A stretch of 64,000 nt of DNA from Homalodisca vitripennis (Eukaryota > Arthropoda > Insecta > Hemiptera > Cicadellidae). How positions within the stretch are numbered: position 1 is the first letter of the stretch; every line of letters begins with the position of its first letter. Below are positions 1 to 64,000 of this stretch, in pieces. The notes below the pieces were generated by a model. The model was not told the DNA's origin. It searched no databases and saw nothing but the letters and a program-made list of their open reading frames with translations. The stretch covers positions 120,118,501 through 120,182,500 of the forward strand of contig NC_060215.1 in NCBI RefSeq assembly GCF_021130785.1, read 5' to 3'. Position numbers and translations under genes: made by a program.

Positions 1-592
1 AGAGGTATACCATTTTCGATTGAACAAATGAATTTGTTTGAATATGTTGTTTAAATATTCCCTTAATCAGTGATAAAATCTCGACGTTAATTAGGTTTTT
101 GTTTTTAAACATTTCAACCGTTTCAGATCTTAAGTTTTGTAATACATAACTTATCAGCAGTTAATGTATTTTTCATTACTAAATAGATTTTCAACTTTAA
201 AAGTTTACTTTAATTCCCGTAATATTTCTGTATTATACATATTTTGGTAGTTATTAATTTGATTTTCTTAGGGCTAAATTTAAATAATATAAATAATTGT
301 CATAAATCTTTTCCTTTTTTCAATCTTTCAATTTTTGAATCTATGAATAATTGTCTATTATAATGATATTCAAAAACTTCTTTATAATAATGGGTAGAAT
401 GAAAAGTTTTAATTGGTTATAACAGAATGTTTATTAACATAAATTTTATTTACTGTCTAGAACAACAGGCAATTATTTTGTTATTTATTTGTTACATATC
501 TTTCAATAAAAGAACATTAATTGTTCTGTCCGATTTAATACATTATTTATGGTGTATTACACAGAACATTTAAATTAATTATTTATCTTTCC

Positions 593-649
<57 letters not shown>

Positions 650-1549
650 AACTTGAAATTTAAATACAGTTGTGTGGTTAGATATTTTATCAGTTATTTT
701 ATTGTATGCATTTCATTGTAGAATTATTTGTGTAGAATTATTTGTTCAAACCGTTAAAATATTGTGTAATGCAGATGATCTTTACAATGCATTAATATGA
801 AAATGTAAAAATAAGATCAATAAATTATAATATTTTACGAGCTTATATATTTATGCCGTATATACATGTAGTACGAGTTAGTTATAACTGCGGCTACTAG
901 GAGCGCTAGACTTCTGTTTTAGTTCTGCAGTGAGCCGAGAGGTGTAGTGGTTATAGTGTGTCGTTCCGCTGTCCACATAAATAAATGATATATTTTAGTA
1001 TATTGAATAAATAATAATTGATCGCTGCAAGATAAATAAACTGTGAAAAACAATGAAAATCATTAGTGTTTAAAATAGTTGTGCACAATGATATTCAAAT
1101 TATATAATATAACCGTAAACATAGACCCTAAACTATTGTACCATACCCTCACTAAGTCGTGAATGTAAATATACATTATGAAGATATATTTATTATTTGG
1201 AAGCTACTGACCCATCATTTCACCTAGGTGCGGGTCAGTAGCTCATTAAAATCGATTAATGATTGAGAATGAAGGAGGTTGTTAGGTTATGCAAAAACTG
1301 TATCAGAGCGTGATACATACCAGCACATAAGTGTTTAAAATTCAAGGAATTGTCAACCCAAGTATGATACTCTGTTGTATCATGGAATACAGGCTGACTG
1401 ATATTGATTGAGAAATATATTTAGACATTACAACAAGTGATGTACAAAACAATGCTACTCCTCATCGATATATAAATTCTAATATTTTTAACTGGCTACG
1501 TTCATGCTTGTTTTTGCTACTGTTATTTTAGAGCTACCTTTGTTATAGT
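1..1549 (-). repeat. Interspersed repeat D, copy 1 (inverted relative to 39675-40983)
   Basis: Matches 39675-40983 in reverse complement along its whole length with indels; the left end is cut by the window. Non-coding as far as I can see. A fragment of the same repeat (the CTCCTTCA...GTATCAGAGCG section) is also at 9255-9370. The core 930-960 has a tRNA-A-box-like stretch, but no B box was found. Confidence 0.85.
594..647. repeat. (TA)n microsatellite
   Basis: An uninterrupted run of about 25 TA units inside repeat D; the 39675-40983 copy lacks it, so it expanded after duplication. Confidence 0.95.
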
Positions 1550-3372
1550 AATGAATCAAATGGGGAGTTATCTCCAAAAACAATTGGTCAAAATTAAGGT
1601 AGAAGTGATCAAATTTCTTGTGTAACAAATGGGTTATTATAGTATTATTATGAATAGTAACAAAATATCACATACAATATAACTAAAATTTTAAATCTGC
1701 TATTCAAATATTTAACATCTATATAATACTTTAGTGTATGACTCTAGTTATTATGTTCCTGAAAGAAATATTAACTAGTTTTAGGGTTTTAATTTTCTAT
1801 TTTGTCTCTAAAGTAATTAAGTGAGAACATATCTGTTAAAATCCTTAATATTAGGGTGTAAGCGTTTCTGAAGATGTCGTTAGTACAATCTGTTGTACAA
1901 GGTCTTTCTTGGGCCAACAAAAAAAGGCTGAGTTAACTTTAGCTTTTGCACCAGGTGAACGAATTAGCTCGCCCTGTATCCAGTAGGTTTCCCTTTGTTC
2001 TCAACTCTTTCTAAAAAGTAAATACATTTAATTAATTTCAATTTCTTTTGTTACCACACCAATGGTTCTTGTCATGGTAAGTGCATCCCATGACTGTTGA
2101 TGCATCTTTCTCTTTTATTTGGAAACCATTTCTCCAGATGAAATTAAACAGGTTACAGTGCATAGTATATTTATACTTATATTCATTATTATTTTATTAT
2201 AAAAAAATAACCTATTGTTTGGCGAAATGGTTACTTTCTGACGCACTTTCGTGACTTTCATTTCAGCATGCCAGTTCATGATTTAAATGTTATGTTCAGG
2301 CCTGTGCCTTGCTAAATACTGAAAATATAATGTTTAAATAGCGGTAGTAAGTATTTCATAACAATAACCTTAGATGAGGAAGTTCTAAAACACCAAAAAA
2401 CTTTATAACGTTTTCCAAAACAATCCCGTTAGCTCAATACTCTTCCATACTGTTCTTTGTAAATAGAAGCAGTTGATACTTTTTCCGCTAGGTTACAGAA
2501 CCACGCGACAGAGAAACAGCAGGTGGCTACTCTTTATTGCCGATTGCTACATATTTTACTAATATACTCGTATTTTGCGTCTATGTTCATTATTACATAA
2601 TTAATTTAAATTGACTTAAATTGTAATTTTTTTACTTAATTCAGAACCGAGGAAACCTGTTAAAATTAATGTTAAATAAATAACTATGACGATTCAATAT
2701 GTTCTGTAAGACACTTAACTATAGTTGTTTGTGAATGATATTAAGAACTAAAAAACTGGATGCTGAAGAAAGTTGGCAAAACCAATACTTAAACTTTGTT
2801 TAAAGCCTAAAAGGATATAACTATCGTGTATAATAATGATTACAAGTAGACGAAACTCATTTATAACATGACTAATTCAGTATATAATCACGAAAAAAAT
2901 TTTATAGTAAAATATTCCAGATCACCACACAACATTTATAATATTTTGACGTTATAACTGATATTACATATACGAAAAACACGTTTAAATGAGAATACTT
3001 CTTCAGGCAATTCAAATTATAATAATTAGCTATGATAATAATTAATTATGTAGCCTAATGGTTGTTTTTTATATCAAGAACTGAAAAACTTGAAATAAAG
3101 TATATATTTGATAAAAAATACTTGTAGTTTGCGCTATAACACGTTTAAAATCTAAAAAGGATATGAGTATTGCTTTTAATACTAATTAGAAGCAGATGTA
3201 GTTCACTAGGTAACTTTATACATTTTATTATAAATTATGATGTCTTAATAATTTAACTTTGTTTGTAGTTAATTATTGTTAATTTTCCTTACTGATATGA
3301 GGCTGAGTGATTGAGAGGGCTTGATGAACATAATTCCGCCTCTTTAATAGAGGCATATTTTTCTGTTTTTCA
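1550..3372 (+). repeat. Interspersed repeat A, copy 1
   Basis: Shared in direct orientation with 33299-34945 and 41660-42930. The block 2590-3056 differs from the other copies, which instead share another segment with each other (34340-34618 and 42600-42893). No long ORF here. Nature unknown; possibly a non-autonomous element. Confidence 0.8.
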
Positions 3373-3439
3373 GTTACATAATATTAGCATTAATGCATAT
3401 CATTAACACTTGGAACAATTCAAACCAAGCTAAAGTTTA

Positions 3440-4520
3440 TAAATAAAGTTTAGCTATAAATATAAATTCGGTATAATACAATAATAATACTGTTAATTAT
3501 CTAACAATGTCTCCCTTCTTAACCGACAAATAGGACGAACTTACTAAATTCAGTTGTGTGTTCTTTTATGATTATCTACCGATTTTTTTTTTCAGAACTA
3601 CGAAACAAATTTCTATTCTTTTTTATTAAAAGATGGGTGCCCCAGAGCTGTTCTCTTAAATATTTTATAACGATTAGACAAGTACCGGGTCAGAATGTCA
3701 CTTTGGAAGATTCACGTATGTCCCGTATATGCCAATAGTTAACACAATGTTTCATTTAAATAAATGAAACATTTAACCAAAACTTATTGTATGTAGTAAG
3801 CTTTTTTTAATAAAAAATTTAATTTAAGATCAATATCATCTTAAAACTAGTAATCCCTGAAGTAACTTGAAATGGACACATACAGCTCGGTACATTAAAA
3901 AAATAGTATTCCATTGTAAATAACTAATGTTTTGATTGGTTCAGAGGTGTGAAACTTGTTGACCAATCGGAAACCTAGTTGGTTACTTGTGATGTAAAGC
4001 TACAACAGAACTACTGGGAGCTCTACTTACGTTCTAGTATAGTTTAGCCTTGTAGGCACAGAGTTAGATCCGGATTGAAAGAAGACTCCAGGTTACGGGG
4101 TTATCAGTGAACCCGACAAAAAACCAAATAAAAAGTTGTTAGTTCTTTTAGTTTATTAAAATAAGAAGAATTTTTTATATATACCAATTCAAGCTAAATT
4201 CAGAAACTATAAAATGATTTAAGTGTTCAAAATTTATAGTGAAATGGGATTTAACCAAAATTATATAAAAATAATATAAATTACTAACTGAGCTCAGTGT
4301 GTACAGAAATAAAATTGTAAATTGAATTATACGAGATTAATAATATTTTTTATCTGTTAACACGACAAGACTAGTCATTTGCCAGAACACCGACTCCATT
4401 TAAATATTATTATTTATTAATAAAGAATAATCTGGTTATAGTTATTTGTCATGGAGTATCTCCACAAGAGGATACAGTACATAACTAATAAATATATTTT
4501 ATTAGTCTAACTATGTTATA
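3440..4520. repeat. Repeat family B, copy 1
   Basis: Segments recur at 5800-6180 (same orientation), 31620-32420 (inverted), 35140-35660 and 42930-43640. Shared landmarks include CCAATCGGAAACCTAG, GATCCGGATTGAAAGAAGA and GGAGTATCTCCACAAGAGGA. No coding potential recognised. Confidence 0.75.
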
Positions 4521-5799
4521 AATAAATTACGCTTAGGAGCGCCCTTGCTTTGTTCTTTACTACTAGTTCAGTTCCTGTCCACCAGGTTACGGGCTGAGTT
4601 AGTTTACACTTGGCACGTTAGGGGCGTCGTTGTAGTTAGATATTATTCTTCTCTTGTTAAATATTATTGGCATTTTATATAAAATTACAAAATGTTCGTG
4701 AAATAAATCAAACGTCATTATATTTCTAAGTTTATCCCCATAAATATAAATTCGGTATAATACAATATAAATACAAACAAAACAATACAATCTAGCTTAC
4801 TTTTATACCCTCTCGTCTGCAGATTTAACTGTATCATTTTTAAATACAATCATGCTACACTAATACCTCAGCAAACATTCTATGTAAATCTATGTGTTTA
4901 TAATTTGAAAGCTGCAATCAGTCATTCTTACCTGAATGTTGATATGCGGCTCATCTGCTAATCTAGAATAAAAATTAGTTTTCTTCGTCAACGACTGTAT
5001 AATATTTTCAGTAGGTATATGCTATTAATAGCCACAACAATATAAATCAATATCTAAACAGTTTAATTCAGTGTTATTAGAATACAGCGATCCCATAGTA
5101 AAAAATGTATACTTCAATTTTACCATACTTTTATAGTTATAATTGTCACACATGACAATACAGCAACAATATCAGATGAAATATTCATAAATAAAGAAAT
5201 GAGATACTTAAATAATACAAGGAAAAACAAATGTGAATTTATTATTATGGTGTCAATATAGTAGTACTATTAAGGCTAGGTTATTAAAATGTAGGCCTAT
5301 ATGTTAGTGCTTCAAATTAGATTGAAAACACAGTTTAAAACAATGAGTTATCTATACCGTAATTATAATTCTGGAACATTTTGCAACTTAGTTCTCTTTT
5401 CAACCCCTTGAAACGGTATATTGCTTTGTTTAGCTTTTCCCATGATTAAAAAGACATTTTTTGTTTGTTTTTTGTAGATCTGTTTGTGGTATTTTATATA
5501 GTTCACTTGATAGTATGTTAGCTCCAATAGTGCTTTAAAAGTGACATATATCGATTTACATGATTTTGATAATAACGTCAAAATCCAAAATTTGTGAAAT
5601 GAAAGTAATTTTTTTCTTTTTAAGGTTAAGTGTTTGTTGCAATTTGTAACTCTTCAAAAGTGTAGATGGATTTATCTAGAGTCAGATTCATAGTCGTATT
5701 TTTAAGATCTTATCCGGTATCTGGTATCACCTTAACTACTATAATGCAGTATCACGTAATGATGTGCGCACACACTAATTTACTTTCGGTTTCTTGATG
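4521..5799. other. AT-rich intergenic sequence
   Basis: No gene recognised; only short random ORFs. A segment around 4739-4770 repeats the TATAAATTCGGTATAATACA stretch of 3455-3480. Confidence 0.6.
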
Positions 5800-6200
5800 G
5801 ATGTAGCGTATATGTCAATAGTTACAATAATACATTGTTAAAAAATGGAAAATTTAACAAACAATTATTATATGTGATGAGTTTATTTTAATAAATATAA
5901 AATGTAAGATTGATATAATGTTAAAACAAGTAATCCCTGAAGCTTGAATTGGACAAGTTGAATTTTGTACATTTAAAACAATGGTATTCTATTGTTAATA
6001 ACTAATCTTTTTATTGGTCCAGAGGTCTGAAACTTGTCGACCAATAGGAAACCTAGTCGTGGTGTATTGCAACAACAAAACTACTGGAGAGCTCTACTTA
6101 TTTTCTAGTGTGATTTAGCCTTATAGGCGGAGAGTTAGATCCGGATTGAAAGAAGAACCCAGTTTACGGGTATGTAGCCTACATTTACAAATGTGTAATT
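5800..6200 (+). repeat. Repeat family B, copy 2 (partial)
   Basis: Closely follows 3720-4100, including GGTCTGAAACTTGTCGACCA and the GTTAGATCCGGATTGAAAGA block. Confidence 0.8.
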
Positions 6201-6600
6201 CATAAACTAGTTCTTCTTTTGTGAAAATATCAACTTTGAGTGACATTTTCAAATTTTACACTTCATCAATGAAACTAATTAAACTGTTCATCTATTTTCA
6301 AAATCCCACACTTAAATTATTGTATATACACAACTTCATGTTTCTTTTCAAAATCGAATGAATTAATTTTTACAGCAGAGTTGCCCAATTTATTTGTAAC
6401 ATGGTTGGACTAATAAAATATATTTATATATAATTATAATAAAAATATAATTATAACCTTTTTATTGTTCATTAATCAATAATGATATTTAAATGGAGTT
6501 GATGTTCTGGTAAAAGTTACGTAAAAATTATATTTTGCATTATTTTAACTCAGTTGCTCTAAATTACGTATCAGATGTTACCCAGATGTTTCGTATCATA
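6201..6600 (-). repeat. Short repeat shared with 43680-43830
   Basis: 6230-6400 is an imperfect reverse complement of 43680-43830 (GTGACATTTT, TTACACTT, CAGAGTTG landmarks). The rest is AT-rich without a gene. Confidence 0.6.
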
Positions 6601-6800
6601 TCCTAAAATGCAACGGCTTGGGCATCACGGCAATTTTGAGTTGGCAATGTCACTGTCACTGAGCGCCGACGTAACGTTTCTGATTGTATTCCCTTCCATA
6701 ACCGGTATTTCCGCGTTTATTTGATGTGTTGTGTTCTAGTCGGTTCAAGACTAAAAAATCTTACTTTCATCAAAGATTTATTAGGATTTTGAGGTAAGTT
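6600..6800 (+). other. Possible non-coding first exon with splice donor
   Basis: A locally GC-richer stretch ends in TTTTGAG|GTAAGTTCAAG near 6793, a strong donor. No coding start is evident and the transcript cannot be traced. Confidence 0.2.
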
Positions 6801-7263
6801 CAAGTCTCAGTAATTTTTTCCAATAGACTAATATTGTTATTGTTTATCCATCCAATATTCATCACTGTTTTTTTACCTAGCACTACCAAACTTTTTCTAA
6901 TAAATTTGTAAAACTAAACCAAAACTGAAAATAAAAAGAAACCGTTAATAAATTCTAACGATTTGTTCTTGCCACAAAGGAAGTTAATATTAAAGTCACA
7001 ATTTGTAACATTGTTTTTTACAGTTAATTCAATAACATAATCAATATGTTTTTCAAAGGCTAGAAAAATCATTGTTTTGAAATCCTGGTAAAAGAAATAA
7101 AACATAAACTAAGCTTACATGACGGAGTAGTGTTTCAATAACGTCAGTCGTCCAAGATTCTTGAAAGTAAATAACATCCGGAACCACGTGTGAAAAACTG
7201 TAAATTCGTTTATTTTATTTGGTATACTTCTGATATTATATCATAACAGTCAGAATATCACCA

Positions 7264-7338
7264 TTATTTCTCTTTCCAAGATCTACTTGTGATCAGCGTA
7301 TCCCAGAACTCGTCTTGTGCCACACACAACTCCAGCTC
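7264..7338 (-). CDS. Candidate terminal coding exon of a host gene
   Basis: On the minus strand a pyrimidine-rich acceptor (TTTCTCTTTTGTCAG) precedes an open 24-codon stretch (ELELCVAQDEF, WDTLITSRSWKEK) ending in TAA at 7264-7266, with AATAAA about 50 bases downstream (fwd near 7207-7217). I do not recognise the protein. Short length makes chance possible. Confidence 0.3.
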   Translation of the reverse strand, partial: ELELCVAQDEFWDTLITSRSWKEK

Positions 7339-7339
7339 C

Positions 7340-9254
7340 TGACAAAAGAGAAACGGTTTATATTTTCTCCTAATAAAGAAGTACTGAAGTCAATAGTCGG
7401 GTATTCATGAACAGTGTGTTGGCTCAACGCTAGAAATGCTATTTCCACAGTCTAGCTCTAGTGCAAGTACCCCGCCGCTCTGACCATGCACCGCACAAAA
7501 CAACCAGCAAGAGCCGCACACAAACACATTTAACCAAAATTGTTCGTTTGCAGCCCTTCAAATTAATATTGTAGTTAAGTATAGCTCTACGGCCGACTTT
7601 TCAGGATTACTGCTAGTTTGTCGTAACCCGTATCCACTCAGTTCTGTAACGGCTGCCAGAATCGCTATTAAAGCGCCATACCTGGAAATATTTCTTTACT
7701 CTTACCACGCGCCCTACTTGTGTACGATATGATGTAATTACATAATAATTACTCTCTTAAATAATAAAATTGTAACAAAGGTTAGATTTAATTAGTGCAA
7801 TTATGGCCTTAATATATGTATACTTCAGCTGTAATTTTTTAATAAAAAGTATTGTATTAGTTAAAAAGCATCTAGACTGCAGAATATATAGTAGTTTTAA
7901 GTACCCCTGAACCAAACGCTGCCATCAGTGCCATCTGTTGAGTGTTATTAAAGCTATGGCAGAGCGCTTTCTGTAACAATAAATGTTATGTAGAATCAGA
8001 CTTCTAAACCACCTTACCCTACTCGTGAATACAGGCTGTAGGATCACTATCATAAAATAAGACTTGGTTAAAATATACCAATTGAACAAATCTAATGAAC
8101 TCGTAATGATTTAAAGTCAATAATACTCGTGGCTCTCTGACAGTTGTGATACGTCAAAATAATTTAAATAGACATTTAGTTTTTGGTAAACGATGGTTAT
8201 TTTTACATATCATTGTCACAGATATCAAAACTGTATAATAGTTCCCAACAGCAGGAATGCCACAAGTTTTAATCTAATGACACTATTGGACCTTAAATGT
8301 CACTGATATAAATAATACCTTCAACGTTTTTTACTTCAAAACTTAGATATCATGTTAGAATCAGTTATTCTAACATGATAAGAACATAAGTAACATGGGT
8401 AAGAAAATGCTATGCTTACTTACCTACTTTCTAATTGAAGTACCGTATACACAGCAATTACATGTATCTGTATAATTTCTTAGTGTAAGAAAATAAATTA
8501 AAAATGGAACAATAATTGAATTTGACAGATTGCTAATCATTCTAAGCGAACATTAACTCAGGCCCCGATTAACACCTTTTGCGGCCTAGACCACACTTTT
8601 GTATTACGCCCCTTTAAGCCAAACTATACCGCACCCCGCACACACACCACTCAAACCTACCCTAAAAATAAAACATTATTTTTCTTTACTCTTCAAAACG
8701 CGTATTGCTGATGTTTTTTTTGCAAATGAGAGAAACCAATAATTAGTAACAATTCTAGGCGATTAGGTTGTTATTAACCCTCACAGTACCAATATTTAGC
8801 TCTGTGACAATACAGGGAGCAGAGGGTTTACTACTATTGGCACTGAAAGCGTTACAAATACGCGAATAACTAAGGTTATAATAACGATACCATTCACATT
8901 AAAACACATATGATAATAGTTTTATATGCTATTTCTAAAAATATGTTACTAATCACAGTAAATAATATGTTACGTAATAGTTTCACTTTCATGTAACATA
9001 TAACTGTGTTACATAGTGAACTAAACTTAATTTAAGTATTAAATTAGGCTGTTTGCATTTTGATACATACCTCCCAGCTGATGCGTTCGTAGCTAAGTAA
9101 AGAGAAACATCCTCAGTAATATTTCTACATTAGGATAAAGTTCCTATAGACCACTTCCTTTAAGCCGTTTACAAAGAGACAGTGGATTTTTAGTTTCTAA
9201 ACTTGCCTGTAAACCTCTCGTAAACAATAATCCTCAATTTGATCTCTTCAGTTA
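7340..9254. other. Intergenic sequence
   Basis: No gene recognised. Mostly AT-rich, with a moderately GC-rich stretch at 7430-7690 that would be intron or upstream sequence of the candidate exon at 7264-7338. Confidence 0.5.
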
Positions 9255-9375
9255 AGCTATCAATTACTCAGGTTGGCAATTCCATGAATAGTTAAACACT
9301 TATTGTCTGGTATGTATTACGCTCTGATACAGTTTGAGCATAACCAAACAACCTCCTTCAGTCTCAGTCCCGAAC
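9255..9375 (+). repeat. Fragment of repeat D
   Basis: Matches 39895-40000 in the same orientation (GGCAATTCCATG, GTATGTATTACGCTCTGATAC, ACAACCTCCTTCA). Confidence 0.8.
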
Positions 9376-9416
9376 AGGTAACCGGCAGCCATGAGATATC
9401 CTTGCACGGGAATTTT

Positions 9417-9600
9417 GGCCAGATAAAATGGTTTGGAAATTGCCTAGGTAAATTGGTTTGGAAATTGCCCATGTAAATTGGTTTGTAAATTGCCCAGGTA
9501 AATCGGTTTAGAAAATGGCAAGGTAAATTGGTTTAGAAACTGTCCAGGTAAATTGGTTTGAAAATTGTCCAGGTAAATTGGTTTGAAAATTGCCCAGTGT
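9417..9600. repeat. 25-bp tandem minisatellite, about 7 units
   Basis: Units of GGTAAATTGGTTTGAAAATT plus GCCCA with point differences between units. Confidence 0.95.
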
Positions 9601-9779
9601 TTAAAAAAAACTATCGGCTGTGAGCTGTGTCGCTGGAATCTGATCCATCTTGACTCAGGGGGTCAAAGTTTATTTTGATTTGTTACTAGAGGTCGTAGCG
9701 CGTCTCTCTTAGTAAATCAAATCATATCACTCAAACGCTTGATTAATAGTTTTCACTGCTCGGTTTTCGGATACCATTA

Positions 9780-10560
9780 ATTACTCTTTTCAACATAAGC
9801 TTTAAGCACCTTCCACCTGTGACTGGATTCGAAAAAACCTACACAGGCTTTTGAAGGAATGAGAAAATCTGGTCGCTTCTGGACATGCCTTTTCAGCAGC
9901 AAAACAGCTAGATAGGTTTAATAAGGGAGATTTACATGGCACATACTCTGCAAGATCATTTTTATTTTTGATTCTCGATTGAAGACCTGTGTATGTATTT
10001 GGCATTTATCAATATTTATCTCAAGTTTCTCAATTAAACTGTAGGTCTTGGTCTCCACACTTCCAGATTTTTGGCGTACACTGGGTAAGAGTTGTACCTG
10101 TCGTTCTTAGACGCAAGCATTGGTCAGTGAAACATTCTGATTTGGTCTTTGTGACACGTTAGGTGTGGAGCCTATGATGAGAGAGTAACTGGTATGTTAG
10201 ATTTTCTTTAAGGACCTCTTTGCTCATAATATCAATAAATTTACTGCAAATGTCGGATGTAATGTATGATACATGAGCTTTGCCTTTGTTTCCATATTTA
10301 CTAAGTGTTGGGCAAGAAAAGGATGAAATTCACATATCAGATCAGTAAAAAATTCGGTTTTATGTAGTTTCAAGTATTTGATTGTCACCTCAAATTTAGA
10401 AGACCTCTACTAGATAGAAACTTCACAACGAACACAACTCTAGTCAATATTTCTCACCAATATTTGACTTCTTCTTGGCATTACCTTTGAATTAGTTTGG
10501 TGATATTATAAATAGCCTTTCTCCTTGAAATAAACTTCAAAACATAAGCCCTGTGTTCGT
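9780..10560 (-). pseudogene. ZMYM1-like hAT transposase relic
   Basis: Minus-strand fragments parallel the plus-strand relic at 29460-31100: SDICSKFIDIMSKEVLKENL near 10200-10270, then CLRLRTTGTTLTQC...PKIWKCG, then TYTGLQSRIKNKNDLAEYVP near 9930-10000. This is the N-terminal and central part of a zinc-finger MYM-type hAT transposase with stops and frameshifts. Confidence 0.75.
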
Positions 10561-10860
10561 TAGATCGTTCATGTTTCTCAACTAATGAAACAAAATTTTT
10601 GTCATTAAATATTAAATGAAAGATTTAGGTCTTCCCTCTTTGAGCGCGTGTGTGTCTATGTTTTAATTCATATTATATATTTTATTAGTACAATTTTGTT
10701 GTGGTCGAAAAAGCTTTTGAGAACATTTTCTGAAAACGTTACTTATATAATTCAAATTACCAGTGTATACACATATTTTAAGTACAACAAGAACATGCTT
10801 TTGAAAGATTTTAGCGTTAAATTAGACTATTTGGGGATAAATAGATGTAAACAATAAAAT
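10143..10860. repeat. Segment duplicated at 12414-13075
   Basis: Nearly identical over the hAT part (TTTGTGACACGTTAGGTGTG onward) and diverging towards 10860. The left breakpoint is sharp at GTCTTTGTGACACG in both copies. Confidence 0.85.
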
Positions 10861-10910
10861 ATAAATATATTTACTAATGAAATAAACAAATATCTGGTTT
10901 TAGTATTCTG

Positions 10911-12140
10911 TTTCGCGCCACCTTCCCGACAACGTGCTGTCGCTAGGAACAGAGCGCGCTTAGTACTGAAGACGGCCGCCAGGTGACAGGCCATAGATTC
11001 CATCCAAAGAAAGAACGAGTTTCCGGACTTAGTTCGTAACTGAATCCTAACCTAGTTCTTCTACAGCAATACAACATACATATTCATTTAGTAACGTGAA
11101 GATAACTACAACAAATAAAAATTTTAAGTAAACAAAAACTACTTTTATTATAATAATCGCCATTTATAACGGCCATTTTCAGGACTATTCTAATTTAACA
11201 AGACAAGTTCTGAGAATCCTGATAGGTGGTCTCGTACCTCAAAAACATACCAGCCAATTTTGATCAGACTTTCTATACTCATTCATTACATGGTATACTA
11301 TACTACAATATAATCTTCATTCTTAGACCGCGCCTATTTTTGGGAGATATATCGATTTTACATGTCAAATACTGGAAAAAAAACATGGATACCGTTCGTA
11401 ACAAACATACAAGCCGATTTTTATAAAACTTTCTATACACATTCATTAAGTAGACTACTACAAAACATACAGCCCTCATTCTTATGCCGCGCCCTTTTTG
11501 GAGCCACACCGATTTAACAGGCTATGTGCTGAAGAAACCAATCTATAGATGGCCGTACCTCAGAAAACCGCTATTTTTAGTTTTAGAATGCCTGTTGTAG
11601 ATTCTATAGATTATTTTTTTGTATTTGATCTTTTTCTTTTCGAATAATAGAATTCATTTAGTTTTGTTATTTGAACTAGTTCAGGATCTAGGTTAGTGGT
11701 TGTACAGGAACTAGGTCAGGAGTAGTTCATGAACAAGGTTTGCATTCGTATCAGAGGATTAGTTCATTTAATAGATGGGCAATTTCACACTGCTATCCAA
11801 TCTTGTGTGAGACGAATCAACACGAGGAATTTACTAGCTGTACTGAGTAAAGCCCCAGTTTGTAATTATGCTGGAAACAACCACTACATAGTGAAAATAA
11901 TACTTGTACATAATTATTTTACCGCGAATTCAAACATGGCTAAGGTATATACGATTTATAGACTGAGAATATATACTCCAGAGTTAGACTCTTACCATCG
12001 GGGTGTCAGGCCTAATATTAGCCTAGCACCCCACTTTTTTGTGGATTAAAGATAAAACTCTACTTTTAGAAATTATATTTTGCGTTTTTTTAGAATATAG
12101 TATAATGTTTGTTATTCTATGTGTCACAAGTTAACTGTAC
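10911..12140 (+). repeat. Repeat X, copy 1 (LTR-like, interrupted)
   Basis: 10911-10995 (AACGTGCTGTCGCTAGGAAC) and 11877-12140 (GAATATATACTCCAGAGTTA, CATCGGGGTGTCAGGCCTAA) match 44650-45120, where the two parts lie close together. The intervening 11000-11870 is therefore an insertion here or a deletion there. A short inverted piece is also at 13610-13670 beside the gag fragment. Possibly an LTR. Confidence 0.6.
11226..11560. repeat. Imperfect tandem repeat, period about 162 bp
   Basis: 11232-11360 and 11394-11520 both run from a CGT-start through ACATAC.AGCC.ATTTT, ACTTTCTATAC, CATTCATTA to CCGCGCC.TTTTTGG and CGATTT. A third partial start is at 11553. Confidence 0.75.
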
Positions 12141-12413
12141 AAAGACATGTGGTATAGGTTACATATTAAGAATAGTTAAAAATGAATAAAAAAGTATCTA
12201 TAACTGAAGTTTAAAAACATGCAAACAATCTTTATTTGCAATTAATATAGATAAATGTAAGAAATATTAATACCTAGGTAATACAAAGGATCATCCAAAT
12301 TGACATACGGTACAGAATTACAACAACGACAGACGCGTGAAGGAGTTTTGTATCGTTTTATTTGCTCCAATCGAGTCTCCCCAAAAACAAACCAGAGAAT
12401 CTGGAGAATATTC

Positions 12414-13075
12414 GGTCTTTGTGACACGTTAGGTGTGGAGCCTATGATGAGAGAGTAACTGGTATGTTAGATTTTCTTTAAGGACCTCTTTGCTCATAAT
12501 ATCAATAAATTTACTGCAAATGTCGGATGTAATGTATGATACATGAGCTTTGCCTTTGTTTCCATGTTTACTAAGTGTTGGGCAAGAAAAGGATGAAATT
12601 CACATATCAGATCAGTAAAAAATTCGGTTTTATGTAGTTTCAAGTATTTGATTGTCACCTCGAATTTAGAAGACCTCTACTAGATAGAAACTTCACAACG
12701 AACACAACTCTAGTCAATATTTCTCAACCAAATATTTGACTTCTTCTTGGTATTGCTTTTGAATAAGTTTGGTGATATTAGAAATAGCCTTTCTCCTTGA
12801 AATAAATTTTAAAACATTACCCTTAGTTCGTTAAATCGTTCATGTTTCTCACGTAGTGCAACAGAATGTTTGTAATTAATACCTGAAATGACAGATTAAA
12901 CTTTTCCCTCTTTGAAGGTGTGTGTGTATATATTTTAATTCGTATTACATATTTTATTATTAAAAATTTGTATTTTTCGCGTTTTTGAACGTTTTCTGAA
13001 TAAATAAATTAAAGTTGCATAAATAAATTAAATAACATGTGTGTTCATATATTTTAAGTACAATAGGAACATATG
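12414..13075 (-). pseudogene. hAT relic copy (duplicate of 10143-10860)
   Basis: Second copy of the N-terminal hAT segment, with the minus-strand SDICSKFIDIMSKEVL reading. It stops abruptly at 12414, while the 9780-10560 copy continues into the central domain. Confidence 0.75.
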
Positions 13076-13506
13076 GTTTTCAATTTTTAAAGGAAAATTT
13101 AAAAATGAAACTGGTAACTGGACAACAAAAACAAAGGGAACCCCTTTCTATGTATATAACTGAGGTTAGAGAAATCTCAAATATTTTAAACTGTAACTAC
13201 AGTGAAGAAGAACTAGTGGAAATTATTAAGCTTGGAATATATCAGGAAGATAGGACTAGGTTACTATTCATGAACAATCAAACAAATTTTGTGGACCTTG
13301 ATAGGTTATGTATACAAGCTAAAAATGTGACATATGTAAATTACCAAAGAAGAAATGTTTATGTTCAAAATGTTAATGTTAAGCCAAGATTTGTCAGTAA
13401 TATTCAGGAAGTTAAGAAATGCTATAATTGTAATCGAGTAGGTCATATTGCAAAAAATTGTTTCAGACTGAACAATAATTTAAGAAATTATAAAAACAAA
13501 AATTGA
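13039..13506 (+). pseudogene. Gag fragment of a Ty3/gypsy-type retrotransposon
   Basis: The coding portion (from about 13105) has gag-like helices (EPLSMYITEVREISNIL, then EEELVEIIKLGI) followed by a CCHC zinc knuckle C128-x2-C131-x4-H136-x4-C141 (CYNCNRVGHIAKNC). No pol follows; shortly after the stop the sequence switches at about 13523 (TGTAACCTCTCAGGATGCC) to a possible LTR start. Nucleocapsid and packaging function in the parent element. Confidence 0.7.
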
Positions 13507-13522
13507 TTCGAGGGAGACGTTT

Positions 13523-14462
13523 TGTAACCTCTCAGGATGCCCCTCCCAATAAAAAGTAAACTTGTAAATATTAAATGCATGCATAACAGTAATAAATTTA
13601 GTACTTTTTCAGTACTACGAGCGCTCTATTCCTAGCGACATCACGTTGTCAAGAAGAACGGGGAAGCTGGCGCTGGCGCTAGACAGAAACTTAAAATAAG
13701 TTATTTGTTTGATCGATTAATACATTTTTATTTTATTGTTTAAATCAATTTTTGTCTTCCTTGTACTTTACATAAACCAAGTTCTTGCTGTATTTAAAAT
13801 ATATTATTTGCACACATGTTATTTAAATGATTTAAGTGAACATTTCAGGAAATGAACACACAAGTTTTTGAGAGATATAAATATGTAGCACCATTAAATG
13901 GCCTTAATTTTAGCCAAATAAATGTTTAAATTTTAAACCAAATTGTTTTACAAGATTTATAATTTTTAAAATAAATCTTACAAGCACAATCAATTATTTT
14001 AAGATTTTTGAAAGGACGCAACCCATATTTATAATAGAAGTTTTACTTTGTAAAAGTTTTCATTATTTTCATGATCTCGTAATTATACTGGGAAAAGTAA
14101 ATGAGTTTTAGATGTAGTTTGCGCCTTAGAATGAGACATATCGTAAAATTCAAGAACAAAGTGAATTAAATTAAATTATTTAATGTTTGCTTATGTGACA
14201 AAATGAAGATGGCCACTAGGACAGCCACCTATCAACATCTCATGCTAAATGTGATGATTTAATTACGACCACTAAACTACGTCAACAACTGTCAAATAAT
14301 TATATGTATAGCTAACGCGACATAAACTATTTCTTCACTAATGGAATAATCCCAAAACTGAATCATCCTATGATATGTACTGTGCACTGTATATTTTTAC
14401 TGTGATGCTGCATACATATGTGAACATATTTTGCACTTTTAGTCTTCTTGAGTTCATTTCAA
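13523..14462. other. Possible LTR start, then AT-rich intergenic
   Basis: 13523-13690 starts with TG and contains the inverted repeat-X motif (CTATTCCTAGCGACATCACG). From 13700 to the Polinton no gene is recognised. Confidence 0.4.
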
Positions 14463-14466
14463 TATA

Positions 14467-14472
14467 TATATA
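14467..14472. repeat. Target-site duplication, left (TATATA)
   Basis: Six bases directly outside the left TIR equal the six outside the right TIR (28562-28567). Polintons make 6-bp duplications. Because the host site is (TA)n the identity is necessary but not decisive. Confidence 0.75.
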
Positions 14473-14723
14473 AGTAGATATGAATATGGGGTTCCTAGAC
14501 CACTTTTGGGACAGACAGAAAATCAATGTAAAATACTGTTCATTGAACCATAAACGAATCTATAAATCATGAACTAAAAATAAACGAATCTATAGCTGTT
14601 TGATTCTACTTTCTTAAGCTGAAACTTAGTCAAATATGCTTCGAATCAATCTAATGATCTCATATCTGCTTCAAATCAACGAAAATTCTGTTGTAAATAT
14701 ATTAAAATCTTAATGAAAAATCT
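14473..14723 (+). repeat. Polinton left terminal inverted repeat (251 bp)
   Basis: It begins AGTAGATATGAATATGG and matches the reverse complement of 28311-28561 without a mismatch that I can find; identity stops after 14723. It contains a 14-bp direct repeat (14551-14564 and 14581-14594, 30 bp apart) and a related near-repeat GCTTCRAATCAA (14638 and 14668, again 30 bp apart). These phased repeats could be integrase or terminal-protein binding sites (inference). Confidence 0.95.
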
Positions 14724-14739
14724 TGGAAAAGTTAAAGAA

Positions 14740-14847
14740 AAAATTATTGAAAAAATAGTATAAAGAATTTAAATTACCTCATACCAACCAATATAGTAAT
14801 AAAAGTACTATTTTGTCCTATAACTATACTATTTTTTCAATAATTTT
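14740..14847. repeat. 23-bp perfect inverted repeat (hairpin) inside Polinton left end
   Basis: 14740-14762 and 14825-14847 are perfect reverse complements separated by 62 bases. The stem is AT-rich and lies between the TIR and the PolB start, on the left side only. It could act in replication, termination or RNA structure in the PolB leader (inference). Confidence 0.8.
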
Positions 14848-14969
14848 AAGTCTTAGTTTACAGATTTTTCTATAATAAATAGAAGAATCTATCACTGTTT
14901 CACCAGAAATTGTGCTGATTTCTGTCAAATTCAAGTAAAAATCATTACTTTTTCAAATTCATAGTTAAG

Positions 14970-14990
14970 AAATTTTCCCTATTTAAATGG
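14970..14990 (+). promoter_or_regulatory. TAAATG-type start signal of PolB
   Basis: AAATTTTCCCTATTTAAATGG, with the ATG of PolB as part of the motif. Member of the element-wide signal whose consensus I read as AAAWTTTYCYTATWTAAATGG. Confidence 0.7.
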
Positions 14991-17900
14991 AGAGGAAAAA
15001 GGTATCATGTCCATACTGCAAAAAAGATATTTTTGAACACCATTATACCCGACATTATAATTCGAAAAATCATCTAAAAAATAAAGATATTTATGAAAAA
15101 GAACTAAATTATTTGAGGAATTGGGCTAAAGAAAATCAAATTGTCGATCATGAAAAGATGTACGATATAGAAAAATTGCGTGAATTAAAGAAAAGCTTTA
15201 AGGAAGATAAAAAAGATCTCAATCTATTTAATGATGAAAAAATTCAATCAATCGCTGAAAAATTGTCCATAGAAACAAACGATAAAACTAAGTCTGAAAT
15301 GATCGAAGAAATTGACAAAACTCTTAATGAAAAACCTGAAAATATCATAGATGTAGAAGTTTTATCCTCAATACACGGTCTTTTCAAGCAATACATTTTA
15401 ACGAATTTAAACGATAAGTTCATGTCAATTTACAAATATCTATCAATTATGGGGCCTGAAATTAAAAGTTTAATCGAAAAATTTCAAGAAAATGTTAAAA
15501 ATATGAAGGGCTATCTCTCTTTAGAATGTGAATACGAACGAACTTTAGTAAACGGTGAACGACAAACTTGCCCAATGTACTTTACTATAAAAGCAGACGA
15601 AATCTTCGACGTAAACGACTTTATTACTAAGCAATTTAATAAATTAACACATCGAGAACAGACAAATCATCCAAATAGAGGTTCAGGATGGACATTTAAA
15701 AGATGCAAACAACTAGTTTTGAGCATTAATAAACACGAAATAATGAATGCAGGATCATATATCGATTTACCACAAGAGATAAAGGTAAAAAAAGCTTGTA
15801 TAAATATCAAAAATAAAGATGATTATTGCTTTATTTATTCTATCCGATGTGCTATTGAAAAACCCGAGACACATGTTGACAGAGCAAAACAATATGAAAA
15901 ATTTGTAAATGACGAGATATTTTCAGGTTTCGAGTATCCAATGTCCTTAAAAGATATACAATTATTTGAAAAACGAAGTCACAATTCCAAGTACAAATAT
16001 CCGAAAATGTCAATAAATATCTACAGTTATGATGAGAAACTCAATATTGTTCCGTTGCAAATTTCTGAAAAATATGATGCCGAGTTAGAAATCGATTTAT
16101 TGTATGTTAAACAAGAAGACAAATCTCATTATGTTTTGATAACCGATTTAAATAAACTCGTGAGTTCTCAGTTATCCAAGCATAAGGAAAGAAAATTTCT
16201 TTGTAGACGGTGTTTAAGCCATTTCTACAAATCTGGAGATTTAACAGATCATTTAGAAATTTGCAAACAACATGAAGTTTGTAAGCCAATTATGCCGTTT
16301 CCAGGTCAAACAACATCATTTACTAATTATCAAAAGAAGTTTAGCCATCCGTACGTTATTTATATGGATTTTGAGAGCATATTAGAAAAAATTCCGACAT
16401 GCAAGAACAATCCGCAAAGATCGACTACAATCAAGATTCAGAAGCACATTCCTTATGGTTTTACTCTATATTTAGTTTCGAATGTGACCAATCGCATGTA
16501 TAAACCGATATGTTATCGTGCCAAAAATGAATAAGATTTGCCAAATGTTCCTGCAAAATTGTTTGAAGAACTCAATAAAATATCAAAATACATAGCTACA
16601 AAATATAATTCTAAGAACAAAAAACCTATGAAATTGACTGAAGAAGAAGAAATTTCATACCAAAATGCAAACGTTTGTCATATCTGTGAATGGTCTGCTT
16701 ATGATGTTGGGTCAGTTCAGTATGGTTTTACTCCTGATAGTTGGAAAGATAAGAGTTATAATAAAGTGAGAGATCATTGTCATTTAACCGGCAAGTTTCG
16801 AGGCGCAGCTCATGCATGTTGCAATCTGAATTTGAAATTTCCACAAAACATTCCAGTTTTCTGTCACAATATGAGTAACTATGACACACATTTGTACATA
16901 AAAGAATTAGCTAAGAAATATGGAAACGTTGATTTGATCGCAAACTCAGAAGAAAAATATATAAATTACTCTGTAAATTCTGGATACGGGTATGAGTTTG
17001 ATGGTGACAAACCTAGAAAGTTCATAAAATTCTCTTTCGTAGACACATTTAGATTCATGGCATCGTCTATTGAAAAGTTAGCTAAAAACCTCAAGAAAGA
17101 AGACTTCAAACATACAAATCATTTTATACAAGATGGTCTGAACGCAATTCTAGAAAGACAACCAAATGACGAAGAAGAAATCTTTAAAATTCTATCTGGA
17201 AAAGGCATATTTCCTTACGAATTTATCGATAGTATTGAAAAACTTGATTACACAGAAGACCTGAAAATTCAAGATTTCTATTCACTTTTGACAGACGAGA
17301 GCATATCTGAGAAAGATTATCAACACTATTTGAGCGTTTGGAACAAATTAAAAGAGAAAAATCTAGGAAATTACTCTGATCTCTATAACATCCAAGATGA
17401 TTTATTGCTTGCCGATATATTCGAAAATTTCAGAAACATTTGCTTAAAATGTTATAAACTCGATCCGGCACACTATCTAACAGCTCCCAGTCTTGCATGG
17501 GACGCTATGTTAAAATTAACGAAGATAGAATTACAGTTAATTAGTGATTATAATATGTATTTGATGATTGAAAAAGGTATTCGCGGAGGCATTTCTCAAT
17601 GTATTAAACGATATGTGAAAGCAAATAACAAATATTTGAAAGATTTTGATAAGACAAAGCCCGAAAACTATTTGTTATACGTCGATGCTAATAACCTTTA
17701 TGGGTATGGCCTAATGCAAAAACTGCCGTTTAGTGATATCAAGTGGATGGATCCAAAAACTTACACAACTGCAGAATGGAAAGAAACAATTTTGGAACTC
17801 ACCGGCGACGAAGATTATGGCTATATTCTTGAAGTCGATCTTGGATATCCAACAAATTTACACGAACATCACAAGGATTTGCCTCTTGCTCCTGAACATT

Positions 17901-18919
17901 ATAAAAATAAGTTGTGCACCACTCTATTAGATAAAACTGAATACGTTGTTCATTCGAGAAATTTGAAATTCTATCTGGAACAAGGAATGGTGTTAAAACA
18001 TGTGAATAGAGTTATCGCATTCGATCAGAAGCCTTTTATGAAAGATTACATTGATTTTAACACAAACATGAGAACCAAAGCTACAAGTGACTTTGAGAAG
18101 GACTTTTACAAGTTAATGAACAACTCAGTTTTTGGAAAATCTATGGAAAATGTGAGAAACAGATGTGATATTAGACTAGGAAATGAAGAATTTTCAATGA
18201 AACAAGCTAAGAAAACAAATTTCAAATGCTTTAGTATCTTTGACGACAACTGTATAGCGAGTCACATGTATAAACAGAAAGTAAAATTTAACAAGCCGAT
18301 CTACATAGGATTTTCAGTTCTCGACCTCTCAAAATTGCTAATGTACGAGTTTTATTACAACAAATTAAAGAACTATGATCCAGATTTGAATCTGTGTTAC
18401 ATGGATACAGACAGTTATTTTCTAGAATTAAAACGTGATCCTTACAAAATTATTAAAGAAAATTTGAATGACTTTGATACGAGCGATTATCCAAAAGATC
18501 ATGAATGTTTCGGTACTAAAAATAAGAAAGTCATAGGAAAATTCAAAGACGAACTAAATAGCGAAGTTTTAGAAGAATTTTGTGGTTTAAGATCAAAGAT
18601 GTACTCGTACAAATATCTAGACAAAAATCCAGTTAGGTGTAAAGGAATTAAGAGAAGCGTTGTAAATAAAACAATAAATATCGAAAACTTGAAGAGATGT
18701 TTGTTCGAAGATAAAGAAGAATTTAGGGAGATGACAGTAATCAAAAGCTACAAACATGAGTTGTACACAGTTACCATAAACAAGCTGGCACTGAACGCTA
18801 AAGATGATAAGAGAATTGTCCTAGAAAATAAGATCGATACAGTACCTTATGGCTATAAAAATGAAGCAAAATCTGATATATTAGATGAGTTAAATAAACT
18901 TGGAAACTTTGACATGTAA
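14987..18919 (+). pseudogene. polB: Protein-primed family B DNA polymerase, one in-frame stop
   Basis: Replicative polymerase of the element, 1310 codons, interrupted only by TAA at 16532-16534 (codon 516); the same frame continues to 18919. N-terminal part: a C2H2-like finger (C8, C11, H19, H23), a domain with DDYCF (C281) and SHYVLITD (H381, D387) that resembles a papain/OTU-like Cys-His arrangement, then a second finger (C406, C409, H422, C426). Exo I is YMDFES (D461, E463). After the stop come a CHIC...RDHCH...CNL zinc/HNH-like module (16673-16840), Exo II HNMSNYD, polymerase motif A DANNLYGYG, motif B KLMNNSVFGK and motif C YMDTDS. The length and the LYVDANNLYGYG style fit Polinton pPolB. 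The stop falls between Exo I and Exo II, so the truncated product lacks polymerase activity unless it is read through. The start is chosen at the TAAATGG signal. Confidence 0.93.
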
Positions 18920-18923
18920 ATGG
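18917..18923 (+). promoter_or_regulatory. TAAATGG: PolB stop fused to integrase start
   Basis: The TAA stop of PolB supplies the TAA of the TAAATGG signal, and the integrase ATG follows with no spacing. The upstream T-rich part of the motif is absent here. Confidence 0.6.
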
Positions 18924-19930
18924 AAGATGATTTGATTCACTGCCACAAATGCAAGAAAAAAACGAAAAATATAGATTCTAAAATCGTTCAAACTCAAAAC
19001 GGATTGTATAGAATTGCAGCAAAATGTTCAAAATGTAAGACAAATAAGAGTAAATTTATAAAGAATCCAAATGAAAAACAAGTAAAGAAAGAATCTAAGA
19101 ATAAGGAAGAAATCGAGATTGAAGCTAGAGAAATTCATGCACCAGTACGAAAAAAGTTTAAAAAGAGAAAAATTATAACTTTAGGAATTGACGATTTATG
19201 GGCAGCAGATTTAGTTATAATGTCTAACTATTCGGATCAAAATGATGGATTCAAGTATATGTTAAATGTTATTGATACTTTCTCAAAATATGCTTGGTCA
19301 AGAGCTATCAAAAGAAAAAACGGTAAAGATGTTTCAAAAGCCTTCGAAGATATAGTAAAAGATGCCATAAGGATCAATCACAAACCTCCTAACCTACTTC
19401 ATACAGATAAGGGTTTAGAGTTTAAAAATAAAGAATTTAACGATGTTTTGAGAAAATACAACATTAAGATTTATCATACTGAAAATGAAGAGAAATCAAG
19501 TATTGTAGAGAGATATAACAGAACTCAAAATGAGAGAATGAAAGTAATTTTTGAGATTAATAAAAACTTTAAATGGATCGATATTCTTCAAAAAGTCGTA
19601 AACAATTATAACGATACAGTTCACAGCACAATAAAAATGAAACCGAAAGACGTAGATAAAGATGCAGAAAAGGAGTTATTAGAGACTGTTTTCAAGTATA
19701 TTCCACCAGAAATTCACACGAAAACTAAATTTAAAATCAATGATCATGTAAGAATTTTTAGTAAAAAAACAACATTTTCGAACAAATAAAAGAACAATTG
19801 GTCAAGAGAAATCTTTGTGATTTATCAAATTAATAACACAGATCCTGTAACTTATAGTATAAAAGATTTAAATAATGAAGAAATAACCGGAAAGTTTTAT
19901 GAATATGAATTGAGAAAGTCAAAGCTTTAA
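18920..19930 (+). pseudogene. int: Retroviral-like integrase (DDE), one late in-frame stop
   Basis: Integrates the element. Zinc finger C8-x2-C11...C36-x2-C39 at the N-terminus, then the rve core: D97 (AADLV), D163 (HTDKG) and E197 (VERYN). The first 289 residues are open; TAA at 19787-19789 interrupts, and the same frame continues for 46 more codons with typical end-domain character (WSREIF, then DPVTYSIKDL) to TAA at 19928-19930. The stop therefore removes the C-terminal SH3/chromo-like DNA-binding part while leaving the catalytic core. Starts with no gap after PolB. The N-terminal finger resembles the small ORF at 26340-26483. Confidence 0.93.
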
Positions 19931-19948
19931 TTTTTTCTATATAAATGG
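19929..19948 (+). promoter_or_regulatory. TAAATG-type start signal of zinc-finger gene
   Basis: AATTTTTTCTATATAAATGG directly contains the start codon at 19945 and begins at the end of the integrase frame. Confidence 0.7.
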
Positions 19949-20313
19949 AGGCTGAAAAGAAATGTATAAAGTGTCAAGAATTTAAAGATTTGACGAAGTT
20001 TTCTCAAGATAAGACTAGAAAAGATGGATTATACTATTATTGTAAATATAACAGAGAATTATACGATAAAATAGAAAAATTAACGTTAGAAGAGAAAAAA
20101 TGTTGCGTTTGTAAAGAAATTAAGGATATTTCCAAATTTTACGATTGGCATTATAGTAAAAATAAAAAACATGCACATTGTAAAGATTGTGCTAAAAGAA
20201 TTATTCAAAAAAGTCAAAAGAAACCGACTCTTTGCGAGTGTGGACGAATCATTCAATGGTTACCTCATCTTCAAAAACATTTACAGACAAAATATCATAA
20301 TTCGAGAGTTTAA
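19945..20313 (+). CDS. Small zinc-finger protein (122 aa)
   Basis: Unassigned Polinton protein with three metal-binding clusters. The first is C7-x2-C10...C33 and lacks its fourth cysteine (N36). The second is C53-x2-C56...C79-x2-C82. The last is a C97-x-C99...H108, H112, H118 C2H2-like finger near the C-terminus. The first two have the CxxC-x-x-x-K-x-x-x-x-F style seen in HNH-associated zinc ribbons, but there is no clear nuclease residue set. Start chosen at the TAAATGG signal. Its end overlaps the antisense BRO-N pseudogene (stop at 20249) by 65 bp, a convergent arrangement. A nucleic-acid binding or regulatory role is inference. Confidence 0.8.
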   Translation: MEAEKKCIKCQEFKDLTKFSQDKTRKDGLYYYCKYNRELYDKIEKLTLEEKKCCVCKEIKDISKFYDWHYSKNKKHAHCKDCAKRIIQKSQKKPTLCECGRIIQWLPHLQKHLQTKYHNSRV

Positions 20314-21089
20314 CATGTTCATCGTGTAATTTAGATATTCTATAAATCAGTCGAGATTCTGCCATATTTGTAGTAAAATGATTTCCGTTGTATAAAATAT
20401 TCAAAGATTCTTTCATTTGGTTATACAGATTGATAGAATTTGGTTCGTCATCAATGAACAAAATCTCTAATTCAGGATAATTTATTTTTAGATGTTTTAA
20501 TCGGTTTGGTATTTCTCGTTTCTGAGCTCTGATAACGTAATAAGGCCATTCCCACATGTGATTCTTCTTAATTAACACAAAAACATGGTGTTTTTTCTTA
20601 TCAAAATCTTTACAAACAAGGTCTGGTTTCATTAAGTCAATTTTTACACTTTGTTTTGCGATTATTTCCGTTTTGATTTCATCTTTAATTTGCAAGTGTT
20701 TAACTTCGTCCTCTAAATATTTAATCTTGTTTTCAAGTTTGTACTCACCAAATTTACGAATACTTGGCAAAACTTCTTCTAAAACCCAATCTTGAAACAT
20801 TTCTGCTATCTTCGTTTTTGATTTCAGTATTAAAGAATATATGCCCGGTTCATTAATGAAAATAGTGTTTTTTTGAAAGTTTGAAGGCAAGAACGATTCG
20901 TTCCCCCCTTCTGAATCTATATTATCGTAGTTTTTTATATTTGTCTTTAACGTGATCTCTAATCGCTTTCATCGTATTTTTTAATTCCAATATTTCTGCA
21001 ATATCTTTTGCTCAAAATTCATTATTTTCGTCAACAAATGTTAAAATTTCTTTATTATTGAATTTGAGTAGATTCACAGCTGACTCCAT
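20249..21089 (-). pseudogene. BRO-N domain protein with DUF3627-like C-terminus, broken
   Basis: Minus-strand gene whose proper start is the ATG at 21089 inside CTATCTAAATGG. The BRO-N domain is interrupted by TGA where the sister copy has tryptophan (about codon 26) and by a one-base frameshift in an A-run near 20930; after that the frame is open for 213 residues. These contain the rest of BRO-N (NEPGIYSLILKSK, then VLPSIRKFGEY), a coiled coil and a C-terminal module (HVFVLIKKN ... WPYYVIRAQK) like the DUF3627 region found after BRO/MSV199 domains in insect DNA viruses. BRO proteins bind DNA and are thought to modulate replication or transcription. Confidence 0.85.
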
Positions 21090-21108
21090 TTAGATAGAAA
21101 AGAAATTT
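21086..21108 (-). promoter_or_regulatory. TAAATG-type start signal of BRO-N copy 1
   Basis: On the minus strand T-rich then CTATCTAAATGG, nearly identical to the signal of the next BRO-N copy at 21398-21419. Confidence 0.7.
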
Positions 21109-21110
21109 AA

Positions 21111-21401
21111 CTAGTAATTTTTATTTCGAGAATAAAGGCCAGATTCATTAACGAAAATAGTGTCAGGATGAAGATTTTGAAAGGGTCTATGGCATAGACT
21201 CTTGTAATTTATATATTTAAAGGCTATTTTCTCGTCATTATCAATATTATTTATGATAGCTTGTCTAGTATTTTCATATTGTAAAATTTCTGCAACATCT
21301 TTAGCCTTAAACCAGATCACATTGTTTTCGTCTACAATCGTTAAGATATTCGTGTTATCGAATGTAAGTTGATTATTTCTTAGATCTATGACTGACTCCA
21401 T
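21111..21401 (-). pseudogene. Truncated BRO-N gene (96 aa), tandem duplicate
   Basis: Encodes only an N-terminal BRO-N domain: TIVDENNVIWFKAKDVAEIL, then HPDTIFVNESGLYSR, after which the frame leaves the family pattern and stops. It is parallel to the N-terminal part of the neighbouring 20249-21089 gene (both start MES and share VDEN and AKD.AEIL), so it is a tandem duplicate that lost the C-terminal part. A short BRO protein could still be made. Start at TAAATGG. Confidence 0.8.
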
Positions 21402-21419
21402 TTAGATAGAAAAAAATTT
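21398..21419 (-). promoter_or_regulatory. TAAATG-type start signal of BRO-N copy 2
   Basis: Minus strand AAATTTTTTTCTATCTAAATGG with the ATG at 21401. Confidence 0.7.
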
Positions 21420-21545
21420 AACAAGCAATTATTATTTTGAGTTTAAAGGTCGAAAATAGTGTCTGGATGTAATTTTTGTAAGAGTCGCGATTCGATACCC
21501 TTGAAAATGTATATCTTCTAGTCTTTTCTTGAAAGTTTAAAGGTA
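21420..21545 (-). pseudogene. Third BRO-N remnant
   Basis: On the minus strand a short stretch again encodes LHPDTIF, followed directly by sequence like the 3' end and leader of the preceding copy (compare 21111-21180). It is an internally deleted remnant of a third tandem BRO-N unit. Confidence 0.6.
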
Positions 21546-21569
21546 AGCTATTCAATAGCTCCCCATGAT

Positions 21570-22310
21570 TCATGTCCGTTGCTTCAACAATCTTAAATAT
21601 ATTGTTGTTTTACTCTCATTATTTAATAAATTTCCCTCAGAGTCTTGTATAGTTAGAACGATTTTTTGAATTCTTTTAATATTTTTTCTAATTAGAATAT
21701 AATCAATTTCATTCGGTTTTTCACTGATTTTTGATCCATAAGCAACATTTGGAAAGAAAGTGTACAAAATTTCCGATTCTTTGTGAAGATGTTCGGTATG
21801 ATTTTCAAAACTAGGTTCAACGAGATTACAATGTACTTCAATTACATCAAACGGTCTAAATTTTGGCGTTTTATTTCCTAAATATACCTGATTTGGCTCA
21901 ATAGTTTCTTGAACAAACCCTAATAAATCTACTATAATTGCTGAAAACATTATTCTTACTGGTGATTTTATTTGAATTTTATTAGAGAGATAATTTTTTT
22001 GCATTTCAAACTTGTTTTCGTCAAAGTTTAAAGATTTATCTGATTGTTTGAATGTTTTCAGATAATTTTTAAGGGAATTTTTTATTTGATCGAAGGTATA
22101 ATATCCTTTGTTTAAACCATAATATTTTGTTATGTTCTTCTCACTAAATCCTATACAATAAGGAGAACTTTCACTAATATTTATTACAAAATTTTCAGAA
22201 TAAAAACCGCTTAAACCGATAAAATAATTTGATTCTTCCTCTAAATGAATAGGATGTTCCAAGTTTAAAAATAATTTAGAGCTTTCTGAAGTCAACTTGA
22301 ACATCTTCAT
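21570..22310 (-). CDS. Minor capsid protein (penton-like, single jelly roll; PX)
   Basis: 246 aa, open. The C-terminal half has the pattern of Polinton penton-like proteins: FDVIEVHCNLVEPS, then LYTFFPNVAYGSKISEKP, DYILIRKN, and a final strand with TIQDSEGNLLNNES before a C-terminal LRLL. Its expected role is the vertex capsomer of the icosahedral shell. It is divergent from the ATPase gene with 40 bp between starts; the start region (GGGAAAATGAAG) lacks a clear TAAATG signal, but the palindromic TATTTAAATA-like core of the ATPase signal could serve both directions (inference). The second ATG two codons downstream is an alternative start. Confidence 0.85.
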   Translation of the reverse strand: MKMFKLTSESSKLFLNLEHPIHLEEESNYFIGLSGFYSENFVINISESSPYCIGFSEKNITKYYGLNKGYYTFDQIKNSLKNYLKTFKQSDKSLNFDENKFEMQKNYLSNKIQIKSPVRIMFSAIIVDLLGFVQETIEPNQVYLGNKTPKFRPFDVIEVHCNLVEPSFENHTEHLHKESEILYTFFPNVAYGSKISEKPNEIDYILIRKNIKRIQKIVLTIQDSEGNLLNNESKTTIYLRLLKQRT

Positions 22311-22334
22311 TTTCCCAAGCGTTGCTTCAAGATG

Positions 22335-22354
22335 AAAATCTTCTATTTAAATGG
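22335..22354 (+). promoter_or_regulatory. TAAATG-type start signal of ATPase
   Basis: AAAATCTTCTATTTAAATGG containing the ATG at 22351, in the divergent spacer to the penton-like gene. Confidence 0.7.
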
Positions 22355-23016
22355 AGAAATTTTTAAAGCAAAAAGATCAGATAAAACTTCAAACTTTTGA
22401 AGAAAAAAAGAAAGATCAACCAATCAGATTGTTAATTGTTGGTTCAAGTGGATGTGGAAAAACAACTTTATTATTGAATTTTATCTACAATAGGTTGATT
22501 CCTTATTCCAATTTGTATGTTTTTAGTAAATCTTTAGAACAAGACGCCTATAAAAAATTACAAGAAAGATTTGAAAATATTGAGAAAAACTTAAACAAAA
22601 AAATATCACATTTTTATAATGCTTCTGAGGACATAGTTCCGTTAAGCAAATGTAAACCCAATTCGTTAATCGTTTTTGATGATTGTATTTTGGAAAATCA
22701 GGACGTTATTAAGGAATATTTCGTAATGTCTCGTCACAAAAACATATCTTGTATCTATCTTTCCCAATGCTTTTCAAAGGTTGATAAACAAGTTATTAGA
22801 AATAATTTGAATATGTTGTGTGTTTTTAAGCAAGATGATCACTATTCGAGAAAGATTTATAACAATTATGTTGGTTCTGATATGAGTTTTAACCACTTTA
22901 TTGAGTTGTGTGATAAAATTTGGAAGGAAGACTACGGATTTTTAACAATTAATCTAACTTTGAAGCCTAAAAATGGTAAATATTTGAATAAATTTTCTGA
23001 TATAAATGCTGCTTAG
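22351..23016 (+). CDS. Genome-packaging ATPase (FtsK/HerA, A32-like)
   Basis: 221 aa, open. Walker A VGSSGCGKTT (G31-T39, with K37) and Walker B SLIVFDD (D110, D111) followed by C/I, and the SRHKNISCIYLSQ segment (about residues 129-141) typical of the sensor region of viral packaging ATPases. It is expected to pump DNA into preformed capsids. The C-terminal region overlaps a small membrane ORF at 23006 in another frame. Confidence 0.93.
   Translation: MEKFLKQKDQIKLQTFEEKKKDQPIRLLIVGSSGCGKTTLLLNFIYNRLIPYSNLYVFSKSLEQDAYKKLQERFENIEKNLNKKISHFYNASEDIVPLSKCKPNSLIVFDDCILENQDVIKEYFVMSRHKNISCIYLSQCFSKVDKQVIRNNLNMLCVFKQDDHYSRKIYNNYVGSDMSFNHFIELCDKIWKEDYGFLTINLTLKPKNGKYLNKFSDINAA
22996..23008 (+). promoter_or_regulatory. 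TATAAATG signal of small membrane ORF
   Basis: GATATAAATGC within the 3' end of the ATPase gene provides the TAAATG core for the overlapping 35-aa ORF; the T-rich upstream part (AATTTTCTGATATAAATG) is also recognisable. Confidence 0.5.
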
Positions 23017-23113
23017 TGGTCTGACAAATTTACTCGATAAAATATTTGTTACAATTATTTTTACATTATCTTTACTTTTTATTTACATTATGAAAACAAC
23101 TGAAAAACGGTAA
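23006..23113 (+). CDS. Putative 35-aa single-pass membrane protein
   Basis: Short ORF beginning at an ATG in the TATAAATG context inside the last codons of the ATPase gene, in the +1 frame, and ending in TAA at 23111-23113. It has one strongly hydrophobic segment (KIFVTIIFTLSLLFIYIM) followed by a basic tail (KTTEKR). Small membrane proteins are common in related viruses, but I do not recognise a family. Support is the start-signal match and the composition only. Confidence 0.5.
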   Translation: MLLSGLTNLLDKIFVTIIFTLSLLFIYIMKTTEKR

Positions 23114-23118
23114 ATCTG

Positions 23119-23239
23119 TTCACGTTTTCACGCTTCGTGTTCACGTTTTACGTTCCACGTTCACGTTTTCACGCTTCGTGTTCACGTTTTACGTTCCACG
23201 TTCACGTTCTCGTTCTCGTTCTCGTTCACGTTCACGTTT
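23119..23239. repeat. CACGTT-rich minisatellite (2 x 41 bp plus CGTTCT run)
   Basis: Two 41-bp units (starts 23119 and 23160) built of TTCACGTTTT- and ACGTTCCACG-type words, then a partial third unit and CGTTCT repeats. Much richer in CG than the surrounding element. Lies between the membrane ORF and the PLA2 gene. Confidence 0.9.
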
Positions 23240-23240
23240 C

Positions 23241-23261
23241 AAAATTTTCCTAAATAAATGG
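23241..23261 (+). promoter_or_regulatory. TAAATG-type start signal of PLA2 fusion gene
   Basis: AAAATTTTCCTAAATAAATGG with the ATG at 23258. Confidence 0.7.
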
Positions 23262-24565
23262 CGAACGTAACTTCAGAAGAAGCAAAAAAACTTGATCAAA
23301 TAGAAAAGAAATTAATCAAAGAATTTAAAGAACAGATTCGAATGGATGAAAAAGAACAAGAATTTATTCAAAAAATTAATCAACCTGTAACTTCTGCAAT
23401 AAAAAATGTTGAGGGCAAAATTGAAAATGTTTTAAGCGATAATCAAAATTTAATGAATTTGGTTCCAGTTGTACGACAGTTTGCCGATATTTCGATACCA
23501 GAATCTGAGTTTGAATTGCCAAAATTACCATCGTCGACACCATTTAGACCTCGAATCATTGAAGACTCTACCATAGTTGAACCAATAAGTCCTGGAACAA
23601 CGGATATAATAATTGGTGAAATTGGTAAAAAATTTCTTCCTAGAGCAAAGGATGATAAATTTGGTTTGTATTGGGACAGAAAAAAGAAAAGTTTTATGAT
23701 TGGAAATTTGCCAGTGAATTTTGAACATAATGATATCATTATTAATGAAAAAACATATGAAGGAACTCAAGGTTTATGGAGATTATTACCAGACCATAAC
23801 GCTCCAAAAGATAATTTATATTCTGAAGAAGATTTGAAAAAGTATACAGAAATTTTATGGGAATCTGACTCAATTTACAAAAATAATGATCCATCTACTA
23901 AGAAGCCTAAGTCAAGTAAAGGTAAAAAATATCTCAATTTGATTAAACCAATTTGGGAAAAACGAATCGAAGGATCAGGTGTAAGAAAATACAGTGATAA
24001 TAAGATTGAGTACAGATATATCAACGATTTGACAAAACTCGATGGAATTATTAATTATATTTATGCTCAAGAAAAGGCTGGAAACAACAATTTTTTGAAC
24101 GAAAAGAAAGCAATTAAAGATTTTATTTCGAACAAACTTGACGAAATGATTGAAAAACCTGATGGAATTAAATATTTAAAACGAATTTTGCCGGCAATAA
24201 GTTCATCTATGATTGAGGGTAGTGGACTTTTGAATGATTTTATCAACAATTTACCTTTTGAATTACACGTACCAACTTATCAGTATCTGGGGCCTGGCAC
24301 AAAACTCGAAAAAAGACTAAAAAGAGGAGATCCTGGTATAAATAAATTAGATCAAGCTGCTATGGAACACGATATTTTTTATGCAAAACATAGAGACACA
24401 AATTCCAGACATATAGCAGATAAAGTTTTGCAAGATAAAGCAATGGATAGATTTTTATCAAAAGATGCTAGTTTAGGTGAAAGATTTGTTGCGCTTCCAA
24501 CAGCTGGAGCAATGTTTTTGAAGAGAAAACTAGGAATTGGAATCGAAGAGAACTTGAAATTTTAA
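23258..24565 (+). CDS. Virion protein with C-terminal phospholipase A2 domain
   Basis: 435 aa, open. Residues 132-177 hold a conserved module (FGLYWD, IGNLPV, YEGT.GLWRLLP) seen in many insect Polinton-type ORFs, function unknown. Residues 341-400 match the parvovirus-type PLA2: Ca-loop YLGPG (343-347) and catalytic H371-D372 in AMEHDIFYAKH. Two IEGSG sites (I237-G241 and I319-G323) fit the adenain consensus (M/I/L)-x-G-x|G, so the element's own protease could cut out a middle piece and free the PLA2 domain (inference). PLA2 domains of this kind breach endosomal membranes during entry in parvoviruses. The C-terminus is hydrophobic with basic residues. Confidence 0.88.
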   Translation: MANVTSEEAKKLDQIEKKLIKEFKEQIRMDEKEQEFIQKINQPVTSAIKNVEGKIENVLSDNQNLMNLVPVVRQFADISIPESEFELPKLPSSTPFRPRIIEDSTIVEPISPGTTDIIIGEIGKKFLPRAKDDKFGLYWDRKKKSFMIGNLPVNFEHNDIIINEKTYEGTQGLWRLLPDHNAPKDNLYSEEDLKKYTEILWESDSIYKNNDPSTKKPKSSKGKKYLNLIKPIWEKRIEGSGVRKYSDNKIEYRYINDLTKLDGIINYIYAQEKAGNNNFLNEKKAIKDFISNKLDEMIEKPDGIKYLKRILPAISSSMIEGSGLLNDFINNLPFELHVPTYQYLGPGTKLEKRLKRGDPGINKLDQAAMEHDIFYAKHRDTNSRHIADKVLQDKAMDRFLSKDASLGERFVALPTAGAMFLKRKLGIGIEENLKF

Positions 24566-24577
24566 CTATATAAATGG
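24557..24577 (+). promoter_or_regulatory. TAAATG-type start signal of core-protein gene
   Basis: AAATTTTAACTATATAAATGG, overlapping the end of the PLA2 gene; ATG at 24574. Confidence 0.7.
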
Positions 24578-24993
24578 AGGTGAATGTAAATTTCAGCAAA
24601 AATCAGAAAGAAAAAATAAAATCCGCTTTTAAGAAGAAAATACCCGTTAGTATTCAATTTAAAATAGATCAACTAAAAAATGGCGAAGATAAGATATTTT
24701 TAACAAATAGACAATGCAATAAACTCGAAAAACATAAGAAAAACAATAAAGGAACCAGAATAGAATTTTCTTATAATCAGTTGAAAGAACTTAAAAATGG
24801 TGGACTTTTGAAAGATTTATTAGATTTTGGAGAAAATATTCCAGTTGTTAAAAATGTTGTTCCTTATGTTCGTAAAGCTGCTCCAATCGTTAAAAAGGAT
24901 GTGATTCCTATTGTTCGAAACATTTTAAATTGGTTAGATAAAGAGTTGGAAGATGTTACAGGATCTGGATTAGATGAAAAAACTTTGAATTAA
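24574..24993 (+). CDS. Core/pX-like basic protein with amphipathic C-terminus
   Basis: 139 aa. The N-terminal half is lysine-rich with LTNRQCNKLEKHKK...IEFSYNQLKELKNGG, a pattern I associate with the X/pX-like proteins of adintovirus-type elements (family assignment from memory, unverified). The C-terminal half is amphipathic (IPVVKNVVPYVRKAAPIVKK), compatible with a membrane-active or DNA-binding peptide. V128-T-G-S-G132 near the C-terminus matches the adenain-type cleavage rule, leaving an 8-residue tail. It starts 8 bp after the PLA2 stop codon. Confidence 0.7.
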   Translation: MEVNVNFSKNQKEKIKSAFKKKIPVSIQFKIDQLKNGEDKIFLTNRQCNKLEKHKKNNKGTRIEFSYNQLKELKNGGLLKDLLDFGENIPVVKNVVPYVRKAAPIVKKDVIPIVRNILNWLDKELEDVTGSGLDEKTLN

Positions 24994-24997
24994 GTGA

Positions 24998-25438
24998 AAT
25001 CAAACATTGAAAAAAAAATTTAAACCTTTAACATTCGGGGAATTGGAAGAAATCTGCAAAAATATTAAACATTTTAGAGGAATCTTCATGAGAGATACAT
25101 TACCTGAAAAAGTTAAGAAATTTGAATGTGGAATTGTGAATTTAGACTCGATTATGGGAAGTGGAACGCATTGGATTTGTTATTATAAAAATGATAAGAA
25201 TGCATGTTATTTTGATTCGTATGGAAGAATTGAGGACAAACCACCTATAGAATTGATTAAATATTTGAAAAAATCAAGCGTCTACTACAATGATTCTCAG
25301 ATTCAAGACTATAAAGATCCCCCAATTTGTGGTCATTTATGTGTTTTTGTGTTGAATGAACTGAGTGATGGTAAAGATTTTAAAGAAGTTGTTAACAAAT
25401 TATTACTTAATAAATATGGATTCACAAAATATTTTTGA
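24998..25438 (+). CDS. Adenain-type cysteine protease, no ATG at its N-terminus
   Basis: The maturation protease of the capsid (peptidase C5-like). Counting from TTG at 25007 (143 aa): GTHWICYY gives catalytic His55, CYFDSYG gives Asp70 in place of the adenovirus Glu, Gln98/Gln100 precede the nucleophile as the oxyanion residue, and PPICGHLC gives Cys108. All catalytic residues are present. The frame is open from 24998 but no ATG occurs before 25088 (MRDTLPEK), which would remove residues 1-27. So either a non-ATG start is used, the start codon has been lost, or the protein is short. It lies 3 bp after the core-protein stop. Confidence 0.88.
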   Translation, partial: NQTLKKKFKPLTFGELEEICKNIKHFRGIFMRDTLPEKVKKFECGIVNLDSIMGSGTHWICYYKNDKNACYFDSYGRIEDKPPIELIKYLKKSSVYYNDSQIQDYKDPPICGHLCVFVLNELSDGKDFKEVVNKLLLNKYGFTKYF

Positions 25439-26321
25439 CGTATTTGGAACACAAATTATTCAAAATGTAGATAATAGTTTGAATTTTGATAGTTTGAGAA
25501 ATGAGTTTGATAACAAGTTAGAAAATGTATTACAAAACCTTCCAGATTCAGATATGTTTGCTGTCGAGATTGAAGATTTTAAAGCAGAATATGATAACAA
25601 ACTTGCAAATTTCATGAGTTCAAATGAAGTTGCTGATAAAATAAAAACATTGAAAAAAGAATTTGAAGATGGTGCAAAAAAAATATTTACCAATTTAATG
25701 TCTCATATCGAAAAAGCTGATAAAATTACTGAAGCGATCAAAGTTGAAAAGAATTATGTTAGTTTGGCTAATAAAAAAAGAATTGTCGGTGTTCGACCTG
25801 GTATTGACAAACATGATGTTGTTGTTAAAGAACAAATTTTAAAACCTCTAAAATTATCAGAAAACATCGATATTGTTGATTTACATGATCCGAATGTTAA
25901 AAATGCCTTAGATTTTAAAGGAAAAAGAATTAGCAGTGTTAGTAAAGGAATTAATCCATTTGATGTTGTTGTAATGATTCAATTAGAAGATCCTATTAAA
26001 ATGTTTAATGAACTAAAACAAAATTATGAGAATCATAAACAGCATGTTAAAGATTTTACAACAGAAGTCTATGAAAAACTTGATGAAAGAAGTAAAAGAT
26101 CAGTAGACGATGTTGGTGAAATTAATGAAAAACTTACTAGATTTAAAGAGTCTTTTGATAAGTTTAGTTTAGATGCTACGAAAACTTTTGAGAATATTGG
26201 TCATAAATTTGTTGAATACAATGATTCTTATGCTGTCAAATTTCAAAAATTAGAAGAAAAAATTAATAAGTTCGAGGAAGATCTTACTGAAATAGGTATT
26301 CTCGCAGGGTTTTATGCATGA
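25416..26321 (+). CDS. Fiber-like coiled-coil protein
   Basis: 301 aa from ATG 25416 (AATAAATATGG; this start overlaps the protease end by 23 bp and is preferred over the upstream in-frame ATG at 25365, which lies deep in the protease gene). Heptad-rich helices at 20-115 and 195-290 flank two copies of a motif, KKRIVGVRPGIDKHDVVVKE (120-139) and GKRISSVSKGINPFDVVV (169-186). The pattern KRI..V..PI...DVV.K resembles the trimerising repeats of phage and viral tail or fiber shafts (KRI.NV..P....DAV.K). A receptor-binding or spike role is inference. Confidence 0.7.
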   Translation: MDSQNIFDVFGTQIIQNVDNSLNFDSLRNEFDNKLENVLQNLPDSDMFAVEIEDFKAEYDNKLANFMSSNEVADKIKTLKKEFEDGAKKIFTNLMSHIEKADKITEAIKVEKNYVSLANKKRIVGVRPGIDKHDVVVKEQILKPLKLSENIDIVDLHDPNVKNALDFKGKRISSVSKGINPFDVVVMIQLEDPIKMFNELKQNYENHKQHVKDFTTEVYEKLDERSKRSVDDVGEINEKLTRFKESFDKFSLDATKTFENIGHKFVEYNDSYAVKFQKLEEKINKFEEDLTEIGILAGFYA

Positions 26322-26322
26322 T

Positions 26323-26343
26323 AAAATTTCCTTATATAAATGG
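26323..26343 (+). promoter_or_regulatory. TAAATG-type start signal of 47-aa zinc-finger ORF
   Basis: AAAATTTCCTTATATAAATGG with ATG at 26340. A full copy of the signal in front of such a small ORF argues that the ORF is real. Confidence 0.7.
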
Positions 26344-26483
26344 CGCTCATATACTGTGTGAGATGTAAAGAAAAAACTGCAACATGTGATATAAAATACT
26401 ATGCAAATATCAATGGAGTTAAAAGAGTTTCTGGAAAATGTGCTGAATGTAACGCTAAAAAGAGCCAATTTATAAAAACTTGA
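26340..26483 (+). CDS. 47-aa zinc-finger protein related to integrase N-terminus
   Basis: Two CxxC knuckles, C6-x2-C9 and C34-x2-C37, with a central KYYANINGVKRVSGKC segment and a KKSQFIKT end. This parallels the first 48 residues of the integrase (CHKCKKKT...YRIAAKCSKC...KSKFIK). It resembles the short DUF5679-type zinc ribbons of large DNA viruses. Function unknown; it could be a free-standing copy of the integrase finger. Confidence 0.75.
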   Translation: MALIYCVRCKEKTATCDIKYYANINGVKRVSGKCAECNAKKSQFIKT

Positions 26484-26509
26484 AATTTTTTCCTAATAAA
26501 TAGAGATGG
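26482..26509 (+). promoter_or_regulatory. Modified TAAATG-type signal (TAAATAGAGATGG)
   Basis: The signal reads CCTAATAAATAG: the usual ATG has become ATA, and translation probably starts at an ATG 6 bases downstream (26506). Confidence 0.6.
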
Positions 26510-26904
26510 CGGGACATTACAGTGCTTTCGATCTTTTTATAATGCAACACGAAAGAGATTTGAAAAAAGAACATTGGGATGATATTTCTCAAAAATATGA
26601 ATTATCCGAAGATATGATGAGATTATACGTAAACAAATTGAATTGGTATAACATTGCTAAATATCAAAATCTGTCCCCAGAGTTCATTCAAGAAAATATA
26701 CATTATCAATTAAAAGATCATATGTCTGTTCTTTGTCTCTATCAACACTTGAGTATAAAATTTTTGGATGAAAATAAAGATACAGTTGATTGGAACAATA
26801 TTATAGATAGCGGTTACTATCCTGTGCAAATTTTATTGAAATATGTGGCCGAAATTGCAAAATTTAAGGAAGAGAATCCCGAATATGACGAAGTAGATCA
26901 TTAA
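26506..26904 (+). CDS. W/LS-repeat protein (132 aa)
   Basis: Contains at least three copies of a degenerate 23-26-residue repeat: W24-DDISQKYELSEDMM, W47-YNIAKYQNLSPEFI, then LCLYQHLSIKFL (76-87) and W96-NNIIDSGYYPVQIL. The pattern W..I..YQ.LS..FI occurs in proteins of nucleocytoplasmic large DNA viruses and phages, where it is of unknown function. Located between capsid-module genes, so a virion or assembly role is possible. No catalytic motif. Confidence 0.7.
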   Translation: MAGHYSAFDLFIMQHERDLKKEHWDDISQKYELSEDMMRLYVNKLNWYNIAKYQNLSPEFIQENIHYQLKDHMSVLCLYQHLSIKFLDENKDTVDWNNIIDSGYYPVQILLKYVAEIAKFKEENPEYDEVDH

Positions 26905-26996
26905 TAATGACTAAAATTTATATCTTTTCTTATAAAAACGTACATTAGATCGATGAAAAAATGATATCTTTCTTATACATGATGTTTAAAATTTCT

Positions 26997-27017
26997 AAAT
27001 TTTCTCTTATTAAATGG
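26997..27017 (+). promoter_or_regulatory. TAAATG-type start signal of major capsid gene
   Basis: AAATTTTCTCTTATTAAATGG with ATG at 27014. The 109 bp upstream hold two weaker look-alikes (CTTTTCTTATAAAA near 26925, CTTTCTTATACATG near 26970). Confidence 0.65.
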
Positions 27018-28198
27018 CGGACTACAGAAAATATGCTAGTGATATTGAAAGGGCGGAGTTTAAAAATTTCTATCCAAGTAGTAAACAACATTTGAATGAA
27101 CCGAATAAAAGAACTGAGTTTAATATTGATTTTGGAGATAACTTTTGCTCGTCTAACTTCCAGTTTTATATTTCTGGAACTTTAACAAAACAAGATGGTC
27201 AAGCATATCTTGGAACTGATAATGTTAGATTAATCGATAATTTTATACCGTTTTTATTTTCTAAGATTGAAGTAAGAAAACACAATAAATTGATAGAAGA
27301 AGTCGAAAACTGTGGTCAGTTAAGCACTATTAAAGGAACTATTTCGTATTCAAAAAGTGATGTATTTTCAAACAGTTTTGAATCAACTTTTAAATTTGGA
27401 CAATTTGAAGCGGTCGGTGATTTAGCACATTTCGGCTTAGGATTCTTTGAAAATGTAAATTTTCCAATCTATAAAGGTGGATTTTACATTAGTTTCATAA
27501 GAGCTGAAGACGATGATGTGATTCTGAAGACTGCAACTGGAAATGTTATGCCTGTTGATGGCAAAATTACAATTAACGAGTTTTTCATTAGAGTTCCGAT
27601 GATTTATTACAAAACCACGAGTAAAATTCAGTTGATTGATGAAATTACAAAATCTCAAAACATTATGTTTAATTTTCTAGATTGGCAATGTATTGAGCAA
27701 AAAGGTATTTCCGGAACAACTTATTCGTTCGATATCACAAATATTTATAGAAATATCTTCAATCCTAAGTTTGTTATTATAGGTTTTCAAACAGATAGAC
27801 AGAATAATCAAGAGAAAAATCCTTCAAAGTTTGATAGTTTGAATGTAAAAAATATCAGAGTAAAATTGAACGGTTCTTATTATCCAGATGAATTACAAAA
27901 TTTAAACATTTCAGGAGGTCTTTTCAGAATCATGTATCAGATGTATCAAGATTTTAAGAAAGTTTACTACAAAAATATGGAAATGTATTATAATCCTAAA
28001 GAATTTTTAGCGAATAGACCTATTTATGTCATTGATACCACAAAGAGTTTGACAAATATTTCTGCTTCAAAGAACGATATAATTATCAATATGGATTTTC
28101 AAAATGCTGTTACAAACGCGATTTGTTATGTTGTTGTTGTTTCTGAGAAATTTTTATCATATGACGTGATTAAGAACGATATTAGAGAAATCCAGTAA
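27014..28198 (+). CDS. Major capsid protein candidate (hexon-like, double jelly roll; PY)
   Basis: 394 aa, open, the last gene before the right TIR. Beta-rich throughout; the segment FNPKFVIIGFQTDRQNNQ, then FDSLNVKNIRVKLNGSYYP, followed by YQMYQDFKK matches the region between jelly rolls in Polinton major capsid proteins. The N-terminus (DYRKYASDI) and the strong beta character fit. The length is near that of compact double-jelly-roll proteins. Expected to form pseudo-hexameric capsomers. Assignment is from pattern and position, with no structure prediction available. Confidence 0.82.
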   Translation: MADYRKYASDIERAEFKNFYPSSKQHLNEPNKRTEFNIDFGDNFCSSNFQFYISGTLTKQDGQAYLGTDNVRLIDNFIPFLFSKIEVRKHNKLIEEVENCGQLSTIKGTISYSKSDVFSNSFESTFKFGQFEAVGDLAHFGLGFFENVNFPIYKGGFYISFIRAEDDDVILKTATGNVMPVDGKITINEFFIRVPMIYYKTTSKIQLIDEITKSQNIMFNFLDWQCIEQKGISGTTYSFDITNIYRNIFNPKFVIIGFQTDRQNNQEKNPSKFDSLNVKNIRVKLNGSYYPDELQNLNISGGLFRIMYQMYQDFKKVYYKNMEMYYNPKEFLANRPIYVIDTTKSLTNISASKNDIIINMDFQNAVTNAICYVVVVSEKFLSYDVIKNDIREIQ

Positions 28199-28310
28199 AA
28201 TTTTAGATTTCTTGATTTTTCATTCCATTTCAGAGATTTTTTATTAAGATTTTAATATATTTACCACACAATTTCCGTTTATTCGAAACAGATATGAGAA
28301 CATTGGCAAT
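28199..28310. repeat. Right subterminal spacer with 71-bp partial TIR copy
   Basis: 28233-28303 repeats the innermost 71 bp of the right TIR (28312-28382) at a 79-bp offset with about ten mismatches. No gene. Confidence 0.8.
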
Positions 28311-28559
28311 AGATTTTTCATTAAGATTTTAATATATTTACAACAGAATTTTCGTTGATTTGAAGCAGATATGAGATCATTAGATTGATTCGAAGCATAT
28401 TTGACTAAGTTTCAGCTTAAGAAAGTAGAATCAAACAGCTATAGATTCGTTTATTTTTAGTTCATGATTTATAGATTCGTTTATGGTTCAATGAACAGTA
28501 TTTTACATTGATTTTCTGTCTGTCCCAAAAGTGGTCTAGGAACCCCATATTCATATCTA

Positions 28560-28561
<2 letters not shown>
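28311..28561 (-). repeat. Polinton right terminal inverted repeat (251 bp)
   Basis: Exact inverted copy of the left TIR, ending in CATATCTACT and followed by TATATA. Just inside it, 28233-28303 is an imperfect direct copy of the innermost TIR part (28312-28382), 79 bp apart, with no counterpart at the left end. Confidence 0.95.

Positions 28562-28620
<59 letters not shown>
28562..28620. repeat. (TA)n microsatellite at Polinton right flank, including TSD
   Basis: About 29 TA units directly abut the right TIR; the first six bases form the right copy of the target-site duplication. A short TA run (14463-14472) abuts the left end, so the element split a pre-existing TA tract. Confidence 0.9.
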
Positions 28621-28621
<1 letters not shown>

Positions 28622-28622
<1 letters not shown>

Positions 28623-29390
28623 TTTGACTTTAAGTTAATTATATCGTATCAGTTAGGCAAATACGAGTATGTTAATATGTATTTCAAGTATAAGTTACTA
28701 ACTCATCATACCTGCATTCAACTATCGTAAATTTTCTGTACACGATATGAGCCTGAGTGGTACAGAAAGCTTGATAGCCCTAACTTCGCCTCTTTTCATA
28801 AAGGCGTTTTGAGCTTCTTCGTTGAAAACTTTTGTTGATCTCTTCAGACGAACATGGCTCCAAACTCCAAGAGTCAAGTCAGTAACAGCATAAGATTCCA
28901 GACCCTGCACTAAGAGGAAAGTGAAGTGGGGTTAAACTCATATTGAATCAACCATTCCCACCATAGCTATCACTCTGATTATCAAACTTAATATCTAATG
29001 TATGTAAACAGCTGTTATTTAAGCAATAAAACCTGACAGTTTTAAAACTTTTATAGGTATCCTAACCTGACCTACTTAGAAATCTGAGTTTAAATCGTTT
29101 ATGTAAAATGATAGCCCTATTTCTAACAGTAATATTTAAAATTCTTGAGAAATACGTTAACAATCAATTAAAATATATTTTATTTTCACTAAAAACACTT
29201 GAAACTAAACTATGATTATCGTTTTATTTCAAATTATTATCACTACAAACAAAATGTGTAGGTTACTTAATTAACTTCAATTCATAATTGTACTACTACT
29301 CAAAATTTCTGTTAACATCCTTTTAATAGCATTTACTACAGTTATTGCACAATTTTAACTTTATTTTGTTTATTAAATAATTCAGCACAT
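28622..29390. repeat. Intergenic with repeat shared with the palindrome arms
   Basis: 28740-28970 resembles 63040-63260 and, inverted, 53100-53300 (GATCTCTT.AGACGAACATG, TGCACTAAGAGGAAAGT, GAATCAACCATTC). Remaining sequence shows no gene. Confidence 0.65.
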
Positions 29391-29459
29391 TATTTTGGTT
29401 GGCACAAAAAATGGAAAAACAAATTGCCGTGGTTATATCTTCATGCATAACCATCAAAC

Positions 29460-31100
29460 GGACTATTTCTAGGCTGTCTTGAGCTGATAAGTGAATTTAA
29501 TCTATTTATCGCGAAACACATAGCAACACATGGTAACAAAGACAAAGGTAGTGTATCATGCTTTTCGTCTGACATTTGCAGTGAATTTATTAAGATTATA
29601 ACCAAAGAAGTACTGAAACAAACCTTAAATGAAATCAAGCAAGCTCGCTATCTCTCTTTAATCATAGACTCCACACCTGACGAGTCACACACAGACCAAT
29701 TGGCTGTATGTAGTACTGCGGTATGTTTCATTGTCCAATGCTTGCGCCAACGAACGCCTGATACAACTCTTACCAAGTGTATGCCACAAATATGGAAATT
29801 TGGAATAAACAACCCTAAGTTTAATAGAGAAACTTGAGCTGGATGACGGTAACTATCGTGGACAAAGTTACGCAATGCATCAAACATGTCGGGCATATAC
29901 TCAGGTCTTCAAGCAAGGATTAACAGCAAACATGATCTTGCTGACTACGTACCATGTGCAGCTCATTCACTAAACCTTGCTGGTGTTTTGCTGCCGAGAA
30001 GGCGTGTCCAGATAACACGCAATATTTTTTACATTCGTACAAGGGCTGTATGCTTTTTTCTCGGCATCCACTTACAGGTGGAACATCCTAAAAAGGCATA
30101 TTGAAAAGAGTAACGAAGGAAAATCAAAGAGAGATCAGAGAAAGCTAATGGTAAAACCCCTGAGTGACACAAGATGGTCTGCTAGGGCAGACGCCCTTCG
30201 AGCTTTTAAAAAAAGTCGACATGAATTAAAAAAGATGATCTTCATGAGCTAAATAAAGACGATACTCAGACACTAGAAACACAATGCACGGCCACTGGGT
30301 TTCTAAAAACACTTGGATATTTCCAAACCACGTTATTAACTGTGATCTGGGACAAAATTCACGAGACAGTTGATAAAACAAGTAACAAGTTTGACTCTTC
30401 AAAATCAAGATTTAGACCTATTTGGTGCTACAAAGGAACTTGAAACACTATCCTCGTTTTTGAGTGAAAAGAGAGATTTATTTGATGATGTCGAGTCCCA
30501 AGCATAAAAACTTGCAGAAAAAGAAGACGCTGTATACGACAAAGTTAGGAAAAGAAAGTTATTGCCCGATGAAAAGAAGGACAGAAGCATGGAAGTAACA
30601 TCTCGAGAAAGATTTCACACTGGGGTGTTTATTGACATTGTTGACAAATGACAACATAGCTTCGCAGCTTAAAAGAAGGGAGACCTATAAAAATCTCGAC
30701 ACAATATTTAAGATCTTACAAAATCTAGAAGAGAAAAATTCCAAAGAGGGGCTTGTGAAGTTAAACTGTTAGGAGAAGTATACAAGAACGATATTGATGA
30801 ACAAGACTTTGTCCAGCAATGTAACCATTTCAAACAATACATGGTTTTGGAGAATCTTTCTAAGATCAAAGATATGTACGCCTACATTAAATCAAACAGA
30901 ATAGACAACAATTTCCCCAATTTGGAGGTCGCTCTCAGGATATTTCTAACCTTACCTTTAACGAACTGCACAGCTGAACGTAGCTTTTCAGCTTTGAAAA
31001 GAGTGAAGTCAGAAATTACATCGTCATTGGTTGATGAAAAGCTTAATGGCTTGTTGTTGCTGTGCACCCAAAACGACATCACTTTAAAATTAGACTAACA
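29460..31100 (+). pseudogene. ZMYM1-like hAT transposase pseudogene
   Basis: Plus-strand frames in order: EFNLFIAKHIATHGNKDKGS, SDICSEFIKIITKEVL, ARYLSLIIDSTPDESHTDQL (RNase-H first Asp), IYSGLQARINSKHDLADYVP, a CAAHSLNLAG helix, PLSDTRWSARADAL and, at 30900-31098, the hAT C-terminal dimerisation domain (LTNCTAERSFSALKRVKS, then LVDEKLNGLLLL). Several stops and frameshifts break it, so it is dead. Terminal inverted repeats could not be placed. Confidence 0.85.
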
Positions 31101-31239
31101 AACATTATTGATGACTTTGCAACACGGAAAACCAGAAAAAAGCTATTGTATGAATCTTTAGTCAGTCTAGTGGTAAGCCAACAAACGAAACATAATCCAA
31201 AGAAAATGTGATTAAACGAATGCTATAAATAATGTAAAT

Positions 31240-31700
31240 ACTTAAAATGTAAAGAAGGGAGGGTGGGTGGTTCGTGATTCCATGAGGTATGTTACACGCA
31301 TTCCCACCGGAGGCCAGTAGATACCTCACGGCTACCAGTTGCCAGTCCGTTACACGAAGGTGGTGGATAATGGAAAGCCACTCGAAAAGAATCAGGATAA
31401 TTTGTAAAGGAGAGTTAAGGGACATTAAGTCTAAAGTCCCGCCCAAACCAAAACTGCCATTTCAGACTAAATCTAAATTTACGGGTTATAGGCGTTATGG
31501 TAGGGTTGGTGGGGGGGGGGGTTGGCGTAGTCAGCTGGCAGGGGTATAAAAAGGGGCGCAACTCTTCGTTGTGCCTAGGGCGATGGCAGGGTGTACAACG
31601 GGCCTGTACTGTATCCTCTGGTGGAGATACTCCATGACAAATAACTATAATCAGATTAATAAATAATAATATTTAAATGGAGTCGGTGTGCAAATGAAAC
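31240..31700 (+). promoter_or_regulatory. LTR-like segment with TATA box
   Basis: 31548-31556 has TATAAAAAG in a GC-rich context, followed about 30 bp on by ACTCTTCGTTGTGCC as a plausible initiator, then ACTGTATCCTCTGGTGGAGATACTCC, which recurs in inverted form at 4440-4490 and 43590-43640 (family B). It contains a G10-12 tract at 31510. A pol II promoter of a repeat or LTR is plausible. Confidence 0.4.
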
Positions 31701-31849
31701 TAGTCTTGTTTAACAGTAAAAACATATTATTAATATCATTATCTTCAATTTACAATTTTATTTCTGTACAAACTGAGCTCAGTTAGTAAGTTTTTATATA
31801 ATTTTGGTTAGAGCACCAAAATTATATAAAGGACCAATACAAAAATTTG

Positions 31850-32420
31850 TAATTTACAATGGAATACTATTGTTAATTTACAGAGGTGAACTTGTCCAAT
31901 TCAAGCTACTTCAGGGATTACTTGTTTTAAGATGATATTGCTCTTAAATTTTATTTGTATTAAAATAAGCTTATTACATACAATAAGTTTTGGTTAAATT
32001 TTTCATTTTTAAAAATAAAACATTGTATTATTGTAACTATTGGCATATACGACACATATGTAAAACTTCCAAAGTAATATTCTGATCCGGTACTTGTCTA
32101 ATCCTTATAAAATATTTAAGTGGACCGCTCTGGGGCACCTATCTTTTAATAATCCAAATTGGTTTCGTAGTTCTGAAAAAAATCTGTAGATAAACATAAA
32201 AATACCAGAAACACTTGAGTTGTATAAGCTCGTCCTATTTGAATTCGGTTAGAAAGGGAGACAATGTTAGATAATATTATGTAGCTGAATACAAGTTACT
32301 AATCTTTATATTTATGCTCTAATGTTTAGTTAATAGTAGATTAAATTTAATTAATAAGAAATGTTTTAATTGTTATTTGTTCTTTATGTTTATATGGCTC
32401 TTTATTTACTGCCTTAGTAT
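31850..32420 (-). repeat. Repeat family B, inverted copy
   Basis: Reverse complement of 35140-35660, for example the section around ACAAGTTACTAATCTTTATATTTATGCT. Confidence 0.8.
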
Positions 32421-32464
32421 TATACACCATAACAAACATCTCCATCTGTAATAATCTAAATACA

Positions 32465-32826
32465 GAAAATGCAATGTTATTATTTTTTTTAAACAAGACT
32501 GCTGAGGTAAAAGTTGGTATTGAGTGACGTGTGGTGTATGCTGACCTCAGTACTTGGGTAAAAGTACGTAGGAGTGGTGTCCTTCCCTAAGATTTGTGCT
32601 CTAATATGTACTGTAAGTATTGTGATTGTAAGATGGGCGAGGAGAGAGCACAAAATAATATTTCATGTCTTGTATTTGGTTGCGATTCATGTTAAATAGG
32701 TGGAAACAAAGTAAAGTTTTGAGTTTTCCATTCATTTATACGAGTAGCTGTTATACGTATAGTCTGGGGTGCCAGCCCCCCCCCCCCTTATAAAGGTCTA
32801 TGATTCCGATCCTCCCCGAAATAACT
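32465..32826 (+). repeat. Inverted-repeat arm paired with 36593-36962
   Basis: About 360 bp matching 36593-36962 in reverse complement. It ends in a C-tract (32779-32789) facing the G-tract of the partner (36629-36637), then CCGATCCTCCCCGAA. Confidence 0.85.
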
Positions 32827-33298
32827 AATTATCCCCCTGCTATCCTTTTCTTTTACACCTGTTCCTGTTAGGCAAGTGGGAATGGGATTATTGACTATGA
32901 AATAAGCTGGACATCTTAATGTAGAAACTAGTTTATTTTAGTAGAAAATTTATCTTGTACGATGTAATAAAGCAATAAGAGGTGAAGAGGTGATAGTAAA
33001 TCAGAGAAGAACTAGCTAAATGAATTTCAACATATTGATAACCACTCTTTCCTATATTTAGTGATTATGGAAAACTGATCAATGATTTCATCATGCGATA
33101 ACTGGTTTAAAATATTAGTCTCGCTGCTTAAAATTAATAAATTGTTCAACCAAATGTCACTCGTGCTTGTTCTGAAGCGTTTATTTTCTATATTGATCCT
33201 ACTCATATTGCTAAAGCTTTTATAAAGTATACAACAAGTATTACACAAAGTATATCATAAGAATATTTTTTACTATCGAATGCTAACAAGTTCAAGAT
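32827..33298. other. Intergenic sequence
   Basis: No gene or repeat recognised. Confidence 0.5.
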
Positions 33299-34945
33299 AT
33301 ATGAATCAAATGGGGTGGTATCTCCAAAAACAATTAGTCAAAATTAAGGTAAAAGTGATCGAATTTCTTGTGTAACAAATGGGTTATTATAGTATTATTA
33401 TGAATAGTAACAAAAGATCACATACAAAATAAGTACAATTTAAAATCTGCTATTCAAATATTTAACATCTATATAATAAGTTAGTGTATGACTCTGGTTT
33501 TTATGTTCTCCAAAGAAATATGAACTAATTTTAGGGTTTTAATTTTCTATTCTGTCTCTAAAGTAATTAAGGGAGAAAATATCTGTTGCAATCCTTAATA
33601 TTAGGGTGTAAGCGTTTCTGAAGGTGTCGTTCGTACAATATGTTGTACAAGGCCTTTCTTTGGCTAACAAAAAAGGCTGAGTTAACTTGAGCTTTTGCCA
33701 CCAGGTGAACGAATTAATTCGCCCTGTATCCACTAAGTTTCTCTTTGTTCTCAACTCTTTCTAAAAAGTAAATACATTTAATTAATTTCAATTTCTTTTT
33801 TGCCACATCAATGCTTCTTGTCATGGTAACTGCATCTCTGACTGTTGATGCATCTTCCTCTTTTATTTGGAAGCTATTTCTCTTGATGAAATTAAACAGG
33901 TTATAGTGCATAGTATATTTGTACTTATATTCATTTTTATTTTATTATAAAAATATAACCTATTGTTTGGCGAAACGGTTACTTTCTGACGCTCTTTCGT
34001 GACTAATTTCAGCATGCCAGTTTATGATTTAAATGTTATGTTGATGACTTGCGAAATACTGATAATATAATGTTTAAATAGCGGTAGTAAGTATTACGTA
34101 ACACTTACCTTAGATGACGAAGTTCTAAAACACCAAAAAAACTTTATAAAGTTTTCCAAAACAATCCTGTCAGCTCAATACTCTTCCATGCTCTTCTTTG
34201 TAAATAGAAGCAGTTGATACTTTTTCCACTAGGTTACAGCACCACGCAACAGAGATACAGCAGGTGGCTATTCTGTATTGCCTATTGCTACATATTTTAC
34301 TAATATACTCGTATTTTGCATCAATTTCCATTGTTACATAATTAATATGACTACATTTGAGTGAAACAATTGTCATAAGATTCCATTATATTACATAATA
34401 AACTATTTCACTAAGATGGACGCCCTTAGACCTTGAAAATTGAGTGCGAGGCCGTGGGTAACTAATATTAACAAATATAATAATAATTGTTAAGTACTTC
34501 TGGATTATTTACATGCTGATTTAGAAGCAGCAAATAACAGTTTGGAGTGGTAAAAAAGGGCGGCAAATTTAGGGCTTGCCCCTCCTGGAAAAATATGTAG
34601 CTGCAGCTTTGTGTCTAATGGTTGTTTTTTATATCAAGAACTGAAAAACTTGAAATAAAGTATATATTTCACAAGAAATACTTGTAGTTTGCGCTATAAC
34701 ACGTTTAAAAGCAGAAAAGGATATGAGTATTGCTTATAATACTAATTACAAGTAGATGTAGTTCACTAGGTAACTTTTTATATTTTATTATAAAGTATGA
34801 TGTCTTAACAATTTAACTTTGTTTGTAGTTAATTATTGTTAATTTTCCTTACTGATATGAGGGCGAGTGATTGAGAGGGCTTGATGAACATAACTCCGCC
34901 TCTTTTAATAGAGGAATATTTTTCTGTTTTTCAGTTACATAATTT
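33299..34945 (+). repeat. Interspersed repeat A, copy 2
   Basis: Direct copy of 1550-3372 with an alternative middle block (34340-34618) that is shared with copy 3. Minus-strand frames SFTWWQKLKLTQPFLLAKE (33640-33710) and NRQYRIATC (34230-34290) are conserved with copy 3. Confidence 0.85.
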
Positions 34946-35139
34946 GTGATAATTTAAACCAACTCTAAAAATTATAATTTTTAGCCCCAACAAAAATAAA
35001 CATTTAAATTGAAAATTATACGGCTGTTAATAGTTTACTGTTTCAATTTACATTTAAACTAATAGTATCTATTCAAATGGAACAGAAAATAATTTTTTAG
35101 ATTATTGCAGATGGATATGTTTATTATGATATATAATAT

Positions 35140-35660
35140 TAAGGCAATAAATAAAGGTGCCATATAAACATGAAGGACAAATACCAATTAATAAATGTCT
35201 TATTAATGAAATTTAATTTAATATTAACTAAACATTACAGCATAAATATAAAGATTAGTAACTTGTATTCAGCTACATAAAATAACCAAAGGTAATTTAT
35301 AGTTACAAAAATAGACTAACAGTCTTGTAGAATGTTAGATTCAGCCTATTAAGTTTATTATTACAATAATAGTTTATTGTCTAACATTGTCTGTCTTCTT
35401 AACCGACTTGAAATAGGACAAGCTTATACAATTCAACCGTTTCTGGTATTTTTATGTTTACCTACCGATTTTTTGATCAGAATATCAACGAAGTGTTACA
35501 TATGTACCGTATATGGCAATAGTTACAATATGTATACTATTGTTTTTTTAGTTTACAGAGATGAACTTGTCCAATTCAAGCTACTTTAGGGATTACTTAT
35601 TTTAAGATGATATTGATCTTAAATTGTATTTGTATTAAAATAAGCTAATTACATATATTT
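35140..35660 (+). repeat. Repeat family B, copy
   Basis: Shares the CCGACTTGAAATAGGACAAG and TTCAAGCTACTTTAGGGATT sections with the other B copies; the 5' part is inverted relative to 32273-32420. Confidence 0.8.
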
Positions 35661-36592
35661 TTTTTTAATATTTAGATACACAATTATTAAATTACATAAT
35701 TATTGGACACAGACACAAGACACTTTTACGCCTAAAGTATTTTCCCGCACCCCCCCCCCCCCCCCACCGTTTGAACATCCCCCTCCATCTCCTGGACCAA
35801 GCCTATTCCGAATCTCTAGTGGTGAATGGTGAGTACATATATTTTGGTTTCCGCATGAATTTTGCTTTTCTAATAATGTCATATCCTTTACACTATATAC
35901 TAGTAAGCTATATAGCTTGTACTGTAATATAATTTTGCTGAACCTCTTGTTGTATATCACACTATTGTGGAAACCCGATTCTAGAAATTGCGTACATGGT
36001 GGATAGTTTTAGTGTATATAAAGAATCATATAGCTGGGTAAATACGTATCCTGTGTATTTTTGTTGAAGACTAATACATCAATGGATACAGTTGATATGT
36101 ATTGAATGGATATCAGGTGGATATGCTAAATATCCATACAAAATCCAGTGAATATACATGTTCTATGTGGTGCAAATTCATTGAACCTGAGCTTATTGAT
36201 CGCATATGTTGCAAACTGCAGAAGGCATGCACGGTTTTTTAATTTAGTAGTATACATTGTGCTTCGGGTAGTGTTACCGGCACTTTCTCAGCTTATTCTA
36301 CTATAAAAAATTATGAACAAAGTTTATATAAGCATAGGTTGCTTTGTTACTGAGTAATGGCCAACAAAAGATTTCACCAACAATTTAGTACCCGAGGATA
36401 AATGATCATTTGCTGGGAGTTTGGGAAGAGGATCTAATGCATGTTTAACGTACAATTAATGTTTTAAATAGGGTAAATGCTTACATTTTTAAAGAGAAAC
36501 TTGTAGAAAATTTAATATTGAAGAAAATTAATTACAATAAGGCATATTACAATTTAATTATAGTTTTTAAAATAAATTTAAAATTAAAGTTC
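35661..36592. other. Intergenic sequence with C17 tract
   Basis: Poly-C run at about 35749-35765, otherwise no gene recognised. Confidence 0.5.
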
Positions 36593-36962
36593 ATTCGGGG
36601 AGGATCGGAATCATAGACCTTTGTAAGGGGGGGGGCTAGCACCCCTGACTATACGTATAGCAGCTACTCGTATAAATGAATGGAAAACTAAAATTTTACT
36701 TTGTTTCCAGCTATTTAACATGAATTGCAACCACATACAAGACTTTAAATATTATTATGTGCTCCTTCCACGCCCATCTTACAATCACAATACTTACAGT
36801 ACATATTAGAGCACAAATCCAAGGGAAGGACACCACTCCTACGTACTTTTACCCAAGTACTGAGGTCAGCATACACCACACGTCACTCAATACCAGCTTT
36901 TACCTCAGCAGGGCACCTCAGCAGTCTTGTTTTAATATAATACTAACATTACATTTTCTGCA
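36593..36962 (-). repeat. Inverted-repeat arm paired with 32465-32826
   Basis: Reverse-complement partner with a 16-bp extra duplication of CACCTCAGCAG near 36910. Confidence 0.85.
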
Positions 36963-38331
36963 GTAATAACATGGCATCTTATGTTACCTTATCTAGCGTA
37001 GCTGTATACCCTTGTCTACCCTGTAGTATTATAGACTCTAGCAATTTTCCAAACACTCACAACTGGTCACCTTACTTCCAAATTTGCTGTTACAGTATTT
37101 CAAACATGTCAAAATTATTCAGCATATACGGTTTCAGCCATGCTTAAGTAAAATATCTACTACTATTATTTTAAGACATGGTTGTATCGATTACATTTAA
37201 ATACACACACACATCGCAGTTACCGCTACAAATACTGAACTGAAGTAGTAGGTAAGAAATCACAGTAGTTGATGTTAATTTCTCCGCACTCTCACAATCA
37301 ATATGAATTTTGAATGAATGAACATGTACTCTTTTATGTTAAGAATTGTGGTTATTACACTTATGAATCAATCCTGATTGTTGAATTAATACTTTTGTAA
37401 GTATTTAAAAATTATATTTTTGCACACAAAAAACGCGTGTATAAGTTTCCAAGAATGAACTTTGTCATTAGTAATATACATTAATATTAGTATAAATTGT
37501 AAATTTGAAAGAAAATTCCACTCTCTCTTGGTCCTGTCTCTTGCGAGACCAACATATGCAAAGCATTGATCTAAGCTTTCAAGAACCTTAGGTGAAAATG
37601 TATTGAGGACTGTGATTGCATTCTGGCTGTTCTTGAAAATTAGTTTGAGAGGTCTGACATCACCCAGCTATTTAGACCTTACACCCAATCTAAACATCCT
37701 GATATTATCTACCCCTACTTCAGGTTCAACAGCTAAAATCAAAGCCTTTAATTTAGATGCATTTTAGATTCATCCTAACCATTTTAAATAATCTTGAAGG
37801 ATATGAAATGGTTTTGCCCATGTCTTTTACAACCGTTAGTTTCGGCAAGCGCTACTAGGTGGTGTTGCAATGCAGTTCCGTATTCTGCTACCAGAGCGCT
37901 GTACTGCTACACGTAGTTCTCCGCTCCTATGTAACAATTTTTACATTTTAGGTACAATGTATAAAACTAATTATTAAAAAGCGATCGTTCTCCAAATATA
38001 TACCGTTTTTCGTATTAAAAATTTGCACAAAGGTTTCCTGTTGACAGTAAAATAAAACCAAATCCCAAATATAAAACTCGACCGTAGAGGACGTATCGAT
38101 AAAGTAAATAAACGTTAGATGTGCGTTCTCGATTAATTTATGTTTTATACGAACACTTAAAAAATAATTCCTATTTGTAAAGATAGTACGACCAATTAAA
38201 AGAGTTAATCGGCATGATAATTTTTGTTGCATGTATTTTTTCAATGTCGGTAGGTATAAACGTAAAACTTGTAAAATTACGTTTAAATGTAAGGCCCTTA
38301 TTATATTATAAAAAAGTCTCGTTCTCTTTAC
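36963..38331. other. Intergenic sequence (intron if the 38332 exon is real)
   Basis: No gene recognised. 37840-37920 is a locally GC-richer stretch without coding pattern. Confidence 0.5.
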
Positions 38332-38430
38332 CTGATTTTCCATGCACTTTTGCGATACTTTAATCTTTGTTCTGCTAGTCGGGTCGTAAATGTATCCAAT
38401 AAAGCAGACCATTATAATCGTTACAGCCAT
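38332..38430 (-). CDS. Candidate first coding exon with signal-like N-terminus
   Basis: Minus strand, ATG at 38430, 33 codons starting MAVTIIMVCFIGYIY (hydrophobic) and ending at CAG|GTAAAGAG, a good donor in phase 0 (donor at 38330-38331). Upstream (about 38530) is TATCAGTAG, resembling an arthropod TCAGT initiator. The frame happens to continue open to 37948. The protein is not recognised; a small secreted protein is one possibility. Confidence 0.3.
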
Positions 38431-38449
38431 TCTTAAGTTATAAATGTTG

Positions 38450-39674
38450 TAACTAACCCGTCTTTTTTTATATATAGATTTTGTTTAATTCTTCCTGTAG
38501 CTGTCTTCTTCTGTAGTCTACTGATAAGTATTTGGCATTATAGAGTATAGTTTTCGAAACATTCATTCAAGAGCTGCAGAGTGAATACAACTATCCCTTG
38601 TCAACTCCTCGTCATAAGAAACACGTGAGTCGGACAGTGGGTCCCAGGCCGGGACCGTGGACCCACTGTCCACCCCTTAAGAGTAAGAAATTGTCCCGAC
38701 AGTTTTACGACGTGGACCTACATTCCGTTTACTAGCACACAGATCAGTTATGAGGGCTTCCAAAAACAATTTTTGAAAATAATGGAAAAATTATCTTGTA
38801 TGCACTATCGGAGATGCAGAATAATCTACACTACATAACACGTTTCATTAATATTAATGATAACAAGAATATTAGGTGATTTCATAAAAATAAGTAGAAT
38901 TTAATATGTGCATAAGTTCCTGAAGTGAATAAAGTTTTTATGAAAAGTTCTCTATAAACATGTTATGTTTTCAAAACTTTGTATTGTATTAAGTAAGCAG
39001 GAGGTAAGTTGTTGTCAAAAACGTGGAGGACACAAATTACATTTTAATACACATCTCTGGACATACTGCTTGCAACAAAACTAGTTTTTTGAAACTATTT
39101 CAAAGAATATCATACCAGTAGTCATACCTTTTTCCATGTACCATTAACATTGTTACAATAATAACTCTACATTTATTTGTTGTGTGTGGTGAGTGAAGAT
39201 ACATGAAAAAGGTCTAGGAAGCCTGATTTTGGATATTGGAACGGTTTTCAACAGGTTAGTATATGCTTCCATTGAGACAGCAATGAAGAGAAAGTGTTGT
39301 GGAATAGAGACTCTTTAGAGAACCTCACCCAATCACCCCGGCTTTATAAATAACAGGTTTTATAGTGAGGGTCATAGAATCGACACAGTTATAACATGCG
39401 TGGTAAACTTTAGCAAGGTAGCAACATGGAATCATCATTTAGAGAATATTATATCCAAAAGTTCATGACGCTAGTAAGAGACTCTGGGGTATAAATGGAA
39501 TTTAAAACCCAACAGTCACATATACAGCTGTTGTGTGTTCTTATAACCACAAAACATTGTAAACAAAATAGCAACTTCTTTTCACAACCACAGACCAGAT
39601 CAAAATTAATTAATTGCGAATACATTGTATAGTTTATATCGTTGCCTGTATAAGCAGTCGAGTGTATCAAAATT
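38450..39674. other. Intergenic sequence
   Basis: No gene recognised. A short GC-rich inverted repeat sits at 38634-38675 (GACAGTGGGTCC ... GGACCCACTGTC). Confidence 0.5.
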
Positions 39675-40983
39675 AAAACGTTACTATAACAAAGGTAACG
39701 TCCCACAATAAAGAGAGAATATCTATAAAATAACAGTAGCAATAACAAGCATGAACGTAGCCAGTAAAAAATATTAGAGTTTATATATTGATGAGGAGTA
39801 GCATTGTTTTGTACATCCCTTGTTGTAATGTCTAAATATATTTCTCAATCATTATCAGCCAGCCTGTATTCCATGATACAACAGAGTATCATACTCAGGT
39901 TGACAATTCCATGTATTTTAAACACTTATGTGCTGGTATGTATCACGCTCTGATACAGTTTGTGCATAACCTAACAACCTCCTTCATTCTCAATCATTAA
40001 TTGATTTTTATGAGCTACTGACCATCACTTATGGTGAAACTAAGCGTCAGTAGCTTCCAAATAATAAAAATTTGTTTTATATTGTATATTTACACTCACG
40101 TATTAATGAGGGTATGGGGAGGTACAGTAGTGTAGAAGACAATAATATCTTATGGAAACGAGAGGGTCTATGTTTACGGCCATATTATATAATTTGAATA
40201 TCATTGTGCACAACTATTTTAAACACGAATCATTTCCATTATTTTTTACAGTTAATTTATCTTGGAGCGATCAATTATTATTTATTTAATATACTAAAAT
40301 ATATAATTTATTTATGTGGACAGCGGAACTACGCAAAACACTACCACACCTCTCGGCTCACTGCAGAACTAAAACAGAAGTCAGCGCACCTAGTAGCCGC
40401 AGTTATAACTAACTCATATGTCCTACTACATGTGTATACGGAATAAATATATAAGCTCGTAAAATATTATTAATATTAATTCATGTTCTTTTATTGAAAG
40501 ATCTGTAAAAAAATAAAGAACAACTGCCTGTTATTCTGGACAGTAAATAAAATGTATGTTAATATACATTCAGTTATAATCAATTAAAACTTTTCATTCT
40601 ACACATTATTATAAAGAATTTTTGAATATCATTATAATATACAATTATTCATAGATTCATTTGAAAAAAAAAACAAAAAGATTTATGAGAATTATTTAAA
40701 TTTAGCCCTAAGAAAATCAAATTAATAACTACCAAAATATGTATAATACAGAAATATTACGGGAATTAAAGTAAATTTGTCAAGTTGAAAATCTATTTAG
40801 TAATGAAAAATACATTAACTGCTGATAAGTTATGTATTACAAAAATTAAAATCTGAAACGGTTGAAATTGTTAAAAACGAAAACCTAATTAACGTCGAGA
40901 TTTTATCACCGATTAAGGGAATATTTTAAACAACATATTCAAACAAATTCATTTGTTCAATCGAAAATGGTATACCTCTTTAC
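39675..40983 (+). repeat. Interspersed repeat D, copy 2
   Basis: Reverse complement of 1-1549. Its right end at 40983 coincides with the window start in copy 1. Confidence 0.85.
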
Positions 40984-41242
40984 ATACCTTTCTGCAATGA
41001 GACCTGATAATAAATATTTGATAGAAACATTCTTAGAAATAATAACAATATCATGGGTTATAACTCTCTTTAAAATTCGAATATGAAAAAAATGTTAGTG
41101 AATAACTAAACACAAACTTATTCAATGTATTTTACAACTGATTCTGACATGAAGTTTTTAATGCAAAATCATATTTTGAACTACCTGGAGATAATACCCT
41201 TAAAAAGGCTGTATGATTTTCAAAAGTATTTTAGAAAAAATT

Positions 41243-41335
41243 CAGACTATTTTAGTAAAAATTATCCCACAACTTCTACTACAACTAAGATACAGAAGCA
41301 TATTCCTTAAGGTTTTACATTATATCACGGTTGCT
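41243..41335 (+). pseudogene. Relic of a second Polinton PolB
   Basis: Encodes TTTKIQKHIP, stop, GFTLY, matching TIKIQKHIPYGFTLY of the intact element's PolB (16429-16474) with nucleotide differences. Only this short block is recognisable. It abuts the gypsy protease relic. Confidence 0.65.
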
Positions 41336-41597
41336 TACAAATCCGACTTCTAGCCTTAAAACAGCCAATTTGGATATTTTCATTTTTACTAGTAACTTTA
41401 ATGTTGTTAATAATATTTAAATTGTTTATAAATTTAAAATTACATTCATCATTGTTTAAATCTATAACTAATCCAACATCTCTCATAAAGTTTGCCCCTA
41501 ATATCATATTCCAAGCAACATTTCCCCCTATTATAAATTTAACATACCTAGTAAACTTTCTAATTTTAATTTTAACTATGCAACTACCAACAAGCAA
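41325..41597 (-). pseudogene. Gypsy aspartic protease fragment
   Basis: Minus-strand frame with FIIGGNVAWNMILGANFMRD and VGLVIDL, the C-terminal half of a retropepsin-like domain (ILG.NF). The N-terminal catalytic D(T/S)G is not present in the fragment. Confidence 0.6.
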
Positions 41598-41659
41598 TCA
41601 TTTGTAGCAGAAAAACATTCCTTGTCAGAAGGATACAAATGTTTTACAAGTTTTTCCTT

Positions 41660-42930
41660 AACTAAATTTCTTGTCTAACAAATGGGTTATTGTAGTATTA
41701 TTATGAATAGTAACAAAAGATCACATACAATATAACTAAAATTTTAAATCTGCTATTCAAATATTTAACATCTATATAATACTTTAGTGTATGACTCTAG
41801 TTATTATGTTCCTGAAAGAAATATGAACTAGTTTAGGGTTTTAATTTTCTACTTTGTCTCTAAAGTAATTAAGTGAGAACATATCTGTTAAAATCCTTAA
41901 TATTAGGGTGTAAGCGTTTCTGAAGATGTCGTCAGTACAATCTGTTGTATAAGTTCTTTCTTTGGCCAACAAAAAAGGCTGAGTTAACTTGAGCTTTTGC
42001 CACCAGGTGAACGAATTAGCTCGCCCTGTATCCACTAAAAGTAAATACATTTAATTAATTTCAATTCATTTTTGGCCACATCAATGCTTCTTGTCATGGT
42101 AACTGCATCTCTGACTGTTGATGCATCTTCCTCTTTTATTTGGAAACTATTTCTCCTGATGAAATTAAACAGGTTATAGTGCATAGTATATTTATACTTA
42201 TATTCATTTTTATTTTATTATAAAAAATAACCTATTGTTTGGCGAAACGGTTACTTTCTTGCGCTCTTTCGTGACTTTCATTTCAGCATGCTAGTTCATG
42301 ATTTAAATGTTATGTTGAGGTTTGTGACTTGCTAAATACTGATAATATAATGTTTAAATAGCGGTAGTAAGTATTACATAACACTTACCTTAGATGAGGA
42401 AGTTCTAAAACACCAAAAAACTTTATAACGTTTTCCAAAACAATCCCGTCAGCTCAATACTCTTCCATACTCTTCTTTGTAAATAGAAGCAGTTGATACT
42501 TTTTCCGCTAGGTTACAGCACCACGCAACAGAGAAACAGCAGGTGGCTATTCTGTATTGCCTATTGCTACATATTTTACTAATATACTCGTATTTTGCAT
42601 CAATTTCCATTGTTACATAATTAATAAGACTACATTTGAGTGAAAAAATGGTCATAAGATTCCATTATATTACATAATAAATTATTTCACTAAGATGGAC
42701 GCCCTTAGATCTTGAAAATTGAGTGCGAGGCCGTGGGTAACTGATATTAACAAATATAATAATAATTATTAAGTACTTCTGGATTATTAACATGCTGATT
42801 TAGAAGCAGCAAATAAAAGTTGGAATGGTAGAAAAGGGCGGCAAATTTAGGGCTTGCCTCTCCTGGAAAAATATTTAGCTGCGGCTTTGTGTCTAATGGT
42901 TGTTTTTTATATCAAGAACTGGAAAACCTA
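41660..42930 (+). repeat. Interspersed repeat A, copy 3
   Basis: Direct copy of 33370-34640, 5'-truncated, with the same minus-strand frame SFTWWQKLKLTQPFLLAKE at about 41950-42010. Confidence 0.85.
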
Positions 42931-43640
42931 AAGCTGAAAAAAATAGGACAAGCTTATACAATTCAACCGTTTCTGTCATTTTTATGTTTATCTACCGGAT
43001 TGAAAAAAGACCCCAGTTTACAGGTATGTACATTTTATTAGAACTTCGAATCAATCAACTAATTGTTTTAACTTAAATACATATTCATATATTTTTACTG
43101 TGTTATATTTTAAGTATCAATAAAGCTTTGTTAAAAAATCTTTAGTAACTGAAAATTAAATTTGTTATAACAAAGTAACAAACATTTTAAACCATAACAA
43201 GATTTGTAATTTGTTTCTTAATAGGGTTTTCGGTGAGCCGGACAAGTTACCAATAAGAGGTGTAAGTTGTTTTAGTTAATTTTAATAAGAAGTATTTTAG
43301 TTTTTTGTTGGGATATACAAATTCAAGCTAAATTCAGGAACTATACAATAATTTGAGTTTAAAAATTATTCTGAAATGTGCTTTTACTAAAATTTATATA
43401 TAAAATGTATAATTTAATAATTGAGTTCAGTTTGTACAGAGATCAAATTGTAAATTGATTAGTACGAGATAAATAAAAGTAATAAAAAAGGAATTGCTAA
43501 CATCATGACGAGACTATACATTTATTTACCAGAACACCAACTCCATTTAAATATCATTATTTATTAATGAATCAGGTTATAATTATTTATATATCTAGAT
43601 ATTGGAGTATCTCCACCAGAGGATACAGTACATAACTAAT
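42931..43640 (+). repeat. Repeat family B, copy
   Basis: Shares AATAGGACAAGCTTATACAA with 35410 and GGAGTATCTCCACCAGAGGA with 31620 and 4455. Confidence 0.75.
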
Positions 43641-44640
43641 TAATATATTTTATTAGTCCCAGCATGTTACAAATAAATTGCACAACTCTGCTGCAAAAAT
43701 TAATTAATTCAATTTTTGAAAGAAACATGGAGTTGTGTATCTCCAATTGAAGTGTGAGATTTCGAAAATAGGTGAACAGTTTAATTAGTTTCATTGATTA
43801 AGTGTAAAATTTTAAAATGTCACTCAAAGTTGGTGTTCCCATTAAAGAAGAACTTTTAAACCTACAAAATAATCTTAAAATTGCTGAGGAGTTTCAAATA
43901 ATAAAATTGAACGCATCAACCTTTTAGAGTTCAGTGGAATATATAATAATAATGAAATCAACTATCGACATTGTTACGTCGGAACAAAAATGAACTCACA
44001 TTCAAATTAGAATAAAAATTTGCTAAGATTAAAATTTTATAGCTCCAAAAAGGAATAGTTATATAAATGTATAGAAAAATTAGGTGTGGCTAAAAAAATT
44101 TTTAAAACCCTACAATTTGACAGTAATATAAAATAATAAGTAGAAATTTAAGTGACACAAATATGGAGGAAGAAGACTTAAGGGGTGTTTTTGAAAAAAA
44201 GATACTTTCAGTACAATTAAAAATAGTGATAATACCCCAATAATTAATTTAACTCGCAGAAAACAGGGAGTGTATGGTAATGCTGAAGCTACTATTACTA
44301 CCATATTATCAAAACTTCCTAATCTGGTTGAGAGACATTTAAAAATCTTTAAATTACCAGTGGCTTGAATATTAATTAATTACTTGAGTTTATAAAATCT
44401 TATTAAAATTAAATAACGAAATACATTTATTGGATACAGAATCTATAGAATCGTGCTTATGTTATGCGACCGAACCTTTACTTTCCAAAATAATGGAGTG
44501 TAAATCGGAAAAAAATACATTCAAGAGTTACATAGTGAATTGTTACATTATTGTGTACCACTAGGTTTAACATATAATTGGAGTATTAGGGGATATATAG
44601 ATCTAAACAAGAAAATAAAAATGTATTCAGCGATCAAACA
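43641..44640. other. Degenerate unidentified coding-like sequence
   Basis: 43680-43830 is shared inverted with 6230-6400. Short plus-strand readings such as GVYGNAEATITTILSKLPNL (about 44265-44330) and LHYCVPLGLTYNWSIRGYID (about 44540-44600) look protein-like but match nothing I recognise. Confidence 0.35.
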
Positions 44641-44649
44641 GTTAACCGG

Positions 44650-45120
44650 TTTAATTATTCTGTTTCACACGGTGCCGTCCTCCTTGACAACGTGCTGTCG
44701 CTAGGAACAGAGCGCAAGTAGTACTGAACACGGCCTCCAGGTGACAAGCCTTATCATCCCTATCCGGTTTTGTGTGAAGGGTATCGAAAAACATTTTAAT
44801 AAGTCTAACTTATTTTCATCTCTAGAAATTTACTATCTACTAGATAAACAACCATTACATAGTGAAAATACTACTTATATTTAATTATTATACCGGGAAT
44901 TCGAACATAAAAGACGCTAACGTATATACGTTTTATACACTGAGAATATATACACCAGAGTTGGACTCATTCCATCGGGGTGTCAGGCCTAATATTAACG
45001 CTAGCATCTCACTTTTTTGTACATTAAAGACAAAACTTTACTTTTAGATATTCAATTTTGCGTATTTTTACAATATACTGTAATTTTTGTTGATCTTTGT
45101 GTCCCAAGTTAACTGTACAA
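44650..45120 (+). repeat. Repeat X, copy 2 (LTR-like)
   Basis: Matches the two parts of 10911-12140. Lies next to the 3' side of the minus-strand gypsy relic, compatible with its 3' LTR (inference). Confidence 0.6.
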
Positions 45121-45382
45121 GTAAAATATCGCTGTGGTCTGAACATAAAGATTTGTAAGAATAAAGGTGTATAAGTTTGTTAAAAACTATTCTTCTAAGT
45201 AGTTAATTACATATCTTTTATTCCACAAAGATGCTAGGATACTTTTATGATATTTTTTATATATTCAGAATTGTTACATCCTTTAAATTTATATCTACAT
45301 GAGTTATATAGATACGAGTGTTGCATGTTTCCAAAACCGTAGCGAGAACTAATGAAAAACCTTGATAATATTTACGTAACAA

Positions 45383-47400
45383 CTAATCACTAAATCTTAG
45401 AAAATATCTGGTGCCGAGGCCTGAATGTTTGAAGTATAAATATAAATCAGATCTTTTCATCCAGAATTTCTTTAGAAGACTTTTAAAAATTTCAATAGAT
45501 CGCTCAACCATACCGTTATACTGGGAATGTTGAGCATTAGGCGTTGCTCGGTTAAACTCTGAGTACAACACTCTTTAAAAGTTAAACTAATGAAACAAGT
45601 ATAGTTTGTAGTAACATCATTTTTTGGAATTCCATGCTTACTAAATATAGACTAAACAACATGAGGGCTTGTCATGTTATGTAAAGTTACAAGTTTAACA
45701 AATTTTGAGAAATAATATACACAAAAAACTGCAAAAATTATTCAATCTCAAGGAAGAATACATACATCTATTTCTACCTTTTCCCATGGTAGCATTGGTA
45801 TAGGATGCGGTAACATCGGTTCCTTAAATTATTTCTAGAATTTACAGCACAAATCTCACACCGATAACATCTTCAATATGAGAATTGATGTTGGGCCAGT
45901 AAATTAAGTTTTTTTGCTGTTAGCTTTATCCTTGTAACACCTTAATGAGTATATTGCTACCTCAACATGTGACATTTCACTTATTACTCAATTAGGAATT
46001 ACAATAGCAGTTCAAACCAGTACAATAGGGTAATTCATCGTTACACACCATTATTGCCTAATATTTAAAGGTTATTTTTTTGGCTGGGTCATTCATTTCC
46101 AACAATAAATTTTACAGCTTATTTTATTATCCAAAATACAATATCATTTAACTTAGTTAAACTAACAGAACTTACATAAGTAACTAAACCTAAAGACCCT
46201 TGTGACTTCTTTTCACTAAGGTGGCTGCACCTTACTATTATCAAAGCCAATTCCATTCTCAATAAATTTAAATTCCAGGTATGAAATCTCATTCATGACA
46301 AAGTTACACTTTCCTTTAGTAAATTTTACGTTTTCTGGTCTCGTTTTATTAAGAACTCAAGCACAAAAATGTTGAGATTTATTGCGACCCCCAGACTATT
46401 AACTCATTCAAATAAATCTCTACTCACTCTAAACTATCAAAATCTGTTTAATTCTTTGATGAAACTCTTCAAATACAGAATATATCTTATATGGCATTAA
46501 ATAAGGGTGTGTTAAGGGTAGTCAGATCTGAAGTCTAGTTTAATGTGCTAAAGCCCATTTTTACTACCTAAGGTGCTAAAATATTTGGAATTTGCCACCG
46601 TGATTGAAATTTCTCCAAAGGACGGTATTTGACAGTGAGGTATAATTACACCTGCATTGAATTCTATGGAATCTAATCGAAAACGTAGTTTAAAATTTTG
46701 CTTGTAAGCAATTACTTGTGACTAGTGTACCATTTCGATAATGCCAAGTCTTTTGAGTGCCTCAAGTTTATTTTTAAGTTTAGGACTAATAGTAACAGGT
46801 ACCTTTCTAGATGCAAAAACTACTGGGACGTCATCTTTTATCAAGATTACTTAGTGATGGTCTCTAATAAAATCCATTCCATACATTAAATGAGGATATT
46901 ATCATTTAATAATAATCATTACTGTCAGAACCACCCTTTACATAATCTATGACTAAGCCTAGCACTTGGGCTACTTTAATTATGATCTGACTGAACCCCA
47001 AAGCCTTTTTCAGAATTTTTCTTTAGAAGTTTATTCTCTTAATCAAATTAAGTTCAACTGAGCCTGAAAGGTCTAAAATGCATGAAGTCATCCTGGGGTT
47101 TTTTACCACGTAAAATTCTAAACAATGATTCATGTTATTAAGAATTACATTTAAGGTACATTTACCTGAAGTATTTAACTTCTGTCCTGTATATAAAGGG
47201 TTAGTCTAACATCAGTGTTGGCTAGTTTGATATCAGTACAGAGAACATGAAACAAATTTCGATTTAGAATATTAATTTCAGCACCTGTATTAATATTACT
47301 CCAGGGATGCTAAGGAATATCTCACTTTAAGCATACAGGTTTATGGAAGGCCTCCTTTTGTAAGACATGGATTTATGTAGCAGCGATCTTAAAATGTATT
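45383..47400 (-). pseudogene. Ty3/gypsy pol relic (integrase, RT, protease fragments)
   Basis: Minus strand. At 45480-45570 the integrase reading TPNAQHSQYNGMVERSIEIF contains the catalytic E of the DDE core. At 46740-46850 an RT N-terminal reading DDVPVVFASRKVPVTISPKL, then EALKRLGIIEMV. At 46850-47100 protease-like fragments. Many stops and frameshifts; dead. Confidence 0.65.
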
Positions 47401-47424
47401 GTTTACATTACAAGAAACTAAAAC

Positions 47425-47830
47425 TCACAGTACCAGGTCACTATATAGTTTTATTAAATTAATACATGTGTCTCTGCTGTCTCTGAGGTTAATGAGCATA
47501 ATAAGCTTAGACTTAAACATATTAAGGGAATGCACATTTTGATCAAACCGTTTATTAGTTTGAGATAGGTCATTATGCGCATTTTGGATACCTTCGTTCC
47601 AACTGGACCCAAAATACGGCTGTACTATCAGCAAAAAGTGAATCTCTAATTTTAGAAAAATGATTTATGTAGATAAGCAGAATAGGTCCCAAAGTGCTAT
47701 CCTGGATTAACCCACAATTTATCGACGTCAGAGAACTATTGACTGTGTTAATTGTGGCTATCTCTCCACGGGTTTGAGGTAGGTGTTATTCCAACTACAC
47801 CAATAATCTTTTATTCCAACTAATTTTAAT
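47425..47830 (-). pseudogene. LINE reverse-transcriptase fragment
   Basis: Minus-strand reading AHNDLSQTNKRFDQNVHSLN parallels AMSDLKTLKKWFDQNILSLN of the LINE at 49600-49660, preceded by a degraded GSTLGP block near 47690. A second, older copy of the same LINE family. Confidence 0.6.
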
Positions 47831-48359
47831 TTTTGTAATAATTTGTACTCATGTAAATACTGTCCAAATGTCACGTTTTTCCATACAACCGTTTTTATTT
47901 GGGCCTATTTATACTTTAAATGTACCTGAATTCCACACTTTAAATGTATGTAATTTCCCGTGCAATGATAAAATAATGTTTGTACTCTTTCTGTACTCAA
48001 GGAATTTACCTTAAAAAGTTATAAATTTAATTTACGTTAAAAAAAATTTTCGAATCTACCCTTCCCTCGTTATTTGAACATCTGATAGTCATCCATGAAT
48101 TGATTGGAGGTTATATATTTACAATCCATGGTTATCAATCTATCAAGATTAACATTGTCTCTAATGACATTTAGAAATAATTTGAAACACATATTCGTCT
48201 GAAGAAATCTATTTCAGTGTAACTTTTAGGTTGCATGTTTTACTGGATTTTGCGAATGGACGTAGGACGTCAAATAGTGACTATATAATACATAATATAA
48301 ATATCTAACTTTAATTAAGTATGTATCAAAAAAAATTTGCTATTATAGAAATATTTTAA
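47831..48359. other. Intergenic sequence
   Basis: No gene recognised. Confidence 0.5.
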
Positions 48360-51300
48360 AAATATAGAATAGAATAATAGAATAGAAACATTTTTTATTT
48401 CCAAATCATATACACATAGATATTAGATTTATTTACGTTTGATAAATAGTAAATTACCCTTTTACTATACTTACTAAGTGGCGATAAAATAAAACAATTT
48501 AATTTTAAGTACAGTAGTTAGATAAATATTATTTATATAATTTAAGTAAACTATTTATTTTATATTAACATATATTCTAAAATGGAAATTAGCCTACATG
48601 GGCAATAAGCCTGTGCGTAGGCTAGAGTCGTACTAAAATGTGTATGTTATTTAGATGTCGAAAAAAGTGTTACTGTTACGTGTCGGTGTGTTTTAAGGCA
48701 TAAAATGTAGAAATGTACTTGTGTGATGAATGAGATATGAGATAATACTGTTGTATTAGACAAAACCATCGGTAGAATTAAGACCACATACACAAGACCG
48801 TGATATGACGAGCGCCGGGGGATGAGGAGGGGTCAAGGTCAGGTTGGTCCCCAGTCTGAGTGAATGAAAGTCTCGGATCCTTGGACTCCAATTTGTAACA
48901 ACAGCTCTGTGCCATTATATTTAAATTTTGTAATACTACCTGTTTCAAATAAATTTAAATGCTGAAATTTGTTACATATGTGTCTAAATATAATATGCGA
49001 AATATAGTGAGAATTGGTTTTTGAAAAGGATTGATCTAATTTAATTACATTAATACCAACATGTTCTGAATATCTTGTTTGGTAAGAGCGCAAAATTTCG
49101 GGTAATATTGTATTAGCATTTTTGTAGATGTGAATTAGTAAATTTTTTATATATAACTGTCGTAGTGAAAGTAGGAAGGATTCCTGAAAGAGAGACTCAG
49201 TTGGATAACGCATATTTTTCCTCAACCCTGCCTTTAGTAGACTCTTTTGCGTAATGAAAAGAGGTTCGAGAAGCATTTTACACGCACCGCCCCACGCAAT
49301 GTTACCGAAGGAAAGCAGAGTGACTGAACGTAAGCATAATACGCTAATTTTATCTCGTTTCCGTTTAAAATTTCACTTAGTTTCCTAAATGCATAAATAT
49401 ATTTTCTAATTTTGTTAAGGACATAATCAACGTGCTCAGACCATTTTAAGCGAGAGCCAAAAACAACTCCCAGGTATTTAAACCGTTTTACGAGCTCTAT
49501 TTCTTTGCACCCACATGTCGAATTCGAGTAACTACCGCACTGATGAATTATTAGATCTGTCAAATTATATTCTGTACTAGAATGCAGAGAAATAGACATA
49601 AATTTTGTTTTGGAAATATTCAATGAAAGAATATTTTGGTCAAACCATTTTTTTAACGTCTTTAAGTCACTCATTGCATTTAATTTAACATCCCGCCAGT
49701 TTTTACATGAAATGAAAAACAACTTTCGTCGCCAAACAAATAAAGCTTCCCAAATAAATTAATCCTGGAAATATTGTTGATAAAATCAAAAATAAAACTG
49801 GTCCTAACGTACTGCCCTGGATTACCCCGTAATCGATAGTTTGTTCGTCACTATTATGTCCACAGACTGAAACCACCTGACGCCTTTCTTTGAAATAACT
49901 ACTAAACCAAGCCAAAGCAGTGCCGCGGACGCCTATAGCTACTCATTTGTCCAATAAAATTCTGCGATCAATTGAGTCGAACGCCTTTTTCAGGTCTAAG
50001 AATATGAGCATGCATCTATTGTTTTTAGATAGATTGGTATTTAAATCTTTATTTATGTCAAATAAAGCATCATTTATACATTTGTCACGCCAAAATCCAT
50101 ACTGATTTTCACTTAAAATGTTATTGTTTTCCAAGTAAGATACTAGCTGACCTTTAACTATTCGGTCTAGTACTTTAGAGAACACGCTTAGCAAAGAGAT
50201 TGGACGGAAGTTGCTTTTATCTGTAAAGTCGTTAGATTTGTATATGGGAATAATTTTTTCCAATTTAAATTTATCAGGGAAAATTCCTGTTGAAATACTG
50301 GTATTAATTAAATGTGTCAAAGGTTTTAAGATAACGTGAATATTATTTGTAAGAAGGTTAGCCGATACTCCATCCAGTCCCGGGGCAGACCCTTTCCTAA
50401 GTGCCGTCACCTGTCGTAGTACATCTTGTTCCGAAACAGTACACAGTGTGAAGTGCGTGTCCAGTGTGTAGTCAGAGTCCCTCACTACTAGCTGCCCTCC
50501 TGTGTCTATCTCTGTTGCCAGGTTACTTCCAACAGCGGAAAAAAATTTATTAAAATCATTGGAAACTTTTTTTAAAAGCATTGGTTTCATGATGGCTCCT
50601 GGAAGATGCTTTGTAATGGGAAACGAGTCCTTGGTGTTGACTCTTCTAGCTAACTCGTTTATAATGCCCCAAAATAATTTTGGATCCCTTTTTGTCTCAT
50701 TTAATTTTGTTCTATAATATTTTCGCTTTTCAAATTTTACAGAGTTGGTTTAGTGTTGTCTAAGATCAATGTATTGTTTTTTCAATTCACGGTTAAATTG
50801 TTGCCTTTTCAAAATTTACTCATTTTATCCCGTTTACGTATCAGGGTTAATAAATCAGTAGAAATCCAGGGCTTAAGCTTTTTCTTTCGGGTGGACACAT
50901 TTTTTTATTTCTTTTTTTGCTTGTGAAATTGAATTATTTATAATAGCATAAAAATTAGTAGAGCACTCATTGACATCAAAACTGCCCAGGTCGGTTTCCC
51001 AGTTTGAGTTGGAGAGAATGTTAGTGAGCAATGTTTGGTCAATGTATGTGATAGGTGCTAGTGGAGTACCGGTATACATAGTGACAGCCGTGTTGAGTGT
51101 TATGTTGAGTCCTGTACTGTAGTGGTCTGTGACTGTAGTCTGTAACACGGCTGCACGGACCCTACTCAAGTCGTCGTAACTCACAAAGATGTGGTCGATG
51201 CAAGTCATGCTATGTTCCGTCCCACGTGTGGGTTTGTCCACACACTGTACAAGTCCGTAACCGTTAAGACAGTATAAGTATATGTTTCTAATGTCGTCAT

Positions 51301-52660
51301 TACATGTAAGCAAGTCTATGTTGGCGTCTCCCAGAAAAATGCACCTTTTCCTTCGTTCTAAGTTATTGTAATAATTGTGTAGAGCGTCAATAAAATTATT
51401 TACATTACTATCAAATGTTCTGTAAAAAGCTAGTACGTTAAAATGTTTGTTTGAGTGAGTAAAGTCTAGTGAAATTCCGTATTCCCCCAACGTCCCCCAA
51501 TGTGGTTTGTGTTGCAGTTACGGATAACCGCTTGTTAACCAAGATAACCACGCCGTCATTCTGGTTCCTAGTCTTAGGCCTCTTTCACACACATCGAATT
51601 TGGACGTCCGATATTTTATCGACCGTCCAAATTCCAATAGTGGCGCATAGCAGTAAACGGGAGCTTTCAGACTAGACGATCTCTGAACGGCAACGATAAA
51701 ATGCCGTTTAGCAGCCGTCCACTGCCACTGCAGACCAACGGCACCGTGCCGTTGCCGTCCTTACAGTGGCGTACGTGTTCATTCTTGCGCTTCCAGACAT
51801 CGATATTTTACCGTCCGTCCTCACTCCTCACTTCTCACTGCGCCTTCTCTCTGCACAATCGCTGTTAAACTGTAACTGTGCCCAGCTTGTTAATATGGAT
51901 GAAGAATTTGCTATTGATAATGACGTGCTTATTTCCCTAGTGGAAGCCAAACCATCTTTTAACATCTCGTGAAGTTCATCAAACAAAACCGTAGACATTC
52001 TAAAGAAATTAAAAAACTTATTTCCATCATGTCGAAGTTCTTCAAAAAGGGTGTAAAAAAGGTTCCCACCTGTTCCCTTGACTTATTAATTGGATGTATC
52101 CAGCACTTCCGCTTAATCCTACGACGCTTTATACGGCGGTATAGGAACCACATAGCCACAACACGTTTTTATTTATTAGAGAGAAGCAATTCAACACTCA
52201 CTACAGCACACCATATACTCGAATAACTTTCTGAACGGTAAAAAATCGATGTGTGTGCAAGCGGCACCCAAACGATAAAATATCGCCCGTTATTTTATCG
52301 GACGTCCAAATTCGATGTGTGTGAAAGAGGCCTTATCAGTGCGTACAAGGTCAAATCCGTCAATGTTCAACTCACCCTCACCCGCCCTCAGCCAACACTC
52401 GGTCAGAACAATTATATCTAAACATTCCACCATAGAATTCAAGTAAACAAGCAACTCGTCTATATTTTTTGTACTGCTCCTAATATTAGTATGGAATAAA
52501 TTAATATGATCTAATTCACTATTTAAAGAAAAACTATAGAATTCTTTATATTCCTCCAAGATATTTATTTCTAAGCAGTGATTCGCATAAAAGCCATCAT
52601 CAATTTCAAAAAGCATTTTATTTACTGGCTGCTTGCCCGTCCAGTACAAATTATAATATT
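48360..52660 (-). pseudogene. Jockey/CR1-type LINE, minus strand, broken
   Basis: Minus strand, 5' side at high coordinates. Endonuclease: HTNIRSSTKNIDELLVYLNS and DIIVLTECW at 52420-52560; after a Harbinger insertion, FLGDANIDLL (51310-51340), then TCIDHIFVSYD and TDHYSTGLNI (51110-51210). RT: LRKGSAPGLDGVSANLL, FKLEKIIPIYKS, NFRPISLLSVFSKVLDRIV, FLDLKKAFDSIDRRILL (49950-50400), then [17 protein letters not shown]. The YxDD box reads FGDE after a frameshift. Downstream: SLNISKTKFMSISLHSS and KYLGVVFGSRLKWSEHVDYV. The 3' tail is a (TAGAA)n-like run at 48362-48392. EN-RT retrotransposon, inactive. Confidence 0.85.
51577..52332. mobile_element. PIF/Harbinger non-autonomous element, 756 bp
   Basis: Perfect 37-bp terminal inverted repeats starting GGCCTCTTTCACACACATCG and a TTA duplication on each side (51574-51576 and 52333-52335), both typical of PIF/Harbinger. 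Internally it keeps a coding fragment from ATG 51895 (MDEEFAIDNDVLISLVEAKP) that looks like the MADF/Myb-like accessory protein of the autonomous element, soon ending in a stop. It interrupts the LINE endonuclease. Confidence 0.92.
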
Positions 52661-52883
52661 GCAGTAATAATATGTTCGTAAGAATAAACTGACTATTTTA
52701 TAGATCGAAAGTTTAAAACTTTAATAACTGAATGCACCGTATCATTGCTTTCATTGGTACAACTTAGTTGGTTAAATATTTAACTACCCAAAGGATTGCA
52801 ATTTGAATTTTTATAAATTACATTCTTACATTGCCAATTTAAACTTTATAAACGTTATGTAAAACAATGGTACAAATTAAAAA
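52661..52883. other. AT-rich sequence before the palindrome
   Basis: No gene recognised. Confidence 0.5.
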
Positions 52884-55800
52884 TGGTGAGCAGATATGTT
52901 TATTTTTAAGAAACTCAAAACTTCTCCTCAAAACTTTTTCCAATCAAAAAAGCATAACAGTATTTGCCATCTTATTTGATTCCTTCTTGCTGATTGGTAT
53001 TTTTTTATCAACTTAAAGGCCCATGGGAAAAAAATTAATAATGTCAGAATACAATACAAGAATAAAGACTTCTACATGTATACATGACGTAGTCTATGGA
53101 GAGAATGGTTCATTCAATGTGAATGTTGAGTTTAGCTCCATTTTACTTTCCTCTTAGTGCAGCGTCTGTAATCTGACGGTATTATAGAACTGACCCCTGG
53201 AATTAGGAGTCATGTTTCTAGAGACCCACAAATAGCGGTGTCGAAGAAGCCTAAAATGAACTCTTTTTGGATCTCTTGAGACAAACATGACACTTTTACT
53301 GGAGCTTAACTCAACTATAACAACTCATTAAAATTTAAATTTAAAATCTTTGTTGTCATAGTTTAAGACGGTGCGAGTTTCAAGAATGGTGAGCAGATAT
53401 GTTTATTTTTAAGAGACTCGGGTAAATCTCTTAAATAGTTCAGCCATGTCTTTACAGATTTACAGTATTATCATGATAACAGAATGGAAATATTTAGATA
53501 TAAATTACATTAAATAAAATTTGTTCAATATTATTTCCTGATAAACTTATAAATAGCATGGTATTTATCATATTTATTTTTAGACTATTATTAAATATTA
53601 CTTTTATGTTAAAAGGTTTGGTTTTCTAATTACATGCAATCAAAACGTTCACTCCCACATCTTAAAACGGTAGGTTGTGCTACTCGTCATTTCAGTAGAC
53701 AGTGTGCAACTTGGGAGCCAAATGTTTGTACGGTTCCTCTGCTAAATCCATCTGAACTTAAACTATCAAACTTTAAAACATATTTTTAAACTTCAAGATT
53801 TATTTAATTGTAGTCAGTTGGTATAACATTTTTTAATTAACACTAATTTAAAACTGATGTTAAATAACGTATTTTGCATTTTCATCTAAATCAAGTCTAT
53901 CTAAAGGTGACCAAGATTTTACAAAATTATCCTATAAATATCATTCACTCTACGGCTGACTTATAGCTCTATAACTCTGCTATGTGCTCCATAAGTTCAG
54001 TAATATAAGAATATTTAGTAAATAATGAACTGTATATTAGAGATGTAGCCTCGAAAAGTGTTTGATAAATATGTATATAATTATAAACCTTTTAACACTT
54101 CTTTAAACTTTTATTTTCATACTGTGTACATTTCGAATTTTGGGAATTCATCTTCAGGAACTAAGGATAAGTTAAATTATGAAAATAAATAATTAAAAGC
54201 AAATTGTCGTGTTTTTTCACTACCTTGGTGGCAAAATTTGTAGTATTTTATTTTATGTGTGATTAATGTATATAATTTAAAAGTCTATCGAATAATAATT
54301 CTTTGTTAGAAAATCTTTGTCATGTAATAATATATTATGATTAATTTTGGCACTTTTGTAAATTTCAAAATGGTCTAAAGTAGATAGATAATAGGCGACT
54401 TTTCTTGCTTGTGTGTAAAATTTCATGATTGTTTTCGATGTTAGTGTATGTATGGCCGGTTTTACTTAAATGGTCTCCACATTTTGAATTTGATGATGGT
54501 TTCAATGCTTATATGTGTTTATTAAATCTAATTTTGAAGAATCGGCCGGTTTGTCCAATATAGTGGGATTGACAATCGTTGCTATTTAATTTGTATACTC
54601 CACTATTGTTGAATTTTGATTTAGGTTTGTTGAATTGCTTTTGTTTTTGATTAAAAGTCCGAGCTTGTTCGAGGTTTTGAAAGCCAATTGATATCCTTGT
54701 TTATAAAATGATTTGTTAATTTTGTGACAATGTTTGCCAAGGTAGTCTGATTGAATGTATTCGATATCTCTTTCTTCTTTCTTCTTATTTTCTTTCTTTG
54801 TGTGGTTCTTCGATAATACATCAATCATGCTTGGTTTATATCCATTATTTTGGGCTATGTATTTAATAATGTTTAATTCTTTATATAAATCTTAAATTTT
54901 CATTGGAATTTTGTGTAATCTGTCGATCATTGATTTGAATGCAGCCTTTTTTTTATGATGTACGTGATTCGATGAGGAAGGAATAACTAAATCTGCGTAT
55001 GTCGGTTTTCTGTAAATTTTGAAATTGTGCTTTCTGTTGATCTTGGTTATAGTCAAACCAAGGTAGTTTATTGCATTATTTTCTTCAATTTAATTGGTAA
55101 AATTTAGAATATGATGCATTTGGTTTAAGTAGTTATTGAACAAGTCTATTTGTCTTTCATTTCCTTTGAATAGACGTATTATATCATCAAAATATCTGTA
55201 ATAACAAATTATTTCTGTTAGATGTTTGTTTTTATCGCTTAGTATTAATTTGTATTTTATGTTGTCAAGGAATATATCAGCCAATAATCTGGATAGTCCC
55301 ATAAGTAATCCTTCATGTTGTTAAATGTAGTAATTTTTTTTAAATGTAAAGTAATTTTGTCTTAGAGTTACTTTTGTGAGTTCAAGTATTCCTTCAATTA
55401 CTTTTGTATTTAGACTGTTCTGTTCTGTTAACTTATTTTTAATCATAAGCATTGTTTCTTGGATCGGAACATTTGTGTATAAATTTATTATAAATATGAA
55501 AATATAATTTTATAAAGTATGAAATGTATATACTATGAAAATAAAAGTTTAAAGAAGTGTTAAAAGGTTTATAATTATATACATATGAACTGTATAGTTT
55601 CAACAATAAATTTGTAAAAACACATTAGTTTTGTCTCAAAATTACTAAAACATAATCTAGATTATAATAGATTAAAACACTGGTAATTATATAAATTAAA
55701 TTCAATGATCGAAGATGTTTCACATTGCAGCCAGTGAAATATGTGTAATAAAACATTAAACAGATGATTATAAGACTAATATTATTTTCTCTGTTAGACA

Positions 55801-57014
55801 GTATATGGTTTTTTAGATAGTCTTATGTTGTTTTAGGTTCGTCGATACAGTTTTCAGCTTTTTTTTAGTAAAATCTAAATCGTTCAATCTAACGTAGAGT
55901 ACATTTATATTATTTTATTTGTGTCATTTCCAAGGTTAAATTAATTAAAACTGTAAATCTGTATGAATAAAACACTCTCCAAAACTTCTTTATAGACCAT
56001 TGTTACTCTAAATATGTTACGCACATACTCTCTATAATTTGTATTTTTCATTTTTCAATTAAGGTCTAAAATATGTTTACTCCAGTTTAATTTATAATAA
56101 AAAATTTTCCTATGCATTTTAAAATATATCTATTTATAAACAAACAAAATAAGGAATGGCTTATATAGTTTATTTTGGCAACATCATTTCAATTATTCAT
56201 AATATTTTATTTGTTTTAGTACTTTTTTATTATACGTTATGTTAAGCAAACTTACTTTTAATGAAAAACGTATACATTTAGAAAAATTGTATATTTGACT
56301 TTTTGTGATGTAACTAAATGAAATTGGAAGTACTTACACACTTTCATTTTATGTAACGTCAATTGATAAGACAAAAGTTTCTTCGAAATTCTTAAAATTT
56401 AAAATATCTTATGGAAAGAAATTTAAATCTTTACAATTGGTTGAACAGTTGGTAAAAATAAATACATATATGTGAGTCTACAGAATATATCATAGGTTTG
56501 CTAACAGATCCCTTACAGTACATTTTAATGGATATTTGGAGAGTATTTAAAAAGTAGCTATAGTCAAAAGAGATAACAAAAAGAATAATATGAAAATTGA
56601 GATTACAATGGTTTGGTAGACTACATTGTATAAACTTATTCCACTTACCTGGTTCGAGTAAAATGGAAAAGGATGTCTATTTGAACTTGCAGTGTTGAAC
56701 CTTCTCTGAGGTATGGGAAGGTTCTTCTCGATTGGAAAGAATCAGAACCCGAAGTAATAAACTTTCAAATAACATTTATGTACCGTAACATTTGTGTTCT
56801 GCTGTTTCTGTTGAGAACAATGAGTAACCATTGTTAACCTGTCAAATAAGTTATGTAGCGTAACTTTAATCAACTTTTAATTACAGGAACAATACCTAAT
56901 TAACTAACGCTATCTATATGTGGTTATTTGTGAATTATTGCTTGCACACCAATCAAAAAAGTAAAAACCAATACCAATTCAAGGAAAAATTTAGAATGAC
57001 CTGTTCAATTAAAA
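52884..57014. repeat. Giant inverted repeat, left arm (about 4.1 kb)
   Basis: Reverse complement of 59330-63411 at roughly 97-98% in the parts I compared. It includes the repeat shared with 28740-28970, a Penelope-like element and AT-rich flanks. A 30-bp segment GTGAGCAGATATGTTTATTT occurs both at 52884 and 53387. Confidence 0.93.
54060..55605 (-). pseudogene. Penelope-like element in left arm (RT + GIY-YIG), dead
   Basis: Minus strand. RT readings LLADIFLDNIKYKL and YYRYFDDI (catalytic DD) at 55090-55302, then NYLGLTITKINRKHNFKIYR and KPTYADLVIPSSSNHVHHKK. At the C-terminal side a GIY-YIG endonuclease: SGVYKLNSNDCQSHYIGQTG and RFFKIRFNKHI near 54510-54600. Stops at three shared positions plus a frameshift before GIY-YIG. 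Flanked by about 52-bp inverted terminal repeats (54066-54125 and 55535-55590). Confidence 0.85.
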
Positions 57015-57516
57015 ATCTCGCAATGATTGCAGACTATTGATTGCAAATAAAATTTCTTTGAATACGTGGCATGATCACATCAATGCTGCCTGTTACAGGA
57101 ACAATACCTAATTAACTAACGCTATCTATATGTGGTTATTTGTGAATTATTGCTTGCACACCAATCAAAAAAGTAAAAACCAATACCAATTCAAGGAAAA
57201 ATGTAGAATGACCTGTTCAATTAAAAATCTCGCAATGATTGCAGACTATTGATTGCAAATAAAATTTCTTTGAATACGTGGCATGATCACATCAATGCTG
57301 CCTGTTACAGGAACAATACCTAATTAACTAACGCTATCTATATGTGGTTATTTGTGAATTATTGCTTGCACACCAATCAAAAAAATAAAAACCAATACCA
57401 ATTCAAGGAAAAATGTAGAATGACCTGTTCAATTAAAAATCTCGCAATGATTGCAGACTATTGATTGCAAATAAAATTTCTTTGAATACGTGGCATGATC
57501 ACATCAATGCTGCCTG
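56881..57516. repeat. Three tandem 212-bp units at the left-arm inner junction
   Basis: Starts at 56881, 57093 and 57305. Each unit holds the last 134 bp of the arm followed by about 78 bp of the adjoining LINE, so the arm/LINE junction exists in three copies; the right arm has it only up to its inner edge. Confidence 0.92.
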
Positions 57517-58000
57517 TTACAAGCTATCCTCAGGCATGTATGTTCTTATATCGAATTCAGGTGCTGATGACGGTGTATTATGGGCTCATTTGCTCACACC
57601 TCTTTTACGGAGTAGTGCTATAGGCAAACACAGAATTCTTGAGATCATTCCGGCTTCGGAAATATCTGTTCGAAGTATTGCATAGTTAAAAGTCGTGCAA
57701 AGAGGCTTCCAAAACCCTGCAACTTTTAACGCTCCCAATTTATACATTTTTGAAACTACATTGATTTGTATGACTACATCCGCCTTGAAAAGAGGCCAAG
57801 GCATTCATAAGTATAATACTAGGGGCATAGAAGGCTACCGAACTGGAAGACAGGACTGTAGTTTCGGAACACTTTCCCCCGCAAGCGGGTGATCACTTCA
57901 TTAACAGGTTGCTAGATTCTATCAAAAATGCCTAAAACGCTCTTTAACTATTCAGCATGTAACTGAGCATGACTCCCAGCCCATTTGGGTGACTAACTCC
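57015..58000 (+). pseudogene. LINE RT C-terminal fragment in palindrome spacer
   Basis: Plus-strand readings in several frames: NTWHDHINAACYKLSSGMYV (57480-57545), then YYGLICSHLFYGV, LQLLTLPILYIFETTLICMT, SALKRGQGIHKYNTRG and YRTGRQD, the typical C-terminal region of jockey/CR1-type LINE ORF2. Broken by frameshifts; not the same copy as 48360-52660. Confidence 0.7.
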
Positions 58001-59329
58001 GTAGCTGGGACTTGGATTGGAAAATTGGCGAATGGTTGAGTCGAATGAATGTACTCGTACTATCCTTGTATGTTGGTGTGCGTGTCCAAATTATCAGTTT
58101 ATAATGCAATACATGATATTTTCTCTTGCAATAAAAGAATTCTATGTATCTAGATAGTTCTCACTACCCATTCGTACCCCCATGGCCACTTTAGTACTAG
58201 GTATTATCAGTACGGGAGACAGTTACAAACCGAGACTTTGGCGCATCTTCAATATTTTGTCACCCCAAAAACTGCGAAGAAGACATTTCACGTAAAGGTG
58301 CAGAAGAAGTTTCCTCAGCTTCATATGTCAGTTGAAAAACGGTTTCTAGGTTTCATTTTTTATTTTTAAACTTGGGGAATCTGGCGTTAGAGGAACTGTG
58401 AAAGATTATTGTAATTTTAAAAGAGTAATTTTCTTTAGTCCTGGATTAAGTATTAGACCCTTAATCAGACCCATACGCGGACCGAAATTTTTGGGAAATT
58501 TCACTAAGGCCACCACACTTGTAGGGGGGAGGGGCTGCAGTACATGATGAGCCCGCCAATCCTGGGTACGGCCCTGAACTTAGAAAAAAGGGCTCTCATA
58601 TTATACATTAAATCAACATAATGTTATTAAATAGTCCTTCCGGCTTAGTCGGAAGAAGTAGGTAGATTTTTTAATCATTGAAAGGTATATTTATTCTCAG
58701 TTGTTTTGAAAATCGCTTGAGATACAACAAAATTTGAATTACAAAATCTTTTTGAAATGTTATAAGCAATCAAAATCCGTTTTACCCAGGTTAACAAATA
58801 TGGGAGTTGTGAATTTTGCAATTTAGAATAGCAGCGGTATTGAAACAAAATGCAGTATGAAACTGGCCGAGGAATATACCCGAGATATTTATATTTAAGT
58901 TTCAAGTAAATTGTGCTCTTTTTGAAGCAGTCATTGTTTCTACACACTTTTTTAAAAGGAGGTTTTTGGGTTCTGGATATCATGTTTGGTGATGAGATGC
59001 AGAAACGTTTTGGTCCTGCCATTCGGAACATAAAATTGCAATAGGCTGATTTTGTATATAAGTCATACTCAAATATAGACACGAAAAATAACTATAGCGG
59101 TCCATTCCTAAATTCTCCACCTCTGGTTTTCTGGTTAACGACTCCAACGAGTCGTCGTTTCTGATAGGTCTGTAGTTCGACAGTTCTGATGATGTTTTTT
59201 TATAGTAAAACCACGAAGAGGTGCAGCTAACCCAAACCTCATATGAGGACAGCTAAAGAACTTAATATTTAGAACTCAAAATCCCTTAGTCGGATGGCAC
59301 ATAATCAAAGACATCAGACCAACTTTCGA
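58001..59329. other. Palindrome spacer, unidentified
   Basis: Contains a minus-strand 135-codon open frame (58675-59082) with no recognised motif and a CCAATCCTGGGTACGGCCCT segment (58557-58576) of the kind found in insect repeats. No gene can be supported. Confidence 0.4.
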
Positions 59330-62300
59330 ATTGAACAGGTCATTCTACATTTTTACTTGAATTGGTATTGGTTTTTATTTTTTTGATTGGTGTGCAAGCA
59401 ATAATTCACAAATAACCACATATAGATAGCGTTAGTTAATTAGGTATTGTTCCTGTAATTAAAAGTTGATTAAAGTTACGCTACATAACTTATTTGACAG
59501 GTTAACAATGGTTACTCATTGTTCTCAACAGAAACAGCAGAACACAAATGTTACGGTACATAAATATTATTTGACAGTTTATTACTTCGGGTTCTGATTC
59601 TTTCCAATCGATTAGAACCTTCCCATACCCCAGAGAAGGTTCAACACTGCAAGTTCAAATAGACATCCTTTTCCATTTTACTCGAACCAGGTAAGTGGAA
59701 TAAGTTTATACATTGTAGTCTACCAAACCATTGTAATCTCAATTTTCATATTATTCTTTTTGTTATCTCTTTTGACCATAGCTACTTTTTAAATACTCTC
59801 CAAATATCCATTAAAATGTACTGTAAGGGATCTGTTAGCAATCCTATGTTATATTGTGTAGACCCACATATATGTATTTATTTTTACCAACTGTTCAACC
59901 AATTGTATAGATTTAAATTTCTTTCCATAAGATATTTTAAATTTTAAGAATTTCGAAGAAAATTTTGTCTTATCAATTGACGTTACATAAAATGAAAGTG
60001 TGTAAGTACTTCCAATTTCATTTAGTTACATCACAAAAAGTCAAATATACAATTTTTCTAAATGTATACGTTTTTCATTAAAAGTAAGTTTGCTTAACAT
60101 AACGTATAATAAAAAAGTACTCAAACAAATAAAATATTATGAATAATTGAAGTGATGTTGCCAAAATAAACTATATAAGCCATTCCTTATTTTGTTTGTT
60201 TATAAATAGATATATTTTAAAATGCATAGGAAAATTTTTTATTATAAATTAAACTGGAGTAAACATATTTTAGACCTTAATTGAAAAATGAAAAATACAA
60301 ATTATAGAGAGTATATGCGTAACATATTTAGAGTAACAATGGTCTATAAAGAAGTTTTGGAGAGTGTTTTATTCATACAGATTTACAGTTTTAATTAATT
60401 TAACCTTGGAAATGACACAAATAAAATAATATAAATGTACTCTACGTTAGATTGAACGATTTAGATTTTACTAAAAAAAAAGCTGAAAACTGTATCGACG
60501 AACCTAAAACAACATAAGACTATCTAAAAAACCATATACTGTCTAACAGTAGAAAACAGTCTAACAAAGAAAATAATATTAGTCTTATAATCATCTATTT
60601 AATGTTTTAATACACATATTTCACTGGCTGCAATGTGAAATATCTTCGATCATTGAATTTAATTTATTTAATAATTACCAGTGTTTTAATCTATTATAAT
60701 CTAGATTATGTTTTAGTAATTTTGAGACAAAACTAATGTGTTTTTACAAATTTATTGTTGAAACTATACAGTTCATATGTATATAATTATAAACCTTTTA
60801 ACATTTCTTTAAACTTTTATTTTCATAGTATATACATTTCATACTTTATACAATTATATTTTCATATTTATAATAAATTTATACACAAATGTTCCGATCC
60901 AAGAAACAATGCTTATGATTAAAAATAAGTTAACAGAACAGAACAGTCTAAATACAAAAGTAATTGAAGGAATACTTGAACTCACAAAAGTAACTCTAAG
61001 ACAAAATTACTTTACATTTAACAAAAATTACTACATTTAACAACATGAAGGATTACTTATGGAACTATCCAGATTATTGGCTGATATATTCCTTGACAAC
61101 ATAAAATACAAATTAATACTAAGCGATAAAAACAAACATCTAACAGAAATAATTTGTTATTACAGATATTTTGATGATATAATACGTCTATTCAAAGGAA
61201 ATGAAAGACAAATAGACTTGTTCAATAACTACTTAAACCAAATGCATCATATTCTAAATTTTACCAATTAAATTGAAGAAAATAATGCAATAAACTACCT
61301 TGGTTTGACTATAACCAAGATCAACAGAAAGCACAATTTCAAAATTTACAGAAAACCGACATACGCAGATTTAGTTATTCCTTCCTCATCGAATCACGTA
61401 CATCATAAAAAAAAGGCTGCATTCAAATCAATGATCGACAGATTACACAAAATTCCAATGAAAATTTAAGATTTATATAAAGAATTAAACATTATTAAAT
61501 ACATAGCCCAAAATAATGGATATAAACCAAGCATGATTGATGTATTATCGAAGAACCACACAAAGAAAGAAAATAAGAAGAAAGAAGAAAGAGATATCGA
61601 ATACATTCAATCAGACTACCTTGGCAAACATTGTCACAAAATTAACAAATCATTTTATAAACAAGGATATCAATTGGCTTTCAAAACCTCGAACAAGCTC
61701 GGACTTTTAATCAAAAACAAAAGCAATTCAACAAACCTAAATCAAAATTCAACAATAGTGGAGTATACAAATTAAATAGCAACGATTGTCAATCCCACTA
61801 TATTGGACAAACCGGCCGATTCTTCAAAATTAGATTTAATAAACACATATAAGCATTGAAACCATCATCAAATTCAAAATGTGGAGACCATTTAAGTAAA
61901 ACCGGCCATACATACACTAACATCGAAAACAATCATGAAATTTTACACACAAGCAAGAAAAGTCGCCTATTATCTATCTACTTTAGACCATTTTGAAATT
62001 TACAAAAGTGCCAAAATTAATCATAATATATTATTACATGACAAAGATTTTCTAACAAAGAATTATTATTCGATAGACTTTTAAATTATATACATTAATC
62101 ACACATAAAATAAAATACTACAAATTTTGCCACCAAGGTAGTGAAAAAACACGACAATTTGCTTTTAATTATTTATTTTCATAATTTAACTTATCCTTAG
62201 TACCTGAAGATGAATTCCCAAAATTCGAAATGTACACAGTATGAAAATAAAAGTTTAAAGAAGTGTTAAAAGGTTTATAATTATATACATATTTATCAAA

Positions 62301-63411
62301 CACTTTTCGAGGCTACATCTCTAATATACAGTTCATTATTTACTAAATATTCTTATATTACTGAACTTATGGAGCACATAGCAGAGTTATAGAGCTATAA
62401 GTCAGCCGTAGAGTGAATGATATTTATAGGATAATTTTGTAAAATCTTGGTCACCTTTAGATAGACTTGATTTAGATGAAAATGCAAAATACGTTATTTA
62501 ACATCAGTTTTAAATTAGTGTTAATTAAAAAATGTTATACCAACTGACTACAATTAAATAAATCTTGAAGTTTAAAAAATATGTTTTAAAGTTTGATAGT
62601 TTAAGTTCAGATGGATTTAGCAGAGGAACCGTACAAACATTTGGCTCCCAAGTTGCACACTGTCTACTGAAATGACGAGTAGCACAACCTACCGTTTTAA
62701 GATGTGGGAGTGAACGTTTTGATTGCATGTAATTAGAAAACCAAACCTTTTAACATAAAAAGTAATATTTAATAATAGTCTAAAAATAAATATGATAAAT
62801 ACCATGCTATTTATAAGTTTATCAGGAAATAATATTGAACAAATTTTATTTAATGTAATTTATATCTAAATATTTCCATTCTGTTATCATGATAATACTG
62901 TAAATCTGTAAAGACATGGCTGAACTATTTAAGAGATTTACCCGAGTTTCTTAAAAATAAACATATCTGCTCACTCGCACCGTCTTAAACTATGACAACA
63001 AAGATTTTAAATTTTAATTTTAATGAGTTGTTATAGTTGAGTTAAGCTCCAGTAAAAGTGTCATGTTTGTCTCAAGAGATCCAAAAAGAGTTCATTTTAG
63101 GCTTCTTCGACACCGCTATTTGTGGGTCTCTAGAAACATGACTCCTAATTCCAGGGGTCAGTTCTATAATACCGTCAGATTACAGACGCTGCACTAAGAG
63201 GAAAGTAAAATGGAGCTAAACTCAACATTCACATTGAATGAACCATTCTCTCCATAGACTACGTCATGTATTCATGTAGAAGTCTTTATTCTTGTATTGT
63301 AATCTGACATTATTAATTTTTTTCCCATGGGCCTTTAAGTTGATCAAATAAGATGGCAAATACTGTTATGCTTTTTTGATTGGAAAAAGTTTTGAGGAGA
63401 ATCTGCTCCCT
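59330..63411. repeat. Giant inverted repeat, right arm
   Basis: Partner of 52884-57014; head-to-head orientation of the enclosed elements (their 5' sides face the spacer). Relative to the left arm it lacks about 28 bp at the outer edge and some internal segments. Confidence 0.93.
60770..62300 (+). pseudogene. Penelope-like element in right arm (RT + GIY-YIG), dead
   Basis: Same element as 54060-55605. RT begins around 60870 (LYTNVPIQETMLMIKNK, then QNYFTFNKNYYI), stop TAA before QHEGLLM, LLADIFLDN, YYRYFDDI, stop TAA at 61269, NYLGLTITK, stop TAA near 61467, then 80 open codons (MIDVLSKNH onward) and, after a one-base frameshift, GIY-YIG (HYIGQTGRFFKIRF) at 61765-61850. One difference is M-E versus M-G at the LSRLLAD block. 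The shared stops show it was dead before the arms were copied. Confidence 0.85.
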
Positions 63412-63731
63412 GCTCGGACCGATTTCTTTGAGTGACAAGTGTGAATATTACCGTTTAAGTCGAGCTTTTCACTGTGATTGACCCAAATAAGTTATTGGTG
63501 TATGAGAAATGAACACTTATAGGTGAATGTCCGATTGGGGGTTTACATTGGCACGTCTGAGACATTCAAGATCACAATTCAGGAAAACACATAGAAACGA
63601 TTATATTAGGCCTAATACAGACACTTTATAATGGATGTTTGTTTAGTATATGAGAGTAAATTATTGACAAACCAGTGTCAGTGGTAATATGATTTGCTAT
63701 ACGTTTATTCTCCCCTATTTTTTTATTCCAG
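63412..63731. other. Sequence upstream of candidate exon
   Basis: No gene recognised; ends in a pyrimidine-rich tract and CAG acceptor (CTATTTTTTTATTCCAG, to 63731). Confidence 0.5.
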
Positions 63732-63746
63732 AAACATTGTTCAATC

Positions 63747-63839
63747 ATGTGGATTTTTGTACCTTTGACAATATTGGTAATCGCTACTGCTTCCGGATAT
63801 GTGGCAACAGTGGGCGCACAACCTTATTGGAGTTATGAG
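63747..63839 (+). CDS. Candidate exon encoding a signal peptide (host gene, partial)
   Basis: After the acceptor at 63730-63731 there are 15 untranslated bases, then ATG and 31 codons beginning MWIFVPLTILVIATASGYVA, a textbook signal peptide with likely cleavage after TVGA before QPYWSYE. The exon ends at GAG|GTGAAT in phase 0. The remainder lies beyond the window. Probably a secreted or cuticle-type insect protein, but the family cannot be told from 31 residues. Confidence 0.5.
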
Positions 63840-64000
63840 GTGAATCCTAACAATATATTTACTATATTACAAGACATACCAGTGCAATCCTGGCCATTTG
63901 GCTTCATCATTTACTAATAATATAAATAGATCCGAAGTAACAATTTTAATACTGGTGTTATCTCAAGAAATATATCGTGTTTTGAGTTTCTTAGATTCCA

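What the first reader, a model, noticed from the sequence alone, without database searches (positions are those of the whole stretch)
14970..27017. Element-wide TAAATGG start signal resembling poxvirus late promoters
At least ten genes on both strands (starts 14987, 19945, 21089, 21401, 22351, 23258, 24574, 26340, 27014, and a degraded form at 26506) share AAAWTTTYCYTATWTAAATGG with the ATG embedded in the motif; the core alone is at 18920 and 23006. A poxvirus-like TAAAT(G) core would suggest a common late-type promoter or a very short leader, although no viral RNA polymerase is encoded, so host pol II would have to read it.
Basis: partly seen in the sequence, partly recalled or inferred. Interest (0 to 1): 0.85.

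Follow-up and report, generated by a model that had tools for sequence, protein, structure and literature searches.

The report
Poxvirus-like start signal in leafhopper Polintons
A virus-like mobile element present in very many copies in a leafhopper genome places the same short DNA signal, built like the late-gene start signal of poxviruses, at the start of most of its genes, which hints that another virus's copying machinery may switch these genes on.

Summary
In a 14.1-kb Polinton (14462-28572), nine gene starts carry a T-rich tract, a ~5-bp spacer and TAAATGG with the ATG embedded. It is not chance: 8 exact extended motifs against a shuffle mean of 0.036; 11,256 exact genome-wide matches to one form against 22 for the reversed control. 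A matrix that does not need the ATG recovers two further starts (penton, 26506) where TAAAT lies 34 and 4 nt before the ATG. The supposed core-alone site at 23006 opens a 35-aa hydrophobic ORF kept in 16 of 20 matched copies. At eight starts compared over copies, TAA at -3..-1 never changes in 94 comparisons while upstream DNA diverges or is replaced. This favours a transcription-start signal over a translation context. The layout is that described for poxvirus late promoters (PMC5294985). No RNA polymerase was recognised in the element. Best reading: an element-wide initiator, probably served by a poxvirus-type polymerase of a co-infecting cytoplasmic virus, as mavirus uses CroV's late promoter; host Pol II is not excluded. 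No RNA 5' ends and no helper were found.

The parts
14462..28572 (.). Polinton (Maverick) element with terminal inverted repeats
   Evidence: 262-nt arms 14462-14723 / 28311-28572, 100% complementary; gene content
14970..14990 (+). start signal of the PolB N-terminal ORF (ATG 14987)
   Evidence: unchanged in 16 of 16 further copies fetched, region little diverged
14987..18919 (+). PolB region, broken in this copy into ORFs 14987-16534 and 16628-18919
   Evidence: no Pfam or NCBIfam family of PolB type for either ORF, no PDB sequence match for the second; assignment rests on recalled PolB-like sequence motifs and gene position
18920..19789 (+). integrase (rve); TAAATGG formed with the upstream stop codon, no T-tract
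   Evidence: PF00665 1.7e-12
19928..19948 (+). start signal of gene 19945-20313 (zinc-finger-like)
21086..21106 (-). start signal of second bro copy (ORF broken after 25 aa here)
21398..21418 (-). start signal of first bro copy (Bro-N, 21111-21401)
22345..22366 (-). start signal of the penton gene: TAAAT 34 nt before ATG 22310 here, 7 nt in short variants; its TTTAAA palindrome is shared with the ATPase signal on the other strand
   Evidence: 17.2 bits, rank 9 of all window positions in a matrix not trained on it; variants
21570..22310 (-). penton-like minor capsid protein
22334..22354 (+). start signal of the packaging ATPase
22351..23016 (+). A32-like packaging ATPase
   Evidence: PF04665 3.5e-9
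22989..23009 (+). start signal overlapping the ATPase stop, opening the 35-aa ORF
   Evidence: 11.2 bits, within background scores on its own; kept with the ORF in 16 of 20 matched copies
23006..23113 (+). 35-aa hydrophobic ORF (one membrane span by eye)
23241..23261 (+). start signal of the PLA2-domain gene 23258-24565
   Evidence: PF08398 3.4e-10
24557..24577 (+). start signal of gene 24574-24993, overlapping the stop codon of the previous gene
25396..25416 (+). weak candidate signal of gene 25416-26321 (TAAAT immediately before ATGG)
   Evidence: 10.0 bits, not above background; kept in copies but lies in the protease ORF
26323..26343 (+). start signal of the 47-aa DUF5679 zinc-ribbon gene 26340-26483
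   Evidence: PF18930 4.2e-8
26482..26505 (+). start signal of gene 26506-26904 with TAAAT 4 nt before the ATG
   Evidence: 14.9 bits, rank 12; window and 19 of 20 copies; 2,793 genome-wide
26997..27017 (+). start signal of the major capsid gene
27014..28198 (+). double-jelly-roll major capsid protein
   Evidence: PF21738 2.2e-29; relatives

Best explanation
The motif (A-tract, T/pyrimidine tract, ~5-bp spacer, TAAAT then G or A) is the shared core promoter of a leafhopper Polinton, and transcription starts inside the TAAAT, so most mRNAs have almost no templated leader. By analogy with vaccinia and yeast virus-like elements, the polymerase would slip on the AAA and add a short 5' poly(A) leader that allows translation. 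Because no RNA polymerase was recognised in the element and the layout is that of poxvirus late promoters, the polymerase is most likely that of a co-infecting cytoplasmic DNA virus of poxvirus-like type, so the Polinton would live like a mavirus-type satellite. Shown here: the motif, its enrichment, its conservation among copies and its independence of the ATG. Inferred: transcription start at TAAAT (about 0.85), slippage, and a viral polymerase in trans (about 0.5).
For: Leave-one-out matrix on -20..-1: 6 of 9 sites beat all 495 other element ATGs and all 1,769 outside ATGs; the other three are matched or beaten by 1-2 and 0-7. A matrix that does not need the ATG finds the penton and 26506 signals, where TAAAT and ATG are 34 and 4 nt apart; penton spacing is 7 nt in 8 and 34 nt in 10 of the 18 fetched copies that hold it. 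TAA at -3..-1: 0 of 94 changes at each position; -20..-1 4.0% mismatch, -80..-21 13.5%, early codons 9.5% (sums). The signal stays when upstream DNA is replaced (26340 and 19945). The site at 23006 opens a 35-aa ORF kept in 16 of 20 matched copies. The signal also opens genes that the window's element lacks, where similarity to the window is only the motif (16-28 bp, 4 of 4 sampled sites). Genome-wide excess 11,256 to 22. Gaps between genes are often just the motif: 8, 18, 22 nt, 13 nt between divergent ATGs in short variants. Layout as in PMC5294985; TAAAT slippage and 5' poly(A) in PMC6211774; helper-type promoter logic in PMC8547959 and PMC10945749 (passages read).
Against: No RNA 5' ends. 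No helper virus known or found; the search of the host genome for Pox_VLTF3 was negative but its control was silent too. The copies are integrated in the host genome, where Pol II is at hand. A T-rich/TAAAT signal is short and AT-rich and could arise by convergence. The T-tract is not universal: it is cut or replaced in short-variant ATPase promoters (8 copies) and deleted at bro 21401 in L159. Integrase and protease lack the full signal; 23006 and 25416 do not score above background in the window. All conservation is within one genome. A relative in Cuerna arida is held in UniRef; if from a transcriptome (recalled), the MCP may be transcribed without any known helper.
Confidence: 0.47

Rival explanations
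1. Same transcription-start signal, but read by host RNA polymerase II in the nucleus: an element-specific initiator with short leaders, perhaps with a host factor bound to it.
For: Copies integrated in the host genome and no polymerase family hit in the element. CTATATAAAT at some sites looks TATA-like; ATGGCG at 23258, 26340, 26506 and 27014 resembles a YY1/Pho site (recalled). A close relative exists in UniRef from another sharpshooter.
Against: A TATA box would put the start ~30 nt inside the gene, yet the 12 MCP relatives aligned (41-92% identity) begin at or within a few residues of this ATG. TATAAAT is present at only 4 of 13 sites. The YY1-like letters are not kept: base +5 changes in 14 of 94 comparisons. 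Poly(A) signals after stops are not enriched: 6 sites after 15 ORFs, about 6.25 expected.
Confidence: 0.38
2. A translation-start context (Kozak or short-leader type) rather than a promoter.
For: The ATG is embedded at most sites and +4 is G in 91 of 94 comparisons.
Against: At 26506 and the penton gene the same signal sits 4 and 7-34 nt away from the ATG. Position -3 is an unchanging T, the poor choice for animal start contexts (recalled). The conserved tract reaches 20 bp upstream.
Confidence: 0.06
3. A polycistronic signal: the motif lets ribosomes restart after an upstream stop codon in one long transcript.
For: Several starts follow the previous stop by 0-22 nt.
Against: The signal also stands at divergent genes (penton/ATPase, 13-40 nt apart), at the first gene (PolB) and on both strands.
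Confidence: 0.04
4. No function: similarity left by duplication of gene starts or by AT-rich composition.
For: The two bro starts are duplicates, so 21089 and 21401 are not independent.
Against: Genes without other similarity share the motif; it is more conserved than its flanks; shuffles and the reversed genome-wide control fall far below.
Confidence: 0.02

Closest known systems
Vaccinia and entomopoxvirus late promoters (TAAAT/TAAATG initiator)
   Same: T-rich core, 5-7 bp spacer, TAAAT followed by G or A, overlapping the start (PMC5294985; PMC3061580 for an entomopoxvirus gene; passages read)
   Different: Here in a Polinton with no recognised RNA polymerase or late factor; used for replication and capsid genes alike; extra A-tract and C at -5; transcription start not mapped
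Mavirus and type-4 EMALEs with the CroV late promoter
   Same: Integrated capsid-encoding element with one shared AT-rich promoter motif; the penton model also matches the mavirus penton
   Different: Their core is TCTA (PMC8547959), present at only 4 of 13 sites here, while TAAAT is at 13 of 13 sites aligned on it; no helper known; host is an insect
Yeast cytoplasmic virus-like elements pGKL1/2
   Same: TAAAN initiator at the start of the mRNA (PMC6211774, passages read)
   Different: They encode their own RNA polymerase and capping enzyme and have a different upstream element
Adintoviruses / Polintons of animals
   Same: Gene set: rve integrase, A32-like ATPase, DJR capsid, penton (group features partly recalled)
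   Different: I met no description of a shared start signal in this group: searches of the held open-access library (listings), with passages of PMC8097293, PMC10328495, PMC11071296 and PMC8363768
[quoted passage not shown]
   Same: AT-rich, initiator at the start site, slippage leaders
   Different: Late initiator is TATA, leaders are mostly AU or AUAU (PMC7163114, passages read)

Membership tests
Poxvirus-type late promoter | T-rich core upstream | tested here: met
   T at -10..-8 relative to T of TAAAT in 11-12 of 13 window sites; cut or replaced at some promoters in some copies
Poxvirus-type late promoter | 5-7 bp spacer to TAAAT | tested here: met
   Pyrimidine tract ends at -6/-5, about 5 bp before TAAAT
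Poxvirus-type late promoter | TAAAT followed by G or A | tested here: met
   Sites were aligned on TAAAT (13 of 13 by choice); the next letter is G 10, A 3
Poxvirus-type late promoter | Transcription starts in TAAAT with non-templated 5' poly(A) | not testable with these tools
   No RNA reads available
Poxvirus-type late promoter | Recognised by a viral RNA polymerase with late factors | tested here: inconclusive
   No polymerase family hit in the element; Pox_VLTF3 not found in the host genome but control silent
Virophage (mavirus type) | One promoter motif on most genes | tested here: met
   11 sites stand out by score, 23006 by its ORF and conservation, 25416 weak; integrase and protease lack the full signal
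Virophage (mavirus type) | Motif equals the late promoter of a known helper virus and depends on it | not testable with these tools
   No helper known
Virophage (mavirus type) | TCTA core of CroV/mavirus | tested here: not met
   TCTA at 4 of 13 window sites
Polinton/Maverick | Long terminal inverted repeats | tested here: met
   262 nt, 100%
Polinton/Maverick | rve integrase, A32-like ATPase, DJR MCP, penton | tested here: met
Polinton/Maverick | Protein-primed PolB and adenovirus-type protease | tested here: inconclusive
   PolB ORFs hit no PolB profile; Peptidase_C5 E 0.012, below the cut-off

The most novel reading that the evidence does not exclude
Insect Polintons of this lineage are satellites of a cytoplasmic poxvirus-like DNA virus: the many genomic copies stay silent until that virus infects the leafhopper, whose polymerase then reads TAAAT promoters on nearly every Polinton gene. 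This would be a virophage-type system in an animal.
Probability: 0.35. Interest if true: 0.93.

Novelty: new variant of a known kind. Interest (0 to 1): 0.72.

Why it matters
How animal Polintons, which carry capsid genes but no recognised RNA polymerase, express their genes is unknown to me, and I met no account of it in the searches named. A single, strongly conserved start signal with poxvirus-late layout makes this testable: RNA 5' ends at TAAAT with extra A would point to a viral polymerase and so to a helper virus, much as the promoter motif of type-4 EMALEs pointed to CroV. It would also extend hyperparasitism of large DNA viruses to animals. Even if Pol II reads it, the motif is a gene finder for these elements: it marks a 35-aa ORF and a gene family absent from this copy.

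Tried and rejected
MCP and ATPase searches of viral contigs and genome contigs: no relative (MCP single, and alignment; ATPase single in genome contigs, and alignment in viral contigs); ATPase in phage records: none. So I have no DNA of Polintons from other species, and the conservation test is within one genome. P0016 as a query for a divergent family in the same genome: the three hits I fetched belong to the same family. Second-residue test across species: 19 of 29 full-length MCP and 36 of 104 full-length ATPase relatives have a residue with a G-starting codon (28% and 20% at residues 3-15); weak, since A/E at position 2 is common anyway (shorter or non-M rows were left out). Poxvirus early terminator T5NT counts (19 + strand, 53 - strand) are confounded by strand composition. 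Pox_VLTF3 in the host genome: none, control silent; searches for PF03340, PF03288 and for P0027 did not complete. Genome-wide one-mismatch scan: 19,155 against 1,763 reversed control, a weaker contrast. TATA-box, YY1 and Kozak readings: see rivals.

Rows dropped: copies whose longest BLAST stretch did not span the start were left out, so 11 to 20 of the 20 fetched copies are aligned per start; L163 lacks most starts. Insertions relative to the window are not shown; the penton/ATPase and 26506 spacings were therefore recounted on the raw stretches. mismatch rates compare distinct rows with the window row at eight starts; gaps are counted apart (128 of 940, 13.6%, in -20..-11).
Full report
What the element is. 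The window lies in a 2.30-Gb genome. The nearest capsid relative is from the sharpshooter Cuerna arida (91%), another from Graphocephala atropunctata (79% over 59% of the query), so the host is probably a related leafhopper (inference). The element runs 14462-28572 with 262-nt perfect inverted repeats. Genes: rve integrase, Bro-N and DUF3627 pieces, A32-like ATPase, PLA2-domain protein, DJR capsid, DUF5679 zinc ribbon and a weak adenovirus-type protease, and a penton-like protein by fold (rmsd of the mavirus match is high, 11.4 A). PolB is assigned by recalled sequence motifs only, since it hit no PolB profile, and is broken here. No RNA polymerase family was hit. Of 105 capsid matches scored in the genome (the best of 11,572 candidates), 101 have no internal stop. 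2,793 exact copies of the 26506 signal suggest about that many elements or more (inference).

The signal. Nine starts carry the motif with the ATG inside it. Aligned on TAAAT, thirteen window sites read roughly A-tract, T-tract, C at -5 (11 of 13), T at -4 (10 of 13), then TAAAT (13 of 13 by choice of sites) and G or A. Eleven stand out by score (14.9 bits or more); 23006 (11.2) and 25416 (10.0) lie within background scores, the first being backed by its ORF. Against 500 dinucleotide shuffles of the element, TTHHYTWWHTAAATGG occurs 8 times to a mean of 0.036. TAAATGG stands at 8 of 14 ORF starts and 4 of 490 other ATGs. The looser two-mismatch scan is less striking (10 to 4.33). The matrix does find chance sites: one outside the element at 15.4 bits (50269) and one inside it at 14.7, antisense in the integrase gene (19157-, with TAAAC).

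Promoter rather than translation context. A matrix trained on the nine sites without the G, scanned over every position and both strands, ranks the penton signal 9th and the 26506 signal 12th. In both, TAAAT is separate from the ATG: 4 nt at 26506 in the window and 19 of 20 copies, and 34 nt (window and 10 copies) or 7 nt (8 copies) at the penton; two copies gave no match there. The same TTTAAA palindrome serves ATPase and penton in opposite directions. The letter at -3 is T in every comparison, a poor Kozak letter (recalled). Of 23 stretches searched, 20 match there: 16 keep it at full length, L161 is truncated, L164 is shifted by one base in my extraction, and in L172 and L173 core and ATG are both lost. 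The commonest differences from the window inside it are three synonymous (codons 9, 10, 32) and one not (codon 31).

Conservation. Over 94 comparisons at eight starts, T, A and A at -3..-1 never change; mismatch is 4.0% in -20..-1, 13.5% in -80..-21 and 9.5% in codons 2-10 (sums of the counts). At 26340 and 19945 the upstream sequence is exchanged in some copies while the signal stays. Exceptions: eight short-variant ATPase promoters keep only part of the T-tract, L159 lost it at bro 21401, and three rows have ATGA instead of ATGG. The copies are related and recombine, so the comparisons are not independent. The PolB signal is unchanged in 16 of 16 further copies, but that region hardly varies.

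Genome-wide. TTTTCTATNTAAATGG occurs 11,256 times; read backwards 22 times. With one mismatch it is 19,155 to 1,763. Four sampled sites open two proteins that look alike by eye (MEFLKEL... in three, one of these with an internal stop; MALLQEL... in one) with no blastn similarity to the window except 16-28 bp at the motif. So the signal travels with genes the window's element lacks.

Mechanism. The literature I read (passages only) describes vaccinia late promoters as a ~20-bp T-containing core, a 5-7-bp gap and TAAAT(G/A) at the start site (PMC5294985), TAAATG at an entomopoxvirus gene (PMC3061580), and slippage on TAAAT giving 5' poly(A) leaders in vaccinia, with TAAAN doing the same in yeast elements (PMC6211774). 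The window's signal has that layout, and the small gaps between genes leave little room for a leader. EMALEs give the precedent for the missing polymerase: type-4 elements carry CroV's late motif (PMC8547959), and only one of eight types responded to CroV, type 4 (PMC10945749). I therefore put a viral polymerase in trans slightly above Pol II, about 0.47 to 0.38. This step is inference: no transcript ends, no helper, and the one gene-family search for a viral late factor in the genome had a silent control. ASFV-type (TATA) and CroV-type (TCTA, 4 of 13 sites) initiators fit less well.

Novelty. Searches of the open-access library brought up no account, in the listings or in the passages I read, of a shared promoter motif in animal Polintons. 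I read passages of PMC8097293, PMC10328495, PMC11071296 and PMC8363768 for this, not whole papers. Subscription papers are mostly absent from that library, so this is a limited claim.

Noticed in passing
window 23006-23113: Small 35-aa hydrophobic ORF, kept in 16 of 20 matched copies; likely a small membrane protein of the element.
   Followed up: partly
window 24995-25438: The protease reading frame runs upstream of its first ATG (25088) to a stop at 24995 with no ATG (read by eye); how it is started is unclear. The region is alike in the 19 copies aligned there.
   Followed up: no
window 20249-21401 (-): Tandem partial duplication of a bro gene, each start with its own signal; the frames are broken in this copy, while L171-L173 each hold one bro ORF of 269-278 aa.
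   Followed up: partly
G000 C7339, C3843, C9 (18.7 and 44.8 Mb), C5 (7.5 Mb): Pairs of PolB 5' ends in inverted orientation about 12-21 kb apart, suggesting head-to-head or palindromic Polinton copies.
   Followed up: no
G000 C1 88213, 9640654, 71674(-), 186481: An accessory gene family (MEFLKEL / MALLQEL) with the same signal. Nine listed C1 sites of the T form (88213 sampled, the others not) lie 2.5-4.5 kb downstream of a 26506-type signal, mostly about 2.5 or 3.7 kb, pointing to longer subfamilies.
   Followed up: partly
window 4402(-), 6490, 31674, 43549(-): A repeated sequence outside the element also contains TTTAAATGGAGT in a fixed context without the T-tract.
   Followed up: no
protein P0061: An ATPase 77% identical to this one over 72% of it is filed in UniRef under Vibrio cholerae, probably contamination or mislabelling.
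   Followed up: no
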